64,000 bases of DNA from Emticicia aquatilis. Lineage in GTDB: Bacteria > Bacteroidota > Bacteroidia > Cytophagales > Spirosomataceae. The notes under the pieces are model-generated. The model made no database searches. It saw only the letters and a list, made by a program, of their open reading frames with translations, and was not told the DNA's origin. Shown in pieces: positions 1 through 64,000 of the stretch (within the stretch, counting starts at the first letter, position 1; every line of letters begins with the position of its first letter). A program made the translations under genes and the position numbers. Where the stretch lies: contig NZ_BMKK01000003.1 in assembly GCF_014644295.1 (NCBI RefSeq), positions 310,001-374,000 of the forward strand. The letters run 5' to 3'.

Positions 1-1522
1 AGAACGCTCCTCTGTCTTGTAGTTTATCAATCGAGTAAGGAGTAGCTGGGCCATTACCGCTGGCAATCAATGAACCGTTTACACGGCCAGCAATTGCTCC
101 TTTGAATGGCTCATAAGATTTGAAACGGTGGTTCATGATAGCTTCTCCGAAAGTAGCTGTCAATACGCTCGAACGCAAACCAATCAAACCACGTGATGGA
201 ATATTGAACTCAAGGTGTTGTAAGTCGCCTTTTGGCTCCATAATCAACAATTCACCTTTACGTTGCGTAGCTAATTCGATTACTTTACCAGCAGTTTCTT
301 CTGGAACGTCAACAACCAATGTTTCGATTGGCTCGAGACGCTCGCCGTTTTCACCTTCTTTGTATAATACTTGTGGTTGACCAACTTGAAGCTCATAACC
401 TTCACGACGCATCGTTTCGATAAGAACCGACAAGTGGAGGATACCACGACCGAATACTAAGAATTTATCTTCAGTATCGCCCGATTGTACTCTCAAAGCA
501 AGGTTTTTCTCAGTTTCTTTCATCAAACGGTCACGAAGGTGGCGTGATGTTACGAATTTACCTTCTTTTCCGAAGAAAGGAGAGTTGTTAATCGTAAACA
601 ACATGTTCATCGTAGGCTCGTCGATTGAGATACGTGGTAAAGCCTCTGGGTTTTCCATATCAGCGATAGTGTCACCGATTTCGAAATCTTCGATACCTGT
701 AATCGCACAAATTTCACCCGAAGCTACTTCTGCAACTTTTACTTTACCAAGACCTTCAAATACTTGTAATTCTTTGATTTTGTTTCTCTTGATTGAGCCA
801 TCCGCTTTACAAAGAGCCACTTGCATACCCTCTTTCAAAACGCCTCTTGCTACACGACCGATAGCGATACGACCTACAAAAGAAGAATAATCGAGTGAAG
901 TGATTTGTAATTGAGCCGTTCCGTCAACTACTGGAGAAGCAGGAATATGCTCAATGATAGCATCTAACAACGGAACGATGTCGGTTGTTGGAGTTTTCCA
1001 ATCAGTACTCATCCAACCTTGTTTTGATGAACCATAAAGACAAGGGAAATCAAGTTGGTCTTCTGTTGCTTCGAGGTTAAACATCAAATCGAAAACTTGC
1101 TCGTGAACTTCGTCTGGGCGGCAGTTTTCTTTATCAACTTTATTTACAACAACGATTGGTTTCAAACCTAATTGAAGAGCTTTGCCCAATACAAAACGAG
1201 TTTGTGGCATTGGTCCTTCAAAAGCATCAACTAATAAAATTACGCCATCGGCTAATTTCAATACACGCTCCACTTCACCACCAAAGTCAGAGTGACCCGG
1301 GGTATCAATGATGTTAATTTTTACGCCATTGTATCTCACTGAAACGTTTTTAGAAACGATAGTGATACCACGCTCACGCTCAAGGTCATTGTTATCAAGA
1401 ATCAAATCACCGAATTCTTGGTTTTCTCTGAAAATTTTTGAAGCGTGAATGATTTTATCAACCAATGTAGTTTTACCGTGGTCAACGTGGGCAATGATGG
1501 CGATGTTTCTGATATTATTCAT
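1..1522 (-). CDS. typA: Translational GTPase TypA/BipA (C-terminus cut by window edge)
   Basis: Ribosome-associated GTPase of the EF-G/LepA superfamily, linked to ribosome assembly and stress adaptation. The start is the ATG at 1522, and about 507 codons are present of a family length near 600, so roughly the last 95 residues lie outside the window. Visible G motifs are AHVDHGKTT (residues 11-19), DxxxxERERGIT in switch I (residues 43-54), [11 protein letters not shown] (73-83) and NKVDKEN further on. Next come an EF-Tu-like domain 2 and EF-G-like domains III and V (SRGLIGLRS near the cut). A TAATTTTG-like -7 box on the minus strand (1614-1621) could start a ~85-nt leader, but no clear -33 element is present. 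The identification is firm. Only the C-terminal region, which binds the ribosome, cannot be checked. Confidence 0.97.
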
Positions 1523-1871
1523 TAAATGTAATTGTTTAGTTCGTTGGCGTCAGCATTTACCCAACGGACGACGGATAAACAATGACGAAGAACACTTTTT
1601 CTTAAATAAACCGCAAAATTACGGAATATAAATGATAATTCCTTAACTAATTCAGACAATCCCCTGATTATCAAATTGTTAATAAGAATAGTACAATTAT
1701 TTTTACGAAAATCAATAATTTGAACAATATCTATGGGCCTTAATCAGGTTTAATTTACCCTAAGTCACACTAATTTGGTAGATTTAGTGGTATTTTAATC
1801 TCGTGTTTATTTTTTTCTTGTAATTTTGCAAACCCTTTTTTAGAACTCTGTATATCAGATAATTACACTCA
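1523..1871. other. Intergenic region between typA and DUF2490 gene
   Basis: AT-rich divergent spacer. A Bacteroidota-type -7 box (TAATTTTG, 1821-1828) points toward the plus-strand gene. A matching box on the other strand (1614-1621) points toward typA. Neither has a convincing TTG at the -33 distance. No small gene, RNA gene or strong hairpin was seen. Confidence 0.4.
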
Positions 1872-2603
1872 GTGAAAAACGTACAACAAGCCTTCAAAAT
1901 ACATAAGCAAACTTACCAAATCGTCGGATTTTGCCTTGGGATATTTTTTTCTACTTCGGGTTATGCCCAAACTTACAATCATACCAGCGTTTGGTCGAGA
2001 TTATTGGTCAGTAAACAGATTAATAAATGGTCTTTGTCGGCCGATTTCTCTTACCGTCGTCAAAATGATTTTCGTTATTCAAAATATAATTTTTTGAGCA
2101 AACCTTTTCTTGATGCTCAACGAATAATTGTTGGGTACCGCACTACAAAATGGCTATTTAACCTTGGTATTTCGAGGTGGCACTCTTACCAAATTTTAGG
2201 GAAAGAGGCAGATTTTTTACGTACGCCAACCGTTGAATGGCGATTTACACCAGGCGTAGAGTTTTTTCAGAAAATCAATAAAGCTACTTTTCAGTGGCGA
2301 ACCCAATATGAGTATCGAAGCTTCATTGACCGTACGGCTGGACGTTTTCGCCAGCGTTTGCAGCTTCGTCAACCTCTTTCCGAAGCCAATAGTTTGGTTT
2401 TTATGCAAGAATTTTTGTTTGGAGCTCCTCCAAATTCAACTAAAAAATATGAACAAAATCAGATTGGATTTACGTTCAATCATAATTTTACAAAACATTT
2501 AGAGTCGGAGTTGGGCTATCGTTACATTTTCCGCCGCCGCCGTACTACCGCCGAAATTGATAACGAAAATGCACTCGTAGTTGGGTTGATGTTTCGTTAT
2601 TAA
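1872..2603 (+). CDS. DUF2490 domain-containing outer-membrane protein
   Basis: A 243-residue protein of the DUF2490 family, predicted to form a small outer-membrane beta-barrel of unknown function and common in Bacteroidota. The N-terminus is a signal peptide ending near SGYAQ (residue ~33). The rest is rich in alternating aromatic and charged strands such as KWSLSADFSYRRQND and TFQWRTQYEYRSFIDRTAGRFRQRL, and it ends in VGLMFRY, whose terminal aromatic residue is typical of barrels. The start is the GTG at 1872, which gives a complete signal peptide; no ATG lies in a suitable place. A TAATTTTG box at 1821-1828 would place transcription start about 35 nt upstream. It is transcribed alone. The family call is from sequence character and remembered family features; the molecular role is unknown. 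Confidence 0.8.
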   Translation: MKNVQQAFKIHKQTYQIVGFCLGIFFSTSGYAQTYNHTSVWSRLLVSKQINKWSLSADFSYRRQNDFRYSKYNFLSKPFLDAQRIIVGYRTTKWLFNLGISRWHSYQILGKEADFLRTPTVEWRFTPGVEFFQKINKATFQWRTQYEYRSFIDRTAGRFRQRLQLRQPLSEANSLVFMQEFLFGAPPNSTKKYEQNQIGFTFNHNFTKHLESELGYRYIFRRRRTTAEIDNENALVVGLMFRY

Positions 2604-2744
2604 CACAATTTTTAGTTTGTAATTTCCTTGTTGAACTAATTTAAAGTCAAAAAAATATAAGAAAAAGCAAATATTTCGGTAGCTAAGATTGAAAAAGAGT
2701 GCTTACTTTGCTATATTAATTTACTCTATCCAATTTAAAAAACC

Positions 2745-3776
2745 ATGAAAAAAATATTTTTGCTTTTTTCACTCGTTCCTGCCGTTATGTTTGGGCAAAC
2801 AAAACCTGTGAAACTCGTTCGTGACGATGCCAATAAAAAGGTTGATGTCTTGGTCGATGGCAAACCTTTCACTTCTTATATCTACCCAGGCCCAGATGTG
2901 CTGAAAAAAGCGGTTTTATACCCAGTTCGTACATCCGAAGGTACACTTATCACGCGTGGCTGGCCAATGGACCCACGCCCAGGCGAGCGTATCGACCACC
3001 CGCATCATGTTGGCGTTTGGTTTAACTACGAAGATGTAAACGGACACGATTTTTGGAATAACTCAAATACGCCGCCCAATCCGAAGGGAGTTTACGGAAC
3101 AATCGTTCACACGGGAATCAAATCAGTAAAATCGGGTGCAAATAAAGGTTCGTTGGTAGTTACAGCCGATTGGTTGGATAAAGACGGAAAAATTATGTTG
3201 AAAGAAACAACGACCTATATTTTCCAAGGTACTGATAAACAACGAATTACTGATAGAATCACAACCCTGACGGCTGCTGATAAAGAAGTAACATTCAAAG
3301 ACGTAAAAGATGGTACGTTTGCTATTCGTTTGGCTCGCCAGTTAGAGCATCCTTCAAACAAAGCCGAAGTATTTACTGATGCAAGTGGCGTGGCTACCAA
3401 AGTGCCAGTATTGGATAATACCGGAATCACAGGGAGTTATCGCAACAAACAAGGAATTGAAGGGGAAGATACTTGGGCAAAACGCTCTGATTGGGTGAAT
3501 CTTCGTGGAAAAATCGGTGAAGAAAAAATCTCAGTTGCCATTATCGACCACCCGAAAAATGTTGGGTATCCAACCTACTGGCACTCACGTGGTTATGGTC
3601 TTTTCTCGGCAAATCCATTCGGACAAAAAGTGTTTTCTAACGGCAAAGAGGAACTCAATTTCAAACTTGCTCCTAAGCAATCAACTACCATGCGTTTCCG
3701 TTTGGTGGTAACTTCGGGCGAAGTTTCGGATACAGAAATGAACAAACTAACTGCCGATTTTGCGAAAGTGCAGTGA
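2745..3776 (+). CDS. PmoA family protein (DUF6807), secreted
   Basis: A 343-residue protein with a signal peptide (MKKIFLLFSLVPAVMFGQ) and the PmoA/DUF6807 fold, despite the name not a methane monooxygenase subunit. Family signatures are seen in GERIDHPHHVGVWFNYEDVNGHDFW (about residues 80-105), with paired histidines, and in the C-terminal HSRGYGLFSANPFG. Such proteins in Bacteroidota usually accompany carbohydrate-related or oxidoreductase genes and are periplasmic; the substrate is unknown. It ends 25 nt before a good terminator hairpin (3801-3836), and the next gene has its own upstream region, so it is probably monocistronic. Confidence 0.85.
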   Translation: MKKIFLLFSLVPAVMFGQTKPVKLVRDDANKKVDVLVDGKPFTSYIYPGPDVLKKAVLYPVRTSEGTLITRGWPMDPRPGERIDHPHHVGVWFNYEDVNGHDFWNNSNTPPNPKGVYGTIVHTGIKSVKSGANKGSLVVTADWLDKDGKIMLKETTTYIFQGTDKQRITDRITTLTAADKEVTFKDVKDGTFAIRLARQLEHPSNKAEVFTDASGVATKVPVLDNTGITGSYRNKQGIEGEDTWAKRSDWVNLRGKIGEEKISVAIIDHPKNVGYPTYWHSRGYGLFSANPFGQKVFSNGKEELNFKLAPKQSTTMRFRLVVTSGEVSDTEMNKLTADFAKVQ

Positions 3777-3800
3777 TAACATAGCTTTTTGAGAAAGAAA

Positions 3801-3836
3801 AACGTGGCATATTTTAAGAATGTGCCACGTTTTTTA
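3801..3836 (+). terminator. Rho-independent terminator after PmoA-family gene
   Basis: Perfect 9-bp stem AACGTGGCA (3801-3809) / TGCCACGTT (3823-3831) with a 13-nt loop, followed by a T-rich tail. Confidence 0.85.
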
Positions 3837-3918
3837 TTTGCGTAACGTCTTTTCTTTTTGAAATTTACTACTTTAATTGCGACAGAATCCAATCAAACAC
3901 ATCTAATTTATTCACACC

Positions 3919-5271
3919 ATGCTATTCCGTTTCTTCGTTGTATTACTATTACTAACTTCTCAGATAGGTTTTTCACAAGTTAAGTTTGAAAATTTCGATG
4001 ATTTACAAGCTTTGCTTACAGCCGCCAAAACACGCAATAAATTGATTTTTGTTCAGACAAAATCTGATAATTGTAATCAGTGTAATGATGTTGCCCGAAC
4101 GGGTTTGAGCAGTACAAAATTGAGAGAAAAATATGCTCAAAACTTTATTTCCGTCGAAATTGATTCGAAATCAAAGATTTATGGACAGTTATTAGAGAAA
4201 ACTGGTTTGAGAGGACTTCCACCTTCAACCTTTTTCGATGCCGAAGGGGCATTGATTTATCAGTTTGCCATGACAACTTCGGCGGAAATGAAATATTTAG
4301 AAGTAGCAGATGAGGCCATTGCAAACGCAAAAAATCCAGCTTCGAAAGAGTTTGAGATGAAGTATAAAAATGGAAATAGAGATAAAGCTTTTCTGAAAAA
4401 ATACATCGAATATAAATTATCAGTTGAGCAAGAAGCAGATAAATTGGTTGATGAATACATTGACCAACACACAATTGGTGATTTATCAACGATTGATAAT
4501 GTGAAGTTTTTGATGAGTACTGCTCCCGCCCTTGATAGTAAAGCACGAAAAATAATGTATGTTTTATTACCTGAAAAAACGGTTGATAGCTTGTTCAGAG
4601 CATTACCGCTTTCGGAGCGAGTAAAAATCAATAATCAAATTATCGATAAAACAACAAGAATTGCTGTTAGACAGAAAAACGTAGTTTTAGCGAATCGTTT
4701 GTCGAGTTTTGTTGCAGGAACATACGATAGTGACTGGGAAAAGGCCAATTTTTTCAATCAGATAACGATGCTCAATTTTTTTAATGCCATAAAAGACACC
4801 CCAAATTATTTGCAGAGAGCCGAGCCTTTTGCCGAATACACCTTAATGCGTTATTCGCCCGATAGCTTATTGAAAAAAGAAGAAATTGCCCGAACACGCT
4901 CATTGGAGAGGTCTCGTGCGGAGGTCAAAAAAGAAGGTAGGGTAGAAATTGCTTATGCGTCATTTTACAATCGTTATGCCAACGAACTAAACAATATTGC
5001 TTTCAATTTTTTGACTTACAGCAATGACTTAGAAAAACTGGCAAAGGCTCTGAAATGGTCGAAAAGAGCTTTGGAGATAAACGAAGAGCTGGCAATGGAT
5101 AAATCTCGAAAGAAAAATCCATACATGATGGATACTTATGCTCAGCTACTTTTTAAATTAGGACAAAAAGAAGAGGCTATCAAATGGCAAACTGATGTAA
5201 TAGAAACGGCTAAACTATGGAAAGCAGATACTACAAAATTTGAAGAAACCCTCGAAAAAATGAAGAAATAA
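3919..5271 (+). CDS. Secreted thioredoxin-like protein with helical/TPR C-terminal region
   Basis: A 450-residue protein. The signal peptide ends near GFSQ (residue ~20). A thioredoxin-like domain follows with the motif SDNCNQCNDVA at about residues 50-60, in which the pair CNQC occupies the place of the usual CxxC active site. A cis-proline-like GLRGLPPSTFFDAEG lies at ~95. The C-terminal two thirds are helical, and the last ~80 residues (LEKLAKALKWSKRALEINEE... DTYAQLLFKLGQKEEAIKWQ) read as tetratricopeptide repeats. This suggests a periplasmic disulfide-handling protein with a partner-binding tail. The exact substrate is not predictable. It is monocistronic with a terminator at 5281-5319. 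Confidence 0.8.
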   Translation: MLFRFFVVLLLLTSQIGFSQVKFENFDDLQALLTAAKTRNKLIFVQTKSDNCNQCNDVARTGLSSTKLREKYAQNFISVEIDSKSKIYGQLLEKTGLRGLPPSTFFDAEGALIYQFAMTTSAEMKYLEVADEAIANAKNPASKEFEMKYKNGNRDKAFLKKYIEYKLSVEQEADKLVDEYIDQHTIGDLSTIDNVKFLMSTAPALDSKARKIMYVLLPEKTVDSLFRALPLSERVKINNQIIDKTTRIAVRQKNVVLANRLSSFVAGTYDSDWEKANFFNQITMLNFFNAIKDTPNYLQRAEPFAEYTLMRYSPDSLLKKEEIARTRSLERSRAEVKKEGRVEIAYASFYNRYANELNNIAFNFLTYSNDLEKLAKALKWSKRALEINEELAMDKSRKKNPYMMDTYAQLLFKLGQKEEAIKWQTDVIETAKLWKADTTKFEETLEKMKK

Positions 5272-5280
5272 TCGAAAGTA

Positions 5281-5319
5281 AAAACGTGGCAGATTCTTGA
5301 AATATACCACGTTTTTTTG
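5281..5319 (+). terminator. Rho-independent terminator after thioredoxin-like gene
   Basis: Stem AAAACGTGG (5281-5289) / CCACGTTTT (5307-5315) followed by a T-run. It shares the core ACGTGG with the terminator at 3801. Confidence 0.8.
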
Positions 5320-5342
5320 TAGAAATATTTTTTCAAAACGAC

Positions 5343-5365
5343 GAGACAAGGCACTGCCTTGTCTC
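5343..5365. repeat. Perfect palindrome between convergent genes
   Basis: GAGACAAGGCA (5343-5353) and its exact complement TGCCTTGTCTC (5355-5365) around one central base. It lies between the convergent thioredoxin-like and yqhD genes and can act as a bidirectional terminator or belong to a REP-type repeat family. Confidence 0.7.
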
Positions 5366-5380
5366 TCTATCAATGTGATA

Positions 5381-6538
5381 TTACGCAATACTCATTTCTA
5401 AAATTTCGGCTACAACCTCTGGTGTAATATCGGCTTTTTCTCCGAAATTCATTCCTCTTTCAACAAAACGTTGCTTTATCTTTTCGATTGTCTCTTTATT
5501 AACGCCGTACTCGCTGGCTTTGATTGGTAAGCCCAATGATTCGTAAAATTCGCCAGTTTTCTGAATTGCTCCCGCTACTAATTCGTCATCGGTTCCGCTC
5601 AGATTCCACACTCTTTTGGCATATTGAATCAGTTTTGCACGTTTATCGGCTTTTTTATACTGCAATAAATGTGGCAATACAACTGCGAGCGTTCGGGCGT
5701 GGTCAACGCCGTGGAAAGCCGTAATCTCATGCCCGATCTGGTGCGTTGCCCAATCTTGTGGTACGCCCAAGCCAATCCAGCCATTGAGTGCTACCGTAGC
5801 CGCCCACATAAAATTGGCACGAGCTTCGTAGTCAGTTGGATTTTCGAGTGTTTTTGGAGCAACTTCGATGAGTGTTTGAATTACGGATTCTGCAAAACGG
5901 TCTTGGATTTGTGCATCAACAGGATAGGTCATATACTGTTCCATTACGTGCGTGAAAGCATCGGCAATGCCATTGGCAATTTGGCGTGGCGGTAACGAAT
6001 ACGTGGTTTCGGGGTCGAGAATCGAGAATTTAGGATAAACTAATGGCCCGCCCATTCCTTTCTTTTCGTGCGTCGATTTTTTGCTAATTACTGCGTAATA
6101 ATTCATTTCCGAACCAGTTGCAGGAAGTGTAAGCACCGCACCCAACGGAATTGCCGTTTTATATTTCTCTTTCCCCGTTACGATTTGCCAAGCATCTTCG
6201 CCTTCAAACGGAATAGCGGCGGCAATAAATTTGGTTCCGTCAAGCACCGAGCCACCACCAACGGCCAGCAAGAAAGTAATTCCTTCTTTACGCCCCAACT
6301 CAACGGCTTGCATGAGCGTTTCGTAAGTAGGATTGGCTTCGATTCCACCAAATTCTACGATATTTCGGCCTTCGAGGGCAGTTTTTACTTGTTCATAGAC
6401 GCCATTTTGGAAAATACTTCCACCGCCATAAGTAAGTAAAATTTTTGCATCGGCAGGAATTTGTTTGCTCAGTTGAGCAATCTGACCTTTACCAAAAAGT
6501 ATTTTTACTGGATTTTGATATACGAAATTATTGAACAT
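5381..6538 (-). CDS. yqhD: Iron/zinc-dependent alcohol dehydrogenase, YqhD-like
   Basis: A 385-residue group III metal-dependent alcohol dehydrogenase that closely follows remembered E. coli YqhD along its whole length, an NADPH-dependent aldehyde reductase for short-chain aldehydes. Visible motifs are ILLTYGGGS and LLAVGGGSVLDGTKFIAAA (nucleotide binding), LPATGSEMN, the metal-binding DAFTHVMEQ (Asp and His) and GHEITAFHGVDHARTLAV (two His), and PQDWATHQIGHE. Length matches the family. The start is the ATG at 6538. It is transcribed alone on the minus strand, 142 bp downstream of the rsmF-like gene and separated from it by a strong terminator. The reductase role, detoxifying aldehydes, is inferred from the family. 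Confidence 0.92.
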   Translation of the reverse strand: MFNNFVYQNPVKILFGKGQIAQLSKQIPADAKILLTYGGGSIFQNGVYEQVKTALEGRNIVEFGGIEANPTYETLMQAVELGRKEGITFLLAVGGGSVLDGTKFIAAAIPFEGEDAWQIVTGKEKYKTAIPLGAVLTLPATGSEMNYYAVISKKSTHEKKGMGGPLVYPKFSILDPETTYSLPPRQIANGIADAFTHVMEQYMTYPVDAQIQDRFAESVIQTLIEVAPKTLENPTDYEARANFMWAATVALNGWIGLGVPQDWATHQIGHEITAFHGVDHARTLAVVLPHLLQYKKADKRAKLIQYAKRVWNLSGTDDELVAGAIQKTGEFYESLGLPIKASEYGVNKETIEKIKQRFVERGMNFGEKADITPEVVAEILEMSIA

Positions 6539-6620
6539 TAGCTTTTTGTTTGATGATTCTATCTATTTCAAACAAAGCTATTTTGAATAAAGTTTTCTAA
6601 ATGAGGATTAAATAAGCTCG

Positions 6621-6680
6621 AAAAAAGCCCTCCCCGTTCCCTGAGCGTAGTCGAAGGGCGGGGAGGGTTGGGAGGGGCTT
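6621..6680 (-). terminator. Large terminator hairpin after rsmF-like gene
   Basis: Read on the minus strand: a perfect 9-bp GC-rich stem, CCCTCCCCG (6628-6636) / CGGGGAGGG (6658-6666 region), enclosing a sequence that begins CCCT and ends AGGG, then a run of six T (6621-6626). An outer GCCCCTCC-like arm sits next to the stop codon. Confidence 0.85.
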
Positions 6681-8036
6681 TTACTCAGGAATATCCATCC
6701 GAATTCGCCATTCTTTCGGCAAATAATTATTCATTCTATTGCCAATGACTTTCATAAAGCCGAGATTCAAGCCTTCATAACGAGCCAAAAGCCAGCCATT
6801 TGGTGCATTTTCGACCGAAATTTGTTCTTTTTTCAAAAATTTTAAAGCATCTTCTTTTGATAAATCTACGTGTGGTAAATCATCAGAAATGGCCGTACTC
6901 AAAGCTAAATCATGGCTCGGAATAAAATCTTCACCTTTAAATTGTCCAATCTCAAAGCCCGATGAACGCTTCTGTAAAACCCTCAGAATCGCAGAATATT
7001 CGTTGGTCAAATTAGTTGGAATCGCTACGATTGCACCTTCTGGTTTTTCGTAAAACTCAAAATATTCGGGGTTGGCGAGCCATTTTTTCAATAACTCAAC
7101 TTTCTTTTGCGGTACACGGTTAAACTTAACTTTGCCTCTCACTTCGGCTCTTGAGCCTTGTGTTTTGCGGAAAATAGCCAAATAAAAACCTTCACCTTTG
7201 GTTTTGTGAGGATAAAATTGATAGCCAAAACTTTTCTCAGTAATATTCCAATCGGCAGGAATATTGAGTTTAACCTCCTCAAAATCAGCGGTTTGAGTGA
7301 GCCATTTGGCATTTTCTTGGTTCTCTTTTTCGTTGTAGGTGCAGGTCGAGTAGCACAAATAGCCATTCGGAGCAACCAACATCGCTGCTGCTTGAAGAAT
7401 ACGTTTTTGGCGGGCCGAGCAGAGCTGTACACTATCCTCCGACCATTCGTTACGAGCCTTTGGGTCTTTTCTGAAAAGTCCTTCGCCCGAGCAGGGAGCA
7501 TCGGTCAGAACCAAATCAAAAAATCCCTCTAAATCAATCATATCTTCGGGGTCGTGATTGCTCACAATGTAGTTCGGGAAACCCCACTTTTCAAGATTTT
7601 CTTTCAATGGTGCAACTCGGCTTTTGATGACTTCATTGGCCACCAAAAGACTTTTTTCGTTGAGTAACGATGCCAAAAGGGTCGTTTTTCCACCAGGAGC
7701 GGCACATAAGTCCATCACTCTGAGAGGCTTATCAAAATCAAGTGTTTGTTTGATGGCCTCTGCTACAAACATTGACGATGCCTCTTGCACATAATAGGCT
7801 CCTGCATGAAAAGCAGGGTCGAGCGTAAATACTGGTCGCTGTGGTAAATATCGCCCATCGGCGTTCCATTTTACTGGTTCGGTATTTTGGTCAAATAAAA
7901 CTTCGTTTGTTACCTTTTTGCGAGGGTTCAGTCGAATTGTCGTTGGAGTTTCTTGTTCGAGACTTTCGGCAAAGACCGAATACTCAGCACCAAGAATGTG
8001 CTGCATTTGGGCGATAAAGTTTTCGGGTAAATTCAT
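6681..8036 (-). CDS. rRNA (cytosine-C5)-methyltransferase, RsmF/NOL1-Nop2 family
   Basis: A 451-residue SAM-dependent methyltransferase of the NOL1/NOP2/Sun family. It has motif I LCAAPGGKTTLLASLL (residues ~110-125), motif IV DAPCSGEGLFRKDP containing the first conserved cysteine, and motif VI YSTCTYNEKENQENA with the catalytic cysteine. The C-terminal ~160 residues form the RsmF-type extension that contacts rRNA (EWRIRMDIPE at the end). The predicted reaction is 5-methylcytosine formation in 16S rRNA; which cytosine is modified cannot be told. The start is the ATG at 8036, and length fits RsmF-like proteins. It is monocistronic and bounded by a strong terminator. Confidence 0.9.
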   Translation of the reverse strand: MNLPENFIAQMQHILGAEYSVFAESLEQETPTTIRLNPRKKVTNEVLFDQNTEPVKWNADGRYLPQRPVFTLDPAFHAGAYYVQEASSMFVAEAIKQTLDFDKPLRVMDLCAAPGGKTTLLASLLNEKSLLVANEVIKSRVAPLKENLEKWGFPNYIVSNHDPEDMIDLEGFFDLVLTDAPCSGEGLFRKDPKARNEWSEDSVQLCSARQKRILQAAAMLVAPNGYLCYSTCTYNEKENQENAKWLTQTADFEEVKLNIPADWNITEKSFGYQFYPHKTKGEGFYLAIFRKTQGSRAEVRGKVKFNRVPQKKVELLKKWLANPEYFEFYEKPEGAIVAIPTNLTNEYSAILRVLQKRSSGFEIGQFKGEDFIPSHDLALSTAISDDLPHVDLSKEDALKFLKKEQISVENAPNGWLLARYEGLNLGFMKVIGNRMNNYLPKEWRIRMDIPE

Positions 8037-8084
8037 TAACTTTTCATTAACAGTAAAAGTGCAACGCTCGATGTCTTAATGGCA

Positions 8085-8130
8085 TCTACATAATGTAGAA
8101 TCAAGAATGTAGAATTAAGAATTTTCTACA
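8085..8130. repeat. Quasi-palindromic intergenic repeat, TGTAGAA words
   Basis: TCTACAT and ATGTAGA form a perfect palindrome (8085-8099). TGTAGAA (8108-8114) then pairs with TTCTACA (8124-8130). The same word recurs in both orientations in the divergent gap between the rsmF-like gene and the barrel gene. Its function is unknown. Confidence 0.55.
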
Positions 8131-8209
8131 TAAACTTCCCAAATTCAAATTGCCTATTGCAAATCAATACTCATTTTTTATGCAAATTTAATTAAAACTG
8201 ATTACTAAA

Positions 8210-8908
8210 ATGAGAACTATGTTCAAAACACTTGTATTTGTGTTACTGGCAAACTTGACTTTTGCCCAAATTTTTGTTGGTGTGCGTGGAGGCGTTACGG
8301 GCTCAACTATGACAAAATTCAAATTGATTGAAAATATTACGCCCGATTTTAAACTTTTACCTGCTCCATCGGGTGCGATTTTTGTTGAGTTGCCTATTTC
8401 GGATAGAATTTCGATTCAGCCCGAGTTGGCTTTTACACAGAAAGGTTTTGTGATAAACGAATCGTTTAATATCAATGGAGGCGAGAATTTGTTTGGTATT
8501 GATATTCCGATAGGTGGGAGAATCGCACTGAAAAACAACCATTTAGAAATGCCAATTTTAGCAAAATTTAAGCTCGGTGACTCAAACGAAGGTCATGCTT
8601 ATATTTTATTGGGGCCATCGGTTGGGTATTTGTTTGATTCAAGAACGGTGATTCGTGTGCTAAATATTTTTCCGATTCGTACGGGTCTCGGCACTGGACT
8701 TTTCAAAGATGCCGAATTTAGTGGAGTAGGGGCTTTGGGTTACGAAATTCCGTTTAAAAACGGTAAGTTTTTTATGGAAGGACGCTACCAACATGGTTTT
8801 TCTCGGGTGTTAAACTTACCCTTGGTTCAATTACCCGTGAGAAATCAAACCGTAGGTTTTTCGGTAGGGCTATCATTTGCTCTAAGGTCGAAAGTAACAA
8901 AAGCGTAA
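8210..8908 (+). CDS. Outer-membrane beta-barrel protein, PorT-like family
   Basis: A 232-residue protein with a signal peptide (MRTMFKTLVFVLLANLTFAQ) and the pattern of Bacteroidota beta-barrel domain proteins: GVRGGVTGSTM at the first strand, ISIQPELAFTQKGFVI, HLEMPILAKFKLGDS, YILLGPSVGYLFDS, FFMEGRYQHGFSRVLN and a terminal strand QTVGFSVGLSFAL. These fit an 8- to 10-stranded barrel in the outer membrane. The function is not predictable: family members range from T9SS accessory proteins to structural porins. A second ATG four codons in is an alternative start that leaves the signal peptide intact. The gene is alone, and a promoter for the next gene lies just behind it. Confidence 0.75.
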   Translation: MRTMFKTLVFVLLANLTFAQIFVGVRGGVTGSTMTKFKLIENITPDFKLLPAPSGAIFVELPISDRISIQPELAFTQKGFVINESFNINGGENLFGIDIPIGGRIALKNNHLEMPILAKFKLGDSNEGHAYILLGPSVGYLFDSRTVIRVLNIFPIRTGLGTGLFKDAEFSGVGALGYEIPFKNGKFFMEGRYQHGFSRVLNLPLVQLPVRNQTVGFSVGLSFALRSKVTKA

Positions 8909-8912
8909 AAGC

Positions 8913-8942
8913 TTGTGGAATTAGGCATTTTTAGTAAATTTG
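8913..8942 (+). promoter_or_regulatory. Bacteroidota-type promoter for zeta-like ATPase gene
   Basis: TTG at 8913-8915, 19 nt, then TAAATTTG at 8935-8942, matching TTG-N19-TAnnTTTG. The expected start of transcription is near 8949, giving a ~12-nt leader before the ATG at 8961. An in-frame TTG at 8940 falls inside the -7 box and is therefore unlikely to be the start codon. Confidence 0.65.
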
Positions 8943-8960
8943 ACCAAATTAAACCTTACA

Positions 8961-9545
8961 ATGCCTAATTTATACATCATAGCTGGTTGTAATGGAGCTG
9001 GTAAAACAACTGCGGCAAAAGTACTTTTACCCGATGTTTTCAGAATTGATACTTTTTTGAATGCTGACATCATTGCTGCTCAATTAAACCCTATTTCTCC
9101 CGAGAGTGTGGCTATCCAAGCGGGTAGGCAAATGCTAAACGAAATACATATAGCTTTAGGAAAACGAATTGACTTTGTGATAGAAACAACACTGGCTACT
9201 AAGAGCTATGTTGAATTAGTCAAGAAAGCTCAAAATCTTGCTTATGAAGTTGTTTTGGTATATTTTTGGATTGAAAATGCGGAGCATGCTATTGAAAGAG
9301 TAGCTCGAAGGGTTCGTCAAGGAGGGCATAATATTCCTGAAGAGGTAATCAGAAGACGTTATGAAAGCGGCATAAAAAACTTGATGAATCTTTTCTTGCC
9401 GATTGTTGACAAATGGTCAATTTACGACAACTCAGATTATACATTGGGGCATCCTCAACTTATTGCAGAGCAGTTTCCGCAAGAAATGGTGATAGTTGAA
9501 AATGCTGAAATTTGGAATATCTTGAATAATATTAGCAAAACATAA
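8961..9545 (+). CDS. Zeta-toxin-like AAA/P-loop kinase (COG4185 type)
   Basis: A 194-residue P-loop protein of the zeta-toxin/COG4185 family. Walker A is GCNGAGKTT near the N-terminus. NADIIAAQLNP follows, typical of zeta proteins, then FVIETTLATKSYVEL (the ET-T motif of the substrate-binding region), RVARRVRQGGHNIPEEVIRRRYESG (lid arginines) and WSIYDNS. Plasmid zeta toxins phosphorylate UDP-N-acetylglucosamine; chromosomal relatives are less well defined, so toxicity is inference only. The ATG at 8961 is preferred to the in-frame TTG at 8940, because a promoter -7 box covers the latter. A 42-aa gene follows after 2 nt and may be its partner. Confidence 0.8.
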   Translation: MPNLYIIAGCNGAGKTTAAKVLLPDVFRIDTFLNADIIAAQLNPISPESVAIQAGRQMLNEIHIALGKRIDFVIETTLATKSYVELVKKAQNLAYEVVLVYFWIENAEHAIERVARRVRQGGHNIPEEVIRRRYESGIKNLMNLFLPIVDKWSIYDNSDYTLGHPQLIAEQFPQEMVIVENAEIWNILNNISKT

Positions 9546-9547
9546 AT

Positions 9548-9676
9548 ATGAAAATATTAAAACGTGACCCTCTTCTTGAGAATATTCACAAAGGTCTTCT
9601 CAAAGCCTACGCCCACATTCCTGCTGAGCTGGAGCAAGAAAAGAAACGCAAAGAAGCATTGAAAGATAAAAAATAA
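9548..9676 (+). CDS. Small 42-aa basic protein downstream of zeta-like ATPase
   Basis: The reading frame starts with ATG at 9548, 2 nt after the ATPase stop, and ends with TAA at 9676. The product begins MKILKRDPLLENIHKG and has a highly charged tail (EQEKKRKEALKDKK), so it is probably helical and nucleic-acid- or protein-binding. No family is recognised. The tight spacing to the zeta-like gene and the lack of another promoter suggest co-transcription, and therefore a possible antitoxin or accessory subunit. In most zeta systems the antitoxin lies upstream, so this is inference. It could also be a chance ORF, but good coding character and an ATG make it worth annotating. Confidence 0.5.
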   Translation: MKILKRDPLLENIHKGLLKAYAHIPAELEQEKKRKEALKDKK

Positions 9677-9690
9677 GGAGGCTTCTAAAC

Positions 9691-9740
9691 AAAAAAGGAA
9701 GCCTTCGGTAAAGGGGGACACCCAGTCCGAAGACTTCCTT
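9691..9740 (-). terminator. Terminator of the rplM-rpsI-rpsB-tsf operon
   Basis: On the minus strand, a 14-bp stem with one mismatch (9727-9740 with 9695-9708) is followed by a T-run (9691-9696 read in complement). It lies 23 nt after the tsf stop. A second 7-bp stem on the plus side (9679-9685 / 9698-9704) could stop transcription from the zeta-like gene. Confidence 0.85.
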
Positions 9741-9762
9741 AGAATTAATCGTCCTTGGACTA

Positions 9763-10587
9763 TTAGATTTGAACTCTTTTGAAAGCTGTGATTTTTAAGC
9801 CTTTCAAAGTTTTCTCTAATAATTGAGCGATTGTCAATGAGTTGTCTTTTACGAACTCTTGGTTCAATAAAGTAGATTCTTTGTAGAATTTACCTAATTT
9901 ACCCATAGCAATTTTCTCTAACATCGCTTCTGGTTTGCCTTCTTGACGAGCAACTTCCATACCGATTTCGATTTCTTTTTGAACGATAGCTGGGTCAACA
10001 TCGTCTTTATCAAGACCTACTGGCTTCATCGCTGCGATTTGCATCGCTACGTCTTTACCAACCTCAGTTACGTCAGTTCCTTGAGTATTATCAAAAGCAA
10101 CTAATACACCTAATTTACCAGTTGAGTGAGTGTATGATACAACTTGCTCAGCTTCTACGAATTGGTAATCAGTTACAACGATTTTCTCACCGATTTTACC
10201 TACTAATTCGATGATAGCCTCTTCAACTGTGCGGCCATCAGACATTTTAGTAGCTAATAAAGTTTCTTTATCTTTTGCGTTGTTTTCAACACCTGTTTTC
10301 AAAACATCAGCTGCTAACTCACGGAATGAATCAACTTTAGAAACTGGCTCAGTTTCGCAAGCCAATGCTAAGATTGTAGCATTTTTACCGTTATCGCTAA
10401 TCAATACTAATCCTTCGTTTGTTTCGTTGTCAGCACGTTTTGCTGCAACTTTTTGTCCAGCTTTACGGAGTATTTCAACTGCTTTGTCGAAGTCACCTTC
10501 TGCTTCTGTCAAAGCTTTTTTACAGTCCATCATACCCGCTCCTGTCATCTGACGGAGTTTGTTTACATCTGCTGCTGTGATATTCAT
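9763..10587 (-). CDS. tsf: Translation elongation factor Ts
   Basis: EF-Ts, the nucleotide exchange factor that recycles EF-Tu·GDP. At 274 residues it matches the family length. The N-terminal UBA-like domain reads MNITAADVNKLRQMTGAGMMDCKKAL, followed by AEGDFDKAVEILRKAGQKVAAKR. The signature of the EF-Tu-contacting region, SDGRTVEEAIIELVGKIGEKI, and the C-terminal dimerisation/helix region ending KAFKRVQI-like also fit. It lies 106 nt downstream of rpsB in the usual Bacteroidota order rplM-rpsI-rpsB-tsf, with the operon terminator directly behind it. Confidence 0.98.
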   Translation of the reverse strand: MNITAADVNKLRQMTGAGMMDCKKALTEAEGDFDKAVEILRKAGQKVAAKRADNETNEGLVLISDNGKNATILALACETEPVSKVDSFRELAADVLKTGVENNAKDKETLLATKMSDGRTVEEAIIELVGKIGEKIVVTDYQFVEAEQVVSYTHSTGKLGVLVAFDNTQGTDVTEVGKDVAMQIAAMKPVGLDKDDVDPAIVQKEIEIGMEVARQEGKPEAMLEKIAMGKLGKFYKESTLLNQEFVKDNSLTIAQLLEKTLKGLKITAFKRVQI

Positions 10588-10693
10588 TTTATGTTTTTAT
10601 TAAGTTTGTATTAATACGTTGTCTTTTTGAAACAGAACAGCCCAAAACTTTCGCTTCGGGCTATTCTATCTGAATTATATCATTAGCCTTATA

Positions 10694-11506
10694 TTAAGCT
10701 TCTGTTTCTTCTGCAGGGGCAGCAGCTTCTTCTGGAGCTGAAATGATAGCTTTCGCTTCATCAACTGCACGTTTTGCATCTTCTTCATCTTGCAAAGCAG
10801 CGTTGTCTTTGTCAAGTTTACGCTCCATGATACCTTCCTCGATAGCCTTACCTATAGCCAAAGTAATCAAGGCTACTGATTTGTAAGCATCATCGTTTCC
10901 TGGGATTGGGTACTCAACTGCCTCAGGGTTTGAGTTTGTATCACAAATGGCAATTACTGGAATACCAAGACGGTGAGCTTCTGATACTGCAAGGTGTTCA
11001 CGTTTTACGTCAACAACAAACAAAGCAGCAGGGAGTCTTGAAAGGTCAGCAACACCACCCAACAAACGCTCTAATTTGATACGCTCACGGTCTAACATCA
11101 AACGCTCACGTTTTGCGATGTTTTTAGCAGTTGCTTCGTCTTTCAACATACGCTCTACGTTTTGCAATTTTTTCAAAGATTTTTTGATAGTTGCAAAGTT
11201 TGTGAGCATACCACCTAACCAACGCTCAGTTACGTAAGGCATTTTCAAGCGACGTGCTTCTTCAGCAACGATTTCTTGAGCTTGTTTCTTCGTAGCTACG
11301 AACATGATTTTGCGTCCAGAACGAACGATTCCTTTAACAACTTCTTGAGCGTCTTCTAAACAAGCAAGAGTTTTGTTAAGGTCGATGATATGGATTCCGT
11401 TTTTCTCCATGAAGATATACGGAGCCATTTTTGGGTCCCATTTGCGGGTAAGGTGACCGAAGTGTACACCTGCATCCAATAATTCTTTGTACTCTAATTG
11501 TGCCAT
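10694..11506 (-). CDS. rpsB: 30S ribosomal protein S2
   Basis: Ribosomal protein uS2 of the small subunit, 270 residues. Signatures are LLDAGVHFGHLTRKWDPKM at the N-terminus, TERWLGGMLTNFATI, the LPAALFVVDVKREHLAVSEAHRLGIPVIAICDTNSNP block and IPGNDDAYKSVALI. An Ala/Glu-rich C-terminal tail (EEAAAPAEETEA) extends beyond the core, as is common in this phylum. The start is the ATG at 11506. It is separated from rpsI by 201 nt carrying a quasi-palindromic repeat, a possible site of internal regulation or processing. Confidence 0.98.
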   Translation of the reverse strand: MAQLEYKELLDAGVHFGHLTRKWDPKMAPYIFMEKNGIHIIDLNKTLACLEDAQEVVKGIVRSGRKIMFVATKKQAQEIVAEEARRLKMPYVTERWLGGMLTNFATIKKSLKKLQNVERMLKDEATAKNIAKRERLMLDRERIKLERLLGGVADLSRLPAALFVVDVKREHLAVSEAHRLGIPVIAICDTNSNPEAVEYPIPGNDDAYKSVALITLAIGKAIEEGIMERKLDKDNAALQDEEDAKRAVDEAKAIISAPEEAAAPAEETEA

Positions 11507-11598
11507 TTGACTAAATTAGTAAGATGTAAATAATAAATTAAACTACGCAGCACAGCACACCGGACACGATTAAGTGCTGTCTGGACTTTATAAATAAG

Positions 11599-11690
11599 TT
11601 CTGAATGCTGAGTTATGAGTTCTGAGTTGCAGAAAGTTTTGAAACTTAGATTTTTTGCAAAAATTAAGTAAAAAAACTCAGAATTCAGAA
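11599..11690. repeat. Quasi-palindromic spacer in ribosomal operon (rpsI-rpsB)
   Basis: TTCTGAATGCTGAGTT (11599-11614) and AACTCAGAATTCAGAA (11675-11690) are complementary at 15 of 16 positions. Related words such as GAGTTCTGAGTT recur between them. The arms can form a long imperfect hairpin in the operon transcript. Confidence 0.65.
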
Positions 11691-11707
11691 CTCTAAACTC
11701 AAAACTA

Positions 11708-12094
11708 TTAACGTTTAGAGAATTGGAATCTCTTACGTGCTTTACGACGACCTGGTTTTTTACGTTCAACCATACGTGCATCACGAGTTAAGAAACCTTC
11801 TTTTTTCAACGCTGGACGGTTCTCTGCATTTGCTTCACACAAAGCACGAGAGATTGCCATACGAACAGCTTCAGCTTGTCCAGCAATACCACCACCACTT
11901 ACGTTTACTTTTAAATCGTACTGACCAGCCGTACTTGTTGTATTAAACGGTTGGTTTAAGATGATTTGGAGAATCTCTGAAGGAAAATACTCCTTCAAAC
12001 CTTTTCCATTTATAGAAACTTCACCATTTCCCGCTTTCATGTAGATACGGGCTACGGCTGTTTTTCTTCTACCTACTGCGTTGATAACTTGCAT
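11708..12094 (-). CDS. rpsI: 30S ribosomal protein S9
   Basis: Ribosomal protein uS9, 128 residues. It carries the N-terminal VGRRKTAVARIYMKAGNGEVSINGK, the central VNVSGGGIAGQAEAVRMAISRAL, and the basic C-terminus RDARMVERKKPGRRKARKRFQFSKR, whose last residues reach into the P site contacting tRNA. The start is the ATG at 12094, 135 nt after rplM. Same operon as rplM, rpsB and tsf. Confidence 0.98.
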   Translation of the reverse strand: MQVINAVGRRKTAVARIYMKAGNGEVSINGKGLKEYFPSEILQIILNQPFNTTSTAGQYDLKVNVSGGGIAGQAEAVRMAISRALCEANAENRPALKKEGFLTRDARMVERKKPGRRKARKRFQFSKR

Positions 12095-12139
12095 TTGTAT
12101 ATAGAAATTTGAAAATATTCTGAAATTAGATAAATTATT

Positions 12140-12221
12140 TTGGTTATTAGAAAATTGGTTATTTGGAAATTGGTTAAATAAATTACCTACTCACAATTAA
12201 TAACCAGTAACTAATAACAAA
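12140..12221. repeat. Quasi-palindromic spacer in ribosomal operon (rplM-rpsI)
   Basis: TTGGTTATTAG (12140-12150) pairs with CTAATAACAAA (12211-12221) at 10 of 11 positions. ATTGGTTATT (12154-12163) pairs with AATAACCAGT (12199-12208) at 9 of 10. These nested arms are built from one repeated word. Confidence 0.6.
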
Positions 12222-12229
12222 TCACCAAA

Positions 12230-12673
12230 TTATAGCTCAATTGTTTTTGGTGTTTGAGCTGCGTGTGGGTGTTCTGCTCCAGTATATACATATAAATTTG
12301 TATATAAACGACGACCCAAACGACCTTTCGGCAACATACCTTTCACGGCCATTTCAACCACACGGCGACCATCTTTTGCCATTAACTCACGAGGAGTAGC
12401 AAAACGTTGTCCACCTGGGTGCCCTGTGTGACGGATATAAACTTTATCAGTCATTTTCTTTCCCGTCAAACGTATTTTTTCTGCATTGATAACAATTACG
12501 TTATCGCCACAGTCAACGTGAGGAGTGTAGTTTGTTTTGTTTTTACCACGAATGATATTCGCAATTTGGCTACACAAGCGGCCCAATACTTTGTCGGTAG
12601 CATCAATAACTACCCATTCTTTATTAACGGTTTCGCTGTTAGCTGAAATCGTTTTGTAACTTAAATGCTTCAC
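12230..12673 (-). CDS. rplM: 50S ribosomal protein L13
   Basis: Ribosomal protein uL13. Recognised by LSYKTISANSETVNKEWVVIDATDKVLGRL at the start, NYTPHVDCGDNVIVINAEKIRLTGKK, the RHTGHPGGQR loop and MLPKGRLGRRLYTNLYVYTGAEHPH near the end. The GTG at 12673 (protein beginning MKHLSYKTIS) is chosen because it gives 147 residues and aligns with the usual Bacteroidota start. An in-frame GTG at 12703 would add ten residues not seen in the family. It is the first gene of the operon, read from a promoter near 12912-12942 with a long structured leader. Confidence 0.96.
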   Translation of the reverse strand: MKHLSYKTISANSETVNKEWVVIDATDKVLGRLCSQIANIIRGKNKTNYTPHVDCGDNVIVINAEKIRLTGKKMTDKVYIRHTGHPGGQRFATPRELMAKDGRRVVEMAVKGMLPKGRLGRRLYTNLYVYTGAEHPHAAQTPKTIEL

Positions 12674-12865
12674 TGTTTTGTTTATTTTAAATGTTCGATA
12701 CACTTAGTTTCCTAAGCGGTTTGAAAAAAGCATTTGTCATCTATTTTTAGCTTTCACTCCCAACTGCTACGACTACCTTTCGATGACTTTTTCCACAAAG
12801 TTATGGGGTGCTGAAACAACACATGATTCGCTTCGGAATTAGCGTTTCTCCCTAACTTGAATTTT

Positions 12866-12895
12866 CCCTCGAACAAACGGGCTACGCTACGAGGG
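12866..12895 (-). ncRNA. Hairpin in candidate ribosomal-protein leader
   Basis: CCCTCG (12866-12871) and CGAGGG (12890-12895) form a GC-rich stem about 10-40 nt after the predicted transcription start of the rplM operon. It is the strongest secondary-structure element seen in the ~230-nt leader. It may be part of an autoregulatory leader binding L13 or S9; this is inference. Confidence 0.4.
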
Positions 12896-12911
12896 TGGTA
12901 TTTTGGGGCTG

Positions 12912-12942
12912 CAAAATTATAAATTTCTTTTAATAAAACCAA
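12912..12942 (-). promoter_or_regulatory. Promoter of the rplM operon
   Basis: On the minus strand: TTG (12940-12942), 20 nt, then TAATTTTG (12912-12919), matching the Bacteroidota -33/-7 consensus. Predicted start of transcription is near 12905. Confidence 0.6.
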
Positions 12943-13062
12943 TAACTTACGAATTATTTTATGTGTAATTAGTTGATATGAAGATAAGAACGTAATTTTG
13001 TGCATATTGATGTCCGATAAAAGCTTCAAAAAAGCATCGACTGTTAGACCCACCCAAAAATC

Positions 13063-15534
13063 ATGAGATATTTTCTTACAATTTTGCTGATTACATTTTC
13101 GGTACAAATAAGTTCTGCACAATGGAAACCCAATGATGCTACGCCTTCGATGGTGAGTGCCGCACCTGACTTTCAGTATGCTGTACTTTATTCGATTGAT
13201 GATGACGGAAATAGCTTTTATGTTTGGGCTGATTATAGAAGTAATTTGATTGATTTGTACGCCCAAAAGCTCGATGCCAAAGGTACGCCGCAGTGGACAA
13301 AAGACGGCTTACGTATAGGCCGAATCTTAGATAAGAGTACATTTATCTATACGCCCAAATTAATTAAGCCTGATAGTAAAGGCGGAGCGTATATTTTGTG
13401 GCACAGATGTATTGATGTAAATAAAACTGACCGCAGAAATTTGTACGCTCAGTATGTTTCGAGTGATGGAAAAGCTCAATGGACGGCCGATGGTGTAAAG
13501 GTTACGGACCAAGAACTCACAAGCGATGATGCCAATGATGGTGTTTTGGAATTGAATGACCTAAAAAATGATAAATTGTTGATTACTTTCAATAATTTTA
13601 ATCGTGCTACTAATGATAATGTGGTTTACACAAAAAAAATAAATTATGCAGGAAAAGTAGTCGAAGACGAAGCTAAACTATTGAGTGCCAAAGGTTTAGA
13701 AACGAAGGTTTTGTACGATGAAAAAAATAGCAAATTTATTGCCCTCATAAGAGACCCAAGCACTGATTATTCATTCCAGACTTTTGATGCCGCCAATAAA
13801 GCACTTCTTCCGGTGACAGCAGCCTTGCCAAATCCTTTTTTTGGCAAAACTCGCATTGATTTATTTAAGGTTGATAATGATGGAAATGCAATAATCGGAA
13901 GGACGCTTTCGAGCGATGCTGACTCGAAGAAAATTGTTTTGGTACATAAAATCAGTAAAGATGGAAAGAATATTTGGGGAAGTAGCGGTGTGAATTTAGG
14001 TTCAAACTCAACTTTTGATGTGCAAATTATCCCAACAAGTGATGGCGGCGGAATTGCGACTTGGATTGAAACGGGCGATAAATCAAGGCCTTTTCAGATG
14101 GCAAAAATCAATGCCAGTGGCAGTATTATTTGGAAAAAAGACGTCTTCACGCCACGTTCCGATAAATCTTACTTTTTACCCAATAAGCTTATCTCGGATG
14201 GTAAAGATGGTGTTTATACATTATGGTTATTTCCCAAAAACATTGGCTACGACTTAACGATTCAGCATTTTGATGCTAACGGAAATCCAAAATTTGGCGA
14301 AGATGGCGTTGCGATAAATGACTATACTTTCTACAGCGATTATCGTTTGATGCTTCACCCAAAAACTGGTGGTGTAATTGTGCTTTATGGCTGCAATAAA
14401 GAACTGGAAGATGGTCGTGGTGGTTCGGTAGATTTATACACGAATTATTTTACAGAAAATGGTAAAATTGGCTTAGATGTGCCGCCGAGTATTACGGTTG
14501 CTTTACCGAGTCCCAATAGTTTTTGTGCGGGACAAAGTTTTTCAATTTCGTTTACAACCGCCGATGGTAGCTTTAATCTCGATAATAGATTTAGGATTTT
14601 ACTTTCTGATAAAACAGGAAGTTTCGATAAAGCGATTGAATTAGGAAACGATACCCGAAGAACTGTGAATGTAAAAACTACACAAGATTTAGAGAAAGGA
14701 ACGTATAAAATAAAAGTAGTTTCGACTTCGCCAGTAATTGAAAGTACAAATACCGTTGAAATAACAGTAGGGGATACTGGTGTGCCGACAATCACATCTG
14801 ATAAATTATCAATCTGTGCGGGAGGGAACGAAAAAGTAACGCTCACTACGAGCAGTTGCAAAGATGGCCTTTTGAAATGGTCGAATGGCTTAACTACTAC
14901 TTCTATTGCAGTTTCACCCGTTGATAATACTACTTATACCGCAACCTGTACGATTTCGGGGTGTAAAGAAAGTGCCGCTTCAAATTCGATTCTGATTCAA
15001 GCAGTAAAACTGGCAGTTACAGCCAGCAATACAGGCCCATATTTTGAAGGTGAATTATTGAGACTGAGTAGTGCTTCAAGTACTGGAACTGCTCCGTTAA
15101 AATACGAATGGACTGGACCAAACAGTTTTGCTTCGACGGTTCAGAATCCAAGTATTTTGAATATTTCGGTGAGTGCTTCGGGTACATATACTGTAAAAGT
15201 AACCGATGCAAATAATTGTCAAGGAAATGCCCAAACTGAAGTAAAAGTTAGTCCAATTTTGGCCAATGAAGCTCCTAATAATGCTGTAGTAAATGTTTAC
15301 CCAAACCCAGTTAGCGAGCAGTTGAGCGTTTCTTTTGATTCTGAACCCAATAAACAAATCAGTATAACGATTTTGGACAACCGAGGTCGAGTAGTAGAAC
15401 AACGAAAACTCAAATCGGTAGGTGGCAATCAACAGGAGAAATTTGATATTAAAAACCTAACGAGCGGCCAGTATTTGCTCAAAATAAACACTTCGCAGCA
15501 AGAAGTAGTTAAGAAGATAGTAATTAGTCAGTAA
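13063..15534 (+). CDS. Secreted PKD/Ig-like protein with T9SS type A sorting domain
   Basis: An 823-residue exported protein. The signal peptide is MRYFLTILLITFSVQISSAQ. Residues ~20-470 form a beta-propeller-like region with repeats of the type DNDGNAIIGRTLSSD and KISKDGKNIWG, and recurring NGNP/KFGEDG-like loops. Residues ~480-740 hold several Ig/PKD-like modules (PSITVALPSPNSFCAGQSFSISF, DKLSICAGGNEKVTL, GTAPLKYEWTGP). The final ~80 residues form a T9SS type A sorting domain (VVNVYPNPVSEQLSVSF ... GQYLLKI ... VVKKIVISQ). The protein is therefore predicted to cross the outer membrane by the type IX system and be anchored or released outside. The biological target is unknown. Confidence 0.88.
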   Translation: MRYFLTILLITFSVQISSAQWKPNDATPSMVSAAPDFQYAVLYSIDDDGNSFYVWADYRSNLIDLYAQKLDAKGTPQWTKDGLRIGRILDKSTFIYTPKLIKPDSKGGAYILWHRCIDVNKTDRRNLYAQYVSSDGKAQWTADGVKVTDQELTSDDANDGVLELNDLKNDKLLITFNNFNRATNDNVVYTKKINYAGKVVEDEAKLLSAKGLETKVLYDEKNSKFIALIRDPSTDYSFQTFDAANKALLPVTAALPNPFFGKTRIDLFKVDNDGNAIIGRTLSSDADSKKIVLVHKISKDGKNIWGSSGVNLGSNSTFDVQIIPTSDGGGIATWIETGDKSRPFQMAKINASGSIIWKKDVFTPRSDKSYFLPNKLISDGKDGVYTLWLFPKNIGYDLTIQHFDANGNPKFGEDGVAINDYTFYSDYRLMLHPKTGGVIVLYGCNKELEDGRGGSVDLYTNYFTENGKIGLDVPPSITVALPSPNSFCAGQSFSISFTTADGSFNLDNRFRILLSDKTGSFDKAIELGNDTRRTVNVKTTQDLEKGTYKIKVVSTSPVIESTNTVEITVGDTGVPTITSDKLSICAGGNEKVTLTTSSCKDGLLKWSNGLTTTSIAVSPVDNTTYTATCTISGCKESAASNSILIQAVKLAVTASNTGPYFEGELLRLSSASSTGTAPLKYEWTGPNSFASTVQNPSILNISVSASGTYTVKVTDANNCQGNAQTEVKVSPILANEAPNNAVVNVYPNPVSEQLSVSFDSEPNKQISITILDNRGRVVEQRKLKSVGGNQQEKFDIKNLTSGQYLLKINTSQQEVVKKIVISQ

Positions 15535-15549
15535 TAGACCACAGGTCTA
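15535..15549 (+). repeat. Short hairpin after T9SS gene
   Basis: TAGACC-aca-GGTCTA directly overlaps the end of the gene. It is a short stem without a T-run, possibly a weak terminator or processing site. Confidence 0.35.
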
Positions 15550-15564
15550 AATAAACCAATAAAA

Positions 15565-16626
15565 ATGTCGTTAAAAACATATTTCCTACAAGTAAAAGAA
15601 GTCGTACAAGAAACGGCTGACAGCGTAACCATTTATTTTTGGCATCCATTAAGCGAGCAAATCAAATATAAAGCAGGGCAATTTATTACGATTATTGTGC
15701 CAGCGGGCGAAGGTGGCAAGAAAGTACGTCGTAGTTATTCGATGTCCACTTCACCACACAGCGATACCGCCATTGGTGTTACCGTAAAACGAGTAGAGGG
15801 TGGTTTGGTTTCTAATTACCTAAACGATAACGTAAAAGTAGGCGATTTCTTAGAAGTGCTTGAGCCATTGGGTAACTTCTTCGTAGAGCCAGATGCCGAT
15901 AAAACTCGTCATTTAGTGCTTTTTGCAGCAGGAAGTGGTATTACACCGATGATGTCAATCACAAAATCGGTGCTGAAAATGGAACCAAACTCTCGTGTTA
16001 CTATCATTTACGGAAACCGTAGCGAAGAAACTATTATCTTTAAAAGTAAACTCGAAGAACTCGAAGCTCAGTATGGTTCACGCTTGGTTGTGCATCATTT
16101 GTTGAGTCGTCCATCAAGTGTTTGGGTGGGAAAATGTGGTCGAATCAATCAAGGAGCAGCTATCAGAATCATGAAAGAGGCGGATACTGATTTCGTAAAA
16201 GATAATTTTTATCTCTGCGGGCCTGTCGGTATGATGGAAGACGTAATTGCTGGTTTAGGTATTTACAATGTATCGAAAGACCGTATTCATAAGGAAAACT
16301 TCCACACGGTAATGGTTGAGGGAGAAGCTGAAGAAACCGACGAATCGCTACAAACTCAGACCGTAAAAGTGAAATACAATGGCGATGAATATGAATTTGA
16401 AGTAAAACCTCACCAAACAATTTTGGAAGCGGCTCTGGACTTAGATATAGATTTACCGTACTCGTGTCAAGCGGGTATGTGTACGGCCTGTATGGGAACT
16501 TGTACGGAAGGAAAAGTAAAACTCGATGAAGAAGATGGTCTAACCGAAAAAGAACTCAAAAGAGGCTTGATTCTGACTTGCGTAGCTCATCCAATCTCGA
16601 AAGGTGTTGTGATTGAGATTGATTAA
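15565..16626 (+). CDS. Ferredoxin-NADP(H) reductase-like protein with C-terminal 2Fe-2S domain (PaaE type)
   Basis: A 353-residue flavin and iron-sulfur reductase. The FAD-binding domain carries RRSYSMSTSPHSD (residues ~55-67). The NAD(P)-binding domain has FAAGSGITPMMSI (~115-130) and FYLCGPVGMMEDV (~215). The C-terminal plant-type ferredoxin domain has YSCQAGMCTACMGTC and LILTC, giving the C-x4-C-x2-C...C ligand set. This arrangement is that of PaaE/HmpX-like electron-transfer subunits feeding an oxygenase or desaturase. No oxygenase gene is adjacent, so its partner is unknown. It is monocistronic and closed by a strong terminator (16650-16694). Confidence 0.88.
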   Translation: MSLKTYFLQVKEVVQETADSVTIYFWHPLSEQIKYKAGQFITIIVPAGEGGKKVRRSYSMSTSPHSDTAIGVTVKRVEGGLVSNYLNDNVKVGDFLEVLEPLGNFFVEPDADKTRHLVLFAAGSGITPMMSITKSVLKMEPNSRVTIIYGNRSEETIIFKSKLEELEAQYGSRLVVHHLLSRPSSVWVGKCGRINQGAAIRIMKEADTDFVKDNFYLCGPVGMMEDVIAGLGIYNVSKDRIHKENFHTVMVEGEAEETDESLQTQTVKVKYNGDEYEFEVKPHQTILEAALDLDIDLPYSCQAGMCTACMGTCTEGKVKLDEEDGLTEKELKRGLILTCVAHPISKGVVIEID

Positions 16627-16649
16627 GAAAGAGATAAAGTTTTCATTTT

Positions 16650-16694
16650 AAGCCATAGATTATTTACTTTTGTAATAATCTGTGGCTTTTTTGT
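16650..16694 (+). terminator. Strong terminator after PaaE-type reductase
   Basis: AAGCCATAGATTATT (16650-16664) and AATAATCTGTGGCTT (16674-16688) pair at 14 of 15 positions, followed by a T-run. An in-frame GTG at 16682 lies inside the right arm. Confidence 0.9.
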
Positions 16695-16726
16695 TCGTTA
16701 TACCCCCAAAACTTAAAATTACTTCC

Positions 16727-19675
16727 GTGCTTTTTAAAAACAGAAAAATACTTTTGCTGGCTATTATTTGTAGCTTTTTTGGTTTACTGACTTCGTTTAT
16801 TTTACCGCAGAAAACTCCGCCCGATTATCTCGCTCGTCAAGAACGTTGGGCTGATAGTTTACTCTCAACAATGACTCTGGAAGAGAAAGTCGGGCAGTTA
16901 TTTATGATTGCTACTTTCTCGAATCGTACCGAAACTTACTACCAACAAGTAGAAAATAATATTGCAACTTATCATCTCGGTGGTCTGATTTTCTTTCAGG
17001 GCGGGCCATATCGCCAAGCACGTCTGACAAATCGTTACCAACAAATTTCCCGTATTCCGCTCATGATTGGTATGGATGCCGAGTGGGGAGTGGGTATGCG
17101 GCTCGATAGTGTACTGGAATTTCCGAAGCAGATAACGCTCGGGGCAATTCAAGATAATAGTTATGTTGAAAAATTTGGTGAAGAAGTTGGCCGTCAATGT
17201 AAACGACTGGGTATTCATGTAAATTTTGCTCCTTCGGTTGATGTCAATACCAATCCCAAAAATCCGATTATCAATTATCGTTCGTTTGGTGAGTCGCAGT
17301 ATAATGTTGCCGAAAAAGGTGCGATGTACATCAAAGGAATGAAAAAATACAATGTCATGGGAAGTGCCAAGCATTTTCCTGGGCATGGAGATACCGACCA
17401 AGATTCTCACCGTACCCTTCCATGGGTTAGCCATTCGATTGATAGATTGAATGAAGTTGAACTTTATCCTTTCCGCAAGCTAATTGCCGATAGTGTGGCT
17501 ATGGTCATGACTGGGCATTTGTTTGTACCAGCTCTTGAGCCTCGCACCAATACTCCGACTTCGATTTCTCGCAAAATTGTGACCGAAACCATCAAAGAGA
17601 AAATGGGTTTTGAGGGAATTGCTATTACCGATGCCCTCAATATGCGAGGAATTACGGCAGGTTTACAAGCTGGCGAACCCGAATTGTTGGCTTTCTTGGC
17701 AGGAAATGATATTTTACTGCAATCGGGCAATCTTCCTGCGGCATTTAATCGAATTAAAGCGGCGGTAGAAAGTGGACAAATTCCGATAGCAGAATTGGAG
17801 GCTCGTGTAAAGAAAATCTTAAGGGCGAAGTTTTGGGCGGGTTTGAATACCTATAAACCAATCGAAATGGCTGGTTTAGGTAGTGATTTAAACAGCAAAA
17901 AAGCCACTGACTTAAAAGCTGAATTGTTTGAGCAGGCAGTTACAATTATCAAAAATCAAGATAATTTATTGCCTTTTGTGAATATTGATACCACGAGTTT
18001 TGCATCAGTGGCTATCAGTGCTGAGGCGGGCAATGAGTTTCAGAAAATGCTCAGTCAATATGCCAATTTTAGGCATTTTGCTGTGCCTTTTAAACCTGCG
18101 GCTGACAAAGACATTACTTGGGTTTTGGAAGAAGCATCCAAATATAAAACAGTAGTCGTGAGTGTGCATGACATGAACAGCCGAGGCGATAGAAACTACG
18201 GAGTTTCGCCCGCAACTATTTCGTTTATTAATCAACTTCGACAAAAAACTAAGGTTGTTGTAGTTGGTTTCGGGAATCCGTACGGCATGAAATTATATGA
18301 TGGTGTACCTACTTTAGTTTGTGGTTACGAAGATGAAATTGCATCGCAGCGGGTTGTGCCGCAGATTTTATTCGGAGCATTACCAGCCAAAGGAAAATTA
18401 CCAGTGACAGTTACTTACGAACAAAAAGTAGGAAATGGCGTGCAAACCGAACGCATCGGAAGAGTATCTTTCGGAACGCCCGAGAGCGTAGGTATGAACG
18501 AAAAAAAACTCAACGAAATAGAGCAGATTGTGCAGCAAGGCATCAGTAATCGGGCTTTTCCTGGATGTCAGGTGTTGGTGGCTCGTAATGGAAAAGTAGT
18601 TTATAACCGAAACTTTGGTACACTTCGCTACGACGTTTATGAGCCAGTAAACGACCAGACGCTTTATGATATTGCTTCAATGACTAAAGTATCGGCAACG
18701 CTACAAGCGGTTATGCTTTTAAACGAAAGAGGAGCAATTGATTTGAATGAAAAAGCCTCAACCTATCTACCCGAAATGCGTGGAACTAACAAAGAAAATA
18801 TGTTGGTTTCAGATATTTTGATGCACCAAGCTGGTTTGGTGGCTTTCATTCCGTTTTGGGAGAAAACTAAGTCGGGCGGAACTTTTAAAAGTGATTATTA
18901 CCGTTTCACAAAAGATAGTGTCAATCTGCAAGTAGCTGATAATCTGTATATTACACCCGCCATTCGAGATTCAGTTTGGCGTTGGGTACAGCAGTCAAAA
19001 CTTATCAATGTCTATGATAGATTGGGCGGATATCGGTTTACTTACAGCGATTTAGGTTTGATTATATTGCAGAAAATGGTCGAAAGAATCACGAATCAGC
19101 CGCTTGATGAGTTTGTAGAGCAGAATATTTACGAACCCCTCGGAATGACTTCAACGCTTTATAATCCGAATACAAAATTTGCCAAAAACAACATTGCTCC
19201 AACCGAAAACGATGCGATTTTTCGAGCCTCACAAATTCAAGGAACTGTACACGACCCAAACGCCGCTTTGCTTGGTGGAGTGGCTGGCCATGCGGGACTT
19301 TTCAGCAATGTGAGCGATTTGGTGAAACTTTATCAGATGAATTTGCAGAAAGGCTATTATGGTGGTCGGCAAATTTTGTTTCCTACAACCGTTCCACATT
19401 TTGCCCGAAATTATACACAACGCAGCCACCGAGGGCTCGGCTGGGACAAGCCCGAATCAGGAGACGATAAACCTGTCATTGCGATTGATGCTTCGCCCAA
19501 AACTTTTGGCCATACTGGCTTTACTGGCACGGCCGTATGGGTTGACCCCGAGCGAGATTTAATTTTTATTTTTCTATCAAACCGAGTGTATCAAAGTTCG
19601 GCCAATAATAAAATCAATACTTTGAAGATTCGTAAACGTATCCACGAAGTTATCAACGCTGCCATTATTCAATAG
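16727..19675 (+). CDS. Glycoside hydrolase family 3 fused to serine beta-lactamase-like domain
   Basis: A 982-residue two-domain enzyme. Residues ~40-560 are a GH3 (beta-N-acetylhexosaminidase-type) barrel: MTLEEKVGQLFMIA, AKHFPGHGDTDQDSH (typical of NagZ-like enzymes) and GFEGIAITDALNMRG with the predicted nucleophile Asp, then a GH3 C-terminal domain. Residues ~585-980 are a class C beta-lactamase/PBP-like serine hydrolase: SMTK is the SxxK motif, YSD the second motif and HTG the third. The fusion suggests cell-wall glycan turnover in the periplasm. The start at GTG 16727 gives a signal-anchor (LFKNRKILLLAIICSFFG); the earlier GTG at 16682 lies in the preceding terminator stem and is rejected. 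Confidence 0.88.
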   Translation: MLFKNRKILLLAIICSFFGLLTSFILPQKTPPDYLARQERWADSLLSTMTLEEKVGQLFMIATFSNRTETYYQQVENNIATYHLGGLIFFQGGPYRQARLTNRYQQISRIPLMIGMDAEWGVGMRLDSVLEFPKQITLGAIQDNSYVEKFGEEVGRQCKRLGIHVNFAPSVDVNTNPKNPIINYRSFGESQYNVAEKGAMYIKGMKKYNVMGSAKHFPGHGDTDQDSHRTLPWVSHSIDRLNEVELYPFRKLIADSVAMVMTGHLFVPALEPRTNTPTSISRKIVTETIKEKMGFEGIAITDALNMRGITAGLQAGEPELLAFLAGNDILLQSGNLPAAFNRIKAAVESGQIPIAELEARVKKILRAKFWAGLNTYKPIEMAGLGSDLNSKKATDLKAELFEQAVTIIKNQDNLLPFVNIDTTSFASVAISAEAGNEFQKMLSQYANFRHFAVPFKPAADKDITWVLEEASKYKTVVVSVHDMNSRGDRNYGVSPATISFINQLRQKTKVVVVGFGNPYGMKLYDGVPTLVCGYEDEIASQRVVPQILFGALPAKGKLPVTVTYEQKVGNGVQTERIGRVSFGTPESVGMNEKKLNEIEQIVQQGISNRAFPGCQVLVARNGKVVYNRNFGTLRYDVYEPVNDQTLYDIASMTKVSATLQAVMLLNERGAIDLNEKASTYLPEMRGTNKENMLVSDILMHQAGLVAFIPFWEKTKSGGTFKSDYYRFTKDSVNLQVADNLYITPAIRDSVWRWVQQSKLINVYDRLGGYRFTYSDLGLIILQKMVERITNQPLDEFVEQNIYEPLGMTSTLYNPNTKFAKNNIAPTENDAIFRASQIQGTVHDPNAALLGGVAGHAGLFSNVSDLVKLYQMNLQKGYYGGRQILFPTTVPHFARNYTQRSHRGLGWDKPESGDDKPVIAIDASPKTFGHTGFTGTAVWVDPERDLIFIFLSNRVYQSSANNKINTLKIRKRIHEVINAAIIQ

Positions 19676-19754
19676 TTTTGATATTACATACCCGACGATT
19701 TGTGTTTCATAGAACTTTATACTAATTTGCTTTCAGATAAAGACAACCCTTTCT

Positions 19755-20723
19755 ATGAACAAAATAACTATTCTCCTTTCATTTCTTTTTCTTTCATTCA
19801 CCGTTACAACCTTGGCACAAAAGAAGAAATCAATCATTCGAACCCTCATTGTTGATGGGCAAAATAACCATGTTCAATGGCCCAAAATAACCTTCATGAT
19901 GAAGAATTATTTGGAAGAAACAGGTAAATTTAAAGTAGATGTGCAACGAACAAAATATACATGGTTGGGAGAAGAATTTATAAAGAAATTCCCGATTGAA
20001 GGCCTTGGCGAAACCGAAGCGATGAAAAAATCGCAAACAGACCCCGATTTCAAACCAGATTTTTCAAAGTATGATTTAGTGATTTGTAATTTTGGTTGGA
20101 ACGCCGCTCCGTGGCCCGAAGAAACGCAAAAGAATTTTGAGAAATACATGAAAAAAGGTGGAGGATTAGTCGTAATTCATGCCGCCGATAATTCATTTCC
20201 ACAATGGCCTGACTACAACAAAATGATTGGTTTGGGTGGCTGGGGCGACCGTACTGAAAAAGACGGACCTTATGTGTATTACAACAACGAAGGCACTCTT
20301 GTGAAAGATAATTCAGCGGGCAAAGCGGGTTCGCACGGGCCAGAGCATGAGTATGTGATTGAAATTAGAAATTCGGAGCATCCGATTACGAAAGGAATGC
20401 CAACAAAATGGCTACACGCCAAAGATGAATTATATGACAGGCTCAGAGGACCAGCCGAGAATATGGAAGTATTGGCAACTGCTTTTTCGGCAAAAGATAA
20501 GAGAGGAACTGAGCGTCATGAACCAATGTTACTCACACTTAACTACGGAAAAGGTAGGATTTTTCACACACCAATGGGGCATATTGATTATTCAGTCGAA
20601 TGTGTAGGCTTTATCACTTGTTTGCTTAGAGGCTCAGAGTGGGCTGCTACTGGTAAAGTTACGTTGCCGATTCCGCAAGATTTTCCGACTGCCGAAAAGA
20701 CGAGCAGTAGAACGTTTAAATGA
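19755..20723 (+). CDS. ThuA domain-containing protein, secreted
   Basis: A 322-residue protein with signal peptide (residues 1-22, ending TLAQ) and a ThuA domain, a class I glutamine amidotransferase-like fold without the catalytic triad. It has LIVDGQNNHVQWP at the N-terminus, YDLVICNFGWNAAPWPEET, KKGGGLVVIHAADNSFPQW and the C-terminal YGKGRIFHTPMGH with two His. ThuA-family proteins are often near sugar-utilisation or planctomycete-type genes, and their role is thought to be in carbohydrate metabolism. It is transcribed alone from ~30 nt upstream and converges on the M23 peptidase gene with a shared hairpin. Confidence 0.88.
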   Translation: MNKITILLSFLFLSFTVTTLAQKKKSIIRTLIVDGQNNHVQWPKITFMMKNYLEETGKFKVDVQRTKYTWLGEEFIKKFPIEGLGETEAMKKSQTDPDFKPDFSKYDLVICNFGWNAAPWPEETQKNFEKYMKKGGGLVVIHAADNSFPQWPDYNKMIGLGGWGDRTEKDGPYVYYNNEGTLVKDNSAGKAGSHGPEHEYVIEIRNSEHPITKGMPTKWLHAKDELYDRLRGPAENMEVLATAFSAKDKRGTERHEPMLLTLNYGKGRIFHTPMGHIDYSVECVGFITCLLRGSEWAATGKVTLPIPQDFPTAEKTSSRTFK

Positions 20724-20735
20724 TATTTCAGAAGG

Positions 20736-20764
20736 GTAATCCACAAATAATCTTTGTGGATTAC
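20736..20764. terminator. Bidirectional terminator between thuA-like and M23 genes
   Basis: Perfect 12-bp stem GTAATCCACAAA (20736-20747) / TTTGTGGATTAC (20753-20764) with a 5-nt loop. The right arm overlaps the stop codon of the convergent M23 gene. Confidence 0.8.
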
Positions 20765-21372
20765 TTATTTAACATACTAATTTTTCCTCGTTCAAAATCC
20801 ATAAACAAGAAATCAAACGGGTCGATGTATTGATTATTTTTCTTCAATGTATAATGCAAATGCGGCCCAGTTACCGTACCCGTAGCACCTACTTCTCCAA
20901 TTACTTGCATTCGCTTCACGTGCTGGCCTTTCTTAACAGAAATCTTATTCAAATGGCCGTAAATTGACTCAAAACCATAGCAATGCTTGATTTTGATGTA
21001 ATTTCCTAAGTCAACCTTAAAACCTACATCAATCACATCTCCATCGCCCGTAGCAATGGCTTTTTCGCCCGTTGCACCTTTCAAATCAATGCCACGATGA
21101 AACAATGAAACTTTATGCACAGGATGATTACGAAAGCCATAAAATGAATTGATATTGACTTCTTTATTAAGCGGATAACCCGCAGGAATAAAATTAATGT
21201 AATCTTCTTTGAAAGGGTCGCTGTAAATATGGCGAAGCATATCATTTACCTCGACCATCGGCGTGAGTTGAGTTTCCCAGTAATCTTCTTCGGGAAGGTT
21301 GTTGTTGGCAAGTTGTGAAAAAACCGAAAAATTTATTGACAGCAAAAATATTATTAACGCTACTTTCTTCAT
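20761..21372 (-). CDS. M23 family metallopeptidase (LytM-type), exported
   Basis: A 203-residue exported peptidoglycan endopeptidase. The signal peptide is MKKVALIIFLLSINFSVFSQ, and the M23 domain includes FYGFRNHPVHKVSLFHRGIDLKG (zinc His and Asp), GDGDVIDVG, IKIKHCYGFESIYGHLNKISVKKGQHV and the closing HLHYTLKKN, all standard LytM zinc-ligand motifs. The ATG at 21372 is chosen because it begins the signal peptide; the frame is open 15 codons further upstream. It probably acts in the periplasm on peptide cross-links. Divergent from the M48 gene. Confidence 0.9.
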   Translation of the reverse strand: MKKVALIIFLLSINFSVFSQLANNNLPEEDYWETQLTPMVEVNDMLRHIYSDPFKEDYINFIPAGYPLNKEVNINSFYGFRNHPVHKVSLFHRGIDLKGATGEKAIATGDGDVIDVGFKVDLGNYIKIKHCYGFESIYGHLNKISVKKGQHVKRMQVIGEVGATGTVTGPHLHYTLKKNNQYIDPFDFLFMDFERGKISMLNK

Positions 21373-21586
21373 TATCAGACTTTTACTCCTTAGTACTTCA
21401 CCACAAAAATACATCAAATTTAAGCTAAAAATGCTTTTTATAGGAATTGTACAACAAGTTCGATGGAAAGTTATAAGATGCTATTTAATTTTTGTTTAAA
21501 ATATTTTGGAGCAACAGTGTTTTTTTTCGTTTTTAGCTAAAAAATTCTATCTAAATACCCACTTTATAAACCTGCTGTTAATTCTC

Positions 21587-23725
21587 ATGTCTAATCGCTT
21601 TTATCCATCAAGTCCACTCATTAAAGATTATACCTTTTTAAAGCCGAGTGCCAGTTTTATCAAAAATGTAGGTTCTGTCTTTACAGCTATTTTGCTTTTT
21701 GCTGGAAGTTACATGTTTTTGGTAGCTGTGGGGGTATTATTTTTATACTTATGTGTACTGGGAGCCATTGCCATTCTTACTGCTAAAATTCACTGGATTA
21801 CCTTAGCCTTAGCACTTGGTATATTGGCTTTTGGGGTAATGTTTTTTGCTTTTTTATTGAAGTTTATTTTTATGGTTAAGAGGAATAACCATGAAAATAG
21901 ATTGGAAATCAATAGAAATGACCACCCCAAATTATTCGATTTTATTGACCAACTAACCAATGAAGTTCAAGCACCAAAACCTAAAAAGATTTTCCTGATT
22001 CCCGATGTAAATGCTTCCGTTTTTTATGATTCGAGTTTTTGGAGTATGTTCTTACCTGTTCGGAAAAACCTTCAAATCGGAATGGGATTGATTAATACTG
22101 TCAACCTCAGCGAGTTTAAGGCTATTATGGCTCACGAATTTGGGCATTTTTCGCAGCGAAGTATGAAACTCGGTAGCTATGTTTATACGGTCAATCAAAT
22201 CATTTATCATTTGGTTTACATTCGTGATAAGTGGGACGATACCCTTGATAGTTGGGCTGATTCGACCAAAAGTGGTAATACATTTATGTTGGTTTTTGGC
22301 TTTTTTGCGATAATCACACGAGCATTGGTCAATGTGGTTCGTAGTATTCTTGATACCCTTTATCAGTTTATTAATAAGCGATACATGGCTCTTTCAAGAG
22401 AAATGGAATACAATGCCGACCTAATTGCTGTCAGTGCCGCAGGTACCGAAACTGCCATTACTGCTCTTCGCCGTATTGATGTTGGTAATGCTGCTTATAG
22501 CCGTACGCTGGGCTATCTCAATGAAGCTATACAAGAAGATAAGCTAACCGATAATGTTTATTCGCTTCAAAAAAGCTTTATTGAGCGTATTTGTACTGAA
22601 AATAACCTTGCTACCAGTAATTCTCTCCCAATTGTAGATGATGCTTTTGCAAAGAAAATGGTGCCGCAGTCACGTATTGTATATCGTGACCAATGGGCGT
22701 CGCATCCTGACCAAGATGAGCGTGAAGCCAATATAAAAACTGTAAATTTAGAGGCTCAAATTTCGGATGATTCGGCATGGGTTTTATTTGATAATGCCGA
22801 AAAGTGGCAGAAAAAAATGACCAACGTTTTGTATGCCAGTGCAGTTGAAGCCGAGAAAAAATACGCAGTGCTTGATGATACCGAAGTGCATCAAGACATT
22901 GACGAGAAAAATGCTCGTTATGAGTTTCCACTTCAATACAAAGGTTTTTATAATAATCGTTTTTTGTATGAAATTGATTACTCCGCAGCTATCAATGAGG
23001 CCAAAAATGCTGAACTCAATTTTGATGAAATTTATAATGATGAAAATACCGCCCAAATAAGTCAGTATTTCAATAACATAAATGACCTACGCACACTGGA
23101 GCAAATCCGAGATAAAGCAATAGACACTCGTTCTTTTGATTTTGATGGTGTAAAATACGAGCGAGAAGACGTTCAGCAAGTGATAGATAATTTGAGTACT
23201 GAAATCGAAACTCAGAAAAAATGGCTTGAAGATTTAGATAAAAAGGCTTTCTTGTATCATTATGGTTTATCAGAAAAACAAAATAAGGTAGAGGAATTTA
23301 AGCAAAAGCAAGGAGATTATCAGAACCTTTCAAAAGAAAGAGATAAATATCTGCAATTGGTTCATCAGGTAGAAGAGTGGATGTATCGTTTACGAACTAA
23401 ACAACAATGGGATGAGTACGAAATGCCAAGCTTAAATAACGGCATGATTGAATTGTATGAAAATGCTCAAGCGGCTTTTTCAGAAAGTACCAAGCTGAGT
23501 ATTTCGCCCAAAATACATCAGCAGGAGATTAACGATAGTTATTCTAATTATTTATTATCTGAGCCAATAGCCGATTTATCAAGTGGTTTTGAGCAAGGGC
23601 AATTTATAAAAATCTACAATCAGATTTATGGAATGTATAATAAAGCCAATTCATTGAGTGTAGAATCGCTTTATGAGCTAATAAAATTTCAGTCAACTAT
23701 GATTATAAAGTCTGAAATAAAATGA
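21587..23725 (+). CDS. M48 family membrane metallopeptidase
   Basis: A 712-residue membrane protease of the M48 (HtpX/Ste24) family. N-terminal membrane segments (AILLFAGSYMFLVAVGVLFLYLCVL and WITLALALGILAFGVMFFAF) precede the catalytic IMAHEFGHFSQRSMK, the HExxH zinc site. A further ENxxAD-like element, MEYNADLIAVSAA, supplies the third ligand. A long helical C-terminal region, rich in charged residues, extends from about residue 330, much longer than in HtpX. The start is the ATG at 21587 (MSNRFYPSSP); the frame is open from a TTG at 21506, but the added residues look non-coding. A role in quality control of membrane proteins is inferred from the family. Confidence 0.88.
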   Translation: MSNRFYPSSPLIKDYTFLKPSASFIKNVGSVFTAILLFAGSYMFLVAVGVLFLYLCVLGAIAILTAKIHWITLALALGILAFGVMFFAFLLKFIFMVKRNNHENRLEINRNDHPKLFDFIDQLTNEVQAPKPKKIFLIPDVNASVFYDSSFWSMFLPVRKNLQIGMGLINTVNLSEFKAIMAHEFGHFSQRSMKLGSYVYTVNQIIYHLVYIRDKWDDTLDSWADSTKSGNTFMLVFGFFAIITRALVNVVRSILDTLYQFINKRYMALSREMEYNADLIAVSAAGTETAITALRRIDVGNAAYSRTLGYLNEAIQEDKLTDNVYSLQKSFIERICTENNLATSNSLPIVDDAFAKKMVPQSRIVYRDQWASHPDQDEREANIKTVNLEAQISDDSAWVLFDNAEKWQKKMTNVLYASAVEAEKKYAVLDDTEVHQDIDEKNARYEFPLQYKGFYNNRFLYEIDYSAAINEAKNAELNFDEIYNDENTAQISQYFNNINDLRTLEQIRDKAIDTRSFDFDGVKYEREDVQQVIDNLSTEIETQKKWLEDLDKKAFLYHYGLSEKQNKVEEFKQKQGDYQNLSKERDKYLQLVHQVEEWMYRLRTKQQWDEYEMPSLNNGMIELYENAQAAFSESTKLSISPKIHQQEINDSYSNYLLSEPIADLSSGFEQGQFIKIYNQIYGMYNKANSLSVESLYELIKFQSTMIIKSEIK

Positions 23726-23763
23726 GCTACGACTGTTCGAAAAACACTTTTAGGAGATAAGCA

Positions 23764-23796
23764 CAAACAAAACCGCTTTCGTAGTGGTTTTGTTTG
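23764..23796 (+). terminator. Hairpin between M48 gene and photolyase start codon
   Basis: Perfect 11-bp stem CAAACAAAACC (23764-23774) / GGTTTTGTTTG (23786-23796), extendable inward with a G-U pair. It ends 1 nt before the photolyase ATG, so it would terminate M48 transcripts and also cover the translation start of the next gene. Confidence 0.7.
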
Positions 23797-23797
23797 A

Positions 23798-25282
23798 ATG
23801 AATATCGTCTGGTTTAAAAGAGACTTACGCCTAAGCGACCACGCACCTCTCAAAGCTGCCATCGAAGATGGAGAATCATTTTTGATGCTTTATATTTGGG
23901 AGCCGTCGGTCATGGCCGACCCACATTACAGCCCTCGACATTGGAATTTTGTTCAGCAATCACTCGACGACCTTAATAGTCAGCTTTCGGCTGGAAATGC
24001 TTTGCTGTCTATTACGGTTTTAGAAGGTGACGCAGAGGCTGTTTTCACTGCCATTCATAAAAAATATCAACTCAAAAAAGTATTTTCTTACGAAGAAACG
24101 GGACTGAAAATTACTTACGACCGAGATAAAATTCTGACTAAATATTTCAAAGAAAACAACATAGAATGGCGAGAATTTCAAACCAATGGTATTGTAAGAA
24201 AGCTAAAAAATCGTGAAAACTGGTCGGAGCTTTGGAAAACCCACATGCACCAAAAAATCGACGAGCCTGATTGGACAAAACTAAGAAATCCATGTTTGGT
24301 TTTTGATGAAGAAAATGAGATTTATAAGCAGTTTCTTCCTAAAAAATACTATCTAAATAACGATAAAGAACCTAAGCCAATTTTTCAGCCAGGTGGCGAA
24401 ACTTACGCCCATCGCTATCTACAAAGTTTTTTGAATGATAGAGCCAAAAATTATTCAAAAACTATCTCAAAACCGCTTGAAGCTCGCAAAAGTTGCAGCC
24501 GACTTTCGCCTTATATCGCTTGGGGGAATTTGTCGATTCGACAAGTGTATCAGTACACCCAAAACGCCAAAAAGCGAGTTTCGTACCGCCGAGATTTAGA
24601 GAACTTTTCCTCTCGACTGCACTGGCATTGTCATTTCATTCAGAAGTTTGAAATGGAAGACCGCATGGAGTTTGAAAACATTAATCGAGGTTATGATAAT
24701 TTACAAAAAGATGAAAAACAACACTTTATCGAGCAATGGCAAGCAGGAAAAACTGGCTATCCGCTCGTGGATGCTTGTATGAGATGTGTCTGTGAAACTG
24801 GCTATTTGAACTTTCGGATGCGGGCAATGGTGGTTTCCTTTCTTACGCACCAACTTTTTCAGCATTGGAAAGAAGGAGCGGTTTTTCTCGCCCAACAATT
24901 TCTTGATTTCGAGCCAGGAATTCACTACCCACAGTTTCAGATGCAAGCTGGCGTTACGGGTATGAACACTGTCAGAATGTATAATCCTGTGAAACAATCG
25001 CAAGACCACGACCCGCACGGAATTTTCATTAAAACTTGGGTAAAAGAACTCGAAAACTGTCCCGAAAACTTTATCCACGAACCTTGGAAAATGACACCAA
25101 TGGAGCAAGACTTATATAATTTTCGTTTGGGAGAAAATTATCCTTTTCCAATAATTGATTTAGAGCAAACTACCAAATTTGCCAAAGACAAGCTTTGGGG
25201 AATCAGAAAAAATATTGAAGTAAAAGCCGAAAGCAAGCGAATTTTGAGCAAACACGTTGTGCATCGCAAGAAAAAGAAATAA
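23798..25282 (+). CDS. Photolyase/cryptochrome family flavoprotein
   Basis: A 494-residue member of the photolyase/cryptochrome superfamily. The N-terminal antenna-binding domain begins MNIVWFKRDLRLSDHAPLKAA. The FAD-binding domain contains SRLSPYIAWGNLSIRQVY, FSSRLHWHCHFIQ, GYPLVDACMRCVCETGYLNFR and RMYNPVKQSQDHDPHGIFI. The segment expected to carry the Asp/Asn pair next to the flavin N5 reads LDFEPGIHYPQFQMQAG (residues 369-385), with Glu for Asp and His in the Asn region, so the subclass is unclear. It could repair UV photoproducts or act as a blue-light sensor. It starts directly after a hairpin at 23764-23796. Confidence 0.82.
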   Translation: MNIVWFKRDLRLSDHAPLKAAIEDGESFLMLYIWEPSVMADPHYSPRHWNFVQQSLDDLNSQLSAGNALLSITVLEGDAEAVFTAIHKKYQLKKVFSYEETGLKITYDRDKILTKYFKENNIEWREFQTNGIVRKLKNRENWSELWKTHMHQKIDEPDWTKLRNPCLVFDEENEIYKQFLPKKYYLNNDKEPKPIFQPGGETYAHRYLQSFLNDRAKNYSKTISKPLEARKSCSRLSPYIAWGNLSIRQVYQYTQNAKKRVSYRRDLENFSSRLHWHCHFIQKFEMEDRMEFENINRGYDNLQKDEKQHFIEQWQAGKTGYPLVDACMRCVCETGYLNFRMRAMVVSFLTHQLFQHWKEGAVFLAQQFLDFEPGIHYPQFQMQAGVTGMNTVRMYNPVKQSQDHDPHGIFIKTWVKELENCPENFIHEPWKMTPMEQDLYNFRLGENYPFPIIDLEQTTKFAKDKLWGIRKNIEVKAESKRILSKHVVHRKKKK

Positions 25283-25295
25283 TTTTGTCTGTGGG

Positions 25296-25312
25296 GCGAA
25301 CATCCTGTTCGC
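25296..25312. repeat. REP-like hairpin
   Basis: GCGAACA (25296-25302) and TGTTCGC (25306-25312) around TCC, downstream of the photolyase gene. Short, GC-rich, without a T-run. Confidence 0.45.
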
Positions 25313-25372
25313 TGAAGAAATGGCAATAAATTTTGAAAAACAATTTGAAAAACCACTAATAAGAAGTATTAA

Positions 25373-25999
25373 GTGAAAAACCATAAACCCTACATTTACC
25401 TCCTAACTTCCATGTACATTGCAGGAGTAATTGGTCTAAATATCAATGCAACTGCCGAACTTTTTAAATTTCTCACGCCTTTCAATTTGGTCGCATCGTT
25501 GGGCATTCTGCTCTATTTTCACAACGATTGGAATCGTAATTTTATCATTTTTGCCGTAATTACCTTTCTAACTGGCTATTTCATTGAGGTCATAGGCGTA
25601 AAAACTGGACTAATTTTTGGGCATTATCAATACGACCGAACCCTCGGATTTGAGATTCTTGATGTTCCACCAGTTATTGGAGTTAATTGGCTTTTGTTGG
25701 TTTATTGTGTTGGAAGTTCTTTTTGTCGAGTTAATCAGCCGTTATACATCAAAGTGATTTACGGTGCAATGCTAATGACAATGTTCGATTTTTTGGTCGA
25801 ACCAATCGCCATTCGTTTAGAAATGTGGTCGTGGTTTGGGCTGCTTCCACCTGTTCAAAATTACGTTGGCTGGTTTCTCGTTTCAGCGTTTTTACTTACT
25901 CTTTTTCATTGGTTACCCTTCCGAAAAGACAATAAAATTGCCTTTTGGTTGTTGATTCTTCAAATATGTTTCTTTGGCATACAGAGTTTGTTATTTTAA
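25373..25999 (+). CDS. Carotenoid biosynthesis membrane protein, CruF/DUF422 family
   Basis: A 208-residue integral membrane protein with about seven hydrophobic segments. Family signatures are GYFIEVIGVKTGLIFGHYQY with the Glu and His typical of CruF hydratases, LDVPPVIGVNWLLLVYCVG, and MTMFDFLVEPIAIRLEMWSW with Asp and Glu. CruF-type enzymes hydrate the psi end of carotenoids. No other carotenoid genes are in the window, so the pathway context is missing. The start is GTG at 25373, 90 nt after the photolyase stop, with a REP-like hairpin in between. The adjacent photolyase may reflect a light-related group, but co-regulation is not shown. Confidence 0.78.
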   Translation: MKNHKPYIYLLTSMYIAGVIGLNINATAELFKFLTPFNLVASLGILLYFHNDWNRNFIIFAVITFLTGYFIEVIGVKTGLIFGHYQYDRTLGFEILDVPPVIGVNWLLLVYCVGSSFCRVNQPLYIKVIYGAMLMTMFDFLVEPIAIRLEMWSWFGLLPPVQNYVGWFLVSAFLLTLFHWLPFRKDNKIAFWLLILQICFFGIQSLLF

Positions 26000-26089
26000 T
26001 TTTCAAATCATTACAACTTTTTTCTGATAAATCGAATCATTATTTTTGAAAGAGTTCATTTACCTATTTTTACAAACACACTCTGATTT

Positions 26090-27361
26090 ATGAAACCCTT
26101 TTTTAAAACCTTTGCGAGCCTATTGGTAGGTTTTGTGGCTGTTACAAGTTGCGAGAAACAAACCGAAGAACCAACTCCAGTTTTAACGACTGATACTTCT
26201 ATTTTTGCTAAATATATTGCTGTAGGTGGCTCATTAGTTGCAGGTTATACCAACGGTGGGCTTTACCGAGAAGGCCAACTTGCTTCTTATCCAAACCTTA
26301 TTGCTCAACAAGCAGGTGTAAAATTCGACCAAGCACTTTTTCCAGTGGGCCAAGAAAATGGAACTGGGTATTGGGCAACAACTCAAAATAATACTTCGAC
26401 ACTATTTGATAAAATTTCAGACAAACTGGCTGTAATTGCTACTGCTCCACTTACTTTGACTAAATATTCGGGTAGTGTTGCAAATAATTATGGAGTAGTG
26501 GGCTTACGAGTTTCGGATGTCAATAAAGCAGGGTTTGGCAATGCCAAAACACAAGGTTTTAATCCATTTTATGAGCGAATCCTTCCCGCAGGAAAAGAAG
26601 AAACTTCATACACCGATTTTGTCAAGGAAAGTAATGCTACTTTCTTTGTGGCGAGTATTGGTGAGCAAGATTTATTGTCTTATGCAGCATCGGGCGGTAA
26701 AACTTCAATGACCGAAACATCTTCTTTTGCTATCAATATTCAAAAATTACTCGATGCTTTAGTGGCAAATAAAGCAAAGGGAGTTTTGACAAATATCCCA
26801 AGCGTACTCGATTTACCTTATTTCAATTTTTATACATTTCAAGAACTTGCCAAAAGTGTTGGTACAACTGATATTTATATCACTACTGGAAATGGAATCG
26901 TGAGAGTCGCCACGGCAAATGATAAAATTTTGATGGAGGCTATTTCGAATGTTGGGAAAGCCAATGCCGCAGGTCAAAAGAAAGGATTTAGTATGGCTTA
27001 TCCACTGACGAGTGAAGAAGTGTTAGACAAAGATGAAATCAGTATTATCGCTTCACGTCTAAGTGATTTTAATGGTGTTTTGAAGTTAGAAGCCGATAAA
27101 AGAGGCATTCTTTTAACCGATTTGAATGGTCTTTACGCCCAAGTAAAAAGCAAAACATATACTGTAAATGGCGTTAAATTTGATAATTCATTGTTTACAG
27201 GCGGCTTTTTTAGTCTTGATGGTATTAACCCAACACCACGTGGTTCGGCCGTTATTGCCAACGAAATCATCAAAGTTATCAACGAAAATTATAAAAATTC
27301 ATTAAAAACAGCAATTCCTTCGCTTGATGTTAGTAAATTTGAGGCTTTAAAAGTCAAATAA
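26090..27361 (+). CDS. SGNH/GDSL-type hydrolase lipoprotein
   Basis: A 423-residue predicted lipoprotein: the signal peptide ends at the lipobox-like VAVTSC, with Cys at residue ~21. The SGNH hydrolase signature reads IAVGGSLVAGYTNGG (Ser nucleophile block I), FFVASIGEQDLLSYAASGG (block III), and FFSLDGINPTPRGSAVIANEIIKVINENY (block V, with Asp; the usual His position is taken by a Pro-rich stretch, so the triad is partly uncertain). It should be anchored to the outer membrane. Substrate is unknown. It is followed by a 9-bp hairpin and then a glycosyltransferase. Confidence 0.8.
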   Translation: MKPFFKTFASLLVGFVAVTSCEKQTEEPTPVLTTDTSIFAKYIAVGGSLVAGYTNGGLYREGQLASYPNLIAQQAGVKFDQALFPVGQENGTGYWATTQNNTSTLFDKISDKLAVIATAPLTLTKYSGSVANNYGVVGLRVSDVNKAGFGNAKTQGFNPFYERILPAGKEETSYTDFVKESNATFFVASIGEQDLLSYAASGGKTSMTETSSFAINIQKLLDALVANKAKGVLTNIPSVLDLPYFNFYTFQELAKSVGTTDIYITTGNGIVRVATANDKILMEAISNVGKANAAGQKKGFSMAYPLTSEEVLDKDEISIIASRLSDFNGVLKLEADKRGILLTDLNGLYAQVKSKTYTVNGVKFDNSLFTGGFFSLDGINPTPRGSAVIANEIIKVINENYKNSLKTAIPSLDVSKFEALKVK

Positions 27362-27366
27362 CTTAA

Positions 27367-27390
27367 ATTTTAGACAGTTTGGTCTAAAAT
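27367..27390 (+). terminator. Hairpin between GDSL lipoprotein and GT2 genes
   Basis: Perfect 9-bp stem ATTTTAGAC (27367-27375) / GTCTAAAAT (27382-27390), six-nt loop, no T-run. A possible weak terminator or attenuator. Confidence 0.5.
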
Positions 27391-27408
27391 TGCGAAGCGA
27401 ACCAAATA

Positions 27409-28155
27409 ATGAAAATATCAATCGTTACGGCCGCCTACAATTCAGCGGCAACCATCAAAGACACCATCGACAGTGTACTCTCACAAGATTATCCAGATAT
27501 TGAATATATCGTAGCCGATGGCGGCTCGAAAGATGGTACGGTTGAAATTTTGAAATCTTACGGCAATAAAATCAAGTGGGTTTCTGAAAAAGATAGTGGT
27601 ATTTACGAAGCCATGAGCAAAGGCGTTAAAATGGCTACTGGTCATGCCGTTGGAATTATGGGTTCTGATGATTTTTATCCTAATAATCAGGTTATTAGCA
27701 AAGTAGCTAAAGCTTTTGAAGAATCAAAAGCTGATTCAGTTTATGGTGATTTGTATTACATTGATGCCGTTGACACCAATAAAATCGTAAGAAATTGGAA
27801 GTCAGGTAAATATGACCGTAACCGCTTCTTAAATGGTTGGATGCCACCCCATACCGCTTTTTTCTTAACAAAAGCTGCCTACGATACTTATGGTTTGTAT
27901 GATACTTCATATAGAAGTGCGGGCGATTACGAACTCATGCTTCGTATGCTTTACCGCCACAAACTTTCTTCTTATTACATTCCGGAAGTTTTGATGAAAA
28001 TGCGTGTTGGAGGAACAAGCAATGCCTCGCTTAAAAATCGAATAAGAGCCAATAAAGAAGACCGCCGAGCATGGGTTGATAATGGCATTGAGCCTCGTTG
28101 GTACACGCTCTACGCCAAGCCTCTTTCAAAGATTTTTCAATGGATTTTGAAGTAA
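27409..28155 (+). CDS. Glycosyltransferase family 2
   Basis: A 248-residue GT-A fold glycosyltransferase. Motifs are SIVTAAYNSAATIKDTIDSVLSQDYP at the N-terminus, IVADGGSKDGTVEIL (nucleotide-sugar binding), GIMGSDDFY (the DxD-type metal site) and MPPHTAFFLTKAAYD. It probably adds a sugar to a cell-surface glycan or lipid; the donor and acceptor cannot be told. The protein resembles WcaA-like enzymes of exopolysaccharide clusters, but no other cluster genes are next to it. It is monocistronic or follows the GDSL gene by 47 nt after a weak hairpin. Confidence 0.88.
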   Translation: MKISIVTAAYNSAATIKDTIDSVLSQDYPDIEYIVADGGSKDGTVEILKSYGNKIKWVSEKDSGIYEAMSKGVKMATGHAVGIMGSDDFYPNNQVISKVAKAFEESKADSVYGDLYYIDAVDTNKIVRNWKSGKYDRNRFLNGWMPPHTAFFLTKAAYDTYGLYDTSYRSAGDYELMLRMLYRHKLSSYYIPEVLMKMRVGGTSNASLKNRIRANKEDRRAWVDNGIEPRWYTLYAKPLSKIFQWILK

Positions 28156-28203
28156 TTCTTTTGATTTTCACCAATGAATAATGATGTTGTGAAGAGTAAC
28201 AAA

Positions 28204-28238
28204 CATTCTTCATTCTTCATTCTTCATTCTTCATTCTT
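28204..28238 (+). repeat. Five perfect CATTCTT heptamer repeats upstream of thiN
   Basis: Five exact tandem copies of CATTCTT end 3 nt before the thiN ATG at 28242. The unit is not a multiple of three and sits in the leader, where copy-number change would alter spacing to the start codon. Confidence 0.85.
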
Positions 28239-28241
28239 ATT

Positions 28242-28913
28242 ATGTCTTCACACCATATAGTGCGAGAAAAGCAAGAGCCTGCACTCATTATTGCAAATGG
28301 CGAAAGTTGCAGCTCAGAGTTACTCGGGCAGCTTCTCGAATGGAGTCCGTTTGTGGTTGTGCTTGATAGTGCCATCCATCGTGTGATGTCGCTCGGTATC
28401 AAGGTTGATGTATTGCTGGGCGATTTTGATAGAGATATTGATTTAGAAGAAATCGAGCAAAGTCAATATCCAATTGAGATTGTTCATACGCCCGACCAAG
28501 ATAAAACTGACCTCGAAAAAGCCTTTGATTTCTTGATAAATAGGGGTTTTCCTGCTGCAAATGTGGTTTGGGCAACTGGCCGCCGTGCTGACCACTCCAT
28601 CACGAATATGACTAATATTATTCGTTACAAAAGTAAACTTTCTATCGTTATGATAGATGATTATTCAGTTATTTACCCCCTTTTACCCCTCCCCAATACC
28701 TTTGAAAAGTGGTACGCAAAAGGTTCTAAAATATCACTTATCCCGATAGGTAACGCTATGGGTATATGTAGCAAAAATTTACTGTATCAACTTGATAATG
28801 AGCAACTTATATTGGGTTATCGCTCGGGTAATAGTAATGAGGCTGCCGAAGATGGAATCGTGAGTATTTCTTACCTATCAGGCGACCTTCTTCTCATGGA
28901 ATGTCATGATTAA
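28242..28913 (+). CDS. thiN: Thiamine pyrophosphokinase
   Basis: A 223-residue enzyme that transfers pyrophosphate from ATP to thiamine, making thiamine diphosphate. Motifs are ALIIANGESCSSELL (nucleotide region), DVLLGDFDRDIDLEE with the metal-binding Asp, DQDKTDLEKAFDFL and GRRADHSITNM. The family's usual C-terminal small domain is present (SKISLIPIGNAMGI...ILGYRSGNSNEA). Length is normal. The start is the ATG at 28242. The tandem CATTCTT repeat directly upstream is unusual for a housekeeping enzyme. Confidence 0.9.
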   Translation: MSSHHIVREKQEPALIIANGESCSSELLGQLLEWSPFVVVLDSAIHRVMSLGIKVDVLLGDFDRDIDLEEIEQSQYPIEIVHTPDQDKTDLEKAFDFLINRGFPAANVVWATGRRADHSITNMTNIIRYKSKLSIVMIDDYSVIYPLLPLPNTFEKWYAKGSKISLIPIGNAMGICSKNLLYQLDNEQLILGYRSGNSNEAAEDGIVSISYLSGDLLLMECHD

Positions 28914-28929
28914 TTTATGTTTTTTTCAA

Positions 28930-28938
28930 TGTGGATAA
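28930..28938 (-). promoter_or_regulatory. DnaA box 1
   Basis: TTATCCACA on the minus strand, an exact match to the bacterial consensus, 486 bp upstream of the nrdA start. Confidence 0.75.
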
Positions 28939-29054
28939 CTTTTTCAGAATTTATTTTTTTTTCTGAAAATAAAATATTTACATTTGTCAATGAAAATATA
29001 ACCAAGCCACTTCAATAAAAGTCCCAATTTGGAAAGAAAAAAGTATTTACTTTA

Positions 29055-29063
29055 TGTGGATAA
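29055..29063 (-). promoter_or_regulatory. DnaA box 2
   Basis: A second exact TTATCCACA on the minus strand, 125 bp from the first and 361 bp upstream of nrdA. Confidence 0.75.
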
Positions 29064-29289
29064 CTTTTTTTATTAAACTTTTCCAATCCGCTCATTAAGT
29101 AACTAATTGATTATTAGCTCTTAATAATTTCATAACATTACACTTTTTGACTAACGGTAAATAGGTATAGTTTTTTGATTTTTATATGCCTTGACATTTT
29201 ACTAATTTTACATCTGTTGTTTTTGGCAGAGATAGTAATTTTGACCATTGACAGACTGCTTTATAGAATTGTTGTATTGAACCCAAAAA

Positions 29290-29304
29290 GTGACTGGCGG
29301 TCAC
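29290..29304. promoter_or_regulatory. Operator-like palindrome upstream of nrdA
   Basis: GTGAC-tggcg-GTCAC, a perfect 5-bp inverted repeat about 110 bp before the nrdA start. The protein that might bind it is unknown. Confidence 0.35.
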
Positions 29305-29415
29305 AAAATATATAACTGTTTTTTTAGTAATTGAATCTTTTGTGCAAGGCTAAAATTGTTTGGCTCTGACTATAATCTTGTTGTGAATCCCTAAAACCCT
29401 TTTCTAAGGCTGCCT

Positions 29416-31887
29416 ATGTTTGTAATTAAGAGAGACGGACGCCGCGAGTCGGTAAAGTTCGACAAAATCACTGCTCGTATCGAGCGACTTTGCTATGGTT
29501 TAGAACCTGCATTTGTCCAACCCGTTGAAGTTGCCATGAAGGTCGTGGCTGGTATTTATGATGGCGTTTCTACGTCTGAATTAGATAGCCTCGCTGCCGA
29601 AACGGCCGCTTCGATGACAACCAAGCACCCCGATTACGCTATTTTAGCTGCTCGGATTGCCATTTCAAATTTACACAAAAATACCCTCAAGTCTTTTTCT
29701 GGTACGATGAAGATGTTATATCAATACATCGACCCGAAGACAGACCAAAATGCCTCTTTAATTGCAAAAGATACGTGGAAAGTGATTCAGAAACATGCAG
29801 CTTTGCTTGATTCTGCAATTATCTACGACCGTGACTTTGGCTATGATTATTTCGGATATAAAACGCTCGAAAAATCATATTTGCTCAAACTCAACGGTAA
29901 AATCGTTGAGCGTCCACAACACATGTTGATGCGTGTAGCCGTAGGTATTCATGGTGAAGACATCGACCGTGTAATTGAAACTTACGAATTATTGTCGGAG
30001 CGTTGGTTTACTCACGCTACGCCAACGTTGTTCAATGCTGGTACGCCAAAACCACAACTTTCGTCGTGCTTCCTGCTTACGATGAAAGAAGACAGTATCA
30101 CTGGAATTTACGAAACACTTGGTCAAACTGCTCAGATTTCACAGTCTGCTGGTGGAATTGGTTTGGCTATTCATAATATTCGTGCAACAGGCTCGTACAT
30201 CAAAGGTACAAACGGCACTTCAAATGGTATCGTACCGATGTTGCGTGTTTTCAACGACACCGCTCGCTACGTTGACCAAGGTGGTGGAAAACGTAAAGGT
30301 TCGTTTGCGATTTATATCGAGCCTTGGCATGCCGACATCTTCGAGTTCTTAGATTTGAAGAAAAACCACGGAAAAGAAGAACTTCGTGCAAGAGATTTAT
30401 TCTACGCACTTTGGATTTCGGATTTATTCATGAAACGTGTAGAAGCCAATGACACTTGGTCATTGTTCTGCCCTCACGAAGCTCCAGGGTTATCTGATTG
30501 CTACGGTGAAGAGTTTGAAAGACTTTACGAAAAATATGAGTTAGAAGGAAAAGCCCGCAAGACTATCAAAGCTCAAGACCTTTGGTTTGCTGTGATGGAG
30601 TCGCAAATTGAGACAGGTACTCCGTATATGTTGTATAAAGATGCAGCTAACCGTAAATCAAACCAAAAGAACTTAGGAACGATTAAATCATCGAACCTTT
30701 GTACTGAAATCATGGAATACACATCTCCTGATGAAGTAGCGGTTTGTAACTTGGCTTCGATTGCATTGCCTAAGTATATTACAAAAGATGAGAAAACTGG
30801 TTTCTTGAAGTTTGACCATCAGAAATTATATGAGGTAACGAAAGTTATTACGAAAAACCTCAATAAAGTAATTGATGTCAACTACTATCCTGTTCCAGAA
30901 GCAGAGCGTAGCAACCTCCGTCACCGTCCGATTGGACTGGGTGTACAAGGCTTGGCCGATACATTCATTACATTAAGAATGCCTTTTGAGTCTGACGAAG
31001 CTCGTAGATTGAACAAAGAAATCTTTGAAACAATTTATTACGCAGCAATGGAATCGTCGATGGAATTGGCAGTAATCGAAGGAGCATACCCAACTTGGGA
31101 AGGTTCTCCGATTTCGCAAGGTATTTTCCAATTCGATATGTGGGGCGTAACGCCAGACTCAGGTCGTTGGAATTGGGAAGAATTGCGTGAAAAAGTGAAG
31201 AAAAATGGGGTAAGAAACTCATTATTGGTTGCTCCAATGCCAACGGCTTCTACAAGCCAAATCTTGGGTAACAATGAGTGTTTTGAACCTTATACGTCAA
31301 ATATTTACACTCGTCGTGTACTTTCGGGTGAGTTTGTGGTAGTGAATAAGCATTTATTGAAAGATTTAGTGAAAATTGGTTTGTGGAATGATACCATGAA
31401 AAACAAACTAATTGCCGCTAACGGTTCGGTACAATCAATTCCTGAGATTCCACAAAACTTGAAAGATTTGTATCGTACGGCTTGGGAAATTAAGCAAAAA
31501 ACTATCGTTGATATGGCCGCTGACCGTGGAGCATACATTTGCCAAAGTCAGTCATTAAATATCTTCATGGAAAATGCTAATTTCGGTAAATTGACTTCGA
31601 TGCACTTCTACGCTTGGAAAGCAGGTTTGAAAACAGGTATGTATTATCTACGTACGAAAGCCGCTTCTGATGCTGTTAAGTTTACGGTTGACCGCCAAGC
31701 AATTGCGGAGGTTGTACCAGCTACATCGGTAGTAGAAGAAAAACCATTAGATTACGCAAAATATGCAGAAGAGCAAACAGCCAAATCAGCGGCTGCTGCT
31801 ACATTTGCCAGCGAAGAGGAATATCAATATGCAGCAATGCAATGCTCGCTCGACGACCCAGAGGGTTGCGAAATGTGTGGCTCATAA
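29416..31887 (+). CDS. nrdA: Ribonucleoside-diphosphate reductase, class I alpha subunit
   Basis: An 823-residue catalytic subunit that reduces ribonucleotides to deoxyribonucleotides. An N-terminal ATP cone (residues 1-~95, [18 protein letters not shown]) indicates allosteric control by dATP. Active-site cysteines are in [19 protein letters not shown] (radical cysteine with nearby Glu) and [24 protein letters not shown] carries the tyrosine pair of the radical-transfer path. The C-terminal tail ends EGCEMCGS with the thiol pair used for re-reduction. Length is typical. The beta-subunit gene nrdB is not in the window. A strong terminator follows. Confidence 0.96.
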
Positions 31888-31930
31888 GGGATTCCGACTT
31901 GCAAATGCTCTTTCTTAATATAAAATCACT

Positions 31931-31966
31931 ACAAAACCACCCCGAAAAGGTGGTTTTGTTTGTTTT
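31931..31966 (+). terminator. Terminator after nrdA
   Basis: 11-bp stem ACAAAACCACC (31931-31941) / GGTGGTTTTGT (31949-31959), loop of seven, then a T-rich tail. Confidence 0.85.
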
Positions 31967-31976
31967 AGTGCTTTTG

Positions 31977-34721
31977 TTATTTTTTTACTTCAATAAAAAC
32001 CTCGGCTGTTTCATTGCCATTACTTACTAAGATTCGGTAAATGCTCGCATTATCGGCTGCATAAAATGAAAATGTACTGCTCGATAGATTTGGTTGCCAG
32101 AATAGGGTAGTTCTGATATCGAGTTTGGTAGATTCTTTGGCTTGGGTCGTGCCATAATTTGGACTAAAGAAAGGTTTTGGGTCGTGATAACCAATGATTG
32201 TTAATTGTTTGGCACTTGATTTTAGGCCAGCATTATTGCGTTCGGAAGGTTTTGAAACAGATGATTTGGTATAAATCGCAATTACGCCATTGGCCCCTCT
32301 CGACCCAAACATCGCACGAGCAGTTTTTAGCACTTCAATGCGGTCGATATTGTCCATACTCACATTCATTAAAGAGGTAACGTCTTCTACTGGAAAGCCA
32401 TCAAGCAAATAGAGAGGAGCAGAGTCTCCCTCGATAGAGTTTTGCCCGCCACGCATACGTACTTTTATTCGCCCATCGGCATAAGTGATTTGTACGCCTG
32501 GTACTTTTCCTTGCAGAGCCATTACGGGGTTCATTCCAATCAAAGCTGGACTAATCTCTTTTGCATAAACTGTAAAATCGGGATTGCCGTAGATGGGTTT
32601 GCTGACAAATTGTTTTTCGCTGCGTTTGGTGCTTACGCTTACTTCATCAAGTTGAATCGCATCTTTCGGCAAATCAATGTCTTTTTCTATTAAAACCGTT
32701 GATTGTAAGTCTTTTACGGTAAAATTAGGCTTGAGGGTTGAAAGTTTTATTGCGGGAAATTCTTCGGCATCGAAAAGGACTCTTTCGAGTAATTTTCCTT
32801 TTAGGTCGGTTGCTTGGTAGTTGATGTCGGTAGTATCACTTAGCTGAATACCCGATACCGAAAACTTACCTTCGGTATCAGTCAAGGTCGTGACGGTAGA
32901 TTTGGCTTTTCCAAAATAGAAAACCAAATTGGCCAGAGCGGGTTTATCGTTTTTATCTAAAACTTTGCCCGAAAGGCTCAGACCAGTTTCAGCCAAATAT
33001 TTAAAATCGGGAATAGTTTTGAAGCTGGAAGCAGGCAAAAAGGCTTTTGCTTGAGCAGTTAAAGCCTTTGCTCGTCGAACCGCCATTGTATCGGTTACCG
33101 AAACTGTCAAGCTTTCGGGCTTTATGCCTTCAATCATAACATTAATTTTTTCACGAGTTTGATATGTTTTTTTATCAGTTATGACTTTAAAAACAGATTT
33201 CGTGGCCACATTATCAGCAATATATTGTTTGGGCGAAATAACGGGGATAATTTGTTCATAAAAGCATGAATCTCCAAAATTTCGCATCCATTTGGTGTAA
33301 GCACGAAGTCGATAATTGCCGAATGTTAGGTCGGCTGGGAGTGTAAACATTCCTTTGAAATGCAGCGAATCGACGTGGTGTTTTTGGCGAGTAATCAGTT
33401 CGTTTTTAGGGCTTATCCATTCAACATAAACCACTTTACTGATAGAGTCGCTCATGGAAGCATCGGCATACAGCATTTTGCCCGAAAACCAAAGGTTTTC
33501 GTTTGGATGATAATATGATTTATTGGTTGTGAGCTGTACTTGCTCTTGCAAACGCCACAGGCCTTTTTGGGTCGTAGAATCAAGCTCTATATTCAGTTTT
33601 TCTTTAGGAATTTCTCTTTCGATGCTTTCGTTAGGCAAGTAATCGAGCGGAAGCATTTCGGCCAAACGTTTGCTGCTCATAAAGCCCGAAATAATTAAAT
33701 CTTTGGGATTTTGAATGACTCCACGGTCGTTGAAATCTAAATCTTTGAGGTTTTCTATCCACGAAATCATGCGGGTATCGTCACGGTAAAACTGCCCGTT
33801 GTAGTACGGACTCGCAAAGTGTAATTCAATACGTTTTGGAAATCTGATGCGGTATTCTGAAGCAATTCTTCCTTTTCTTACCAATGAATCTATCGGGTAG
33901 GCTAAAATACTTTTACCCAATTGGCCGTAAAAATTACTGGTTCGGTTGGCAGGATTGAACCCTACGGCATCTATAAAGCCTTCGTAGCCTTCGGCTTTGA
34001 GCTTTCGCTGAGCCAAAGCCCAAAAAAGATGACGGTCGGAGCCTTCAAAGGCCATTTGGCGGTTTTGTGTCCATTTATTAGCTTCTTTTTCGCTAACTGG
34101 TTTTAATTCTTCAAAACGAGCGTAGCCTTGATATTGAATTTCGTCGTTGGCTAAAACAAAACCCGTGAGTGTAAAAAAAACTCGGTAGCCCAATGCTAAA
34201 TTTTCAAGTTCGATGGGGCGAGTGCTGGAGGCTTTTAAAACGCCTTTCGTATCTTCAAAATCTATCAGATAACTGTTTTTAAAGGAGCAAGCCTTCGCCA
34301 ACGGACTTTCGCCCAAAATGGCTTTTGAGAAGCGTTGAAATTGTTTTTCCCAAGTTTTATCTTTGCTTGCCGAGACTTTTACTTCGCTGAGTTCTTGCTC
34401 GTTAGGGCTGATTGTGAAGTCGATTTCCTTTGTAGCATCTGTTTCGCCTCTGACAGTTTGGCGTGCAGGAGCATAGCCCACCATTGATACCGAGACAATT
34501 ACAGTGCCAAACGGTATTTTTGAGATAGTATATTCGCCATTTTCGTTGGTGCTTGTACCTTTGGTTGTATTGGCAATAAAGACATTGGCAAAAGGCACGA
34601 CTTCGGCTGTTTTAGCATCACGCACTACTCCCTTGATGGTGAATGTTTGAGCCGAAATGGCAAAACTGGCGAGCGAAAAAAATAAAATTGTGAGGAGATT
34701 TGAGCGGAAAAATTGTGTCAT
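31977..34721 (-). CDS. Barrel-less TonB plug protein with CarboxypepD-reg and macroglobulin-like domains
   Basis: A 914-residue exported protein. Signal peptide residues 1-24. A CarboxypepD_reg-like beta-sandwich follows (TFTIKGVVRDAKTAEVVPFANVFIANTTKG), then a unique region of ~270 residues, an MG2-type macroglobulin domain (residues ~400-500: TNKSYYHPNENLWFSGKMLYAD), a second carboxypeptidase-like module (SGKVLDKNDKPALANLVFYF), and a TonB-dependent receptor plug domain (MALQGKVPGVQITYADGRI ... LYLLDGFPVEDVTSLMNVSMDNIDRIEVLKTARAMFGSRGANGVIAIYTK). The usual 22-stranded barrel is absent and the protein ends ~130 residues later. It is probably a periplasmic or outer-membrane-associated protein of unknown function. 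Confidence 0.82.
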   Translation of the reverse strand: MTQFFRSNLLTILFFSLASFAISAQTFTIKGVVRDAKTAEVVPFANVFIANTTKGTSTNENGEYTISKIPFGTVIVSVSMVGYAPARQTVRGETDATKEIDFTISPNEQELSEVKVSASKDKTWEKQFQRFSKAILGESPLAKACSFKNSYLIDFEDTKGVLKASSTRPIELENLALGYRVFFTLTGFVLANDEIQYQGYARFEELKPVSEKEANKWTQNRQMAFEGSDRHLFWALAQRKLKAEGYEGFIDAVGFNPANRTSNFYGQLGKSILAYPIDSLVRKGRIASEYRIRFPKRIELHFASPYYNGQFYRDDTRMISWIENLKDLDFNDRGVIQNPKDLIISGFMSSKRLAEMLPLDYLPNESIEREIPKEKLNIELDSTTQKGLWRLQEQVQLTTNKSYYHPNENLWFSGKMLYADASMSDSISKVVYVEWISPKNELITRQKHHVDSLHFKGMFTLPADLTFGNYRLRAYTKWMRNFGDSCFYEQIIPVISPKQYIADNVATKSVFKVITDKKTYQTREKINVMIEGIKPESLTVSVTDTMAVRRAKALTAQAKAFLPASSFKTIPDFKYLAETGLSLSGKVLDKNDKPALANLVFYFGKAKSTVTTLTDTEGKFSVSGIQLSDTTDINYQATDLKGKLLERVLFDAEEFPAIKLSTLKPNFTVKDLQSTVLIEKDIDLPKDAIQLDEVSVSTKRSEKQFVSKPIYGNPDFTVYAKEISPALIGMNPVMALQGKVPGVQITYADGRIKVRMRGGQNSIEGDSAPLYLLDGFPVEDVTSLMNVSMDNIDRIEVLKTARAMFGSRGANGVIAIYTKSSVSKPSERNNAGLKSSAKQLTIIGYHDPKPFFSPNYGTTQAKESTKLDIRTTLFWQPNLSSSTFSFYAADNASIYRILVSNGNETAEVFIEVKK

Positions 34722-34750
34722 AATGTAATAGGTATATGTGTTTTAGGTTT

Positions 34751-34766
34751 TTTACTTTAAAGTAAA
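34751..34766. promoter_or_regulatory. Perfect 16-bp palindrome upstream of plug protein gene
   Basis: TTTACTTTAAAGTAAA, 30 bp upstream of the plug gene start on the minus strand. An operator for an unknown repressor is possible. Confidence 0.4.
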
Positions 34767-34866
34767 CGAAATTATTTGAGTAAATGTATTTTGAAAGATG
34801 GCATTAATGAAATTTATGTAGCTAAAATTGTTAATTTTAATCCAATTTTAAAGAGAATATAACGAA

Positions 34867-35247
34867 ATGACCCCGAAAAACGATAGAAAAGCCTACGGTA
34901 ACAGCCTTGCCGAAAATGTGGCAATAACTCTGATGAATGGAAAATGTATTTGTTATTCACACCGAGAATATTGCGGTATGGGACTAATCTATGAAGATGA
35001 GGTTTTCTATTATTGTGAAGTAACCGATGGCTGTAATTTTTGGGAACAGCAGTCTTTTCCGAATAAAAAGGCATTTGTTAGTTGGCTGGCCAAACAGTCA
35101 GACTACACCATGAGTAGGGCCGAAGAAAAAGGTATTTCGGAGTTTTATGTAAATAATCAATGCCTTACTAAAGATAGATTGAGAAATCCTGCTGAGTGGA
35201 TAGAGAAAGCGGAGCATATTGGAGTTGGGAAATTGGGTGATAGATAA
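34867..35247 (+). CDS. Hypothetical cytoplasmic protein, 126 aa
   Basis: No family was recognised. The 126-residue product has no signal peptide or membrane segment. It carries five cysteines (GKCICYSHREYCGMG, YYCEVTDGCNFW) in the N-terminal half and a charged, helical C-terminal half with WLAKQSD and RNPAEWIEKAEHIG. The composition would suit a small soluble enzyme or an inhibitor-type protein. It starts with ATG at 34867 in a 145-bp gap after the divergent plug gene. The neighbour at 35256-35870 converges on it with only 8 nt between the stops. No function is assigned. Confidence 0.7.
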   Translation: MTPKNDRKAYGNSLAENVAITLMNGKCICYSHREYCGMGLIYEDEVFYYCEVTDGCNFWEQQSFPNKKAFVSWLAKQSDYTMSRAEEKGISEFYVNNQCLTKDRLRNPAEWIEKAEHIGVGKLGDR

Positions 35248-35255
35248 TAGGGATG

Positions 35256-35870
35256 TCAAATTACTTTCTCAAGAATCAATTTATAAAGCTCTTCAGCCTT
35301 GAATATTTTATCAAATTGCTTGACAGACTCATGCACATGACTGCCATCAGGGTGAAGCTCAAGATTGAAAAAATCAGTCTGTTCAGTCAATAAGCTGTCT
35401 AAATCAAAATGACAAGTTTCGAGGATAACTTGTTGATAATGAATATAAAGCGATTCTTCTTGAAGGTGCTTTAAAATCTGCCCGAATGCAATAATCCATT
35501 CGGTTTTATACCACAGAAAATTGAAAATACTACCTTTCTGAAAACTCTTGTTGGATAGATATACCACGTAAACGATTCGCTCTTCTAAAGTCAGTGTAGC
35601 AAAAAAATCATCGAATTGCCCGCCTTTTAGCTTCCAACTTTCTTCTTTCGGACGAATGTTCTTTCGGAAAAGTTCTTTTAACTGTAACTCAGGCGTTGTG
35701 CCTTCAAAAGCAAAAGCTATTTTTTCAGAAGTAATTTTTTCTTGAAATAAATTGAAAAATCCACGCTTTGGGTCATGCTCAAACTTTACTACTTTTCGAT
35801 TAGATTTCAATAAACGAAGAGCAAAAACTATCAATAACAATAATTTGAATATGACCCAGAAGTGTTTCAA
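35256..35870 (-). CDS. Hypothetical membrane-anchored protein, 204 aa
   Basis: Not confidently recognised. An N-terminal hydrophobic stretch (FWVIFKLLLLIVFAL) should anchor the protein, followed by a soluble domain of ~180 residues that has faint resemblance to DUF4375-like proteins (EERIVYVVYLSNKSFQKGSIFNFLWYKTEW, with the pattern seen around GGFxQ in that family). The start is TTG at 35870, as no ATG is available in a suitable position; the true start could be further up. It lies 25 nt downstream of the DUF1501 gene on the same strand, so it may be the last gene of that operon. Confidence 0.55.
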   Translation of the reverse strand: MKHFWVIFKLLLLIVFALRLLKSNRKVVKFEHDPKRGFFNLFQEKITSEKIAFAFEGTTPELQLKELFRKNIRPKEESWKLKGGQFDDFFATLTLEERIVYVVYLSNKSFQKGSIFNFLWYKTEWIIAFGQILKHLQEESLYIHYQQVILETCHFDLDSLLTEQTDFFNLELHPDGSHVHESVKQFDKIFKAEELYKLILEKVI

Positions 35871-35894
35871 GTTTAAGTGTTTTATGCGGCAAAT

Positions 35895-37373
35895 TTACGA
35901 TAAAATTCCTTTAATAATTTGTCCATGCACATCAGTTAAACGAAAACGACGACCTTGATATTTGTAGGTTAGTTGTTCGTGGTCGATGCCCATGAGATGC
36001 AGTAAAGTGGCTTGAAAATCATGTACATGAACTGGGTTTTTGATGATATTATAACTAAAATCATCGGTTTCTCCGTAGCTAATACCTGATTTTACGCCAG
36101 CACCCGCCATCCACATCGTAAAGCATCTTGGGTGATGGTCTCGGCCGTAATCGTCTTTGGTTAGTTTGCCTTGAGAGTAAACCGTTCGTCCAAATTCTCC
36201 GCCCCAAACTACTAAAGTATCTTCAAGCAAACCTCTTCTTTTTAAATCTATAATCAAAGCTGCGGTGGCTCTATCGGTTTGTTTGCATTGGTGAGCCATT
36301 CCTTTGGGTAACGAACCGTGGTGGTCCCAGCCTTGGTGATAGAGCTGCACAAATCTCACGTCTTTTTCGAGTAATTTTCGAGCTAAAAGGCAATTAGCGG
36401 CATACGTTCCTTTGTCTCGGCTACCTTCGCCGTACAATTCAAAAACTTCATAGGGTTCTTTAGAAGTATCCATTACTTCGGGAACAGAGGTTTGCATACG
36501 ATACGCCATTTCGTATTGGGCGATTCGGGCATCTACTTCGGGGTCGCCCCAAGTTTCGTTTTGTAACTGGTTGAGTTTTGTCAAATATTCCAACATTTCT
36601 TGGCGGTCTTGGCCGTCATAACCTTCGGGATTATTGAGAAATAAAACTGGGTCTTTTCCCGAACGGAATTGGACTCCTTGATGCTCGGAAGGCAGAAAGC
36701 CATTTCCCCACAAACGAGCATAAAGTGGCTGGTCTTTCGAGGCATCTTTTGAAACCAAAACAATAAACGCAGGCAGATTTTGATTTTCAGAACCCAGTCC
36801 GTAACTCATCCAAGAACCAATTGAAGGTCGGCCAGGGAGTTGATGCCCCGTTTGAAAAAAAGTTATGGCGGGGTCATGATTGATTTGCTCGGTAAACATA
36901 GATTTTACGATGCACAAATCATCAACCACTTGGGCAGTATAAGGCAGTAAATCGCTTACCCAAGTCTTACTTTTTCCGTATTGATTAAATTTATAGGCCG
37001 ACGGAACGAGCGGTAAAACCGCTTGATTGGCACTCATACCCGTAAGTCTTTGCCCTTTTCGCACCGAATCGGGCAAACCTTGCCCAAACATATTACTGAG
37101 TTTGGGTTTATAGTCGAAAGTTTCAAATTGCGAAGGGCCACCACTCATAAACAAATAAACGACTCGCTTGGCTTTGGGGGCAATGCTCGGTAAAGCACTC
37201 ATAATTTGCTGTTCGAGCGTGTTGCCTTTTGCGTTTGAACTAATCAAACTACCCAAAGCCATTGCACCTAAACCAGAGGCCGTGCGGAGCAAAAAATTAC
37301 GTCTATCCAATTTTCGATTTAAAGTCAAAAACTCAGGCGAATGAAGTTTGAAAGTATCGTCGTGATGTGCCAT
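35895..37373 (-). CDS. DUF1501 domain-containing protein (Tat-type, planctomycete operon)
   Basis: A 492-residue DUF1501 protein, an alkaline-phosphatase-superfamily relative lacking a proven activity. The start carries a twin-arginine-like leader (LDRRNFLLRTASGLGAMALGSLISSNAKG). Motifs are VVYLFMSGGPSQFETFDYKP (metal-site region), SYGLGSENQNLPAFIVL, YHQGWDHHGSLPKGMAHQCKQTD and VVWGGEFGRTVYSQG. The gene begins 1 nt after the DUF1553 gene stop, showing they are co-transcribed. The pair is the standard planctomycete-type module and is thought to act outside the cytoplasm with the cytochrome-like partner; no reaction is established. Confidence 0.92.
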   Translation of the reverse strand: MAHHDDTFKLHSPEFLTLNRKLDRRNFLLRTASGLGAMALGSLISSNAKGNTLEQQIMSALPSIAPKAKRVVYLFMSGGPSQFETFDYKPKLSNMFGQGLPDSVRKGQRLTGMSANQAVLPLVPSAYKFNQYGKSKTWVSDLLPYTAQVVDDLCIVKSMFTEQINHDPAITFFQTGHQLPGRPSIGSWMSYGLGSENQNLPAFIVLVSKDASKDQPLYARLWGNGFLPSEHQGVQFRSGKDPVLFLNNPEGYDGQDRQEMLEYLTKLNQLQNETWGDPEVDARIAQYEMAYRMQTSVPEVMDTSKEPYEVFELYGEGSRDKGTYAANCLLARKLLEKDVRFVQLYHQGWDHHGSLPKGMAHQCKQTDRATAALIIDLKRRGLLEDTLVVWGGEFGRTVYSQGKLTKDDYGRDHHPRCFTMWMAGAGVKSGISYGETDDFSYNIIKNPVHVHDFQATLLHLMGIDHEQLTYKYQGRRFRLTDVHGQIIKGILS

Positions 37374-37374
37374 T

Positions 37375-40300
37375 TTATCGTTTGGTAAGGGTTGCGTCTG
37401 AGTTTAAAATCGTACTTGCCACAACGGCATTGGCGGCTACTGCGGCGGCTTCTAAAGTTGGGTCAATTTTGTAAAGTCCTGTTTTTAGCCAACCTTTAGT
37501 TTTATCTGGATTTCGTTTAAACTGTTCATATTCAGCTTTTTGTAGAGATAAAAGTAAGTCCAGTTCTCGTTCAGATGGCATTTTACTGCTTAGTTTTCGG
37601 TAAATTTCAATGATTGCTTTTCGTGTATCGGTTTGTTTGGTCATACTTTCTCCCATTACTTTGGCGGCTTCGACAAAAGTTGGGTCGTTGAGCGTAACGA
37701 GGGCTTGCAAAGGCGTATTGGTCTTTTGTCGGCGAACGACACAATAGCTGCGAGAAGGAGCATCGAAAGTACCCAATGTTGGATTTGGTACCGAACGCTT
37801 AACAATCACATAAAGACTACGGCGATAAATAGCATCGCTCGAATCTTGGGTATAGTGTGTATTATTGATTTCCCAAAGTCCATCAGGTTGGTAAGGTTTT
37901 ACGCTTTTACCGCCAATTTTTTTATTGATTATGCCACTCACTGCCAGGGCGTTATCACGCATCATTTCGGCCGAAAGTCGATTGCTTGGCCCGTGCGAAA
38001 GCAAACGGTTTTCAGGGTCACGCTCACGCACTTCCTTGATAGCTTTTGAATCTTGTCGATACGTGGCCGACATCACGATTAGTTTATTAAGTTTTTTTAC
38101 ATCCCAATCTTCTCGAAAATTGACTGCCAGCCAATCGAGTAATTCGGGGTGGCTTGGCATTTCGCCTTGATTGCCAAAATCTTCGGTAGTTTTCACAATG
38201 CCCGTTCCGAAGAAATTTTGCCAAATTCGGTTTACTGCTACTCGTGCAGTGAGCGGGTTATTTTCATCAGTAAGCCATTGTGCCAAACCAAGTCGATTTT
38301 TAGGTAAATTGGCAGGAAATGCAAGAATATCTTTAGGTGTATTGGGTTTTACCTCTTCGCCCAAAGCATCATATTGCCCTCGATGAAGCAAGTGCGTGAC
38401 TTTAGGTTTAGGCATTTCTTGCATGACCATTATTTCAGCGATTTTTTCACTTGAATCAGATAAAGCCGTTCGGAGTTTTTGTAGTTCTTTTTGTGCCGCT
38501 AAAACGCTTGGATTGATGGCCGAAAAGTAATAGTCTTTTAAAATCGCTTTTTCCGTTGCATTTAATTCGCTCGCTGATTTATTGGTAATACTGCTCCAAT
38601 CGGCCTTTTTTGCTAAGATTTTTACTTCAAATGGTGTCAATGCTCGATTGTAAACTACGGCGTCGTCAACCTTTCCACCCTTAAAACCTAAGCCACGCCA
38701 CCAGCCGCCAATTTGTAAGGCAGGCTCTGATTTTGAGAAAAAAATAATGTCTTTGTATAGTTGGTCGATGACGGTTTCCATCGCCATTTCTTCGCCATCG
38801 AGATATAATTTGAAACCATTGGCTCTGGCTGAACCATCATAAGTCATGCTCAAATGCAGCCATTTTTCTCGTGGGGCATCTTTCAAACTCAATTTTGTAA
38901 TGGCATTTGAAGGAGCGGTGTGAGCCATCGTAATTTCCAATTTATTGTTTCGTAGAAAAAGGTGGTAGCCCTTGAAATTATACAGACGCTCGGCGTTGCT
39001 TTTATGAAAAATCACTCCATCTTTCATTTCTTTTGGTATGTACGCCCACATTCCAACCGTAAAAGCCTCTGATTTTCTGAAAACGCCTACGTCTTTTAAA
39101 TCAGCATAGACATCGCCATCCAAGAGCAAGACTTGACCTTTAGAGGTTTTCTCGAAAGTAGGTTTATCAAGTGTGCCCGCATCACGCCGCATCACGCCCG
39201 ATTGTTTTGGGTTGATACTGTTTCTAAGGGAATCTTCAAAGGTATAAAATCCTTGTAAGTTTGCTTGTGGTAAAGTGTTGTTTATCAATGATTTATATTC
39301 ATTGTTTTGCAGCCATTTTTCAAAATCTGCCGAAGCCGAATTTTGTGTTTCGATAACTTTTTGTTCTTGCTGTGTGATGGAGTTTTTGATGAAATTAACG
39401 ACTTTTTCTTGTTCAGCAGTAGGTAAAAGTAGGGTTGGAGTGGGAAGGTCATCATTCCAAGAAATCTGCCCTGCTTCTCTTACATTATTGAAAAAACTGA
39501 ATAGTTCATAATAATTTTTCTGCGAAATAGGGTCGTATTTATGGTCGTGGCATCTGGCACAACCAACCGACATCGCCAAGAAAGCATCGCCAAAAGTATT
39601 GGTTCTATCCATGACATATTCGGTCTGAAATTCTTCTTCTACAATGCCACCTTCTAAATTTTGAGGATGATTTCGATTAAAAGCCGTAGCGATAATCATA
39701 TCTTTTGTGGGCGAAGGAAGCAAATCACCAGCCAATTGTTGGTGGATAAAATTGCTATAAGGCATATTTTCGTTGAAAGCCCGAATGACCCAATCTCGGT
39801 AGGGTGACATATCTCGAAGGCGGTCAACTGTATAGCCATGTGAATCGGCAAAGCGTGCCAAATCGAGCCAATCAGTAGCCATTTTTTCGCCATAATGTGC
39901 TGAAGCGAGTAATCTATCTACTTGTTTTTCGTAGGCGTTGGGGCTATTATCGTTCAAAAAAGCATCAATTTCTTCGAGAGTTGGGGGCAGTCCGGTCAAA
40001 TCAAAAGATAAACGACGCAGTAAAATTTCTCTCGAAGCCTCCTTCGATGCTGATAAACCTTCTTGCTCCAGACGGCTAAAAACGAAGTTGTCAATTTGGT
40101 TAATAGGCGAAAAAGTAAGCGTATTTTTAAGAGAAGGAATATTTCTTTTTTGTGGTTTCACAAAAGCCCAATGAGGTTGATAAACCGCTCCATTTTCAAT
40201 CCACTTGATGATGACAGCTTTCTCGTGAGCCGATAAACTCAAATGAGATTTGGGCGTAGGCATCATATAAGTTGGGTCGGTAGAGAGGATTCGGTGAAAA

Positions 40301-40614
40301 ACCTCACTTTTTTTTAAGTTTCGTGGAGAAATTGCTACTTTTCCTGGGCTTTCTGGTAGTTGTGCATAAGCGGCTTCGGGTAAATCTAAGCGTAAACCTG
40401 CTTTTTGTTTGGCTTTATCTGGTCCGTGGCACGCAAAGCATTTATCCGATAAAATGGGTTTTACATGAAGGTTATAATCTAAATTTGCAGGTAAGTTTTT
40501 ATAGGCAAGTGCTACATCTTCGGGCAATTTTGTAGGGTTAGCATGCTGATGCCCATTCGGTTTGAATGACCATAAATAAATACAAGCAATGAGTAATAGT
40601 AAGTATTTTTTCAT
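37375..40614 (-). CDS. PSD1/DUF1549-DUF1553 protein with planctomycete cytochrome c domain and LamG domain
   Basis: A 1079-residue exported protein. After a signal peptide (residues 1-~20), a planctomycete cytochrome c domain shows the heme-binding CFACHGPDKAKQKAGLRLDLPE (CxxCH). DUF1549 follows (QIDNFVFSRLEQEGLSASKEASREILLRRLSFDLTGLPPT) with VGCARCHDHKYDPISQ, a second CxxCH. A LamG/concanavalin-like domain spans ~440-640, and DUF1553 forms the C-terminus (NRLGLAQWLTDENNPLTARVAVNRIWQNFFGTGIV). It overlaps in operon with DUF1501. Family function is unknown but suggests redox chemistry at the cell surface. Confidence 0.92.
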   Translation of the reverse strand: MKKYLLLLIACIYLWSFKPNGHQHANPTKLPEDVALAYKNLPANLDYNLHVKPILSDKCFACHGPDKAKQKAGLRLDLPEAAYAQLPESPGKVAISPRNLKKSEVFHRILSTDPTYMMPTPKSHLSLSAHEKAVIIKWIENGAVYQPHWAFVKPQKRNIPSLKNTLTFSPINQIDNFVFSRLEQEGLSASKEASREILLRRLSFDLTGLPPTLEEIDAFLNDNSPNAYEKQVDRLLASAHYGEKMATDWLDLARFADSHGYTVDRLRDMSPYRDWVIRAFNENMPYSNFIHQQLAGDLLPSPTKDMIIATAFNRNHPQNLEGGIVEEEFQTEYVMDRTNTFGDAFLAMSVGCARCHDHKYDPISQKNYYELFSFFNNVREAGQISWNDDLPTPTLLLPTAEQEKVVNFIKNSITQQEQKVIETQNSASADFEKWLQNNEYKSLINNTLPQANLQGFYTFEDSLRNSINPKQSGVMRRDAGTLDKPTFEKTSKGQVLLLDGDVYADLKDVGVFRKSEAFTVGMWAYIPKEMKDGVIFHKSNAERLYNFKGYHLFLRNNKLEITMAHTAPSNAITKLSLKDAPREKWLHLSMTYDGSARANGFKLYLDGEEMAMETVIDQLYKDIIFFSKSEPALQIGGWWRGLGFKGGKVDDAVVYNRALTPFEVKILAKKADWSSITNKSASELNATEKAILKDYYFSAINPSVLAAQKELQKLRTALSDSSEKIAEIMVMQEMPKPKVTHLLHRGQYDALGEEVKPNTPKDILAFPANLPKNRLGLAQWLTDENNPLTARVAVNRIWQNFFGTGIVKTTEDFGNQGEMPSHPELLDWLAVNFREDWDVKKLNKLIVMSATYRQDSKAIKEVRERDPENRLLSHGPSNRLSAEMMRDNALAVSGIINKKIGGKSVKPYQPDGLWEINNTHYTQDSSDAIYRRSLYVIVKRSVPNPTLGTFDAPSRSYCVVRRQKTNTPLQALVTLNDPTFVEAAKVMGESMTKQTDTRKAIIEIYRKLSSKMPSERELDLLLSLQKAEYEQFKRNPDKTKGWLKTGLYKIDPTLEAAAVAANAVVASTILNSDATLTKR

Positions 40615-40690
40615 GATTGACTCATTATTTGAAATAGTAAATTTTGACTTGCAAGCTATGAATGTAATTATATTGCTGTATTATATAAAT

Positions 40691-40717
40691 ACTCCGTTAG
40701 GAGTTAAATATCGGTAG
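40691..40717 (+). repeat. Left outer REP of RAYT element
   Basis: Hairpin ACTCC-gtta-GGAGT (40691-40704) plus the tail TTAAATATCGGTAG. The tail is shared exactly with the solo copy at 52102-52122. Confidence 0.8.
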
Positions 40718-40764
40718 TAAAGCTTATGCACAAATTCAATTTGCTCCGTAGGAGCTAAACCAAT

Positions 40765-41226
40765 TTACTCAGGGTCTTTGAAAATATATTTTTCATCAAA
40801 TTCAATATCGAACAACTTTAAAAATCCCTTGTATTCTTCTAAAAATGTCCTCTTTTTGTGGTGTTCTTCTTGGTTTTCAATGTATTTTATGATGGTTGGT
40901 AGTTGAGATTGTCCATAAGAAAATGCGGCGTAACCTTCCTGCCAAGCAAATTTACCTTTGGTTAATTTGTTTTCGTTTATCCAAAGCGAGGTCATTTGTT
41001 TTATATCTCGCATCAAATCGGCAAGTGCTTGTGTACTACGAAATCCGATTAAAATATGAATATGGTCAGCCATACCGTTGATAATCAGAACTTTGTGACC
41101 ATTATTTTGTATAATTCCAGTTGTGTATTTATAAAGTTTATCTTTCCATTCACGTTGAATTTGGCTTTGTCTAAATTTTACCGCAAATATCAAATGCAGA
41201 TGTATTTGTGTGAATGTATTAGCCAT
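40765..41226 (-). CDS. REP-associated Y1 transposase (RAYT, IS200/IS605-like)
   Basis: A 153-residue HUH endonuclease of the Y1_Tnp family. It has the family start (ANTFTQIHLHLIFAVKFR), the HUH motif in GMADHIHILIGF (H-I-H), and the tyrosine-containing YIENQEEHH, the likely catalytic site for single-strand cleavage. Length is normal, and the gene appears intact with ATG at 41226. The surrounding REP hairpins are the expected substrates: RAYT proteins cut and move REP sequences as single strands, without target duplication. It lies within its own 643-bp element and runs in the same direction as the flanking operon genes, so it may be read from their transcript. Confidence 0.9.
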   Translation of the reverse strand: MANTFTQIHLHLIFAVKFRQSQIQREWKDKLYKYTTGIIQNNGHKVLIINGMADHIHILIGFRSTQALADLMRDIKQMTSLWINENKLTKGKFAWQEGYAAFSYGQSQLPTIIKYIENQEEHHKKRTFLEEYKGFLKLFDIEFDEKYIFKDPE

Positions 41227-41306
41227 TTTTTTGGGTGTATTTTTGCGTTGTTGTTGGTTAGTTTAGCTCCTTACGGAGCAAAAGAAATCTGTTTTTGCTG
41301 TTATTT

Positions 41307-41333
41307 CTACCGACATGGAACTCCTAACGGAGT
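41307..41333 (-). repeat. Right outer REP of RAYT element
   Basis: Inverted copy of the left outer repeat with three substitutions in its tail (CCATG instead of AAATA). Confidence 0.8.
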
Positions 41334-41389
41334 ATGCCATAGGCACTCAACTGTTATTGTGTACTTACATACACTTACCTCGATAATCT

Positions 41390-42826
41390 TTATTTTATCA
41401 TTTTATTCGTATCAGGCTTCGCAAACTGAAACTCTCCCGTTTCGATTTGTAATTTGGGCGATGCCTTTTTCAACTGTTCGATTCCCGATTTACTTACTTT
41501 GGTTTGCCATAAATAAACCACTTTTAGGCTGGGATATTTTGCCAAAACTTGTAGTCCGCTATCGGTAATTTTTGTGCCATATAAATTGAGCTGTTCGAGA
41601 CTTGGTAATGTTTTCAAATGCTCTAAAGAAGCGTCCGTTATGGCGGTATTTTCAAGATTTAACTTGGTCAGGTTTTTAAAGTTAGCGATTTTTTCTATGG
41701 CATCATCATTAACTGGTTGATTACTTAATCTTAGGTTAACGAGTTGATTATGAATGCTTTCTAAATCGTTTAATAATGAAGGTTGATAGTTTCGGACATT
41801 CACAAAATTGGCCGAAATATAATTTGAGCCATTGCCCAGATAAGTAATTCTGATGTTTTGTTGATTTAATTTTTCAAGTACAGATAAGCTGACGGCTTCT
41901 ATATTGCTGGTCAGTAGTTTTGATTCGTTATTTTTGATATATTCTTTTTCAGCGATGGGAATATCTGAAATACTTTCAGGCGAAATTTGTGTATTTTGAA
42001 TGACTAAATTAGAAGCCTTTTCGTTAGAAGTACTCTCAACTTCTTCTACAAAAGACGCTCCCCTTTTTATCCAAGAGTAAATGGTCGAAATCTCGTTTCG
42101 GGTAAGTTGCATTTTACCTTTTGGTGGCATGTGTTTATCATCGTTTTCGGGTAAAATTAAGTGCGTAAATAAGATACTTTGGTTTGGATTCCCAACGCTC
42201 ACAATACGTCCAGTTTTGCCACCTTTTTTTATAAAATCTTCCGAATCTAAGCGTAATCCACCTTTCTTTTTACTTGCAGAGTGACAGTTATAGCACTTAG
42301 TTTTAAGAATCGGAATAATCTTATCTCGATACACAAACGATTTTCTTACGGCCGCATGATTGATGCTTTGTGTAGTGTCAATATTTTCAAAAGAAGCAAT
42401 TTTTGTGGTGTCTATCGGTGTAGAAGTTTTGTTTTGAGAAGCAAATAGATAGCCCTCACCATGCGTGAGATTTCCACCAAAATGACCCGCTATCGTTAAA
42501 CAAATGATGGTTGCGGTTGCTAAAATCCAGCGATGATTTTTGAGAAAATAGGCTAAAACTCCGAGAATGGCGGTACTTATACCTGTCCATTGATGTTTGA
42601 AAATGGCTTCGGTTTCGTAGTCGCCAGATTGGACTAAAAACCAACCTGCGATACAAGCTATTACAGAAGAAATCGTTCCGAGAAGTAGTGCTAAATCAAT
42701 GGCAGCATTCATATCAATCTTTCTGAATTGCTGCAAAATCATCATTATATAAGCAAAAATCAGAATGCCGATGGGCAAATGCACAATGAGTGGATGTAAA
42801 TGTCCGATTAATTCTGTTTGAAACAT
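41390..42826 (-). CDS. DUF2231-like membrane protein with planctomycete cytochrome c and LRR domains
   Basis: A 478-residue membrane protein. The N-terminal ~130 residues hold four hydrophobic segments of DUF2231 type, starting HLHPLIVHLPIGILIFAYIMMIL. A planctomycete cytochrome c domain follows with CYNCHSASKKKGGLRLDS (CxxCH) and MPPKGKMQL, then leucine-rich repeats in the last ~130 residues (LTKLNLENTAITDASLEHLKTLPSLEQLNLYGTKITDSG). It probably heads the operon with the DUF1553 and DUF1501 genes: these three families commonly sit together in Cytophagales and planctomycetes. The RAYT element now separates it from the DUF1553 gene. A heme-containing redox role at the membrane is inferred. Confidence 0.85.
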   Translation of the reverse strand: MFQTELIGHLHPLIVHLPIGILIFAYIMMILQQFRKIDMNAAIDLALLLGTISSVIACIAGWFLVQSGDYETEAIFKHQWTGISTAILGVLAYFLKNHRWILATATIICLTIAGHFGGNLTHGEGYLFASQNKTSTPIDTTKIASFENIDTTQSINHAAVRKSFVYRDKIIPILKTKCYNCHSASKKKGGLRLDSEDFIKKGGKTGRIVSVGNPNQSILFTHLILPENDDKHMPPKGKMQLTRNEISTIYSWIKRGASFVEEVESTSNEKASNLVIQNTQISPESISDIPIAEKEYIKNNESKLLTSNIEAVSLSVLEKLNQQNIRITYLGNGSNYISANFVNVRNYQPSLLNDLESIHNQLVNLRLSNQPVNDDAIEKIANFKNLTKLNLENTAITDASLEHLKTLPSLEQLNLYGTKITDSGLQVLAKYPSLKVVYLWQTKVSKSGIEQLKKASPKLQIETGEFQFAKPDTNKMIK

Positions 42827-42930
42827 TTTTGTTTTTGTACAAAGATTTTCTCAAAATTAATCAAATTTACTTCTCAGAAAAGAAAGTAGTGAGATTAGAT
42901 TTTATGTAGATAAAATTGGATGGAATGTAT

Positions 42931-42964
42931 TTTAGAAGTCAGATTTTTATGCCTGACTTCTAAA
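42931..42964 (-). terminator. Terminator hairpin after uvrA
   Basis: Perfect 12-bp stem TTTAGAAGTCAG (42931-42942) / CTGACTTCTAAA (42953-42964) next to the uvrA stop codon. Confidence 0.75.
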
Positions 42965-42967
42965 CTT

Positions 42968-45826
42968 TTATAATTTTCCTTTCAAAAAATCGGCAGTATA
43001 GTTTCCTTCGAGTTTTACCATTTCTTCTGGCGTACCTTCAAATGTTAAATAGCCACCTTTTTCGCCACCTTCAGGGCCTAAATCAATAATCCAGTCGGCC
43101 GATTTAATCACCTCCATATTATGCTCGATGATAATCACGGTGTCGCCTTGGTCAACCAAAGCATTGATGGCTTTCAAGAGTTTTTTGATGTCGTGGAAGT
43201 GCAAACCAGTAGTTGGTTCGTCAAAAACAAATAGCGTTTTACCTTTATCGGCATTGCCTTTGCTCAAGAAAAATGCCAATTTTACACGTTGTGCTTCTCC
43301 ACCCGAAAGCGTACTTGACGACTGCCCCAAACCGATATAACCCAAGCCAACATCTTGGAGCGGACGAAGTTTATCGGCCAATTTTGGCTCACTTACACTA
43401 AAAAATTCAATGGCTTCGTCAACGGTCATTGCCAAGATATCGGCAATATCTTTTTCATTATATTTTACTTCCAGAATCTCCTGTTTAAAGCGTTTTCCGC
43501 CACAACTTTCGCATTTTAGGCGTACATCTGCCATAAATTGCATTTCGATTGTCTGCTCGCCTTCACCTTGGCAGGCTTCGCAACGCCCACCATCAACGTT
43601 GAATGAGAAGAAAGCTGGTTTGTAATCTCGTGCCTTTGAAAGTTGTTGTTCGGCCATCATTTGGCGAATGTAATCATAAGCCTTGATGTACGTAACAGGG
43701 TTCGAGCGAGATGATTTTCCAATTGGATTTTGGTCAATCATTTCAACCTGCGTGATGCGGTCGAGTGAACCAACCAAACCAGCGTATTTGCCTGCTTCTT
43801 CGCTATATTCTCCTTTCAAACGAGCGATTGCAGGGAATAGAATTTTACGAACTAAAGTCGATTTTCCTGAACCACTTACACCCGTAACAACTGTCAGTAC
43901 ACCCAACGGAAACTTTACATCAACTTCTTTGAGGTTGTTTTCTCTTGCACCTTTCAGTTCGATAAAATCAGTTGGTTTTCGGCGTTGTATAGGCACAGGA
44001 ATTTGGTCGATTCCTGTAAGGAAATTGATGGTGTGAGAAATATTTTTTTCGCTTGATTTTTTATTAATTTCAGCCCAACTTCCTTGAAAAATCAACTCAC
44101 CGCCCAGCCTTCCAGCATTTGGGCCGATGTCAATGATTTGGTCGGCAGCACGCATGACTTCTTCTTCGTGTTCAACCACAACTACTGTATTGCCCATATC
44201 TCGTAAAGATTCCAGAACGCTTACCAAACGCTGTGTATCTCGTGGGTGTAAGCCAATACTTGGTTCGTCAAGAATATACATCGACCCAACCAACGAACTA
44301 CCGAGCGAAGTAGCCAACTTGATACGCTGAAATTCACCGCCCGAAAGACTTGAAGCAAGACGATTGAGTGTCAAATATCCCAGTCCAACCCGCTCCATAA
44401 ACTCAAGACGGCTATCGATTTCAATCAAAATTCTTTTAGAAACGGCTTTTTGATAATCGGGTAATGCTAAATTCTTGAAGAAAACTGCCAAATCTGAAAT
44501 TGGCATCAAAACCAAATCAACGATTGACGCACCGCCAATTTTTACGTAGCTGGCATCTTTTCGTAAGCGTGAACCTCGACAATCGGGACAGTCTGTGCGG
44601 CCACGATAGCGAGAAAGCATCACACGGTATTGTACTTTATGCACTTGGCTTTCGATGTCGGCAAAGAAAGCGTCAAGTCCTTGAAAATATTCGTTGCCCG
44701 TCCAAAGTAATTGTTGTTGTTCGGGTGTTAGGTCTTTGTATGAGCGGTGAATCGGGAAGTCGAAGCGAATACCATTTCTGAGCAAAGGAGCAAGCCATTC
44801 GCTCATGCGTTCGCTTCTCCACGGAGCAATTGCTCCTTCAAAAACTGAAAGGTTTTTATCGGGAATTACCAATTCTGGGTCAATTCCCAAAACTTTTCCG
44901 AAACCCTCGCAGCGTTTACAAGCTCCATAAGGATTATTGAACGTAAAGAGATTTACGCTCGGTTCTTCAAAAGCTATTCCGTCGAGTTCAAATTTATCTG
45001 AGAATGTACTGCGAATAGTTTGGCGTTCGCCAGTTTCGGCATTAGTTGAGATAACGTCAACGATACATTCGCCTTCGCCCTCAAAAAATGATGTTTGTAC
45101 CGAGTCAGAAAAACGAAATTGTGTATCTTCATCGTCGTGTTTCACAACATTTCTGTCAATCAGAATTTCTAAATCTTGTTCGGTCGAAAGCTTGATTTTT
45201 GCTTCTTGGAGTTCTTCTATTTGCTTTATTTCTCCATCTACTACAATACGAGTGTAGCCTTTTTGGAGCAAAAGTTCTAATTCCTTTTCTATTTTTCGGC
45301 CTTCTTTTACTTTCAGAGGAGTTAGCACCATTACCCTTGTGCCTTCTTCGTGCGAAAGAATGAAATTTACGACATCGGTTACTGTATCTTTTCGTACTTC
45401 TTGCCCAGAAACAGGCGAGTAGGTAATACCCGCACGTGCAAAAAGAAGCTTTAAGTAATCGTAGATTTCAGTGGTTGTTCCGACCGTTGAGCGAGGGTTT
45501 TTGGTCGCAACTTTTTGTTCGATGGCAATCGCTGGCGAGACGCCTTTGATATAATCGACTTCGGGTTTTTCCATTCGACCCAAAAACTGACGAGCATACG
45601 AACTCAAACTTTCGACATACATACGCTGCCCCTCGGCAAAGAGGGTATCGAATGCCAACGAAGATTTGCCACTTCCCGACAGCCCCGTGACTACCACGAG
45701 CTTGTTGCGGGGAATTGCCACATCAATATTTTTGAGATTATTTACTTTTGCTCCCTTGATGATGATGTATTGCTTTGGGTCAAGAGATTCGACGTCGGTA
45801 TGATGCGTGTTTTGGGTATTATTCAT
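42968..45826 (-). CDS. uvrA: Excinuclease ABC subunit A
   Basis: UvrA, the damage-recognising ATPase of nucleotide excision repair, 952 residues and complete. The N-terminal nucleotide-binding domain begins [55 protein letters not shown]. Zinc modules follow ([24 protein letters not shown]). The first ABC signature is [16 protein letters not shown]. The second domain has [17 protein letters not shown], the CEACQGEGE...CESCGGKRF zinc module, and [18 protein letters not shown]. The start is ATG at 45826. It is transcribed alone. uvrB and uvrC are not in the window. Confidence 0.98.
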
Positions 45827-45884
45827 TCAATTGTTAAAGAATAGCTCGAACTAATTTAACCATTTTATCGGTAATATAGTTTCG

Positions 45885-48269
45885 TCATTTTAGGATTATT
45901 AAGCGTGCCGACCCCTTGAAGTCATCACCAGTTATTTTGATTTCATAAACACCTTTTTCTAAGCCTCTTATGTCGATTTCTTTTCGTTCGGCCGTATCGT
46001 CTAATTTAAACTTAAAAACTTGTTTTCCAGTAACGGTATAGAACTTTACTTCTAAATTTCGGAGCGTTTCTTTAGCATCTAAATAAATCAAATCGCCCGT
46101 TGCTGGATTTGGATAAACCGAAACAATATTTGTTGAGGCCTGAAAAATGATTGCTTCTGAAGGTTTGGATGTACAGCTAATCTCTTGATTATTAGGTGTT
46201 TTGTAGCTACGGAGAGTTGAAACTTGGTAACTGCCATTTTGTGTAACTTTTATATTTTGAGAAGCCGTTTTTAATAAAACGACGTTGTCTTTTTTCCATT
46301 CAAATTGGTCAGTAGATAAAAAGTCTCCGTTAGATGCTCTCAGAGTAAAGAGTCCAATTTGCGATAATATTGGTTGTTTTGGCGTTGGGTTGATGCTGAG
46401 TTTTTCGATAGTTGAAGTTGGCGATACGCAACCAAAATTATTGCTGACTTTTAGCGAGAATTCATAATTTCCGTTTTTATCGAGGGCAATAGTTTTTGAA
46501 TTGGCATTATTACTCCATAAGGGTTTGTCGTTGCTGTCGGTCGAGAGCGTGATAACTTGCCCTTCACAAACATTATTGGTAGGAGAAACCAAGATTTTAG
46601 GCTGAGCAGGAATCGGATTTGCTTTTGTGGTCACTTTTTCCGAAACCTCCGAAATACAGCCGAAGTTATTTTGTGCTTTCACCGAAAAATCGCCCGATTT
46701 ATCAACCGATATTTTCTGTGTGCTTTCTCCTGAACTCCAAATGTATGATTTTGCCCCCGAAATATTAGCTGTAAGTTCAATTTTTATAGTTCCTTCGGTG
46801 CAGAATTCCAAACTTTTATCAGCCGTAATAACAGGTTTTGTGGAAGGATAAATCAAGTTTGTGTTAATACTCGGCACAAGTAATTTATTGCCTTTGGGGT
46901 CTTTTACAGCTACCGTGAAAGTGCCTTTATCGACCGTAATTTGATTTGTTTTAGCATTGTTCGACCATTCGTAACTTTTTAGCCCTTCTGGCAGTTTGAG
47001 GCTTACTCGGTTGTTTGCATCACAGCTGATTTCGGGTTCGATGATTGATTTTGCCAAAATCGGTTTTGAGTTTTTGAAGAAATTATCGTCCAGCGATTTA
47101 TCCCAATTCTCGGCTAAAAGCGAAATACCCATATTACCAGGCACATTCTGAAAATGCACATTGTCAATGCGTGGAATCTGTAAATTATCGGTGAAAGGGC
47201 CCGCAAAAACATTATTTCCTGCTTTATTGATTACTCGGTTTTGTCCACCAGTGACTTCTGGATTCGAGGGAGCCAAATACGTAACCGAAGTTCGAGCCAC
47301 CATCCAAGTAAGATTTTCATCAAAATCATTTCTTGAAATATCTATCACTCGTTGAAGATTGGTAGAATAAGCATCAGCTGAAAGTCTATTCGGTGAATTA
47401 TCGGTTTCGCCTTGAATCCAAAGCAGCGACCGAACACCCATCAATGAGCCATAGTAATTTAATGTATTTCGTAGGTTGACATAAGGCAACCCCTTGGGTA
47501 ATTGGAAACGCCCGCCAACATCTAAAACAAAATTGAAAGTTGGTTTGCCTTCGGCACTTTCTCGCCAGTTAATGACCGAAACCAACAGAAGCCCTTCATT
47601 AAAAAATGCTACTGGTACGTTTAGTCTCTTTACGAGTCTATCGCCCAATTCTCCGTAGCACCACGGCCCATCACCCGAAGGGGCTATGTTTACTTTTTCA
47701 CTCAATTGAACAAAATTAAGATTTTCGGGGAGTGGGTCTAATACTTCGGTGTTCTGAAAATCAATCGTATTTACTCTATCATCAGTTGCTCCTTTGGCTC
47801 CATAATTGGGTATTCCTTGAGCGTTTGATTGCCCCAAAGCGATAAAAACCTCACCAATTCCTACTTTTTCGATAGTTTTGGTTTGCAAAATGACATTATC
47901 TTTCGACACCCTGATGTCAAGTTTATACCAGCCACCTTGTCCTTGTATTTTTCCTGTAAAATATCCCGCTTTAGGATTCTCTTGTATTACACTCCAGTTT
48001 GTTTCTACACCTTGTCCAGCCAATACAGGAGTAAGTTTCGCTTCAACTTTATCAATAATTTGACTATAGTTTCCGATGATGTTAATGAATCCAACATTAT
48101 CATTATTTCGTTGGAAAACGATGCGATTTGTGGGGAAATTGATAGTAAAAATATTGTTTGTTTGTGCCGATGTCGAGTAACTTCCCATCAAAGAAAACAA
48201 CATGGGAAGTATAAGAAACTGTATTTTAAACTTGAAAGCCTTTGGTAAAATATAAGATTCGTAAAACAT
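45885..48269 (-). CDS. Sialate O-acetylesterase-like protein with T9SS type A sorting domain
   Basis: A 794-residue secreted enzyme. The signal peptide ends near STSAQ. Residues ~130-400 hold an SGNH/SASA domain: GEVFIALGQSNAQG (Ser block), LLWIQGETDNS and IDNVHFQ (Asp/His block), as in sialate O-acetylesterases. Tandem Ig-like repeats of the type SCDANNRVSLKLPEGLKSYEWSNNAKTNQITVDKG follow (four or five units). The C-terminus is a T9SS sorting domain (SVYPNPATGDLIYL ... YEIKITGDDFKGSARLIILK). The start is ATG 48269; an upstream TTG at 48305 is possible but weaker. Predicted exported hydrolase acting on acetylated glycans; substrate unproven. Confidence 0.85.
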   Translation of the reverse strand: MFYESYILPKAFKFKIQFLILPMLFSLMGSYSTSAQTNNIFTINFPTNRIVFQRNNDNVGFINIIGNYSQIIDKVEAKLTPVLAGQGVETNWSVIQENPKAGYFTGKIQGQGGWYKLDIRVSKDNVILQTKTIEKVGIGEVFIALGQSNAQGIPNYGAKGATDDRVNTIDFQNTEVLDPLPENLNFVQLSEKVNIAPSGDGPWCYGELGDRLVKRLNVPVAFFNEGLLLVSVINWRESAEGKPTFNFVLDVGGRFQLPKGLPYVNLRNTLNYYGSLMGVRSLLWIQGETDNSPNRLSADAYSTNLQRVIDISRNDFDENLTWMVARTSVTYLAPSNPEVTGGQNRVINKAGNNVFAGPFTDNLQIPRIDNVHFQNVPGNMGISLLAENWDKSLDDNFFKNSKPILAKSIIEPEISCDANNRVSLKLPEGLKSYEWSNNAKTNQITVDKGTFTVAVKDPKGNKLLVPSINTNLIYPSTKPVITADKSLEFCTEGTIKIELTANISGAKSYIWSSGESTQKISVDKSGDFSVKAQNNFGCISEVSEKVTTKANPIPAQPKILVSPTNNVCEGQVITLSTDSNDKPLWSNNANSKTIALDKNGNYEFSLKVSNNFGCVSPTSTIEKLSINPTPKQPILSQIGLFTLRASNGDFLSTDQFEWKKDNVVLLKTASQNIKVTQNGSYQVSTLRSYKTPNNQEISCTSKPSEAIIFQASTNIVSVYPNPATGDLIYLDAKETLRNLEVKFYTVTGKQVFKFKLDDTAERKEIDIRGLEKGVYEIKITGDDFKGSARLIILK

Positions 48270-48349
48270 TGGGGACTTTTCGTTTCGGGGAGTGAATAAT
48301 GGCAATTTAAAGCAAAAATAAGTCTTTTAAAAGATAAACAATCAATCCA

Positions 48350-49096
48350 GTGCTAATTTTAGCAAATCAAATGGTAGAATCTGGCCTTGAAAAATCGTAC
48401 TTTTGCAAAATAAAACTTAAACCTCCCAAAAGAAAATTGGAAACATCTTTCGCCGTTATTTTTGACATGGATGGTGTCATCTGCGACACAAACCCTTATC
48501 ACTCACTCGCTTGGAAAGCATATCTCGATAAACACGGAATAGCATCAAGTGAGGAAGAATTTATTGCTCACATGTACGGTAAAAGCAATAGTTATATTCT
48601 AAAGTATTTTTTTAAAAGAGAAATCGTAGGCGAAGAATTCGACCGCATGGAGTTTGAAAAGGAAGCTCTTTTTCGTGAAATCTACGAAGCACACGTAAAG
48701 CCAATTTCGGGTTTAATCGAATTTATCGAAGACCTAAAAGCTAATGGCGTGCGAACAGGAATAGCCACTTCGGCACCATATCTGAATATGGAAATGATTT
48801 TGAGCAAACTGCCACTGCGTGATAAAATGCAGTCATTATTGGCCAGCGAAGATGTAAACGCTCACAAACCAAACCCCGAAGTTTATCTCAAATCTGCTTC
48901 AAACTTAGATATTTCGCCTGAGAGATGCGTAGTTTTTGAAGATTCGTTCTCGGGCGTTACCGCAGGAAAAGCCGCAGGTGCAAAAGTTGTGGGCGTACTT
49001 TCGACTTATAAAAAAGAAGAACTTCCAGTTTGTGATGAATACATCGTTAATTACGAAGGGCTTACCTATCAGAAAATCAAAGAAATCGTCGGATAG
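48350..49096 (+). CDS. HAD-superfamily hydrolase, beta-phosphoglucomutase-like
   Basis: A HAD phosphatase/mutase of subfamily I. Motifs are AVIFDMDGVICDTNPYH (motif I, nucleophile Asp and second Asp), GIATSAPYLNMEM (motif II Ser/Thr region), AHKPNPEVYLKSASNL (motif III Lys) and CVVFEDSFSGVTAGKAAGAKVVGV (motif IV). The cap domain between motifs I and II resembles beta-phosphoglucomutase-like enzymes. The start is uncertain: GTG 48350 gives 248 residues but a long odd N-terminus (LEKSYFCKIKLKPPKRKLE). TTG 48437 would give METSFAVIFDMDG, closer to the family, and a TACTTTTG box (48398-48405) lies between the two. The substrate is unknown. Confidence 0.85.
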   Translation: MLILANQMVESGLEKSYFCKIKLKPPKRKLETSFAVIFDMDGVICDTNPYHSLAWKAYLDKHGIASSEEEFIAHMYGKSNSYILKYFFKREIVGEEFDRMEFEKEALFREIYEAHVKPISGLIEFIEDLKANGVRTGIATSAPYLNMEMILSKLPLRDKMQSLLASEDVNAHKPNPEVYLKSASNLDISPERCVVFEDSFSGVTAGKAAGAKVVGVLSTYKKEELPVCDEYIVNYEGLTYQKIKEIVG

Positions 49097-49114
49097 ATTT
49101 TATAGATTGTTTAT

Positions 49115-49149
49115 GATTTCCACAGATTTTTGTTTAATCTGTGGAAATC
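49115..49149 (+). terminator. Terminator-like hairpin after HAD gene
   Basis: Perfect 14-bp stem GATTTCCACAGATT (49115-49128) / AATCTGTGGAAATC (49136-49149), loop of seven. Confidence 0.75.
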
Positions 49150-49265
49150 AGCGTTATGAAATATCCGTTTCATCAGCGTGCCATATTTTAACAGCCAAAA
49201 AGAACTCCATTAATATAATCGCTTCAACTGACAGGTTAGAAACTTGTGCTACAATATTGTTTATA

Positions 49266-50435
49266 ATGCTTACTCATTTACGTACTTTTTTTACCCATCG
49301 GCAGAGTTTGGCCATCGGTATGGTCTTTATTTCGGTGGGATTTTTATTTGGAAATTGGGCAACTTTAATTCCCTACATCAAACAAAAATTTGACTTAAAC
49401 GATGCCCAGTTGGGTTTACTACTGCTAAGTTTTCCCATCGGAGCAACAGTCATGAATCCATTTTCGACCTTTTTCATCAATCGCTTCGGAATGCTCAATA
49501 CAACTATTATTGGGCTGATTTTACTGGCTACCACATTTGTTTGTCCAGTTGGTGCAAGTTGCTTAGCTCTCACTTCTTTTAGCTTAATAATTGTAGGAAT
49601 GTGCCTTTCGGTTACGAATGTGGCCATGAATACCTGCGTAACGAGCCTTGAGCATCAGTATGGCATCAATATTATGTCAACTTGCCACGGAATGTTCAGT
49701 GCGGGACTCATGTTTGGCTCAATAGCCGCCAGTATTTTGCGTGGAATGAAAATCGAACCAGCTTTACAGATGGGGGCCATCGCAGTTGTGATTACAGCTT
49801 TGGTTCTGCTACTCCGACCAACGATTTTGGGTATTCACGAAGAAAAAATTATTGAGGAAGAAAGCGGAGGAGGTGGAGCAAAGTTCATTCTTCCGAAAGG
49901 AGCTTTATTATTAATGATTCTGATAAGCCTCTGCACCAACGTAACCGAAGGAACAATGGCTGATTGGACGGCCGTTTATATGCGAGACATCGTTCAGACC
50001 GATGATTATTTTATTGGCTGGGGTTTGGCTGGTTATTCAATGTTTATGTCGTTGGGGCGTTTCGTGGGCGATGCTCTCATTCCTCGTTTCGGGGGAAATG
50101 CCGTTCTTCGCACGGGCGGAATTATCGCCGCTTTGGGTATTACGTTGGCCATTATTTTTCCTTATACCATAACAGCTATTTTGGGTTTTACGCTCGTGGG
50201 TGCAGGCGTATCGTGCGGAGCTCCTATATTATATGGTAGTGCGGCTCGTGTGCCAGGTATGGCCAAAGGTGCAGGTCTGGCAACCATGAATACTTTCAGC
50301 ATGGGAGGTTTTTTGGCTGGGCCAGTCTTGATAGGTTTTATCTCAAAAAGTATCAGTCTTCCTTTTGCATTTTCGATAGTGGCAGTTTTGGCACTTGTTT
50401 GGGCTTTTTTGGTGAATCGGGTGAAATTATACTAA
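49266..50435 (+). CDS. MFS transporter, fucose-permease-like
   Basis: A 389-residue transporter with about twelve hydrophobic segments, in the major facilitator superfamily. Motif-A-like sequence is FINRFGMLNTTIIGLIL in the loop after segment 2. Strong membrane stretches include SLAIGMVFISVGFLFGNWATLIPYIK, GALLLMILISLCTNVTEG and VLRTGGIIAALGITLAIIFP. The second half (ADWTAVYMRDI ... GYSMFMSLGRFVGD) resembles YbjJ/FucP-like sugar or drug/proton symporters. The ATG at 49266 is chosen because it begins the first membrane region; the frame continues open far upstream into the previous gene. Substrate is unknown. It lies 116 nt after the hairpin that closes the HAD gene. Confidence 0.85.
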   Translation: MLTHLRTFFTHRQSLAIGMVFISVGFLFGNWATLIPYIKQKFDLNDAQLGLLLLSFPIGATVMNPFSTFFINRFGMLNTTIIGLILLATTFVCPVGASCLALTSFSLIIVGMCLSVTNVAMNTCVTSLEHQYGINIMSTCHGMFSAGLMFGSIAASILRGMKIEPALQMGAIAVVITALVLLLRPTILGIHEEKIIEEESGGGGAKFILPKGALLLMILISLCTNVTEGTMADWTAVYMRDIVQTDDYFIGWGLAGYSMFMSLGRFVGDALIPRFGGNAVLRTGGIIAALGITLAIIFPYTITAILGFTLVGAGVSCGAPILYGSAARVPGMAKGAGLATMNTFSMGGFLAGPVLIGFISKSISLPFAFSIVAVLALVWAFLVNRVKLY

Positions 50436-50741
50436 TGTTTTTTCTTGAAAAGATAGTTTTCACTTCGCCACAAGCTATGTGCCAATTTTTTATTTACCAT
50501 TAAATAAAAAAAACATTTCTCATAAATGTTACCACTCAGCAGAATTATAGCCAAATACTTGCTTATGGAATGATAATTGCTTAGTTTTATCGCAGAAAGC
50601 ACTGGAAAATTCTTAAAAAGTACCCAACAACCCCTCATTAAGATGTTGTTGACCATTAAATAAAATTTAGTAAGAAAGTTTTTTCTTATTAAAACAAGTA
50701 TTTACCTTTATATCAGGAAAACAAGATAAACGTATTAATAT
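50436..50741. other. Intergenic region with AT-rich hairpin and direct repeat
   Basis: Contains an 8-bp AT hairpin TTTATTTA (50489-50496) / TAAATAAA (50501-50508), probably a terminator for the MFS gene. A 14-nt direct repeat ACCATTAAATAAAA occurs at 50496-50509 and 50652-50665. No gene is seen. Confidence 0.45.
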
Positions 50742-51800
50742 ATGAAAAAAATCATCTACTCACTTGGCGTCTGCTTATTGGCTGGCCATGTTAATGCACA
50801 GTTTGTCAATAGTACAGACTTCTATGTAAGCGAGGGTGCAGTCGTGAGCTTCAATACCGATGTAGTAAATGAAGGTAAAATTACTAATAACGGTAAAGTT
50901 CATTTCCAAAAAAACTTAGAAAACCTTAGCACTGTTCAATCAACAGGAGTAGCGGTTTTTGATGGTAACGGGACTCAACTTATCAAAAGCAAAAACGAAC
51001 TCTCATTTAGCCAATTAATGTTGGATAATGATGTAAAACTCGAAACTCCAGTTCGTGTAAACGAATCAGTAGCATTCCGTCGTGGCGTAATTGAATCTTC
51101 ATCAACAAATCCATTAGTGTTCTCAGCAGATGCAAAGCATAGCGGAGCTTCAGACTTCTCACACGTAAGAGGTGTAGTGAAGAAAGAAGGTAGCGAAGCT
51201 TTTGAATTTCCATTGGGCGATGGCACAAATTTCCGTGCATTCAGTGTAGCACGTAACTCAGAAAGCCAAACACTTTCAGCTTCATATTTATACAAAAGCC
51301 CATTGAATATCTCTGGCCAAGTTTCAGAAAACGTTGAGACTATCAACGAAAACGAATACTGGACTTTGAAATCAGAATCAGTAAAAGCTTCTGCTAAAGT
51401 AGCAGTAAATGGTCAAGCTGGTTTAGAAGAAGTAGCTTATTTGAAAAGAGGTACTTGGAATGTTTTAGAAGATTCAAAACTTTCTGCTTCAACTGATTTG
51501 TCAAATGGTACTTTGTTTACACTTGCAAAAAGCCGTAATATCAAAGCTGAGATTGGTGTTTATCCTAACCCAACAGAAGGCGAGTACTTCTTGAAGTTGG
51601 GTGGAATGAACGAAAACGAGCAAATCACGGTAGATGTAACAAACCAAGATGGTTCGACAATCATGCACAAAGAAGGTATGGTAAAAGATTTACGTAAAGC
51701 ATACCAATTACCAAGCAACCTTCCTGCTACTGAACTTACAGTTCGTGTATTGAGAGTTGAAAATAAACCATTGGTTCAAAAAATGATTTTGAAAAAATAA
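50742..51800 (+). CDS. Secreted protein with T9SS type A sorting domain
   Basis: A 352-residue exported protein. The signal peptide is MKKIIYSLGVCLLAGHVNAQ. Residues ~20-260 show no recognised domain; they contain many short beta-strands with Asn/Ser-rich turns, such as NSTDFYVSEGAVVSFNTDVVNEGKI and GVVKKEGSEAFEFPLGDGT, reminiscent of T9SS-cargo beta-solenoids. The C-terminal ~80 residues are a T9SS type A sorting domain (AEIGVYPNPTEGEYFLKLGG ... PATELTVRVLR ... VQKMILKK). It should be secreted or anchored outside. It follows a 306-bp gap with no clear promoter -33 element and is closed by a terminator. Confidence 0.85.
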   Translation: MKKIIYSLGVCLLAGHVNAQFVNSTDFYVSEGAVVSFNTDVVNEGKITNNGKVHFQKNLENLSTVQSTGVAVFDGNGTQLIKSKNELSFSQLMLDNDVKLETPVRVNESVAFRRGVIESSSTNPLVFSADAKHSGASDFSHVRGVVKKEGSEAFEFPLGDGTNFRAFSVARNSESQTLSASYLYKSPLNISGQVSENVETINENEYWTLKSESVKASAKVAVNGQAGLEEVAYLKRGTWNVLEDSKLSASTDLSNGTLFTLAKSRNIKAEIGVYPNPTEGEYFLKLGGMNENEQITVDVTNQDGSTIMHKEGMVKDLRKAYQLPSNLPATELTVRVLRVENKPLVQKMILKK

Positions 51801-51841
51801 TCAATAGCCGTACAGGTTTACGATTATAATATCATAAAATG

Positions 51842-51880
51842 GGAAAGCCGCTTCAAACGAAGTGGCTTTCTTGTTTTTAT
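51842..51880 (+). terminator. Terminator after T9SS cargo gene
   Basis: Stem GAAAGCC (51843-51849) / GGCTTTC (51864-51870), extended inward by CTTC/GAAG with one mismatch, then a T-rich tail. Confidence 0.8.
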
Positions 51881-52101
51881 ACCTTTTATAAACTTTAAAA
51901 ATTGGGTAATTGAGATAAGATAAGTAGCATTGTGATAATTTTCGTTCTTCTGTGAAAGTCGCTGTTTAAGTAATAGGATAGTTATAATCGATAATTTTTC
52001 AAACAGCTAAATAACTGTTTATTAGTTAATTAACGTAAATTCGGCATTGTCAATATTATGTAAAGCTCTCATAGTCAGCAATTTAAAATAAAAAATATTT
52101 C

Positions 52102-52160
52102 GTAGGAGTTAAATATCGGTAGAAAATGTGACCTCCTTGCTTCTAAAGCCCTATCGGGGC
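52102..52160 (+). repeat. Solo REP copy (non-autonomous) of the RAYT family
   Basis: TAGGAGTTAAATATCGGTAG (52103-52122) equals the left outer REP of the element at 40691. A GCCC-tatc-GGGC hairpin (52148-52160) follows, giving a REP-pair layout without a transposase gene. Confidence 0.7.
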
Positions 52161-52247
52161 GACCGTCAATATTAAGCCCCTTATTTTAATCCCGAATTCA
52201 CGTTTAATTACCTTACTGTGGACTTGTCGAACGCATCGGCGGTCCGA

Positions 52248-52265
52248 TATTGACCATAGACTACT
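52248..52265 (-). repeat. Dispersed 18-nt word, copy 1
   Basis: On the minus strand, AGTAGTCTATGGTCAATA. It matches the copies at 59643 and 62638 at 15 or 16 of 18 positions. Confidence 0.6.
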
Positions 52266-52373
52266 TAATCTGCATTTAGAAAGAAACCCTATGAGCTGTT
52301 TTGGTTTGATGAAGTGAACGAAAGTTTCTGAAATGCAATCCATCATTTTTCCAATCAGATTGGCTATAAAAAA

Positions 52374-52398
52374 ATAGACTCCCATAAAGAGAGTCTAT
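52374..52398 (-). terminator. Terminator of the GG-leader peptide genes
   Basis: Minus strand: 8-bp stem (ATAGACTC 52374-52381 / GAGTCTAT 52391-52398) followed by a run of seven T. It lies about 120 nt after the 76-aa gene. Confidence 0.8.
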
Positions 52399-52519
52399 CT
52401 TACTTTTACAATTTTGGATTACTATAATAACTTAAAGATTTCGATTTCCCTGAACTTTAATATCTTATAGTATAAAAGATTCACTAAAGTGAGACTTATT
52501 TTTATTCAAAAGGTAATGA

Positions 52520-52750
52520 TTAACAACCGCAACCAGTTCCAGTACCTACAGTAACAGTTGGAGCGGCAGCAACTACAGAAGAAGCAACAGTACCAACTTT
52601 AGCAAGTACTCCAGCTACAGTAGATTTAACGGCAGCCACAGTAGGAGCTGCATTCACAGTTACAGAAGGTACACAGATAGCAGGAGTTGAGATAGCAGTT
52701 CCACCGATTACGTTCTCTGCGTTGAATTCAAAAGCATTAAATTTTTCCAT
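52520..52750 (-). CDS. Small peptide with double-glycine leader and C-terminal GCGC (copy A)
   Basis: A 76-residue product: an N-terminal leader MEKFNAFEFNAENVIGG with a double-glycine end at residues 16-17, then a Thr/Ser/Val/Ala-rich body with AICVPSVTVNAAP (residues 24-36) and a long low-complexity stretch, ending GTGTGCGC (cysteines 74 and 76). There is no signal peptide of the Sec type. The double-glycine leader and terminal cysteines are typical of peptides exported and cut by C39-type ABC transporters, such as bacteriocins and RiPP precursors. No maturation or export gene lies nearby. The near-identical copy at 52814 confirms it is a real, duplicated gene. Function is unproven. Confidence 0.75.
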   Translation of the reverse strand: MEKFNAFEFNAENVIGGTAISTPAICVPSVTVNAAPTVAAVKSTVAGVLAKVGTVASSVVAAAPTVTVGTGTGCGC

Positions 52751-52813
52751 TGTTTTTAATTTTAAAAGGTTCGTAAAAAAATATAGTTACTTAAAAAAGT
52801 ACAACTTTAGATA

Positions 52814-53080
52814 TTAACATCCACAGCCGTTAGAAGTACCAGCTGAAACACCAACGTTAACAGAAGCACCAACGTGAGCAGAAACAGATGTAGCAGTAGT
52901 GTGAACAGTAGATAGCAACCCACCAACTTTAGCTAAAGTACCAGCCACAGTAGCTTTCACACCAGCAACTACTGGAGCAGCGTTAACAGTTACAGAAGGT
53001 ACACAGATACAAGGAGTTGAGATAGCAGTTCCACCGATTACGTTCTCTGCATTGAATTCAAAAGAGTTAAATTTTTCCAT
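52814..53080 (-). CDS. Small peptide with double-glycine leader and C-terminal GCGC (copy B)
   Basis: An 88-residue paralogue of copy A, 63 nt upstream and in the same direction. The first 36 residues match at 34 positions (Ser6 for Ala, Cys24 for Ala), including the VIGG leader end and CVPSVTVNAAP. The middle and C-terminal part then diverge completely (GGLLSTVHTTATSVSAHVGASV) until the shared ending GCGC (cysteines 86 and 88). It carries one cysteine more than A (Cys24 with Cys26, a CIC motif). The start is ATG 53080; the frame runs upstream but the extra residues look non-coding. Nucleotide identity over the leader region is very high, so the duplication is recent with selective change of the body. 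Confidence 0.78.
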   Translation of the reverse strand: MEKFNSFEFNAENVIGGTAISTPCICVPSVTVNAAPVVAGVKATVAGTLAKVGGLLSTVHTTATSVSAHVGASVNVGVSAGTSNGCGC

Positions 53081-53143
53081 TGTTTTTAAAGTTTTTTGGT
53101 AAAATAATATAGAATATTGATATGAAAATATCCAAAAACCAGT

Positions 53144-53165
53144 GGTGAAGTATTGAAACTTCACC
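53144..53165. promoter_or_regulatory. Inverted repeat upstream of GG-leader peptide operon
   Basis: GGTGAAGT (53144-53151) / ACTTCACC (53158-53165), about 65 bp upstream of the copy B start. A second repeat, TGAGG-cagta-CCTCA, lies at 53192-53206. Either may be an operator or a leader hairpin. Confidence 0.4.
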
Positions 53166-53540
53166 AAATTTGTCAAGGCAACATGCCCTTATGAGGCAGT
53201 ACCTCACAATCGAACTTCTACAAATTTGAGTTACAGCAAGATTTGTTTTTCTGCTTAACCATATCATTACGACCCAAAGGTCATCTGAAGTAGGATAAGC
53301 TACTGAGCGAATTTCTTAAGATAGAAATAACCGAATGAAGCGATTAATCCTGACATTTTTATAATCAATAGTAAGCTTTGAATTTTTTCATTTTTAAATG
53401 ATATACTAAAAACTTTACTAATTGGTGTAGATTTATTTTACTCAATAATCAACAGGGTACGTGTTTTCTAAAATCTTTAATTGTAGGATAAGCAACGAGA
53501 GTTTATAATAGTTGTGAGAAAACAGCAATTTAATACACTT

Positions 53541-53697
53541 ACGAAATTGGTTTTATTTTGGATTTAAATATTTGTATATTTTTTTAAATTTTTAATTTTA
53601 ACAATCATTTTAAATCGAAAATGAAACGTGTATTCGGAAAACGTGTCTTTTTTTAATTTTTAGAGTAGATACGAAAATGGTTTTAGTTTGGATTTAA
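53541..53697 (+). repeat. 27-nt direct repeat, 130 bp apart
   Basis: Both copies start ACGAAA and end TTTGGATTTAA; they differ at 2 of 27 positions (53541-53567, 53671-53697). Confidence 0.65.
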
Positions 53698-53835
53698 GAG
53701 ATATTATTTTTTTTATAATTAATTGAAGTACATAATAAAAGGATACTCCAATTTATCGTTATTATAAAAAAAGATTTGATTTTGTTATATTTTATGCAAT
53801 ATTAGAATATCTAATAACCTGTTGATTTTATTTTA

Positions 53836-54381
53836 ATGACACCAGCGAAAGGGAAAATATTGATTGCAGAACCGTTTTTAGGAGATAAAAACTTCGAGCG
53901 AAGTGTGGTATTGCTATGCGAATATAATGAGCAAGGAGCGTTTGGATTGGTATTAAACCAGTTGACAAATTTGAAGTTAGATGATGTAATGGAAAATATT
54001 TATGGTGAACTGCCACTATATTTAGGTGGGCCAGTTGAACAAAATACCCTCCATTTTATACATCGTTTGGGTAATGAAATTGAAGGTGCAGTTGATATTG
54101 GAAATGGAATATTTTGGTCGGGTGATTTTGAGCAGATAAAAACCTTGGTGAATATCGGAAAAATAACAGAAGATGATATTCGGCTTTTTATAGGTTATTC
54201 GGGGTGGTCAGGTGGCCAATTAGAGGTAGAACTCAAGCAAAATTCTTGGATTGTATCGGACACCGATGCCAGCTTGATTTTTGAAACTCCAAGTAAGAAT
54301 TTTTGGCGAGAAGTACTGAAACGGATGGGTGGGCAATATAAAGTTTTATCTAATTACCCAACCGACCCACGGCTAAACTAA
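53836..54381 (+). CDS. YqgE/AlgH family protein
   Basis: A 181-residue member of the YqgE/AlgH (DUF179) family, widespread and of uncertain function (AlgH has been linked to transcriptional control in Pseudomonas). Signatures are GKILIAEPFLGDKNFERSVVLLCEYNEQGAFGLVLNQ, LYLGGPVEQNTLHFIHR and FIGYSGWSGGQLEVELKQNSW. Length is typical, with ATG at 53836. It probably forms its own transcript; a bidirectional terminator overlaps its stop codon. Confidence 0.92.
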   Translation: MTPAKGKILIAEPFLGDKNFERSVVLLCEYNEQGAFGLVLNQLTNLKLDDVMENIYGELPLYLGGPVEQNTLHFIHRLGNEIEGAVDIGNGIFWSGDFEQIKTLVNIGKITEDDIRLFIGYSGWSGGQLEVELKQNSWIVSDTDASLIFETPSKNFWREVLKRMGGQYKVLSNYPTDPRLN

Positions 54382-54421
54382 TCAGAGCGTGTAATTGCTT
54401 TAAAACTACACGCTCTGATTA
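54379..54421. terminator. Bidirectional terminator between yqgE-like and aminoacylase genes
   Basis: Perfect 15-bp stem (54379-54393 / 54407-54421, core ATCAGAGCGTGTA) that includes the yqgE-like stop codon. The convergent aminoacylase gene ends 7 nt further on. Confidence 0.9.
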
Positions 54422-54427
54422 ATGATT

Positions 54428-56032
54428 TTAGTTTACTTTACCTTTCCCATAAATAATTTCGCCTGATTTCAGACCAGTATGTTTGCCATTTTCAAGCACG
54501 GCCACACCATTAACCAGTACGGCATCAATGCCTTCTGAGTAGGCGTGGGGCTTTTCAAATGTAGCTTTATCGGTAATTTTATTTTCATCAAAAATCACGA
54601 TGTCGGCCGCATAGCCCGTACGAATTAAGCCACGATTATCAATTCTAAATCGTTGGGCTGGGAGAGAAGTCATTCGACGAACAGCATCTTCCAAGCGTAG
54701 TACGTTTTTTTCTCGCACATATACACCTAACACACGGGCGTTTGAGCCATATCCACGTGGGTGTGGTACATTTCGGTTAAACTGGATTACACCCGCATCA
54801 GAAGCAATCATCGTGAATGGATACTGTAAAATTCGAGCCACATCTTCTTCGCTCATTTTATGAAAAATCATTTGAGCTCCACCTTTATCAACCATGTCCA
54901 TGATGAGGTCTGCTTCGGTTTCCATATTTAATTTCCTGCCTAAAAGCTTATTGATTTCGGTAATGTTCTTTCCATTAAGTGTCGAATCGGCTCTGTAACG
55001 TGCCACAAAAGCATAATCGAAGTTTTTACGATTATCTGCCTTCAAGCCTTTTAGCATTTCTTCTCGAATCTTTTTGCGAGTTTCAGGGTCAGTCAATCGA
55101 ATATGTACCAACGAATCGCCGTCGGCTAATGCCCACGAAGGAAGCATCGTGCCCATGTTTGTGCTACTTGCTGTGTATGGATATTGGTCAATATTTACGT
55201 CAATTCCTTCCAAACGTGCTTTTTCTACTAAATCAAGGGTTACGTTGCTTTGCCCCCAAAGAGGTTTGCTCGAAATCTTAAAATGCGAAATCTCGACAGG
55301 AATGTGTGCCTCTCGCCCAATATTGATTGCCTCATTGATAGCTTCTTTGACTTTTGAGGCTTCATCTCTGATGTGCGAAGCGTAAATTCCGCCATAAGAA
55401 GAAGCAACTTTGGCAAGCCCAACAACTTCAGGAGTTTTAGAATAGGTGCCTGGAATATAAATCAAGCCTGTTGCCAGACCAACTGCTCCATCTTTCATGG
55501 CTTGCTCCACGAGAGCTTCCATCTGAGTTTGTTCTTTGGCGGTTGGGTCACGAAATACATTTTTCATGACATATCTTCGTACCGAATTATGGCCAATCAA
55601 TGAGCCAAGATTTACGCTTAATTTTATTTGTTTGAGTTCATCAAAAAACTTAGCTAAGTTTACTTCGGAGCTACCACAATTGCCAGTAATGATGCTTGTC
55701 ACACCATCATAGATAAAATTATCGGCCGTAGGGAGTTTCTGAATAGCATCTTCTACGTGCGTATGCACATCAATGAAACCAGGGCAAACGATTTGGTTTT
55801 TGGCATCAATAACCTTAGTAGCATCGCTTGCTTGTATAAAGCCAATGAAGGTAATTTGTCCGTTTTTTATGCCGACATCGGCCGAAAACCACGGATTCCC
55901 CGACCCATCAATGATACGCCCGTTTTTGATAACAGTGTCATATTTTTGGGCAAATAAGCTAAAAGAAAATGTAAAACTAATAAGCAGAAAAAACAGGTGT
56001 TTTTTGCTGAGGAGTTTGTTGAAGTATTTCAT
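54428..56032 (-). CDS. N-acyl-D-amino-acid deacylase family amidohydrolase, exported
   Basis: A 534-residue exported amidohydrolase of the D-aminoacylase type (N-acyl-D-glutamate/D-amino acid deacylase). The signal peptide is residues 1-~29 (LFFLLISFTFSFSLFAQ). Metal and substrate motifs are VCPGFIDVHTHVED (HxH), GNCGSSEVN (zinc-bridging Cys), YASHIRDEA (His), VEISHFKISSKPLWGQ (Lys/His) and IASDAGV (Asp). The start is the ATG at 56032, which begins the signal peptide. It probably releases D-amino acids from acylated derivatives outside the cytoplasm. It is monocistronic. Confidence 0.88.
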   Translation of the reverse strand: MKYFNKLLSKKHLFFLLISFTFSFSLFAQKYDTVIKNGRIIDGSGNPWFSADVGIKNGQITFIGFIQASDATKVIDAKNQIVCPGFIDVHTHVEDAIQKLPTADNFIYDGVTSIITGNCGSSEVNLAKFFDELKQIKLSVNLGSLIGHNSVRRYVMKNVFRDPTAKEQTQMEALVEQAMKDGAVGLATGLIYIPGTYSKTPEVVGLAKVASSYGGIYASHIRDEASKVKEAINEAINIGREAHIPVEISHFKISSKPLWGQSNVTLDLVEKARLEGIDVNIDQYPYTASSTNMGTMLPSWALADGDSLVHIRLTDPETRKKIREEMLKGLKADNRKNFDYAFVARYRADSTLNGKNITEINKLLGRKLNMETEADLIMDMVDKGGAQMIFHKMSEEDVARILQYPFTMIASDAGVIQFNRNVPHPRGYGSNARVLGVYVREKNVLRLEDAVRRMTSLPAQRFRIDNRGLIRTGYAADIVIFDENKITDKATFEKPHAYSEGIDAVLVNGVAVLENGKHTGLKSGEIIYGKGKVN

Positions 56033-56159
56033 GTGTTTAGGTAGTTTTTGAATCCTACTAAAATACGAACTTATTATGTGAAATGAAATATTTATGTTCA
56101 AAAGCCAGTTTTTGGCTGTGATTTAAGCTATTTTTGTAAAAATTTAGACAAAAGATATT

Positions 56160-56211
56160 AGACAATAGCCAAAAGAAGAATGCCTTTTCTCATATCTCGT
56201 GTCTATTGTCT
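56160..56211. repeat. Quasi-palindromic intergenic repeat, AGACAATAG words
   Basis: AGACAATAG (56160-56168) pairs perfectly with CTATTGTCT (56203-56211). Related words recur on both sides (AGATATTAGAC, GTGTCTATTGTCTC). It lies in the divergent gap before the large membrane protein. Confidence 0.55.
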
Positions 56212-56233
56212 CACGTCTTATTTATCATAATCA

Positions 56234-58213
56234 ATGCAATCAGAAACGGCAGGCTTCTTTAATCGTCAGACTTTATTCATTGTTTTTTTCGGATTAATCT
56301 ACTTTTCGTTATCGCTTCCAGCAGGTTATGCGGGTTTTAATATAGATGCTTCGTGGCATGAGTCTCTTGTGATGGCGATTGATAAAGGCTTCGTTTTCGG
56401 GCATGATTTTATTTTTAATTACGGCCCGTTGGGCTATCTCAATACTGGACTTTTACCCAAAAGCGTTCCGATTTGGGTCTTGGTTTCGGCCGAAGTTTTT
56501 ACGCTGCTCAATTACCTGATTATCATCAAATTTTGTTTTCAGAAAGCAGGTAAAAATTGGTGGATTGTGGCGGTTTCGTCGTTATTGATTTTTATGCCGT
56601 GGGGTTTTATTTCTGATACTTCATTTACGTTTTTCTATTTCTATTTGTTTTGGTTGCTTTATGCCCTTCGTACTCGTAACTCGGCTGCTTTGTTGTTGGC
56701 GGTCTTAATCTCAGTACTCATTTTCTACATAAAAGTAAACCTAAGTATTATAGTTTATGGCCTTTTTGGTGCATCTTTGGTCTATTTTGGATTGATTAAA
56801 GCCTTTACACTCCGTACGCTTATTGTTTGTTGGGTTGCCCAAATTTTACTGACTTATGCACTTTCGTTTATCTTGCATGTTGATATTCCAGCGTATCTCG
56901 AAGTCAGCCTTAAAATCATAGATGCCTACCAAGATGCAATGGCTGCCATGCTTCTGACTACCAAAGAATTGCTTTCTTTACTATTTTTTGAGGCATTGAT
57001 TGTGGTGGTCGTTTTAGCTTTTGTTTTCAAGTCTTTTCGTTCAATTTTTCAGAAAAATTTCGAGGGCGTGTACTTATATCTGCTCATTGCACTTGCTTGG
57101 TTTTTGGGTTTCAAACAAGCCCACACGGCCGTTGGAGCGTATAATATTTTCGGGTTTTTCTTATTGATGCCCCCATTGGCCGCACTGATTTATTTATTTA
57201 CCGAAAACTCGTATAAGATTTGGGCTGGGCGAATGTTTGTGGCTGTTTTGTGTTTACAATTATTGGCTACCCAACTGATTCGTTTTTATATTGGAGAAAA
57301 GACCCTCAAAGGATATTTGCTGACTTATCCGCCAACCAGTATTTCGCAGAAAATTTCGGAGAAAGGATTTTCAGGAAAAGATTTAGTAGAAATTTTGGAA
57401 CAGAAAAATCCTATAAATTACCTAAAAAGACTCGTCAGCTACGAATATGAAGACAACTTCAAAAATTCGCCAGTAAGATTGCCAAGCAACCTGATGGCTA
57501 AAGTAGGAAATGCCAGTATTGATATAGTTCCGCATCAGATTTCGCATATTTATTTCAATCAACTGAATTATAATCCACGCCCAATCATACAATCTTATCA
57601 AGCCAATAGCGACTGGTTGATGAAAAAAAATGGCGAAAAATATCTATCAAAAACTGCTCCCGAATTTGTGCTGTTTCGCACCGAAGCATTTCGTGAGCAA
57701 AATCCGTTTTGGGTAGAAACCGATTTGAGTGAGGCACTTTTGAGAAATTATGCTCTGACCGATACGACCGTCATTCAGCAAGATACATTTTATTTGTTTC
57801 AAAAAAATAAGGTGCTTAAAGGTTTGATATACAGCGATTTATCAAGTATTAAGTTTAAATTAAACGAAGATATATCTTTGCCAAAATCACCGAACCCGAT
57901 TCGTTTTTCGGCAAAAATCAATTATAGTACGAAAGGAAAATTGGCAAGGTTGTTTTTCCAACCACCTTATTTATATTGCTTGGTAACTTACGAAAACGGC
58001 CGTCAAGAAAACTTCCGAGTGATTGATAAAATCTTGCGTGGTGGTGTATTTATCAATCAAAAAGTAACCACTCAAGCCGAGGCGTGTAACTTTTTCTTGA
58101 ATAAGGGTGTTGATAATCAGAGAGTTACAAAGATTCGTTTTTGGGCGAAATACACTTCGGGCTTTGAAGAAGGCTTTGAAGGAACATTTAAAGAGTTAAA
58201 AATTAGTAATTAA
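56234..58213 (+). CDS. Large polytopic membrane protein, unknown function
   Basis: A 659-residue integral membrane protein with about ten to twelve hydrophobic segments in residues ~10-390, followed by a ~270-residue soluble C-terminal region. No family is recognised with confidence. The opening NIDASWHESLVMAIDKGFVFGHDFIFNYGPLGYLNTG, with acidic residues just after the first membrane segment, resembles GT-C-type glycosyltransferases (ArnT/PMT-like), in which an Asp/Glu in the first periplasmic loop is catalytic. This is inference. ATG at 56234. The next gene (a DEAD-box helicase) begins 44 nt later, behind a CCTCTC/GAGAGG hairpin. Confidence 0.7.
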   Translation: MQSETAGFFNRQTLFIVFFGLIYFSLSLPAGYAGFNIDASWHESLVMAIDKGFVFGHDFIFNYGPLGYLNTGLLPKSVPIWVLVSAEVFTLLNYLIIIKFCFQKAGKNWWIVAVSSLLIFMPWGFISDTSFTFFYFYLFWLLYALRTRNSAALLLAVLISVLIFYIKVNLSIIVYGLFGASLVYFGLIKAFTLRTLIVCWVAQILLTYALSFILHVDIPAYLEVSLKIIDAYQDAMAAMLLTTKELLSLLFFEALIVVVVLAFVFKSFRSIFQKNFEGVYLYLLIALAWFLGFKQAHTAVGAYNIFGFFLLMPPLAALIYLFTENSYKIWAGRMFVAVLCLQLLATQLIRFYIGEKTLKGYLLTYPPTSISQKISEKGFSGKDLVEILEQKNPINYLKRLVSYEYEDNFKNSPVRLPSNLMAKVGNASIDIVPHQISHIYFNQLNYNPRPIIQSYQANSDWLMKKNGEKYLSKTAPEFVLFRTEAFREQNPFWVETDLSEALLRNYALTDTTVIQQDTFYLFQKNKVLKGLIYSDLSSIKFKLNEDISLPKSPNPIRFSAKINYSTKGKLARLFFQPPYLYCLVTYENGRQENFRVIDKILRGGVFINQKVTTQAEACNFFLNKGVDNQRVTKIRFWAKYTSGFEEGFEGTFKELKISN

Positions 58214-58224
58214 ATTGAAAATAA

Positions 58225-58257
58225 ACCCTCTCTATTGGGGAGGGCAGGGAGAGGTTT
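58225..58257 (+). repeat. CCCTCTC/GAGAGG hairpin before helicase start
   Basis: CCTCTC and GAGAGG, with an internal GGGGAGGG-type stretch, end just before the helicase ATG at 58258. It is of the same purine-rich type as the terminator at 6628. Confidence 0.4.
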
Positions 58258-59643
58258 ATGGAAGAAATAGAAAATACATTTGAACAATTTGAGCTTAATC
58301 GTCAGCTACTCAATGCCGTGGCTGATGCTGGTTATACAATACCCACGCCGATTCAACAGAAAACTATTCTGTTGACTTTGCAAGGGCACGACGTTTTGGG
58401 AATTGCTCAGACTGGCACGGGCAAAACTGCTGCTTATCTTCTGCCGGTTTTGATGAAAGTAAAATACGCACAGGGGAAATTGCCTCGATGCTTGATTTTT
58501 GCACCTACCCGTGAGTTGGTGATTCAGATTGACAAAGCGGTAGGGGAACTGGCAAAATATACCGATATTCGTCACGTAGCACTTTATGGTGGCCTTGGCC
58601 CAAAAACTCAAATCGAAGCCATTCAGGCGGGTGTTGATATTATTGTTTCGACTCCTGGTCGATTCATGGATTTATATTTGCGTGGCGAAATTGGCGTGAA
58701 AGACATCAAAGTGATGATTCTGGATGAGGCCGATAAGATGATGGATATGGGTTTCATGCCGCAGATTCGTAGTATTTTGGAGGTAATTCCTCGTAAAAGA
58801 CAAAATCTGTTGTTTTCGGCCACTTTTCCCGAAAAAGTAGAGAAACTTTCCTACGAATTCCTCGAATTTCCTACTCGTATCGAAGTTTCTCCGCAAGCTA
58901 CTACTGCTGAAACCGTTAAGCAACGAATGTTTCCAGTGCCAAATACGCAAACAAAAATCAATATTTTGGCGTATCTTTTCAAGACTGGCGAGATACAAAA
59001 AACGATTATTTTTACTCGCTCAAAAGACATTGCCGACAAGGTTTTTGAGGCTCTCAAGGGGCCAATCATAGCCAAAGGAGATATTCGAGTGATTCACGCC
59101 AACAAAGGCCAAAATACTCGTATTAATTCAATGGACGCCTTTCGTGAGGGTGATGTAAAAGTTTTAATCTCGACCGATGTGGCGGCCAGAGGGATTGATA
59201 TTCAGAATGTTAGCCACGTAATAAATTTTGACGTACCGCTCATTTATGAAGATTACGTGCATCGAATTGGGCGAACTGGGCGAGCCAACAATATCGGCGA
59301 AGCCATCACTTTCTTGACGCCTGCTGAGGAATATCACATCAAAAAAATTGAGAAAATTATTCGCATGGAAATTCCTCGTGAGTTGATTCCGCTCGATGTA
59401 GAAATCGCTCCGACACCATTTGATGAAAATCAAGCGATGTTGCTCGAAATTGATAATCAACGCAAAAAAGAAGACCCAACTTTCAAAGGTGCGTTCCACG
59501 AAAAGAAAAATCCAAGAGCTGCCGCAGCCAAGAAAAAGGCGATGACTTCGGGTAAAAGTGGAGGAGGTTCATCATCAAAAAGCTCATCTTCGGGTGGAAA
59601 AAAATATGGTTTTTCAAAAAGCAATAAAGGTTCTAAGAGATAA
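58258..59643 (+). CDS. DEAD-box ATP-dependent RNA helicase
   Basis: A 461-residue RNA helicase of the DEAD family (RhlE/DeaD-like). In order: Q motif FEQFELNRQLLNAVADAGYTIPTPIQQ, motif I AQTGTGKTAAY, Ia PTRELVIQI, II DEADKMMD, III SATF, IV IIFTRS, V STDVAARGIDI and VI HRIGRTGRA. The C-terminus is a low-complexity Gly/Ser/Lys-rich tail (SGKSGGGSSSKSSSSGGKKYG) that would bind RNA. It probably remodels ribosomal or messenger RNA, perhaps in the cold. ATG at 58258 comes directly after a purine-rich hairpin. A terminator lies at 59785-59821. Confidence 0.95.
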   Translation: MEEIENTFEQFELNRQLLNAVADAGYTIPTPIQQKTILLTLQGHDVLGIAQTGTGKTAAYLLPVLMKVKYAQGKLPRCLIFAPTRELVIQIDKAVGELAKYTDIRHVALYGGLGPKTQIEAIQAGVDIIVSTPGRFMDLYLRGEIGVKDIKVMILDEADKMMDMGFMPQIRSILEVIPRKRQNLLFSATFPEKVEKLSYEFLEFPTRIEVSPQATTAETVKQRMFPVPNTQTKINILAYLFKTGEIQKTIIFTRSKDIADKVFEALKGPIIAKGDIRVIHANKGQNTRINSMDAFREGDVKVLISTDVAARGIDIQNVSHVINFDVPLIYEDYVHRIGRTGRANNIGEAITFLTPAEEYHIKKIEKIIRMEIPRELIPLDVEIAPTPFDENQAMLLEIDNQRKKEDPTFKGAFHEKKNPRAAAAKKKAMTSGKSGGGSSSKSSSSGGKKYGFSKSNKGSKR

Positions 59644-59660
59644 GTAGTCGATGGTCAATA
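59643..59660 (+). repeat. Dispersed 18-nt word, copy 2
   Basis: AGTAGTCGATGGTCAATA overlaps the helicase stop codon region. It shares the consensus AGTAGTCnAnGGTCAATr with 52248 and 62638 on the minus strand. Confidence 0.6.
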
Positions 59661-59995
59661 GACTACAAGTCCACAGAAAGTTCATAGCTTATAAACAGAA
59701 ATGAGACGAATACCAAGCAGAATCCCGAAGGGATGGAATAATGAAAAACAGCTTTTTAGCGTTTATTAGAACCAAAAATTTCGAATGCTCGATAAATAAA
59801 ATTTTATCGGGCATTATTTTTGTAATAACAATATTAGATATAATTCGTTTATAAAATTCAGTAAGTAAAGTATTTAAAAAGAAATGCTATTTTAGCTTAA
59901 AAAATCTTTTTAAATCCTGTTAAATTTTACGAGAAAAGCTAATAAATTTACAACAGATGTCGTTATATCTGTGATGTATCTGTCAAAAATTGCTA
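59644..59995. other. Gene-free region after helicase
   Basis: Contains the dispersed word (59643-59660), a REP-like hairpin ATCCC-gaa-GGGAT (59722-59734), the helicase terminator (59785-59821), and an ACAGAT/ATCTGT inverted repeat (59953-59972) that may be a regulatory site just before the TPR gene. No gene is seen. Confidence 0.5.
59785..59821 (+). terminator. Terminator after DEAD-box helicase
   Basis: 12-bp stem ATGCTCGATAAA (59785-59796) / TTTATCGGGCAT (59803-59814) with one wobble pair, then a T-rich tail. Confidence 0.8.
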
Positions 59996-60826
59996 ATGAG
60001 ATTTTTATTATTATCGAGTTTGTGTGTCTTGATTTCTGCCGATATAGTAGCCCAACAAGCTGTTTTTCGTTCGCAGAGTGCCAATCTTAATAGCTATTCA
60101 ACACCAAGCAAATCTTTATCAAATTCCTCAAATACGAAGTCGTTTGTGCCTGCTCAGGATACCCAAACACAAGTAGTAAAGAAGAAATTGGCTCCGAAAG
60201 GAGTAAATATTCATCTTTTGCCACTTTTTGGAGAATTCGAGAAAACCGATGCACAAAAAGCGGTTGATGAAGAATTTCTGAAAGCTTGTGATGCCAATTT
60301 CAAGAGCCGAAGCGAAGCCAGCGATTTTTTTGCCACTCGTGCATGGGAATATTTGAGCGAAGGCGAAAAAGATACAGCAACATATCGCTTCAATTTGGCT
60401 TACTTACTCGACGACGAAAATGCAGAGGCATATTGGGGATTGGGCGTAATTGCATACCAAAATGAAAAGTATGCACAAGCCATTGATTTGATGAATCGTG
60501 GGCTCGAAATTGAAGATGACGACAACGTAACGCTTATAGTTGACCTTTCTACGGTTTATATCAAATGCTTCACAGTTGATGCCGAAAAGGAAGATTTAAA
60601 AAAGGCATTTGAGTTACTCACTAAGGCACTCACGAAGCAGCCAGAGTCGGCTAATGCACTTATGCAATTATCGTTGGCCAAACTACTCAACAATGAAGTT
60701 GACGAAGCTTGGGAGCGTTTTCATCAAGGATACGAACTTGACCCCGACAATGCCAGCATTGAGATTCTCGAAGGACTTTTGGCCAAAAAAGAAGACCCAA
60801 GAGGCATTTTTAAGAAGAAAAACTAA
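59996..60826 (+). CDS. Exported tetratricopeptide repeat protein
   Basis: A 276-residue protein with a signal peptide (MRFLLLSSLCVLISADIVAQ) and a Ser/Asn-rich linker (residues ~25-60), then TPR repeats from about residue 105: AYWGLGVIAYQNEKYAQAIDLMNRGLEIE, VDLSTVYIKCFTVDAEKEDLKKAFELLTKAL and ANALMQLSLAKLLNNEVDEAWERFHQGYELD. It should mediate protein-protein contacts in the periplasm or at the cell surface. The ATG at 59996 is preferred to a TTG two codons earlier. Closed by a terminator at 60839. Confidence 0.85.
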   Translation: MRFLLLSSLCVLISADIVAQQAVFRSQSANLNSYSTPSKSLSNSSNTKSFVPAQDTQTQVVKKKLAPKGVNIHLLPLFGEFEKTDAQKAVDEEFLKACDANFKSRSEASDFFATRAWEYLSEGEKDTATYRFNLAYLLDDENAEAYWGLGVIAYQNEKYAQAIDLMNRGLEIEDDDNVTLIVDLSTVYIKCFTVDAEKEDLKKAFELLTKALTKQPESANALMQLSLAKLLNNEVDEAWERFHQGYELDPDNASIEILEGLLAKKEDPRGIFKKKN

Positions 60827-60838
60827 ACATTCATATAG

Positions 60839-60871
60839 AGCCAAAACCTAACGTTTTGGCTCATTCTTTTA
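60839..60871 (+). terminator. Terminator after TPR gene
   Basis: Perfect 9-bp stem AGCCAAAAC (60839-60847) / GTTTTGGCT (60853-60861), then a T-rich stretch. An in-frame TTG at 60856 of the next gene falls inside its right arm. Confidence 0.8.
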
Positions 60872-60891
60872 TCAAAAAACTGCATTTCGTT

Positions 60892-61242
60892 GTGCTTTTC
60901 GTAAAACAAGGTTTCAATATTTCAAAAAATGGTGTAGTTGCCGAAATTCAACATTCACATAACGGCCTACCCAACGGCACCTTTCTTCAATCTACCATCA
61001 GTAATAAAATTTGGGAAATCAAAGGCCGACTAACTTTCTCGCACGTTGAGCATCTACAAGTTTTGTTTGAAAATGAAACGCTATCGCCTATGTTGATGAG
61101 TTTTGCTTCGACCGAACAACTCGAAAAATCAAAGTCTGAGATTTTGAAGAGCGAAAAGGCCAATATTTTTCAATACATCATTTATAACCGAGAAAATTCT
61201 ATTCCGAAAGATGGCGAAGAGCTGATTGCTATTAATCTTTGA
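60892..61242 (+). CDS. Hypothetical protein, 116 aa
   Basis: No family is recognised. The 116-residue product has no obvious signal peptide or membrane helix and reads as a mixed alpha/beta soluble protein (GFNISKNGVVAEIQHSHNG ... IWEIKGRLTFSHVEHLQVLFENE ... ILKSEKANIFQYIIYN). The GTG at 60892 is chosen because the alternative TTG at 60856 sits in the stem of the TPR gene terminator. The direction is the same as the TPR gene but transcription probably restarts. It converges on the MFS gene with a 41-nt gap. Coding status is likely but not certain. Confidence 0.55.
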   Translation: MLFVKQGFNISKNGVVAEIQHSHNGLPNGTFLQSTISNKIWEIKGRLTFSHVEHLQVLFENETLSPMLMSFASTEQLEKSKSEILKSEKANIFQYIIYNRENSIPKDGEELIAINL

Positions 61243-61283
61243 TAAAGTGCTAAATGAGCAAAAATGATTGAAGAAATTTATTG

Positions 61284-62468
61284 TCAAAGTCGCTTCAACC
61301 AAATAAATCCTACCGCCGAAACAATTCCAAACGACCCCAAAATATACCAAAGAGCATCAAAACCAAAGTGGGCAATGGTCTGAGTGCCAACCAGCGGAGC
61401 AGAAACCTGTGCTATCGACCACGTCATAGAATGTAGTGCCGAATACTGCCCACGATTGTGTGGTTTTGAGCGTTCGATACTGAAAGCATTCATAAAAGGC
61501 ATAGCAAAGATTTCGGAGAAAGTAGCAAACAGAATTCCGATAATTAGCCAAGCATAATTATGCGAAAACAAGAAAATTATATAATTGACAACCACTAAAC
61601 TTGCACCAAAACTTATCAGATTAAGCTTCTCGAATTTTCCTTCAATTTTATAAATTAATATCATTTCGACTAAGGCAACAATCAGTCCGTTTAGTCCCAA
61701 AATATAGCCAATCTGTATTTCTGTTAAAGCACAAACTTGTTTGTAGAAAACTGGACCAATTGTGAAAAGCTGAAAGAATGCAACCGCATAAATGGTCGTA
61801 AGCAGCAGAAAAATCCAATATTTTCGGTCACGATAAGCCGAATCTTTCGGGTCTATTTCTACTTTATTTGCCTTAATATCAGCTCTTTTCTGACGAGAAC
61901 TTCTCAAAAAGAAAAATACTAACGTTGCTGCTCCGATATTCGTTAGTCCATCAGCCCAAAACAATAAAGTATAATCTCTTGAAGCCAAGAAACCTCCTAC
62001 AGCAGGCCCAATAGACCAACCAATATTGATGGCCAAACGAATTAGAGAAACCGAGCGAGTGAAAGTTTCGGGTGTACTAAAATCAGCAATCGAAGCAGTA
62101 TTTGCGGGGCGATAGGCTTCGCCAAAAGCACTCAAAAAGAAAACTAAAGTGCAGATAACGTAATAGTTTTGGGTTTGAGAAAGCAATAAAAACATGATTC
62201 CGCCCAACATCAGACTAAATAATTGTACAGGAAAATAACCAATTAGGTCGGTCAGTTTTCCACCAAGAAAAGTTCCGCAGATTGAGCCAACGCCAAATAT
62301 AACCATCACAAAACCCGCATCAGTAATGCTAAAACCCAGTTTTTGAGTTAAATAAAGGGTTAAAAAGGCCACAACCATTCCGCCACTTCGGTTGATGAGC
62401 ATCACCAATGCCAACAACCAAACTTGCCGAGATAAACCACCAAAAGCATTTCGATAAAGAGAAAGCAT
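61284..62468 (-). CDS. MFS transporter
   Basis: A 394-residue major facilitator with about twelve membrane segments and motif-A-like GGKLTDLIGYFPVQLFSL. Membrane stretches include WLLALVMLINRSGGMVVAFLTLYL, FVMVIFGVGSICGTFLGGK, WSIGPAVGGFLASRDYTLLFW and VNYIIFLFSHNYAWLIIGILFATFSEIFAMPF. It resembles the MdtH/YceL-like drug-efflux group of Bacteroidota, but substrate is unknown. The start is ATG at 62468. It is divergent from the thiolase gene across a 306-bp gap. Confidence 0.88.
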   Translation of the reverse strand: MLSLYRNAFGGLSRQVWLLALVMLINRSGGMVVAFLTLYLTQKLGFSITDAGFVMVIFGVGSICGTFLGGKLTDLIGYFPVQLFSLMLGGIMFLLLSQTQNYYVICTLVFFLSAFGEAYRPANTASIADFSTPETFTRSVSLIRLAINIGWSIGPAVGGFLASRDYTLLFWADGLTNIGAATLVFFFLRSSRQKRADIKANKVEIDPKDSAYRDRKYWIFLLLTTIYAVAFFQLFTIGPVFYKQVCALTEIQIGYILGLNGLIVALVEMILIYKIEGKFEKLNLISFGASLVVVNYIIFLFSHNYAWLIIGILFATFSEIFAMPFMNAFSIERSKPHNRGQYSALHSMTWSIAQVSAPLVGTQTIAHFGFDALWYILGSFGIVSAVGFIWLKRL

Positions 62469-62774
62469 ACACTGTGGAACGAAACGGTTCGCCGTAGCGA
62501 CTTTGGTTCGTTCATTAATTATGAAAGGAAATATTTCGATTAAATACGCTCACTAAGTAGATGGTAGAAAATAGTCAGCAGTTCTATTTTGTGTAAAACA
62601 GTACTTATGGGTATTTTCATTACCATGGACTATCGACCATTGACCGTGGACTACTTACTGTCCAACAAAATTAGCCTTTTCCTCATTTGCATCAAACCAA
62701 ACTATTGATTAGTTTTGTCAGATAAAGTATGCTTGCATACTAATTTCTATTCACCATTACATTAAATCTTACAA
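62469..62774. other. Divergent gene-free region before thiolase
   Basis: Contains a GAACGAA/TTCGTTC inverted repeat (62477-62513) and copy 3 of the dispersed 18-nt word (62638-62655). No strong promoter pair or RNA gene is visible. Confidence 0.45.
62638..62655 (-). repeat. Dispersed 18-nt word, copy 3
   Basis: Minus strand AGTAGTCCACGGTCAATG. It is followed by further related words (GGTCGATAGTCCATGG), so the copy is embedded in a slightly longer repeated sequence. Confidence 0.6.
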
Positions 62775-63974
62775 ATGGAAGCATATATTTATGATGCCGT
62801 TCGCACGCCACGTGGCCGTGGAAAATCGGACGGTTCTCTGCACGAAATACAACCAGTTGACCTTCTCGCAACAGTTCTGAAGGCCATAAAAGACCACCAC
62901 GACCTCGATACAAGTTATATCGACGATGTAATTATGGGTTGTGTTTCGCCAATCGGCGAGCAAGGGGCAGATATTGCTCGCACGGCAGTTTTGGCGGCTG
63001 GTTATGCTCAAAGTGTAGCGGGTGTACAGGTCAATCGTTTCTGTTCGTCGGGTTTGGAGGCCATCAACATGGCGGCGGCCTATGTGATGTCGGGACAAGT
63101 AGATATGTTGGTAGCTGGTGGTGTAGAGTCGATGTCGAGAGTGCCAATGGGTTCGGATGGTGGAGCTTTGATGATGAATCCGCAGATAATTTCTCAGCAT
63201 AAAATTGTTCCGCAAGGTATTTCAGCCGATTTGATTGCTACAAAATATGGTTATTCTCGTAATGACGTTGATACTTTTGCCGTAGAATCGGTACGCAGAG
63301 CCGTAGCGGCACAATCGGCAAATCGCTATAAATCAGTTGTGCCAGTAAAAGATGAAATCGGAGTAACAGTCCTTGACCGTGACGAAGGTATTCGTCCTGA
63401 TACAACTCTCGAATCTTTGGGAAAACTAAAACCAGCTTTCGAGATGATGGGCGGCATGGGTCTTGATGCTTTAGCTTTATTGAAATACAATGAGTTGGTG
63501 AATATCAACCATGTGCATCATGCAGGAAATTCTTCGCAATTGACCGATGGGGCAGGGGCTTTACTAATAGGAAATAAAGCAACTGGCGATAAACTCGGAC
63601 TAAAACCTCGTGCCAAAATCAAGGCTTTTGCGATTGTGGGTTCTGAGCCAACAATCATGCTCACTGGCCCAGTACCTGCTACCGAAAAGATTTTAAAAAA
63701 AGTAGGCATGAATATCGGTGATATTGATTTATTTGAAGTAAATGAAGCATTTGCGGCGGTTCCGATGTTGTTTATGGAGCATTTTGGAGTTGACCACTCA
63801 AAAGTAAATGTCAATGGAGGAGCAATTGCCTTGGGGCATCCGCTGGGTGCAACAGGAGCAATTTTGTCAAGTACATTAATCGACGAACTTGAACGCTCTA
63901 ATAAATCTACGGGACTTGTAACGCTTTGTATCGGTGGAGGAATGGGAATCGCTACGATTTTTGAGAGAGTTTAA
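62775..63974 (+). CDS. Acetyl-CoA acyltransferase (thiolase, FadA/FadI type)
   Basis: A 399-residue thiolase. The nucleophile cysteine is in VNRFCSSGLEAINMAAAYVM (residue ~91). The His of the second catalytic motif is in NGGAIALGHPLGATGAI, and the C-terminal Cys in TLCIGGGMGIATIFE. Early residues YIYDAVRTPRGRGKSDGSLHEI match beta-oxidation thiolases rather than acetoacetyl-CoA synthases. The likely reaction is cleavage of 3-ketoacyl-CoA with CoA, the last step of fatty-acid beta-oxidation; the direction cannot be proven from sequence. ATG at 62775. A hairpin (63979-64000) begins at the window edge. Confidence 0.93.
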   Translation: MEAYIYDAVRTPRGRGKSDGSLHEIQPVDLLATVLKAIKDHHDLDTSYIDDVIMGCVSPIGEQGADIARTAVLAAGYAQSVAGVQVNRFCSSGLEAINMAAAYVMSGQVDMLVAGGVESMSRVPMGSDGGALMMNPQIISQHKIVPQGISADLIATKYGYSRNDVDTFAVESVRRAVAAQSANRYKSVVPVKDEIGVTVLDRDEGIRPDTTLESLGKLKPAFEMMGGMGLDALALLKYNELVNINHVHHAGNSSQLTDGAGALLIGNKATGDKLGLKPRAKIKAFAIVGSEPTIMLTGPVPATEKILKKVGMNIGDIDLFEVNEAFAAVPMLFMEHFGVDHSKVNVNGGAIALGHPLGATGAILSSTLIDELERSNKSTGLVTLCIGGGMGIATIFERV

Positions 63975-63978
63975 AAAA

Positions 63979-64000
63979 GGTCAGCACCGAAGGTCTGACC
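63979..64000 (+). terminator. Hairpin after thiolase, cut at window edge
   Basis: GGTCAG (63979-63984) / CTGACC (63995-64000). Any T-run lies outside the window. Confidence 0.5.

Follow-up and report, generated by a model that had tools for sequence, protein, structure and literature searches.

Two adjacent small genes of Emticicia aquatilis, which encode proteins with a leader ending in a double glycine (GG), raise a puzzle: How would their products leave the cell when no transporter is recognised in their vicinity, and what might they do outside it? The genes are located in a stretch of 64,000 nucleotides, hereafter called the window, of a 6.75 Mb genome of Emticicia type (Bacteroidota, Cytophagales) that we label G000; its sister genome in the same genus is labelled G008. 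The explanation that we favour, with moderate confidence, is that the pair would represent orphan precursors of exported, bacteriocin-like GG-peptides using an exporter encoded elsewhere.

The gene pair and its variable site

The elements of the pair and of the site that holds it are the following.

52520..52750, minus strand: precursor gene 1 (P0001, 76 aa), with a 17-aa leader MEKFNAFEFNAENVIGG and a 59-aa core containing 3 Cys and 0 Asp/Glu
52814..53080, minus strand: precursor gene 2 (P0002, 88 aa), with a 17-aa leader MEKFNSFEFNAENVIGG and a 71-aa core containing 4 Cys and 0 Asp/Glu
52700..52750, minus strand: double-glycine leader of gene 1 (E = 1.1e-9 with the leader profile, in which it is included as a row)
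53030..53080, minus strand: double-glycine leader of gene 2 (E = 3.6e-10 with the leader profile, in which it is included as a row)
52549..53112, minus strand: tandem duplication, 52549-52786 versus 52879-53112, with 81% DNA identity over 243 bases
52374..52398, minus strand: intrinsic terminator, its stem-loop letter-identical in the sister genome G008
53143..53166, minus strand: terminator- or operator-like hairpin TGGTGAAG...CTTCACCA upstream of gene 2
51801..53835, no strand: variable stretch of 2035 bp holding the pair, between a 352-aa gene and a DUF179 gene

The two genes, both on the minus strand, are separated by a gap of 63 bp. As a previous, sequence-only reading of this DNA had noticed, their products of 76 and 88 aa have a common VIGG leader (MEKFN[A/S]FEFNAENVIGG in both) and are nearly identical along residues 1-36, of which 2 differ. 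The same reading considered the middle parts to be completely different, a view that does not survive alignment: the middles are homologous, the proteins being 75% identical over 76 positions and 69% identical over 59 core positions. Judging from these sequences, the pair is a tandem duplicate in which the second half has drifted, with a length difference of 12 residues. The GCGC end is indeed present in both window genes, but it is not fixed, as had been claimed, since the corresponding pair of the sister species ends with TTCGGCC and GLGLNH. The cysteines lie near the ends of the cores (positions 9, 57 and 59 in P0001; 7, 9, 69 and 71 in P0002), and the fraction of Ala, Val, Thr, Ser, Pro and Gly in the two cores is 0.85 and 0.77. 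By position, the counterpart of P0001 is G008a (L012 8043-8279), with 75% identity over 69 aligned residues, and that of P0002 is G008b (L012 8343-8603), with 40% identity and a Cys/Pro-rich middle resembling the peptides encoded at the C4 locus discussed below. No family was matched by the pair among Pfam and NCBIfam models up to E 10, lanthipeptide leader models included. The AlphaFold model of P0002 with three relatives was uninformative (mean pLDDT 40). Relatives of the pair were not found on plasmids or phages at E <= 0.01, and a scan of named genomes returned one locus, on a contig of an Emticicia sp. MAG that has the gene content of contig C3 of G008.

The stretch bearing the pair measures 2035 bp in the window and 1868 bp in G008 (lengths obtained by subtraction of ORF ends). 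The gene flanking it matches Pfam DUF179 (AlgH-like), and we take it to be of the yqgE type. The same site measures 124-142 bp in G002, G003, G009 and G010 and 416 bp in G005; the pair is present in two and absent from five of the seven genomes that have a comparable neighbourhood among the 11 of the genus. G001, G004, G006 and G007 were not counted because their DUF179 gene has other neighbours in the stretches compared, which makes them uninformative on the empty site. A gain of the pair in the lineage of G000 and G008 would be a simpler reading of this distribution than loss elsewhere. The terminator that had been proposed downstream of both genes is visible on the minus strand, with an 8-bp stem, a 9-base loop and a T-run; it is absent from the output of our terminator scan, which was limited to loops of 3-8 bases. 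The hairpin upstream of gene 2 is weak, since one such structure was found against 0.7 (SD 0.8) expected in shuffled sequences. At its gathering thresholds, Rfam gave no match in the window. Reading the neighbouring ORFs, we recognised no maturase or transporter, in agreement with the sequence-only reading, nor any immunity gene.

Two features of the same stretch deserve mention in their own right. Positions 51905-52360 contain pieces of short dispersed repeats, which are found also at C23:43757, C2:76862, C5:108401 and other places of the genome; two of the repeat fragments adjoin in C23 and C5, so that the copy in the window looks interrupted. Upstream of the pair, positions 53540-53590 and 53670-53720 also form a direct repeat, with units of about 52 bp and 83% identity.

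A scattered leader family and its C39 exporters

The leader provides the means to find relatives of the pair elsewhere. A profile of 22 positions, built from seven leaders (six of G000 and one of G008), matched six genes in G000, six in G008 and one in G010 at E <= 2.2e-8 across the 11 genomes of the genus. The six members of G000, all of which are profile rows, score E 1.1e-9 or better, and the G010 leader scores E 2.2e-8; nothing further appeared in these genomes up to E 0.159, and rows at E 0.159 or worse were dropped. Recovery of the seven profile rows being expected, the informative part of the result lies in the five further leaders of G008, the leader of G010 and the clean gap below them. 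In G000 the leader family (F..FE...GG) comprises the two window genes, one orphan at C2 and three genes at C4; the search of the genome for more such genes, which the earlier reading had proposed, has thus yielded four further members (three at C4, one at C2).

At the family level, the leader is found at E <= 0.01 in 8 of 222 genomes (G000, G008, G010, G049, G108, G143, G147 and G150), the weakest being that of G108 (E 9.4e-4). A search with a single protein gave matches in 4 of the 222 genomes; those in G111 (E 0.008) and G036 (E 0.025) were rejected as chance matches in frames with stops. Of two weak rows obtained within G000, the one at C2 proved to be a family member and the one at C6 was dropped. 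At the order level (390 genomes), a model including the G150 and G147 rows found 7 genomes at E <= 0.01, G100, G328 and G425 among them. Upstream of the trio at C4 there is a fourth leader gene (L009 6596-6775), degenerate in appearance, in which GR replaces GG. Short motifs, ATTGAGTG and TGAACCTT, precede the start codon in some members of C4 or C2 type (L009, L011, L057, L058, L059); in the window, gene 1 has GAACCTTTT only and gene 2 has neither, and these motifs were not used as evidence.

The genome contains two C39-type exporters, a class for which the earlier reading had suggested a search. Downstream of the C4 trio, after a gap of about 240 bp, comes a 730-aa gene with the domains Peptidase_C39, ABC_membrane and ABC_tran, which is followed by a gene with an OEP domain (outer-membrane efflux, TolC type) and then by one for an adaptor of HlyD type. 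The Pfam matches of this adaptor are weak by themselves, but it is 29% identical (E 1e-50) to the adaptor of G010, which matches HlyD_3. A DMT-type membrane protein adjoins the adaptor gene on the opposite strand. The interpretation of the window genes as double-glycine precursors is supported by these data, given the presence of C39 exporters, of further genes in the leader family and of an exporter placed directly after three of these. Two checks, on a lack of C39 exporters in the genome and on homologues devoid of the GG, left that interpretation standing.

The association extends beyond Emticicia. In all eight leader-bearing genomes, the distance between a leader gene found by the family-level search and a gene with the Peptidase_C39 domain is 240-4,001 bp, and the exporters so linked are 43-98% identical to the C4 exporter, or are the C4 exporter itself; second leader-like genes in G150, G147 and G108 are closer still (106-209 bp). 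The idea that the leader marks a single exporter clade was abandoned, as the tree of 13 exporters requires 3 changes and 97 of 500 shuffles were as low. Close relatives of the exporter (E <= 1e-100) occur in 6 of the 11 genomes of the genus, including G002, G004 and G005, which do not have the leader; hence there is no strict bond between this leader and a type of exporter, and the leader goes with C39 exporters in general rather than with one exporter lineage. The C2 precursor has no exporter within 15 kb around it, whereas its counterpart in G010 lies inside a C39/HlyD/TolC locus that has in common with C2 a regulator (69% identical) and two other neighbours. A precursor of this family can therefore stand with or without an adjacent exporter. 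C39 exporters occur also in G005 and G004 with GG-peptides of another leader type, LS..QMKKI.GG-like (L071, L072, L073).

How well does the window leader fit what C39 peptidases recognise? In the PCAT1-substrate structure, the recognition elements are L(-12)xxxE(-8)L(-7) before the GG, together with a specificity residue at -4 (PMC6959990). In the window pair a short N-terminal leader terminates in GG, and all four leaders of window type (those of the pair and of its two G008 counterparts) have V at the hydrophobic -4 position; they fit the consensus at these two places only, for they carry A or S at -12, N at -8 and A at -7. Among the 24 leaders examined, a hydrophobic residue at -12 occurs in all 20 of the others and in none of the four of window type. 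The remaining two elements are not strict in the relatives, E(-8) being found in 9 of the 20 and a hydrophobic -7 in 10. Of the trio of leaders beside the C4 exporter, two match the consensus in full. By eye, the window leader equals the C2 leader minus one residue before NAE, which shifts its Phe from -12 to -11. That such an off-register leader is strictly conserved argues that it still works, perhaps with a preference of its own.

Export of the pair is likely. The C39 domain of the C4 exporter would recognise the window leader and cut after the GG; the channel would then release a cationic peptide of 59 or 71 residues, perhaps disulfide-bonded via its three to four cysteines. Once outside the cell, the peptides may act, less certainly, as bacteriocin-like antagonists.

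Fixed leaders, fast cores and the role of the peptides

Evidence bearing on this role comes from the divergence of the window-type genes. We calculated dN and dS with a Nei-Gojobori script for every pairing of the four such genes (the two of the window and the two of G008), six in all. In 6 of 6 pairs the 17-residue leader has dN of 0-0.024 and dS of 0.26-1.65. The cores have dN of 0.22-1.22 and dN/dS of 0.34-1.46 in 6 of 6 pairs, single ratios being rough because of the approximately nine synonymous sites per leader, the non-independence of the pairs and the poor alignment of the most diverged cores; the highest core values, in particular, belong to poorly aligning pairs (two pairs involving G008b, with 20-25% core identity). 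The leader contrast, along with the self-match of the pair (E = 5.5e-58) and its occurrence at the same place in G008, excludes chance for the window pair. Between G000 and G008, dN/dS is 0.03 for the flanking 352-aa gene, 0.05 for the DUF179 gene and 0.01 for the C4 exporter.

A fixed leader with a fast core does not, however, extend to the whole family, for the relatives at C4 and C2 change slowly in leader and core alike. Their values against G008 are as follows.

C4-1: leader dN 0.086, core dN 0.142, core dN/dS 0.14
C4-2: leader dN 0.063, core dN 0.109, core dN/dS 0.19
C4-3: leader dN 0.134, core dN 0.140, core dN/dS 0.22
C2: leader dN 0.041, core dN 0.023, core dN/dS 0.03

The contrast is special to the type of the window pair. 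A lack of acidic residues is more widespread: in 17 of 21 leader-bearing proteins the core has neither Asp nor Glu, and these 17 cores together contain 49 Lys/Arg in 1,133 residues. The exceptions are G150b, G147b, G108 and G108b. As background, Asp and Glu form 11.5% of the residues in those ORFs of the window that are 250 aa or longer. As the proteins are related, this represents one family trait and not 17 independent facts.

An antagonist role would account for the combination of fixed leaders with fast-changing, acid-free cores, and such a combination is more usual for antagonistic peptides; on these grounds antagonism by the pair is plausible. The peptides might instead be exported via the C4 system for other tasks, as signalling, surface-coating or metal/redox-binding peptides whose bodies serve structure. 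Save for the DMT-type membrane protein, no immunity-like gene was recognised beside the pair or the C4 locus, as this alternative would have it, and the window cores have the biased composition reported above; moreover, the C4 and C2 members are Cys/Pro/Thr repeat-like, with slow-evolving cores. We regard a non-antagonistic role as unlikely, the fast cores of window type with their fixed leader and lack of acidic residues arguing against it.

Candidate maturation systems and comparison with known peptides

The earlier reading envisaged a thioether-linked or otherwise cysteine-modified pair. This part of it finds no backing: the ORFs read around the pair and next to the C4 exporter included no recognisable maturase, and modification of the pair is unproven. 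The search for enzymes of LanM or radical-SAM type, likewise suggested earlier, led to C11, where LanB, radical SAM and LanC lie with another leader class, lant_leader_L1a of NCBIfam. We do not favour the lanthipeptide machinery of C11 as the modifier of the window pair, since both scanned C11 precursors are L1a and the pair matches no such model. The pair has no lanthipeptide leader class and no LanB, LanM or LanC beside its genes. One C4 relative matched NCBIfam TIGR04149 (rSAM-modified RiPP) with E 0.0024 and 17.7 bits, below the cut-off of 25.

The C11 locus is by itself a cluster of class I lanthipeptide type (L010, G000 C11:13000-32000, plus C11:32848-35176). It includes a LanB with both Pfam domains, a radical SAM/SPASM protein near the YhhB/FxsB models though below their cut-offs, a C39-ABC exporter, a short HlyD_3 protein, an M16 peptidase, two precursors with L1a leader, two LanC-like genes and a 79-aa ORF without match. 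A partial LanC-like match (E 7.4e-7) is also present at G000 C7:30336-30581, within an open frame of 745 aa.

A different candidate is found near the C2 precursor.

L011 7835-9582 (relatives L057, L059, L091, L092, L094): 250-aa protein with invariant FFFFF and RG, plus glycosyltransferase

In loci of C2 type, the gene for the 250-aa protein and that for a family-2 glycosyltransferase lie close to the precursor and abut or overlap each other. Of the 222 family genomes, six encode the 250-aa protein, each with the glycosyltransferase gene and a leader-family precursor nearby; every one of these glycosyltransferases matches Pfam Glycos_transf_2 and Glyco_transf_7C and keeps the DAD motif. For the 250-aa protein, NCBIfam gave no match in five of the six cases and one weak row (E 0.023) in the sixth, Pfam gave none in the two of six that were scanned, and PDB returned one row at chance level. 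A LanB-like nature, suspected from FFFFF..RG, was discarded after hhalign gave a probability of 1.7% against the LanB C-terminal domain of the same genome. The glycosyltransferase profile retrieved from PDB a single sequence at E <= 0.001, that of the generic glycosyltransferase 6p61, and none of the solved glycocin enzymes that the PDB contains; the C2-type enzyme differs in this from those of glycocins. The C2 neighbours are a possible new maturation module.

Could this module glycosylate or otherwise modify the window pair in trans, thereby defining a new class of modified peptides? The constant company of the 250-aa protein, the glycosyltransferase and a precursor, and the presence of the module in G000, once, at C2, would speak for it. 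Nevertheless, module and pair are on different contigs, the precursor next to the module has a core of another build, and nothing links the module with the pair; G049 has a leader-family precursor and an exporter without any such module, and the database matches of the 250-aa protein are uninformative. We judge modification in trans decidedly improbable. A broader proposal would be that Emticicia and its relatives possess an undescribed family of exported GG-peptides, with a leader of F..[FML]E type and mostly acid-free, Cys-bearing cores, scattered over the genome and served by one exporter in trans, the window-type cores evolving fast and part of the family being matured by the new glycosyltransferase and 250-aa module, with the window pair as substrates of a new glycosylated ribosomal peptide pathway; as a whole, this seems quite unlikely. 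That the pair might be relics, an orphan tandem copy inefficiently exported after its leader lost the -12/-7 register, is suggested by the non-hydrophobic -12 peculiar to window-type leaders, by the lack of an exporter beside the pair and by the degenerate GR relative upstream of the C4 block, yet is highly improbable: the leader has stayed near-identical between the two copies and between the two species despite changes at synonymous sites, neither species shows a broken frame, and the terminator has been kept.

The preferred reading, of orphan precursors of exported peptides, can be compared with known systems. C39-exported GG-peptides are already known in Bacteroidota, namely, bacteroidetocins and the RiPP clusters of Bacteroidales (PMC6671954, PMC10352776). 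Bacteroidetocins are class IIa-like bacteriocins of Bacteroidales, 35-50 aa long and with at least two Cys, whose loci encode a peptidase-domain ABC exporter, a five-TM protein and mostly a thiol oxidoreductase (PMC6671954). The window pair resembles them in its origin from Bacteroidota, its double-glycine leader, its two or more Cys and the peptidase-domain ABC transporter as putative exporter, while differing in the length of the cores (59 and 71 aa) and in not lying next to the transporter (PMC6671954). Reading of the ORFs at the pair and at C4, with scans of some of the neighbours, recognised neither a five-TM protein nor a thiol oxidoreductase, the nearest membrane protein at C4 being of the DMT family. 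The Bacteroidales RiPP clusters with PCAT/C39 exporters similarly combine GG precursors with PCAT exporters and in some cases glycosyltransferases, but they carry rSAM, LanC or YcaO maturases (PMC10352776), none of which was recognised beside the precursors of the window or C4.

The arrangement of the leader family in G000 has its own parallels. Several precursors served by one machine is also the genome layout of prochlorosins. The similarity includes a conserved leader and variable cores; however, prochlorosins are lanthipeptides modified by ProcM (PMC10783134), and neither the window nor the C4 locus showed a recognisable LanM-type partner. Loci of C2 type, and these only, resemble glycocins in having GG peptides with Cys together with a glycosyltransferase (PMC12457901); there is no glycosyltransferase beside the window pair, and in G000 it was seen beside the C2 relative only.

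No description of the Emticicia GG-peptide family, of its scattered layout or of the C2 module was found among the titles and abstract openings listed by searches of the open-licence PMC literature. If our interpretation is true, peptide precursors can lie far from their exporter or maturase and be found by the leader alone. Mining based on loci could miss such precursors because of this distance, and the pair matches no Pfam or NCBIfam model. The window-type genes would offer a natural set, with fixed leader versus fast core in two sister species, for testing if a single exporter handles precursors scattered over the genome and if the cores function as weapons, while the C2-type locus constitutes a small, conserved candidate maturation module that includes a protein of no recognised family.
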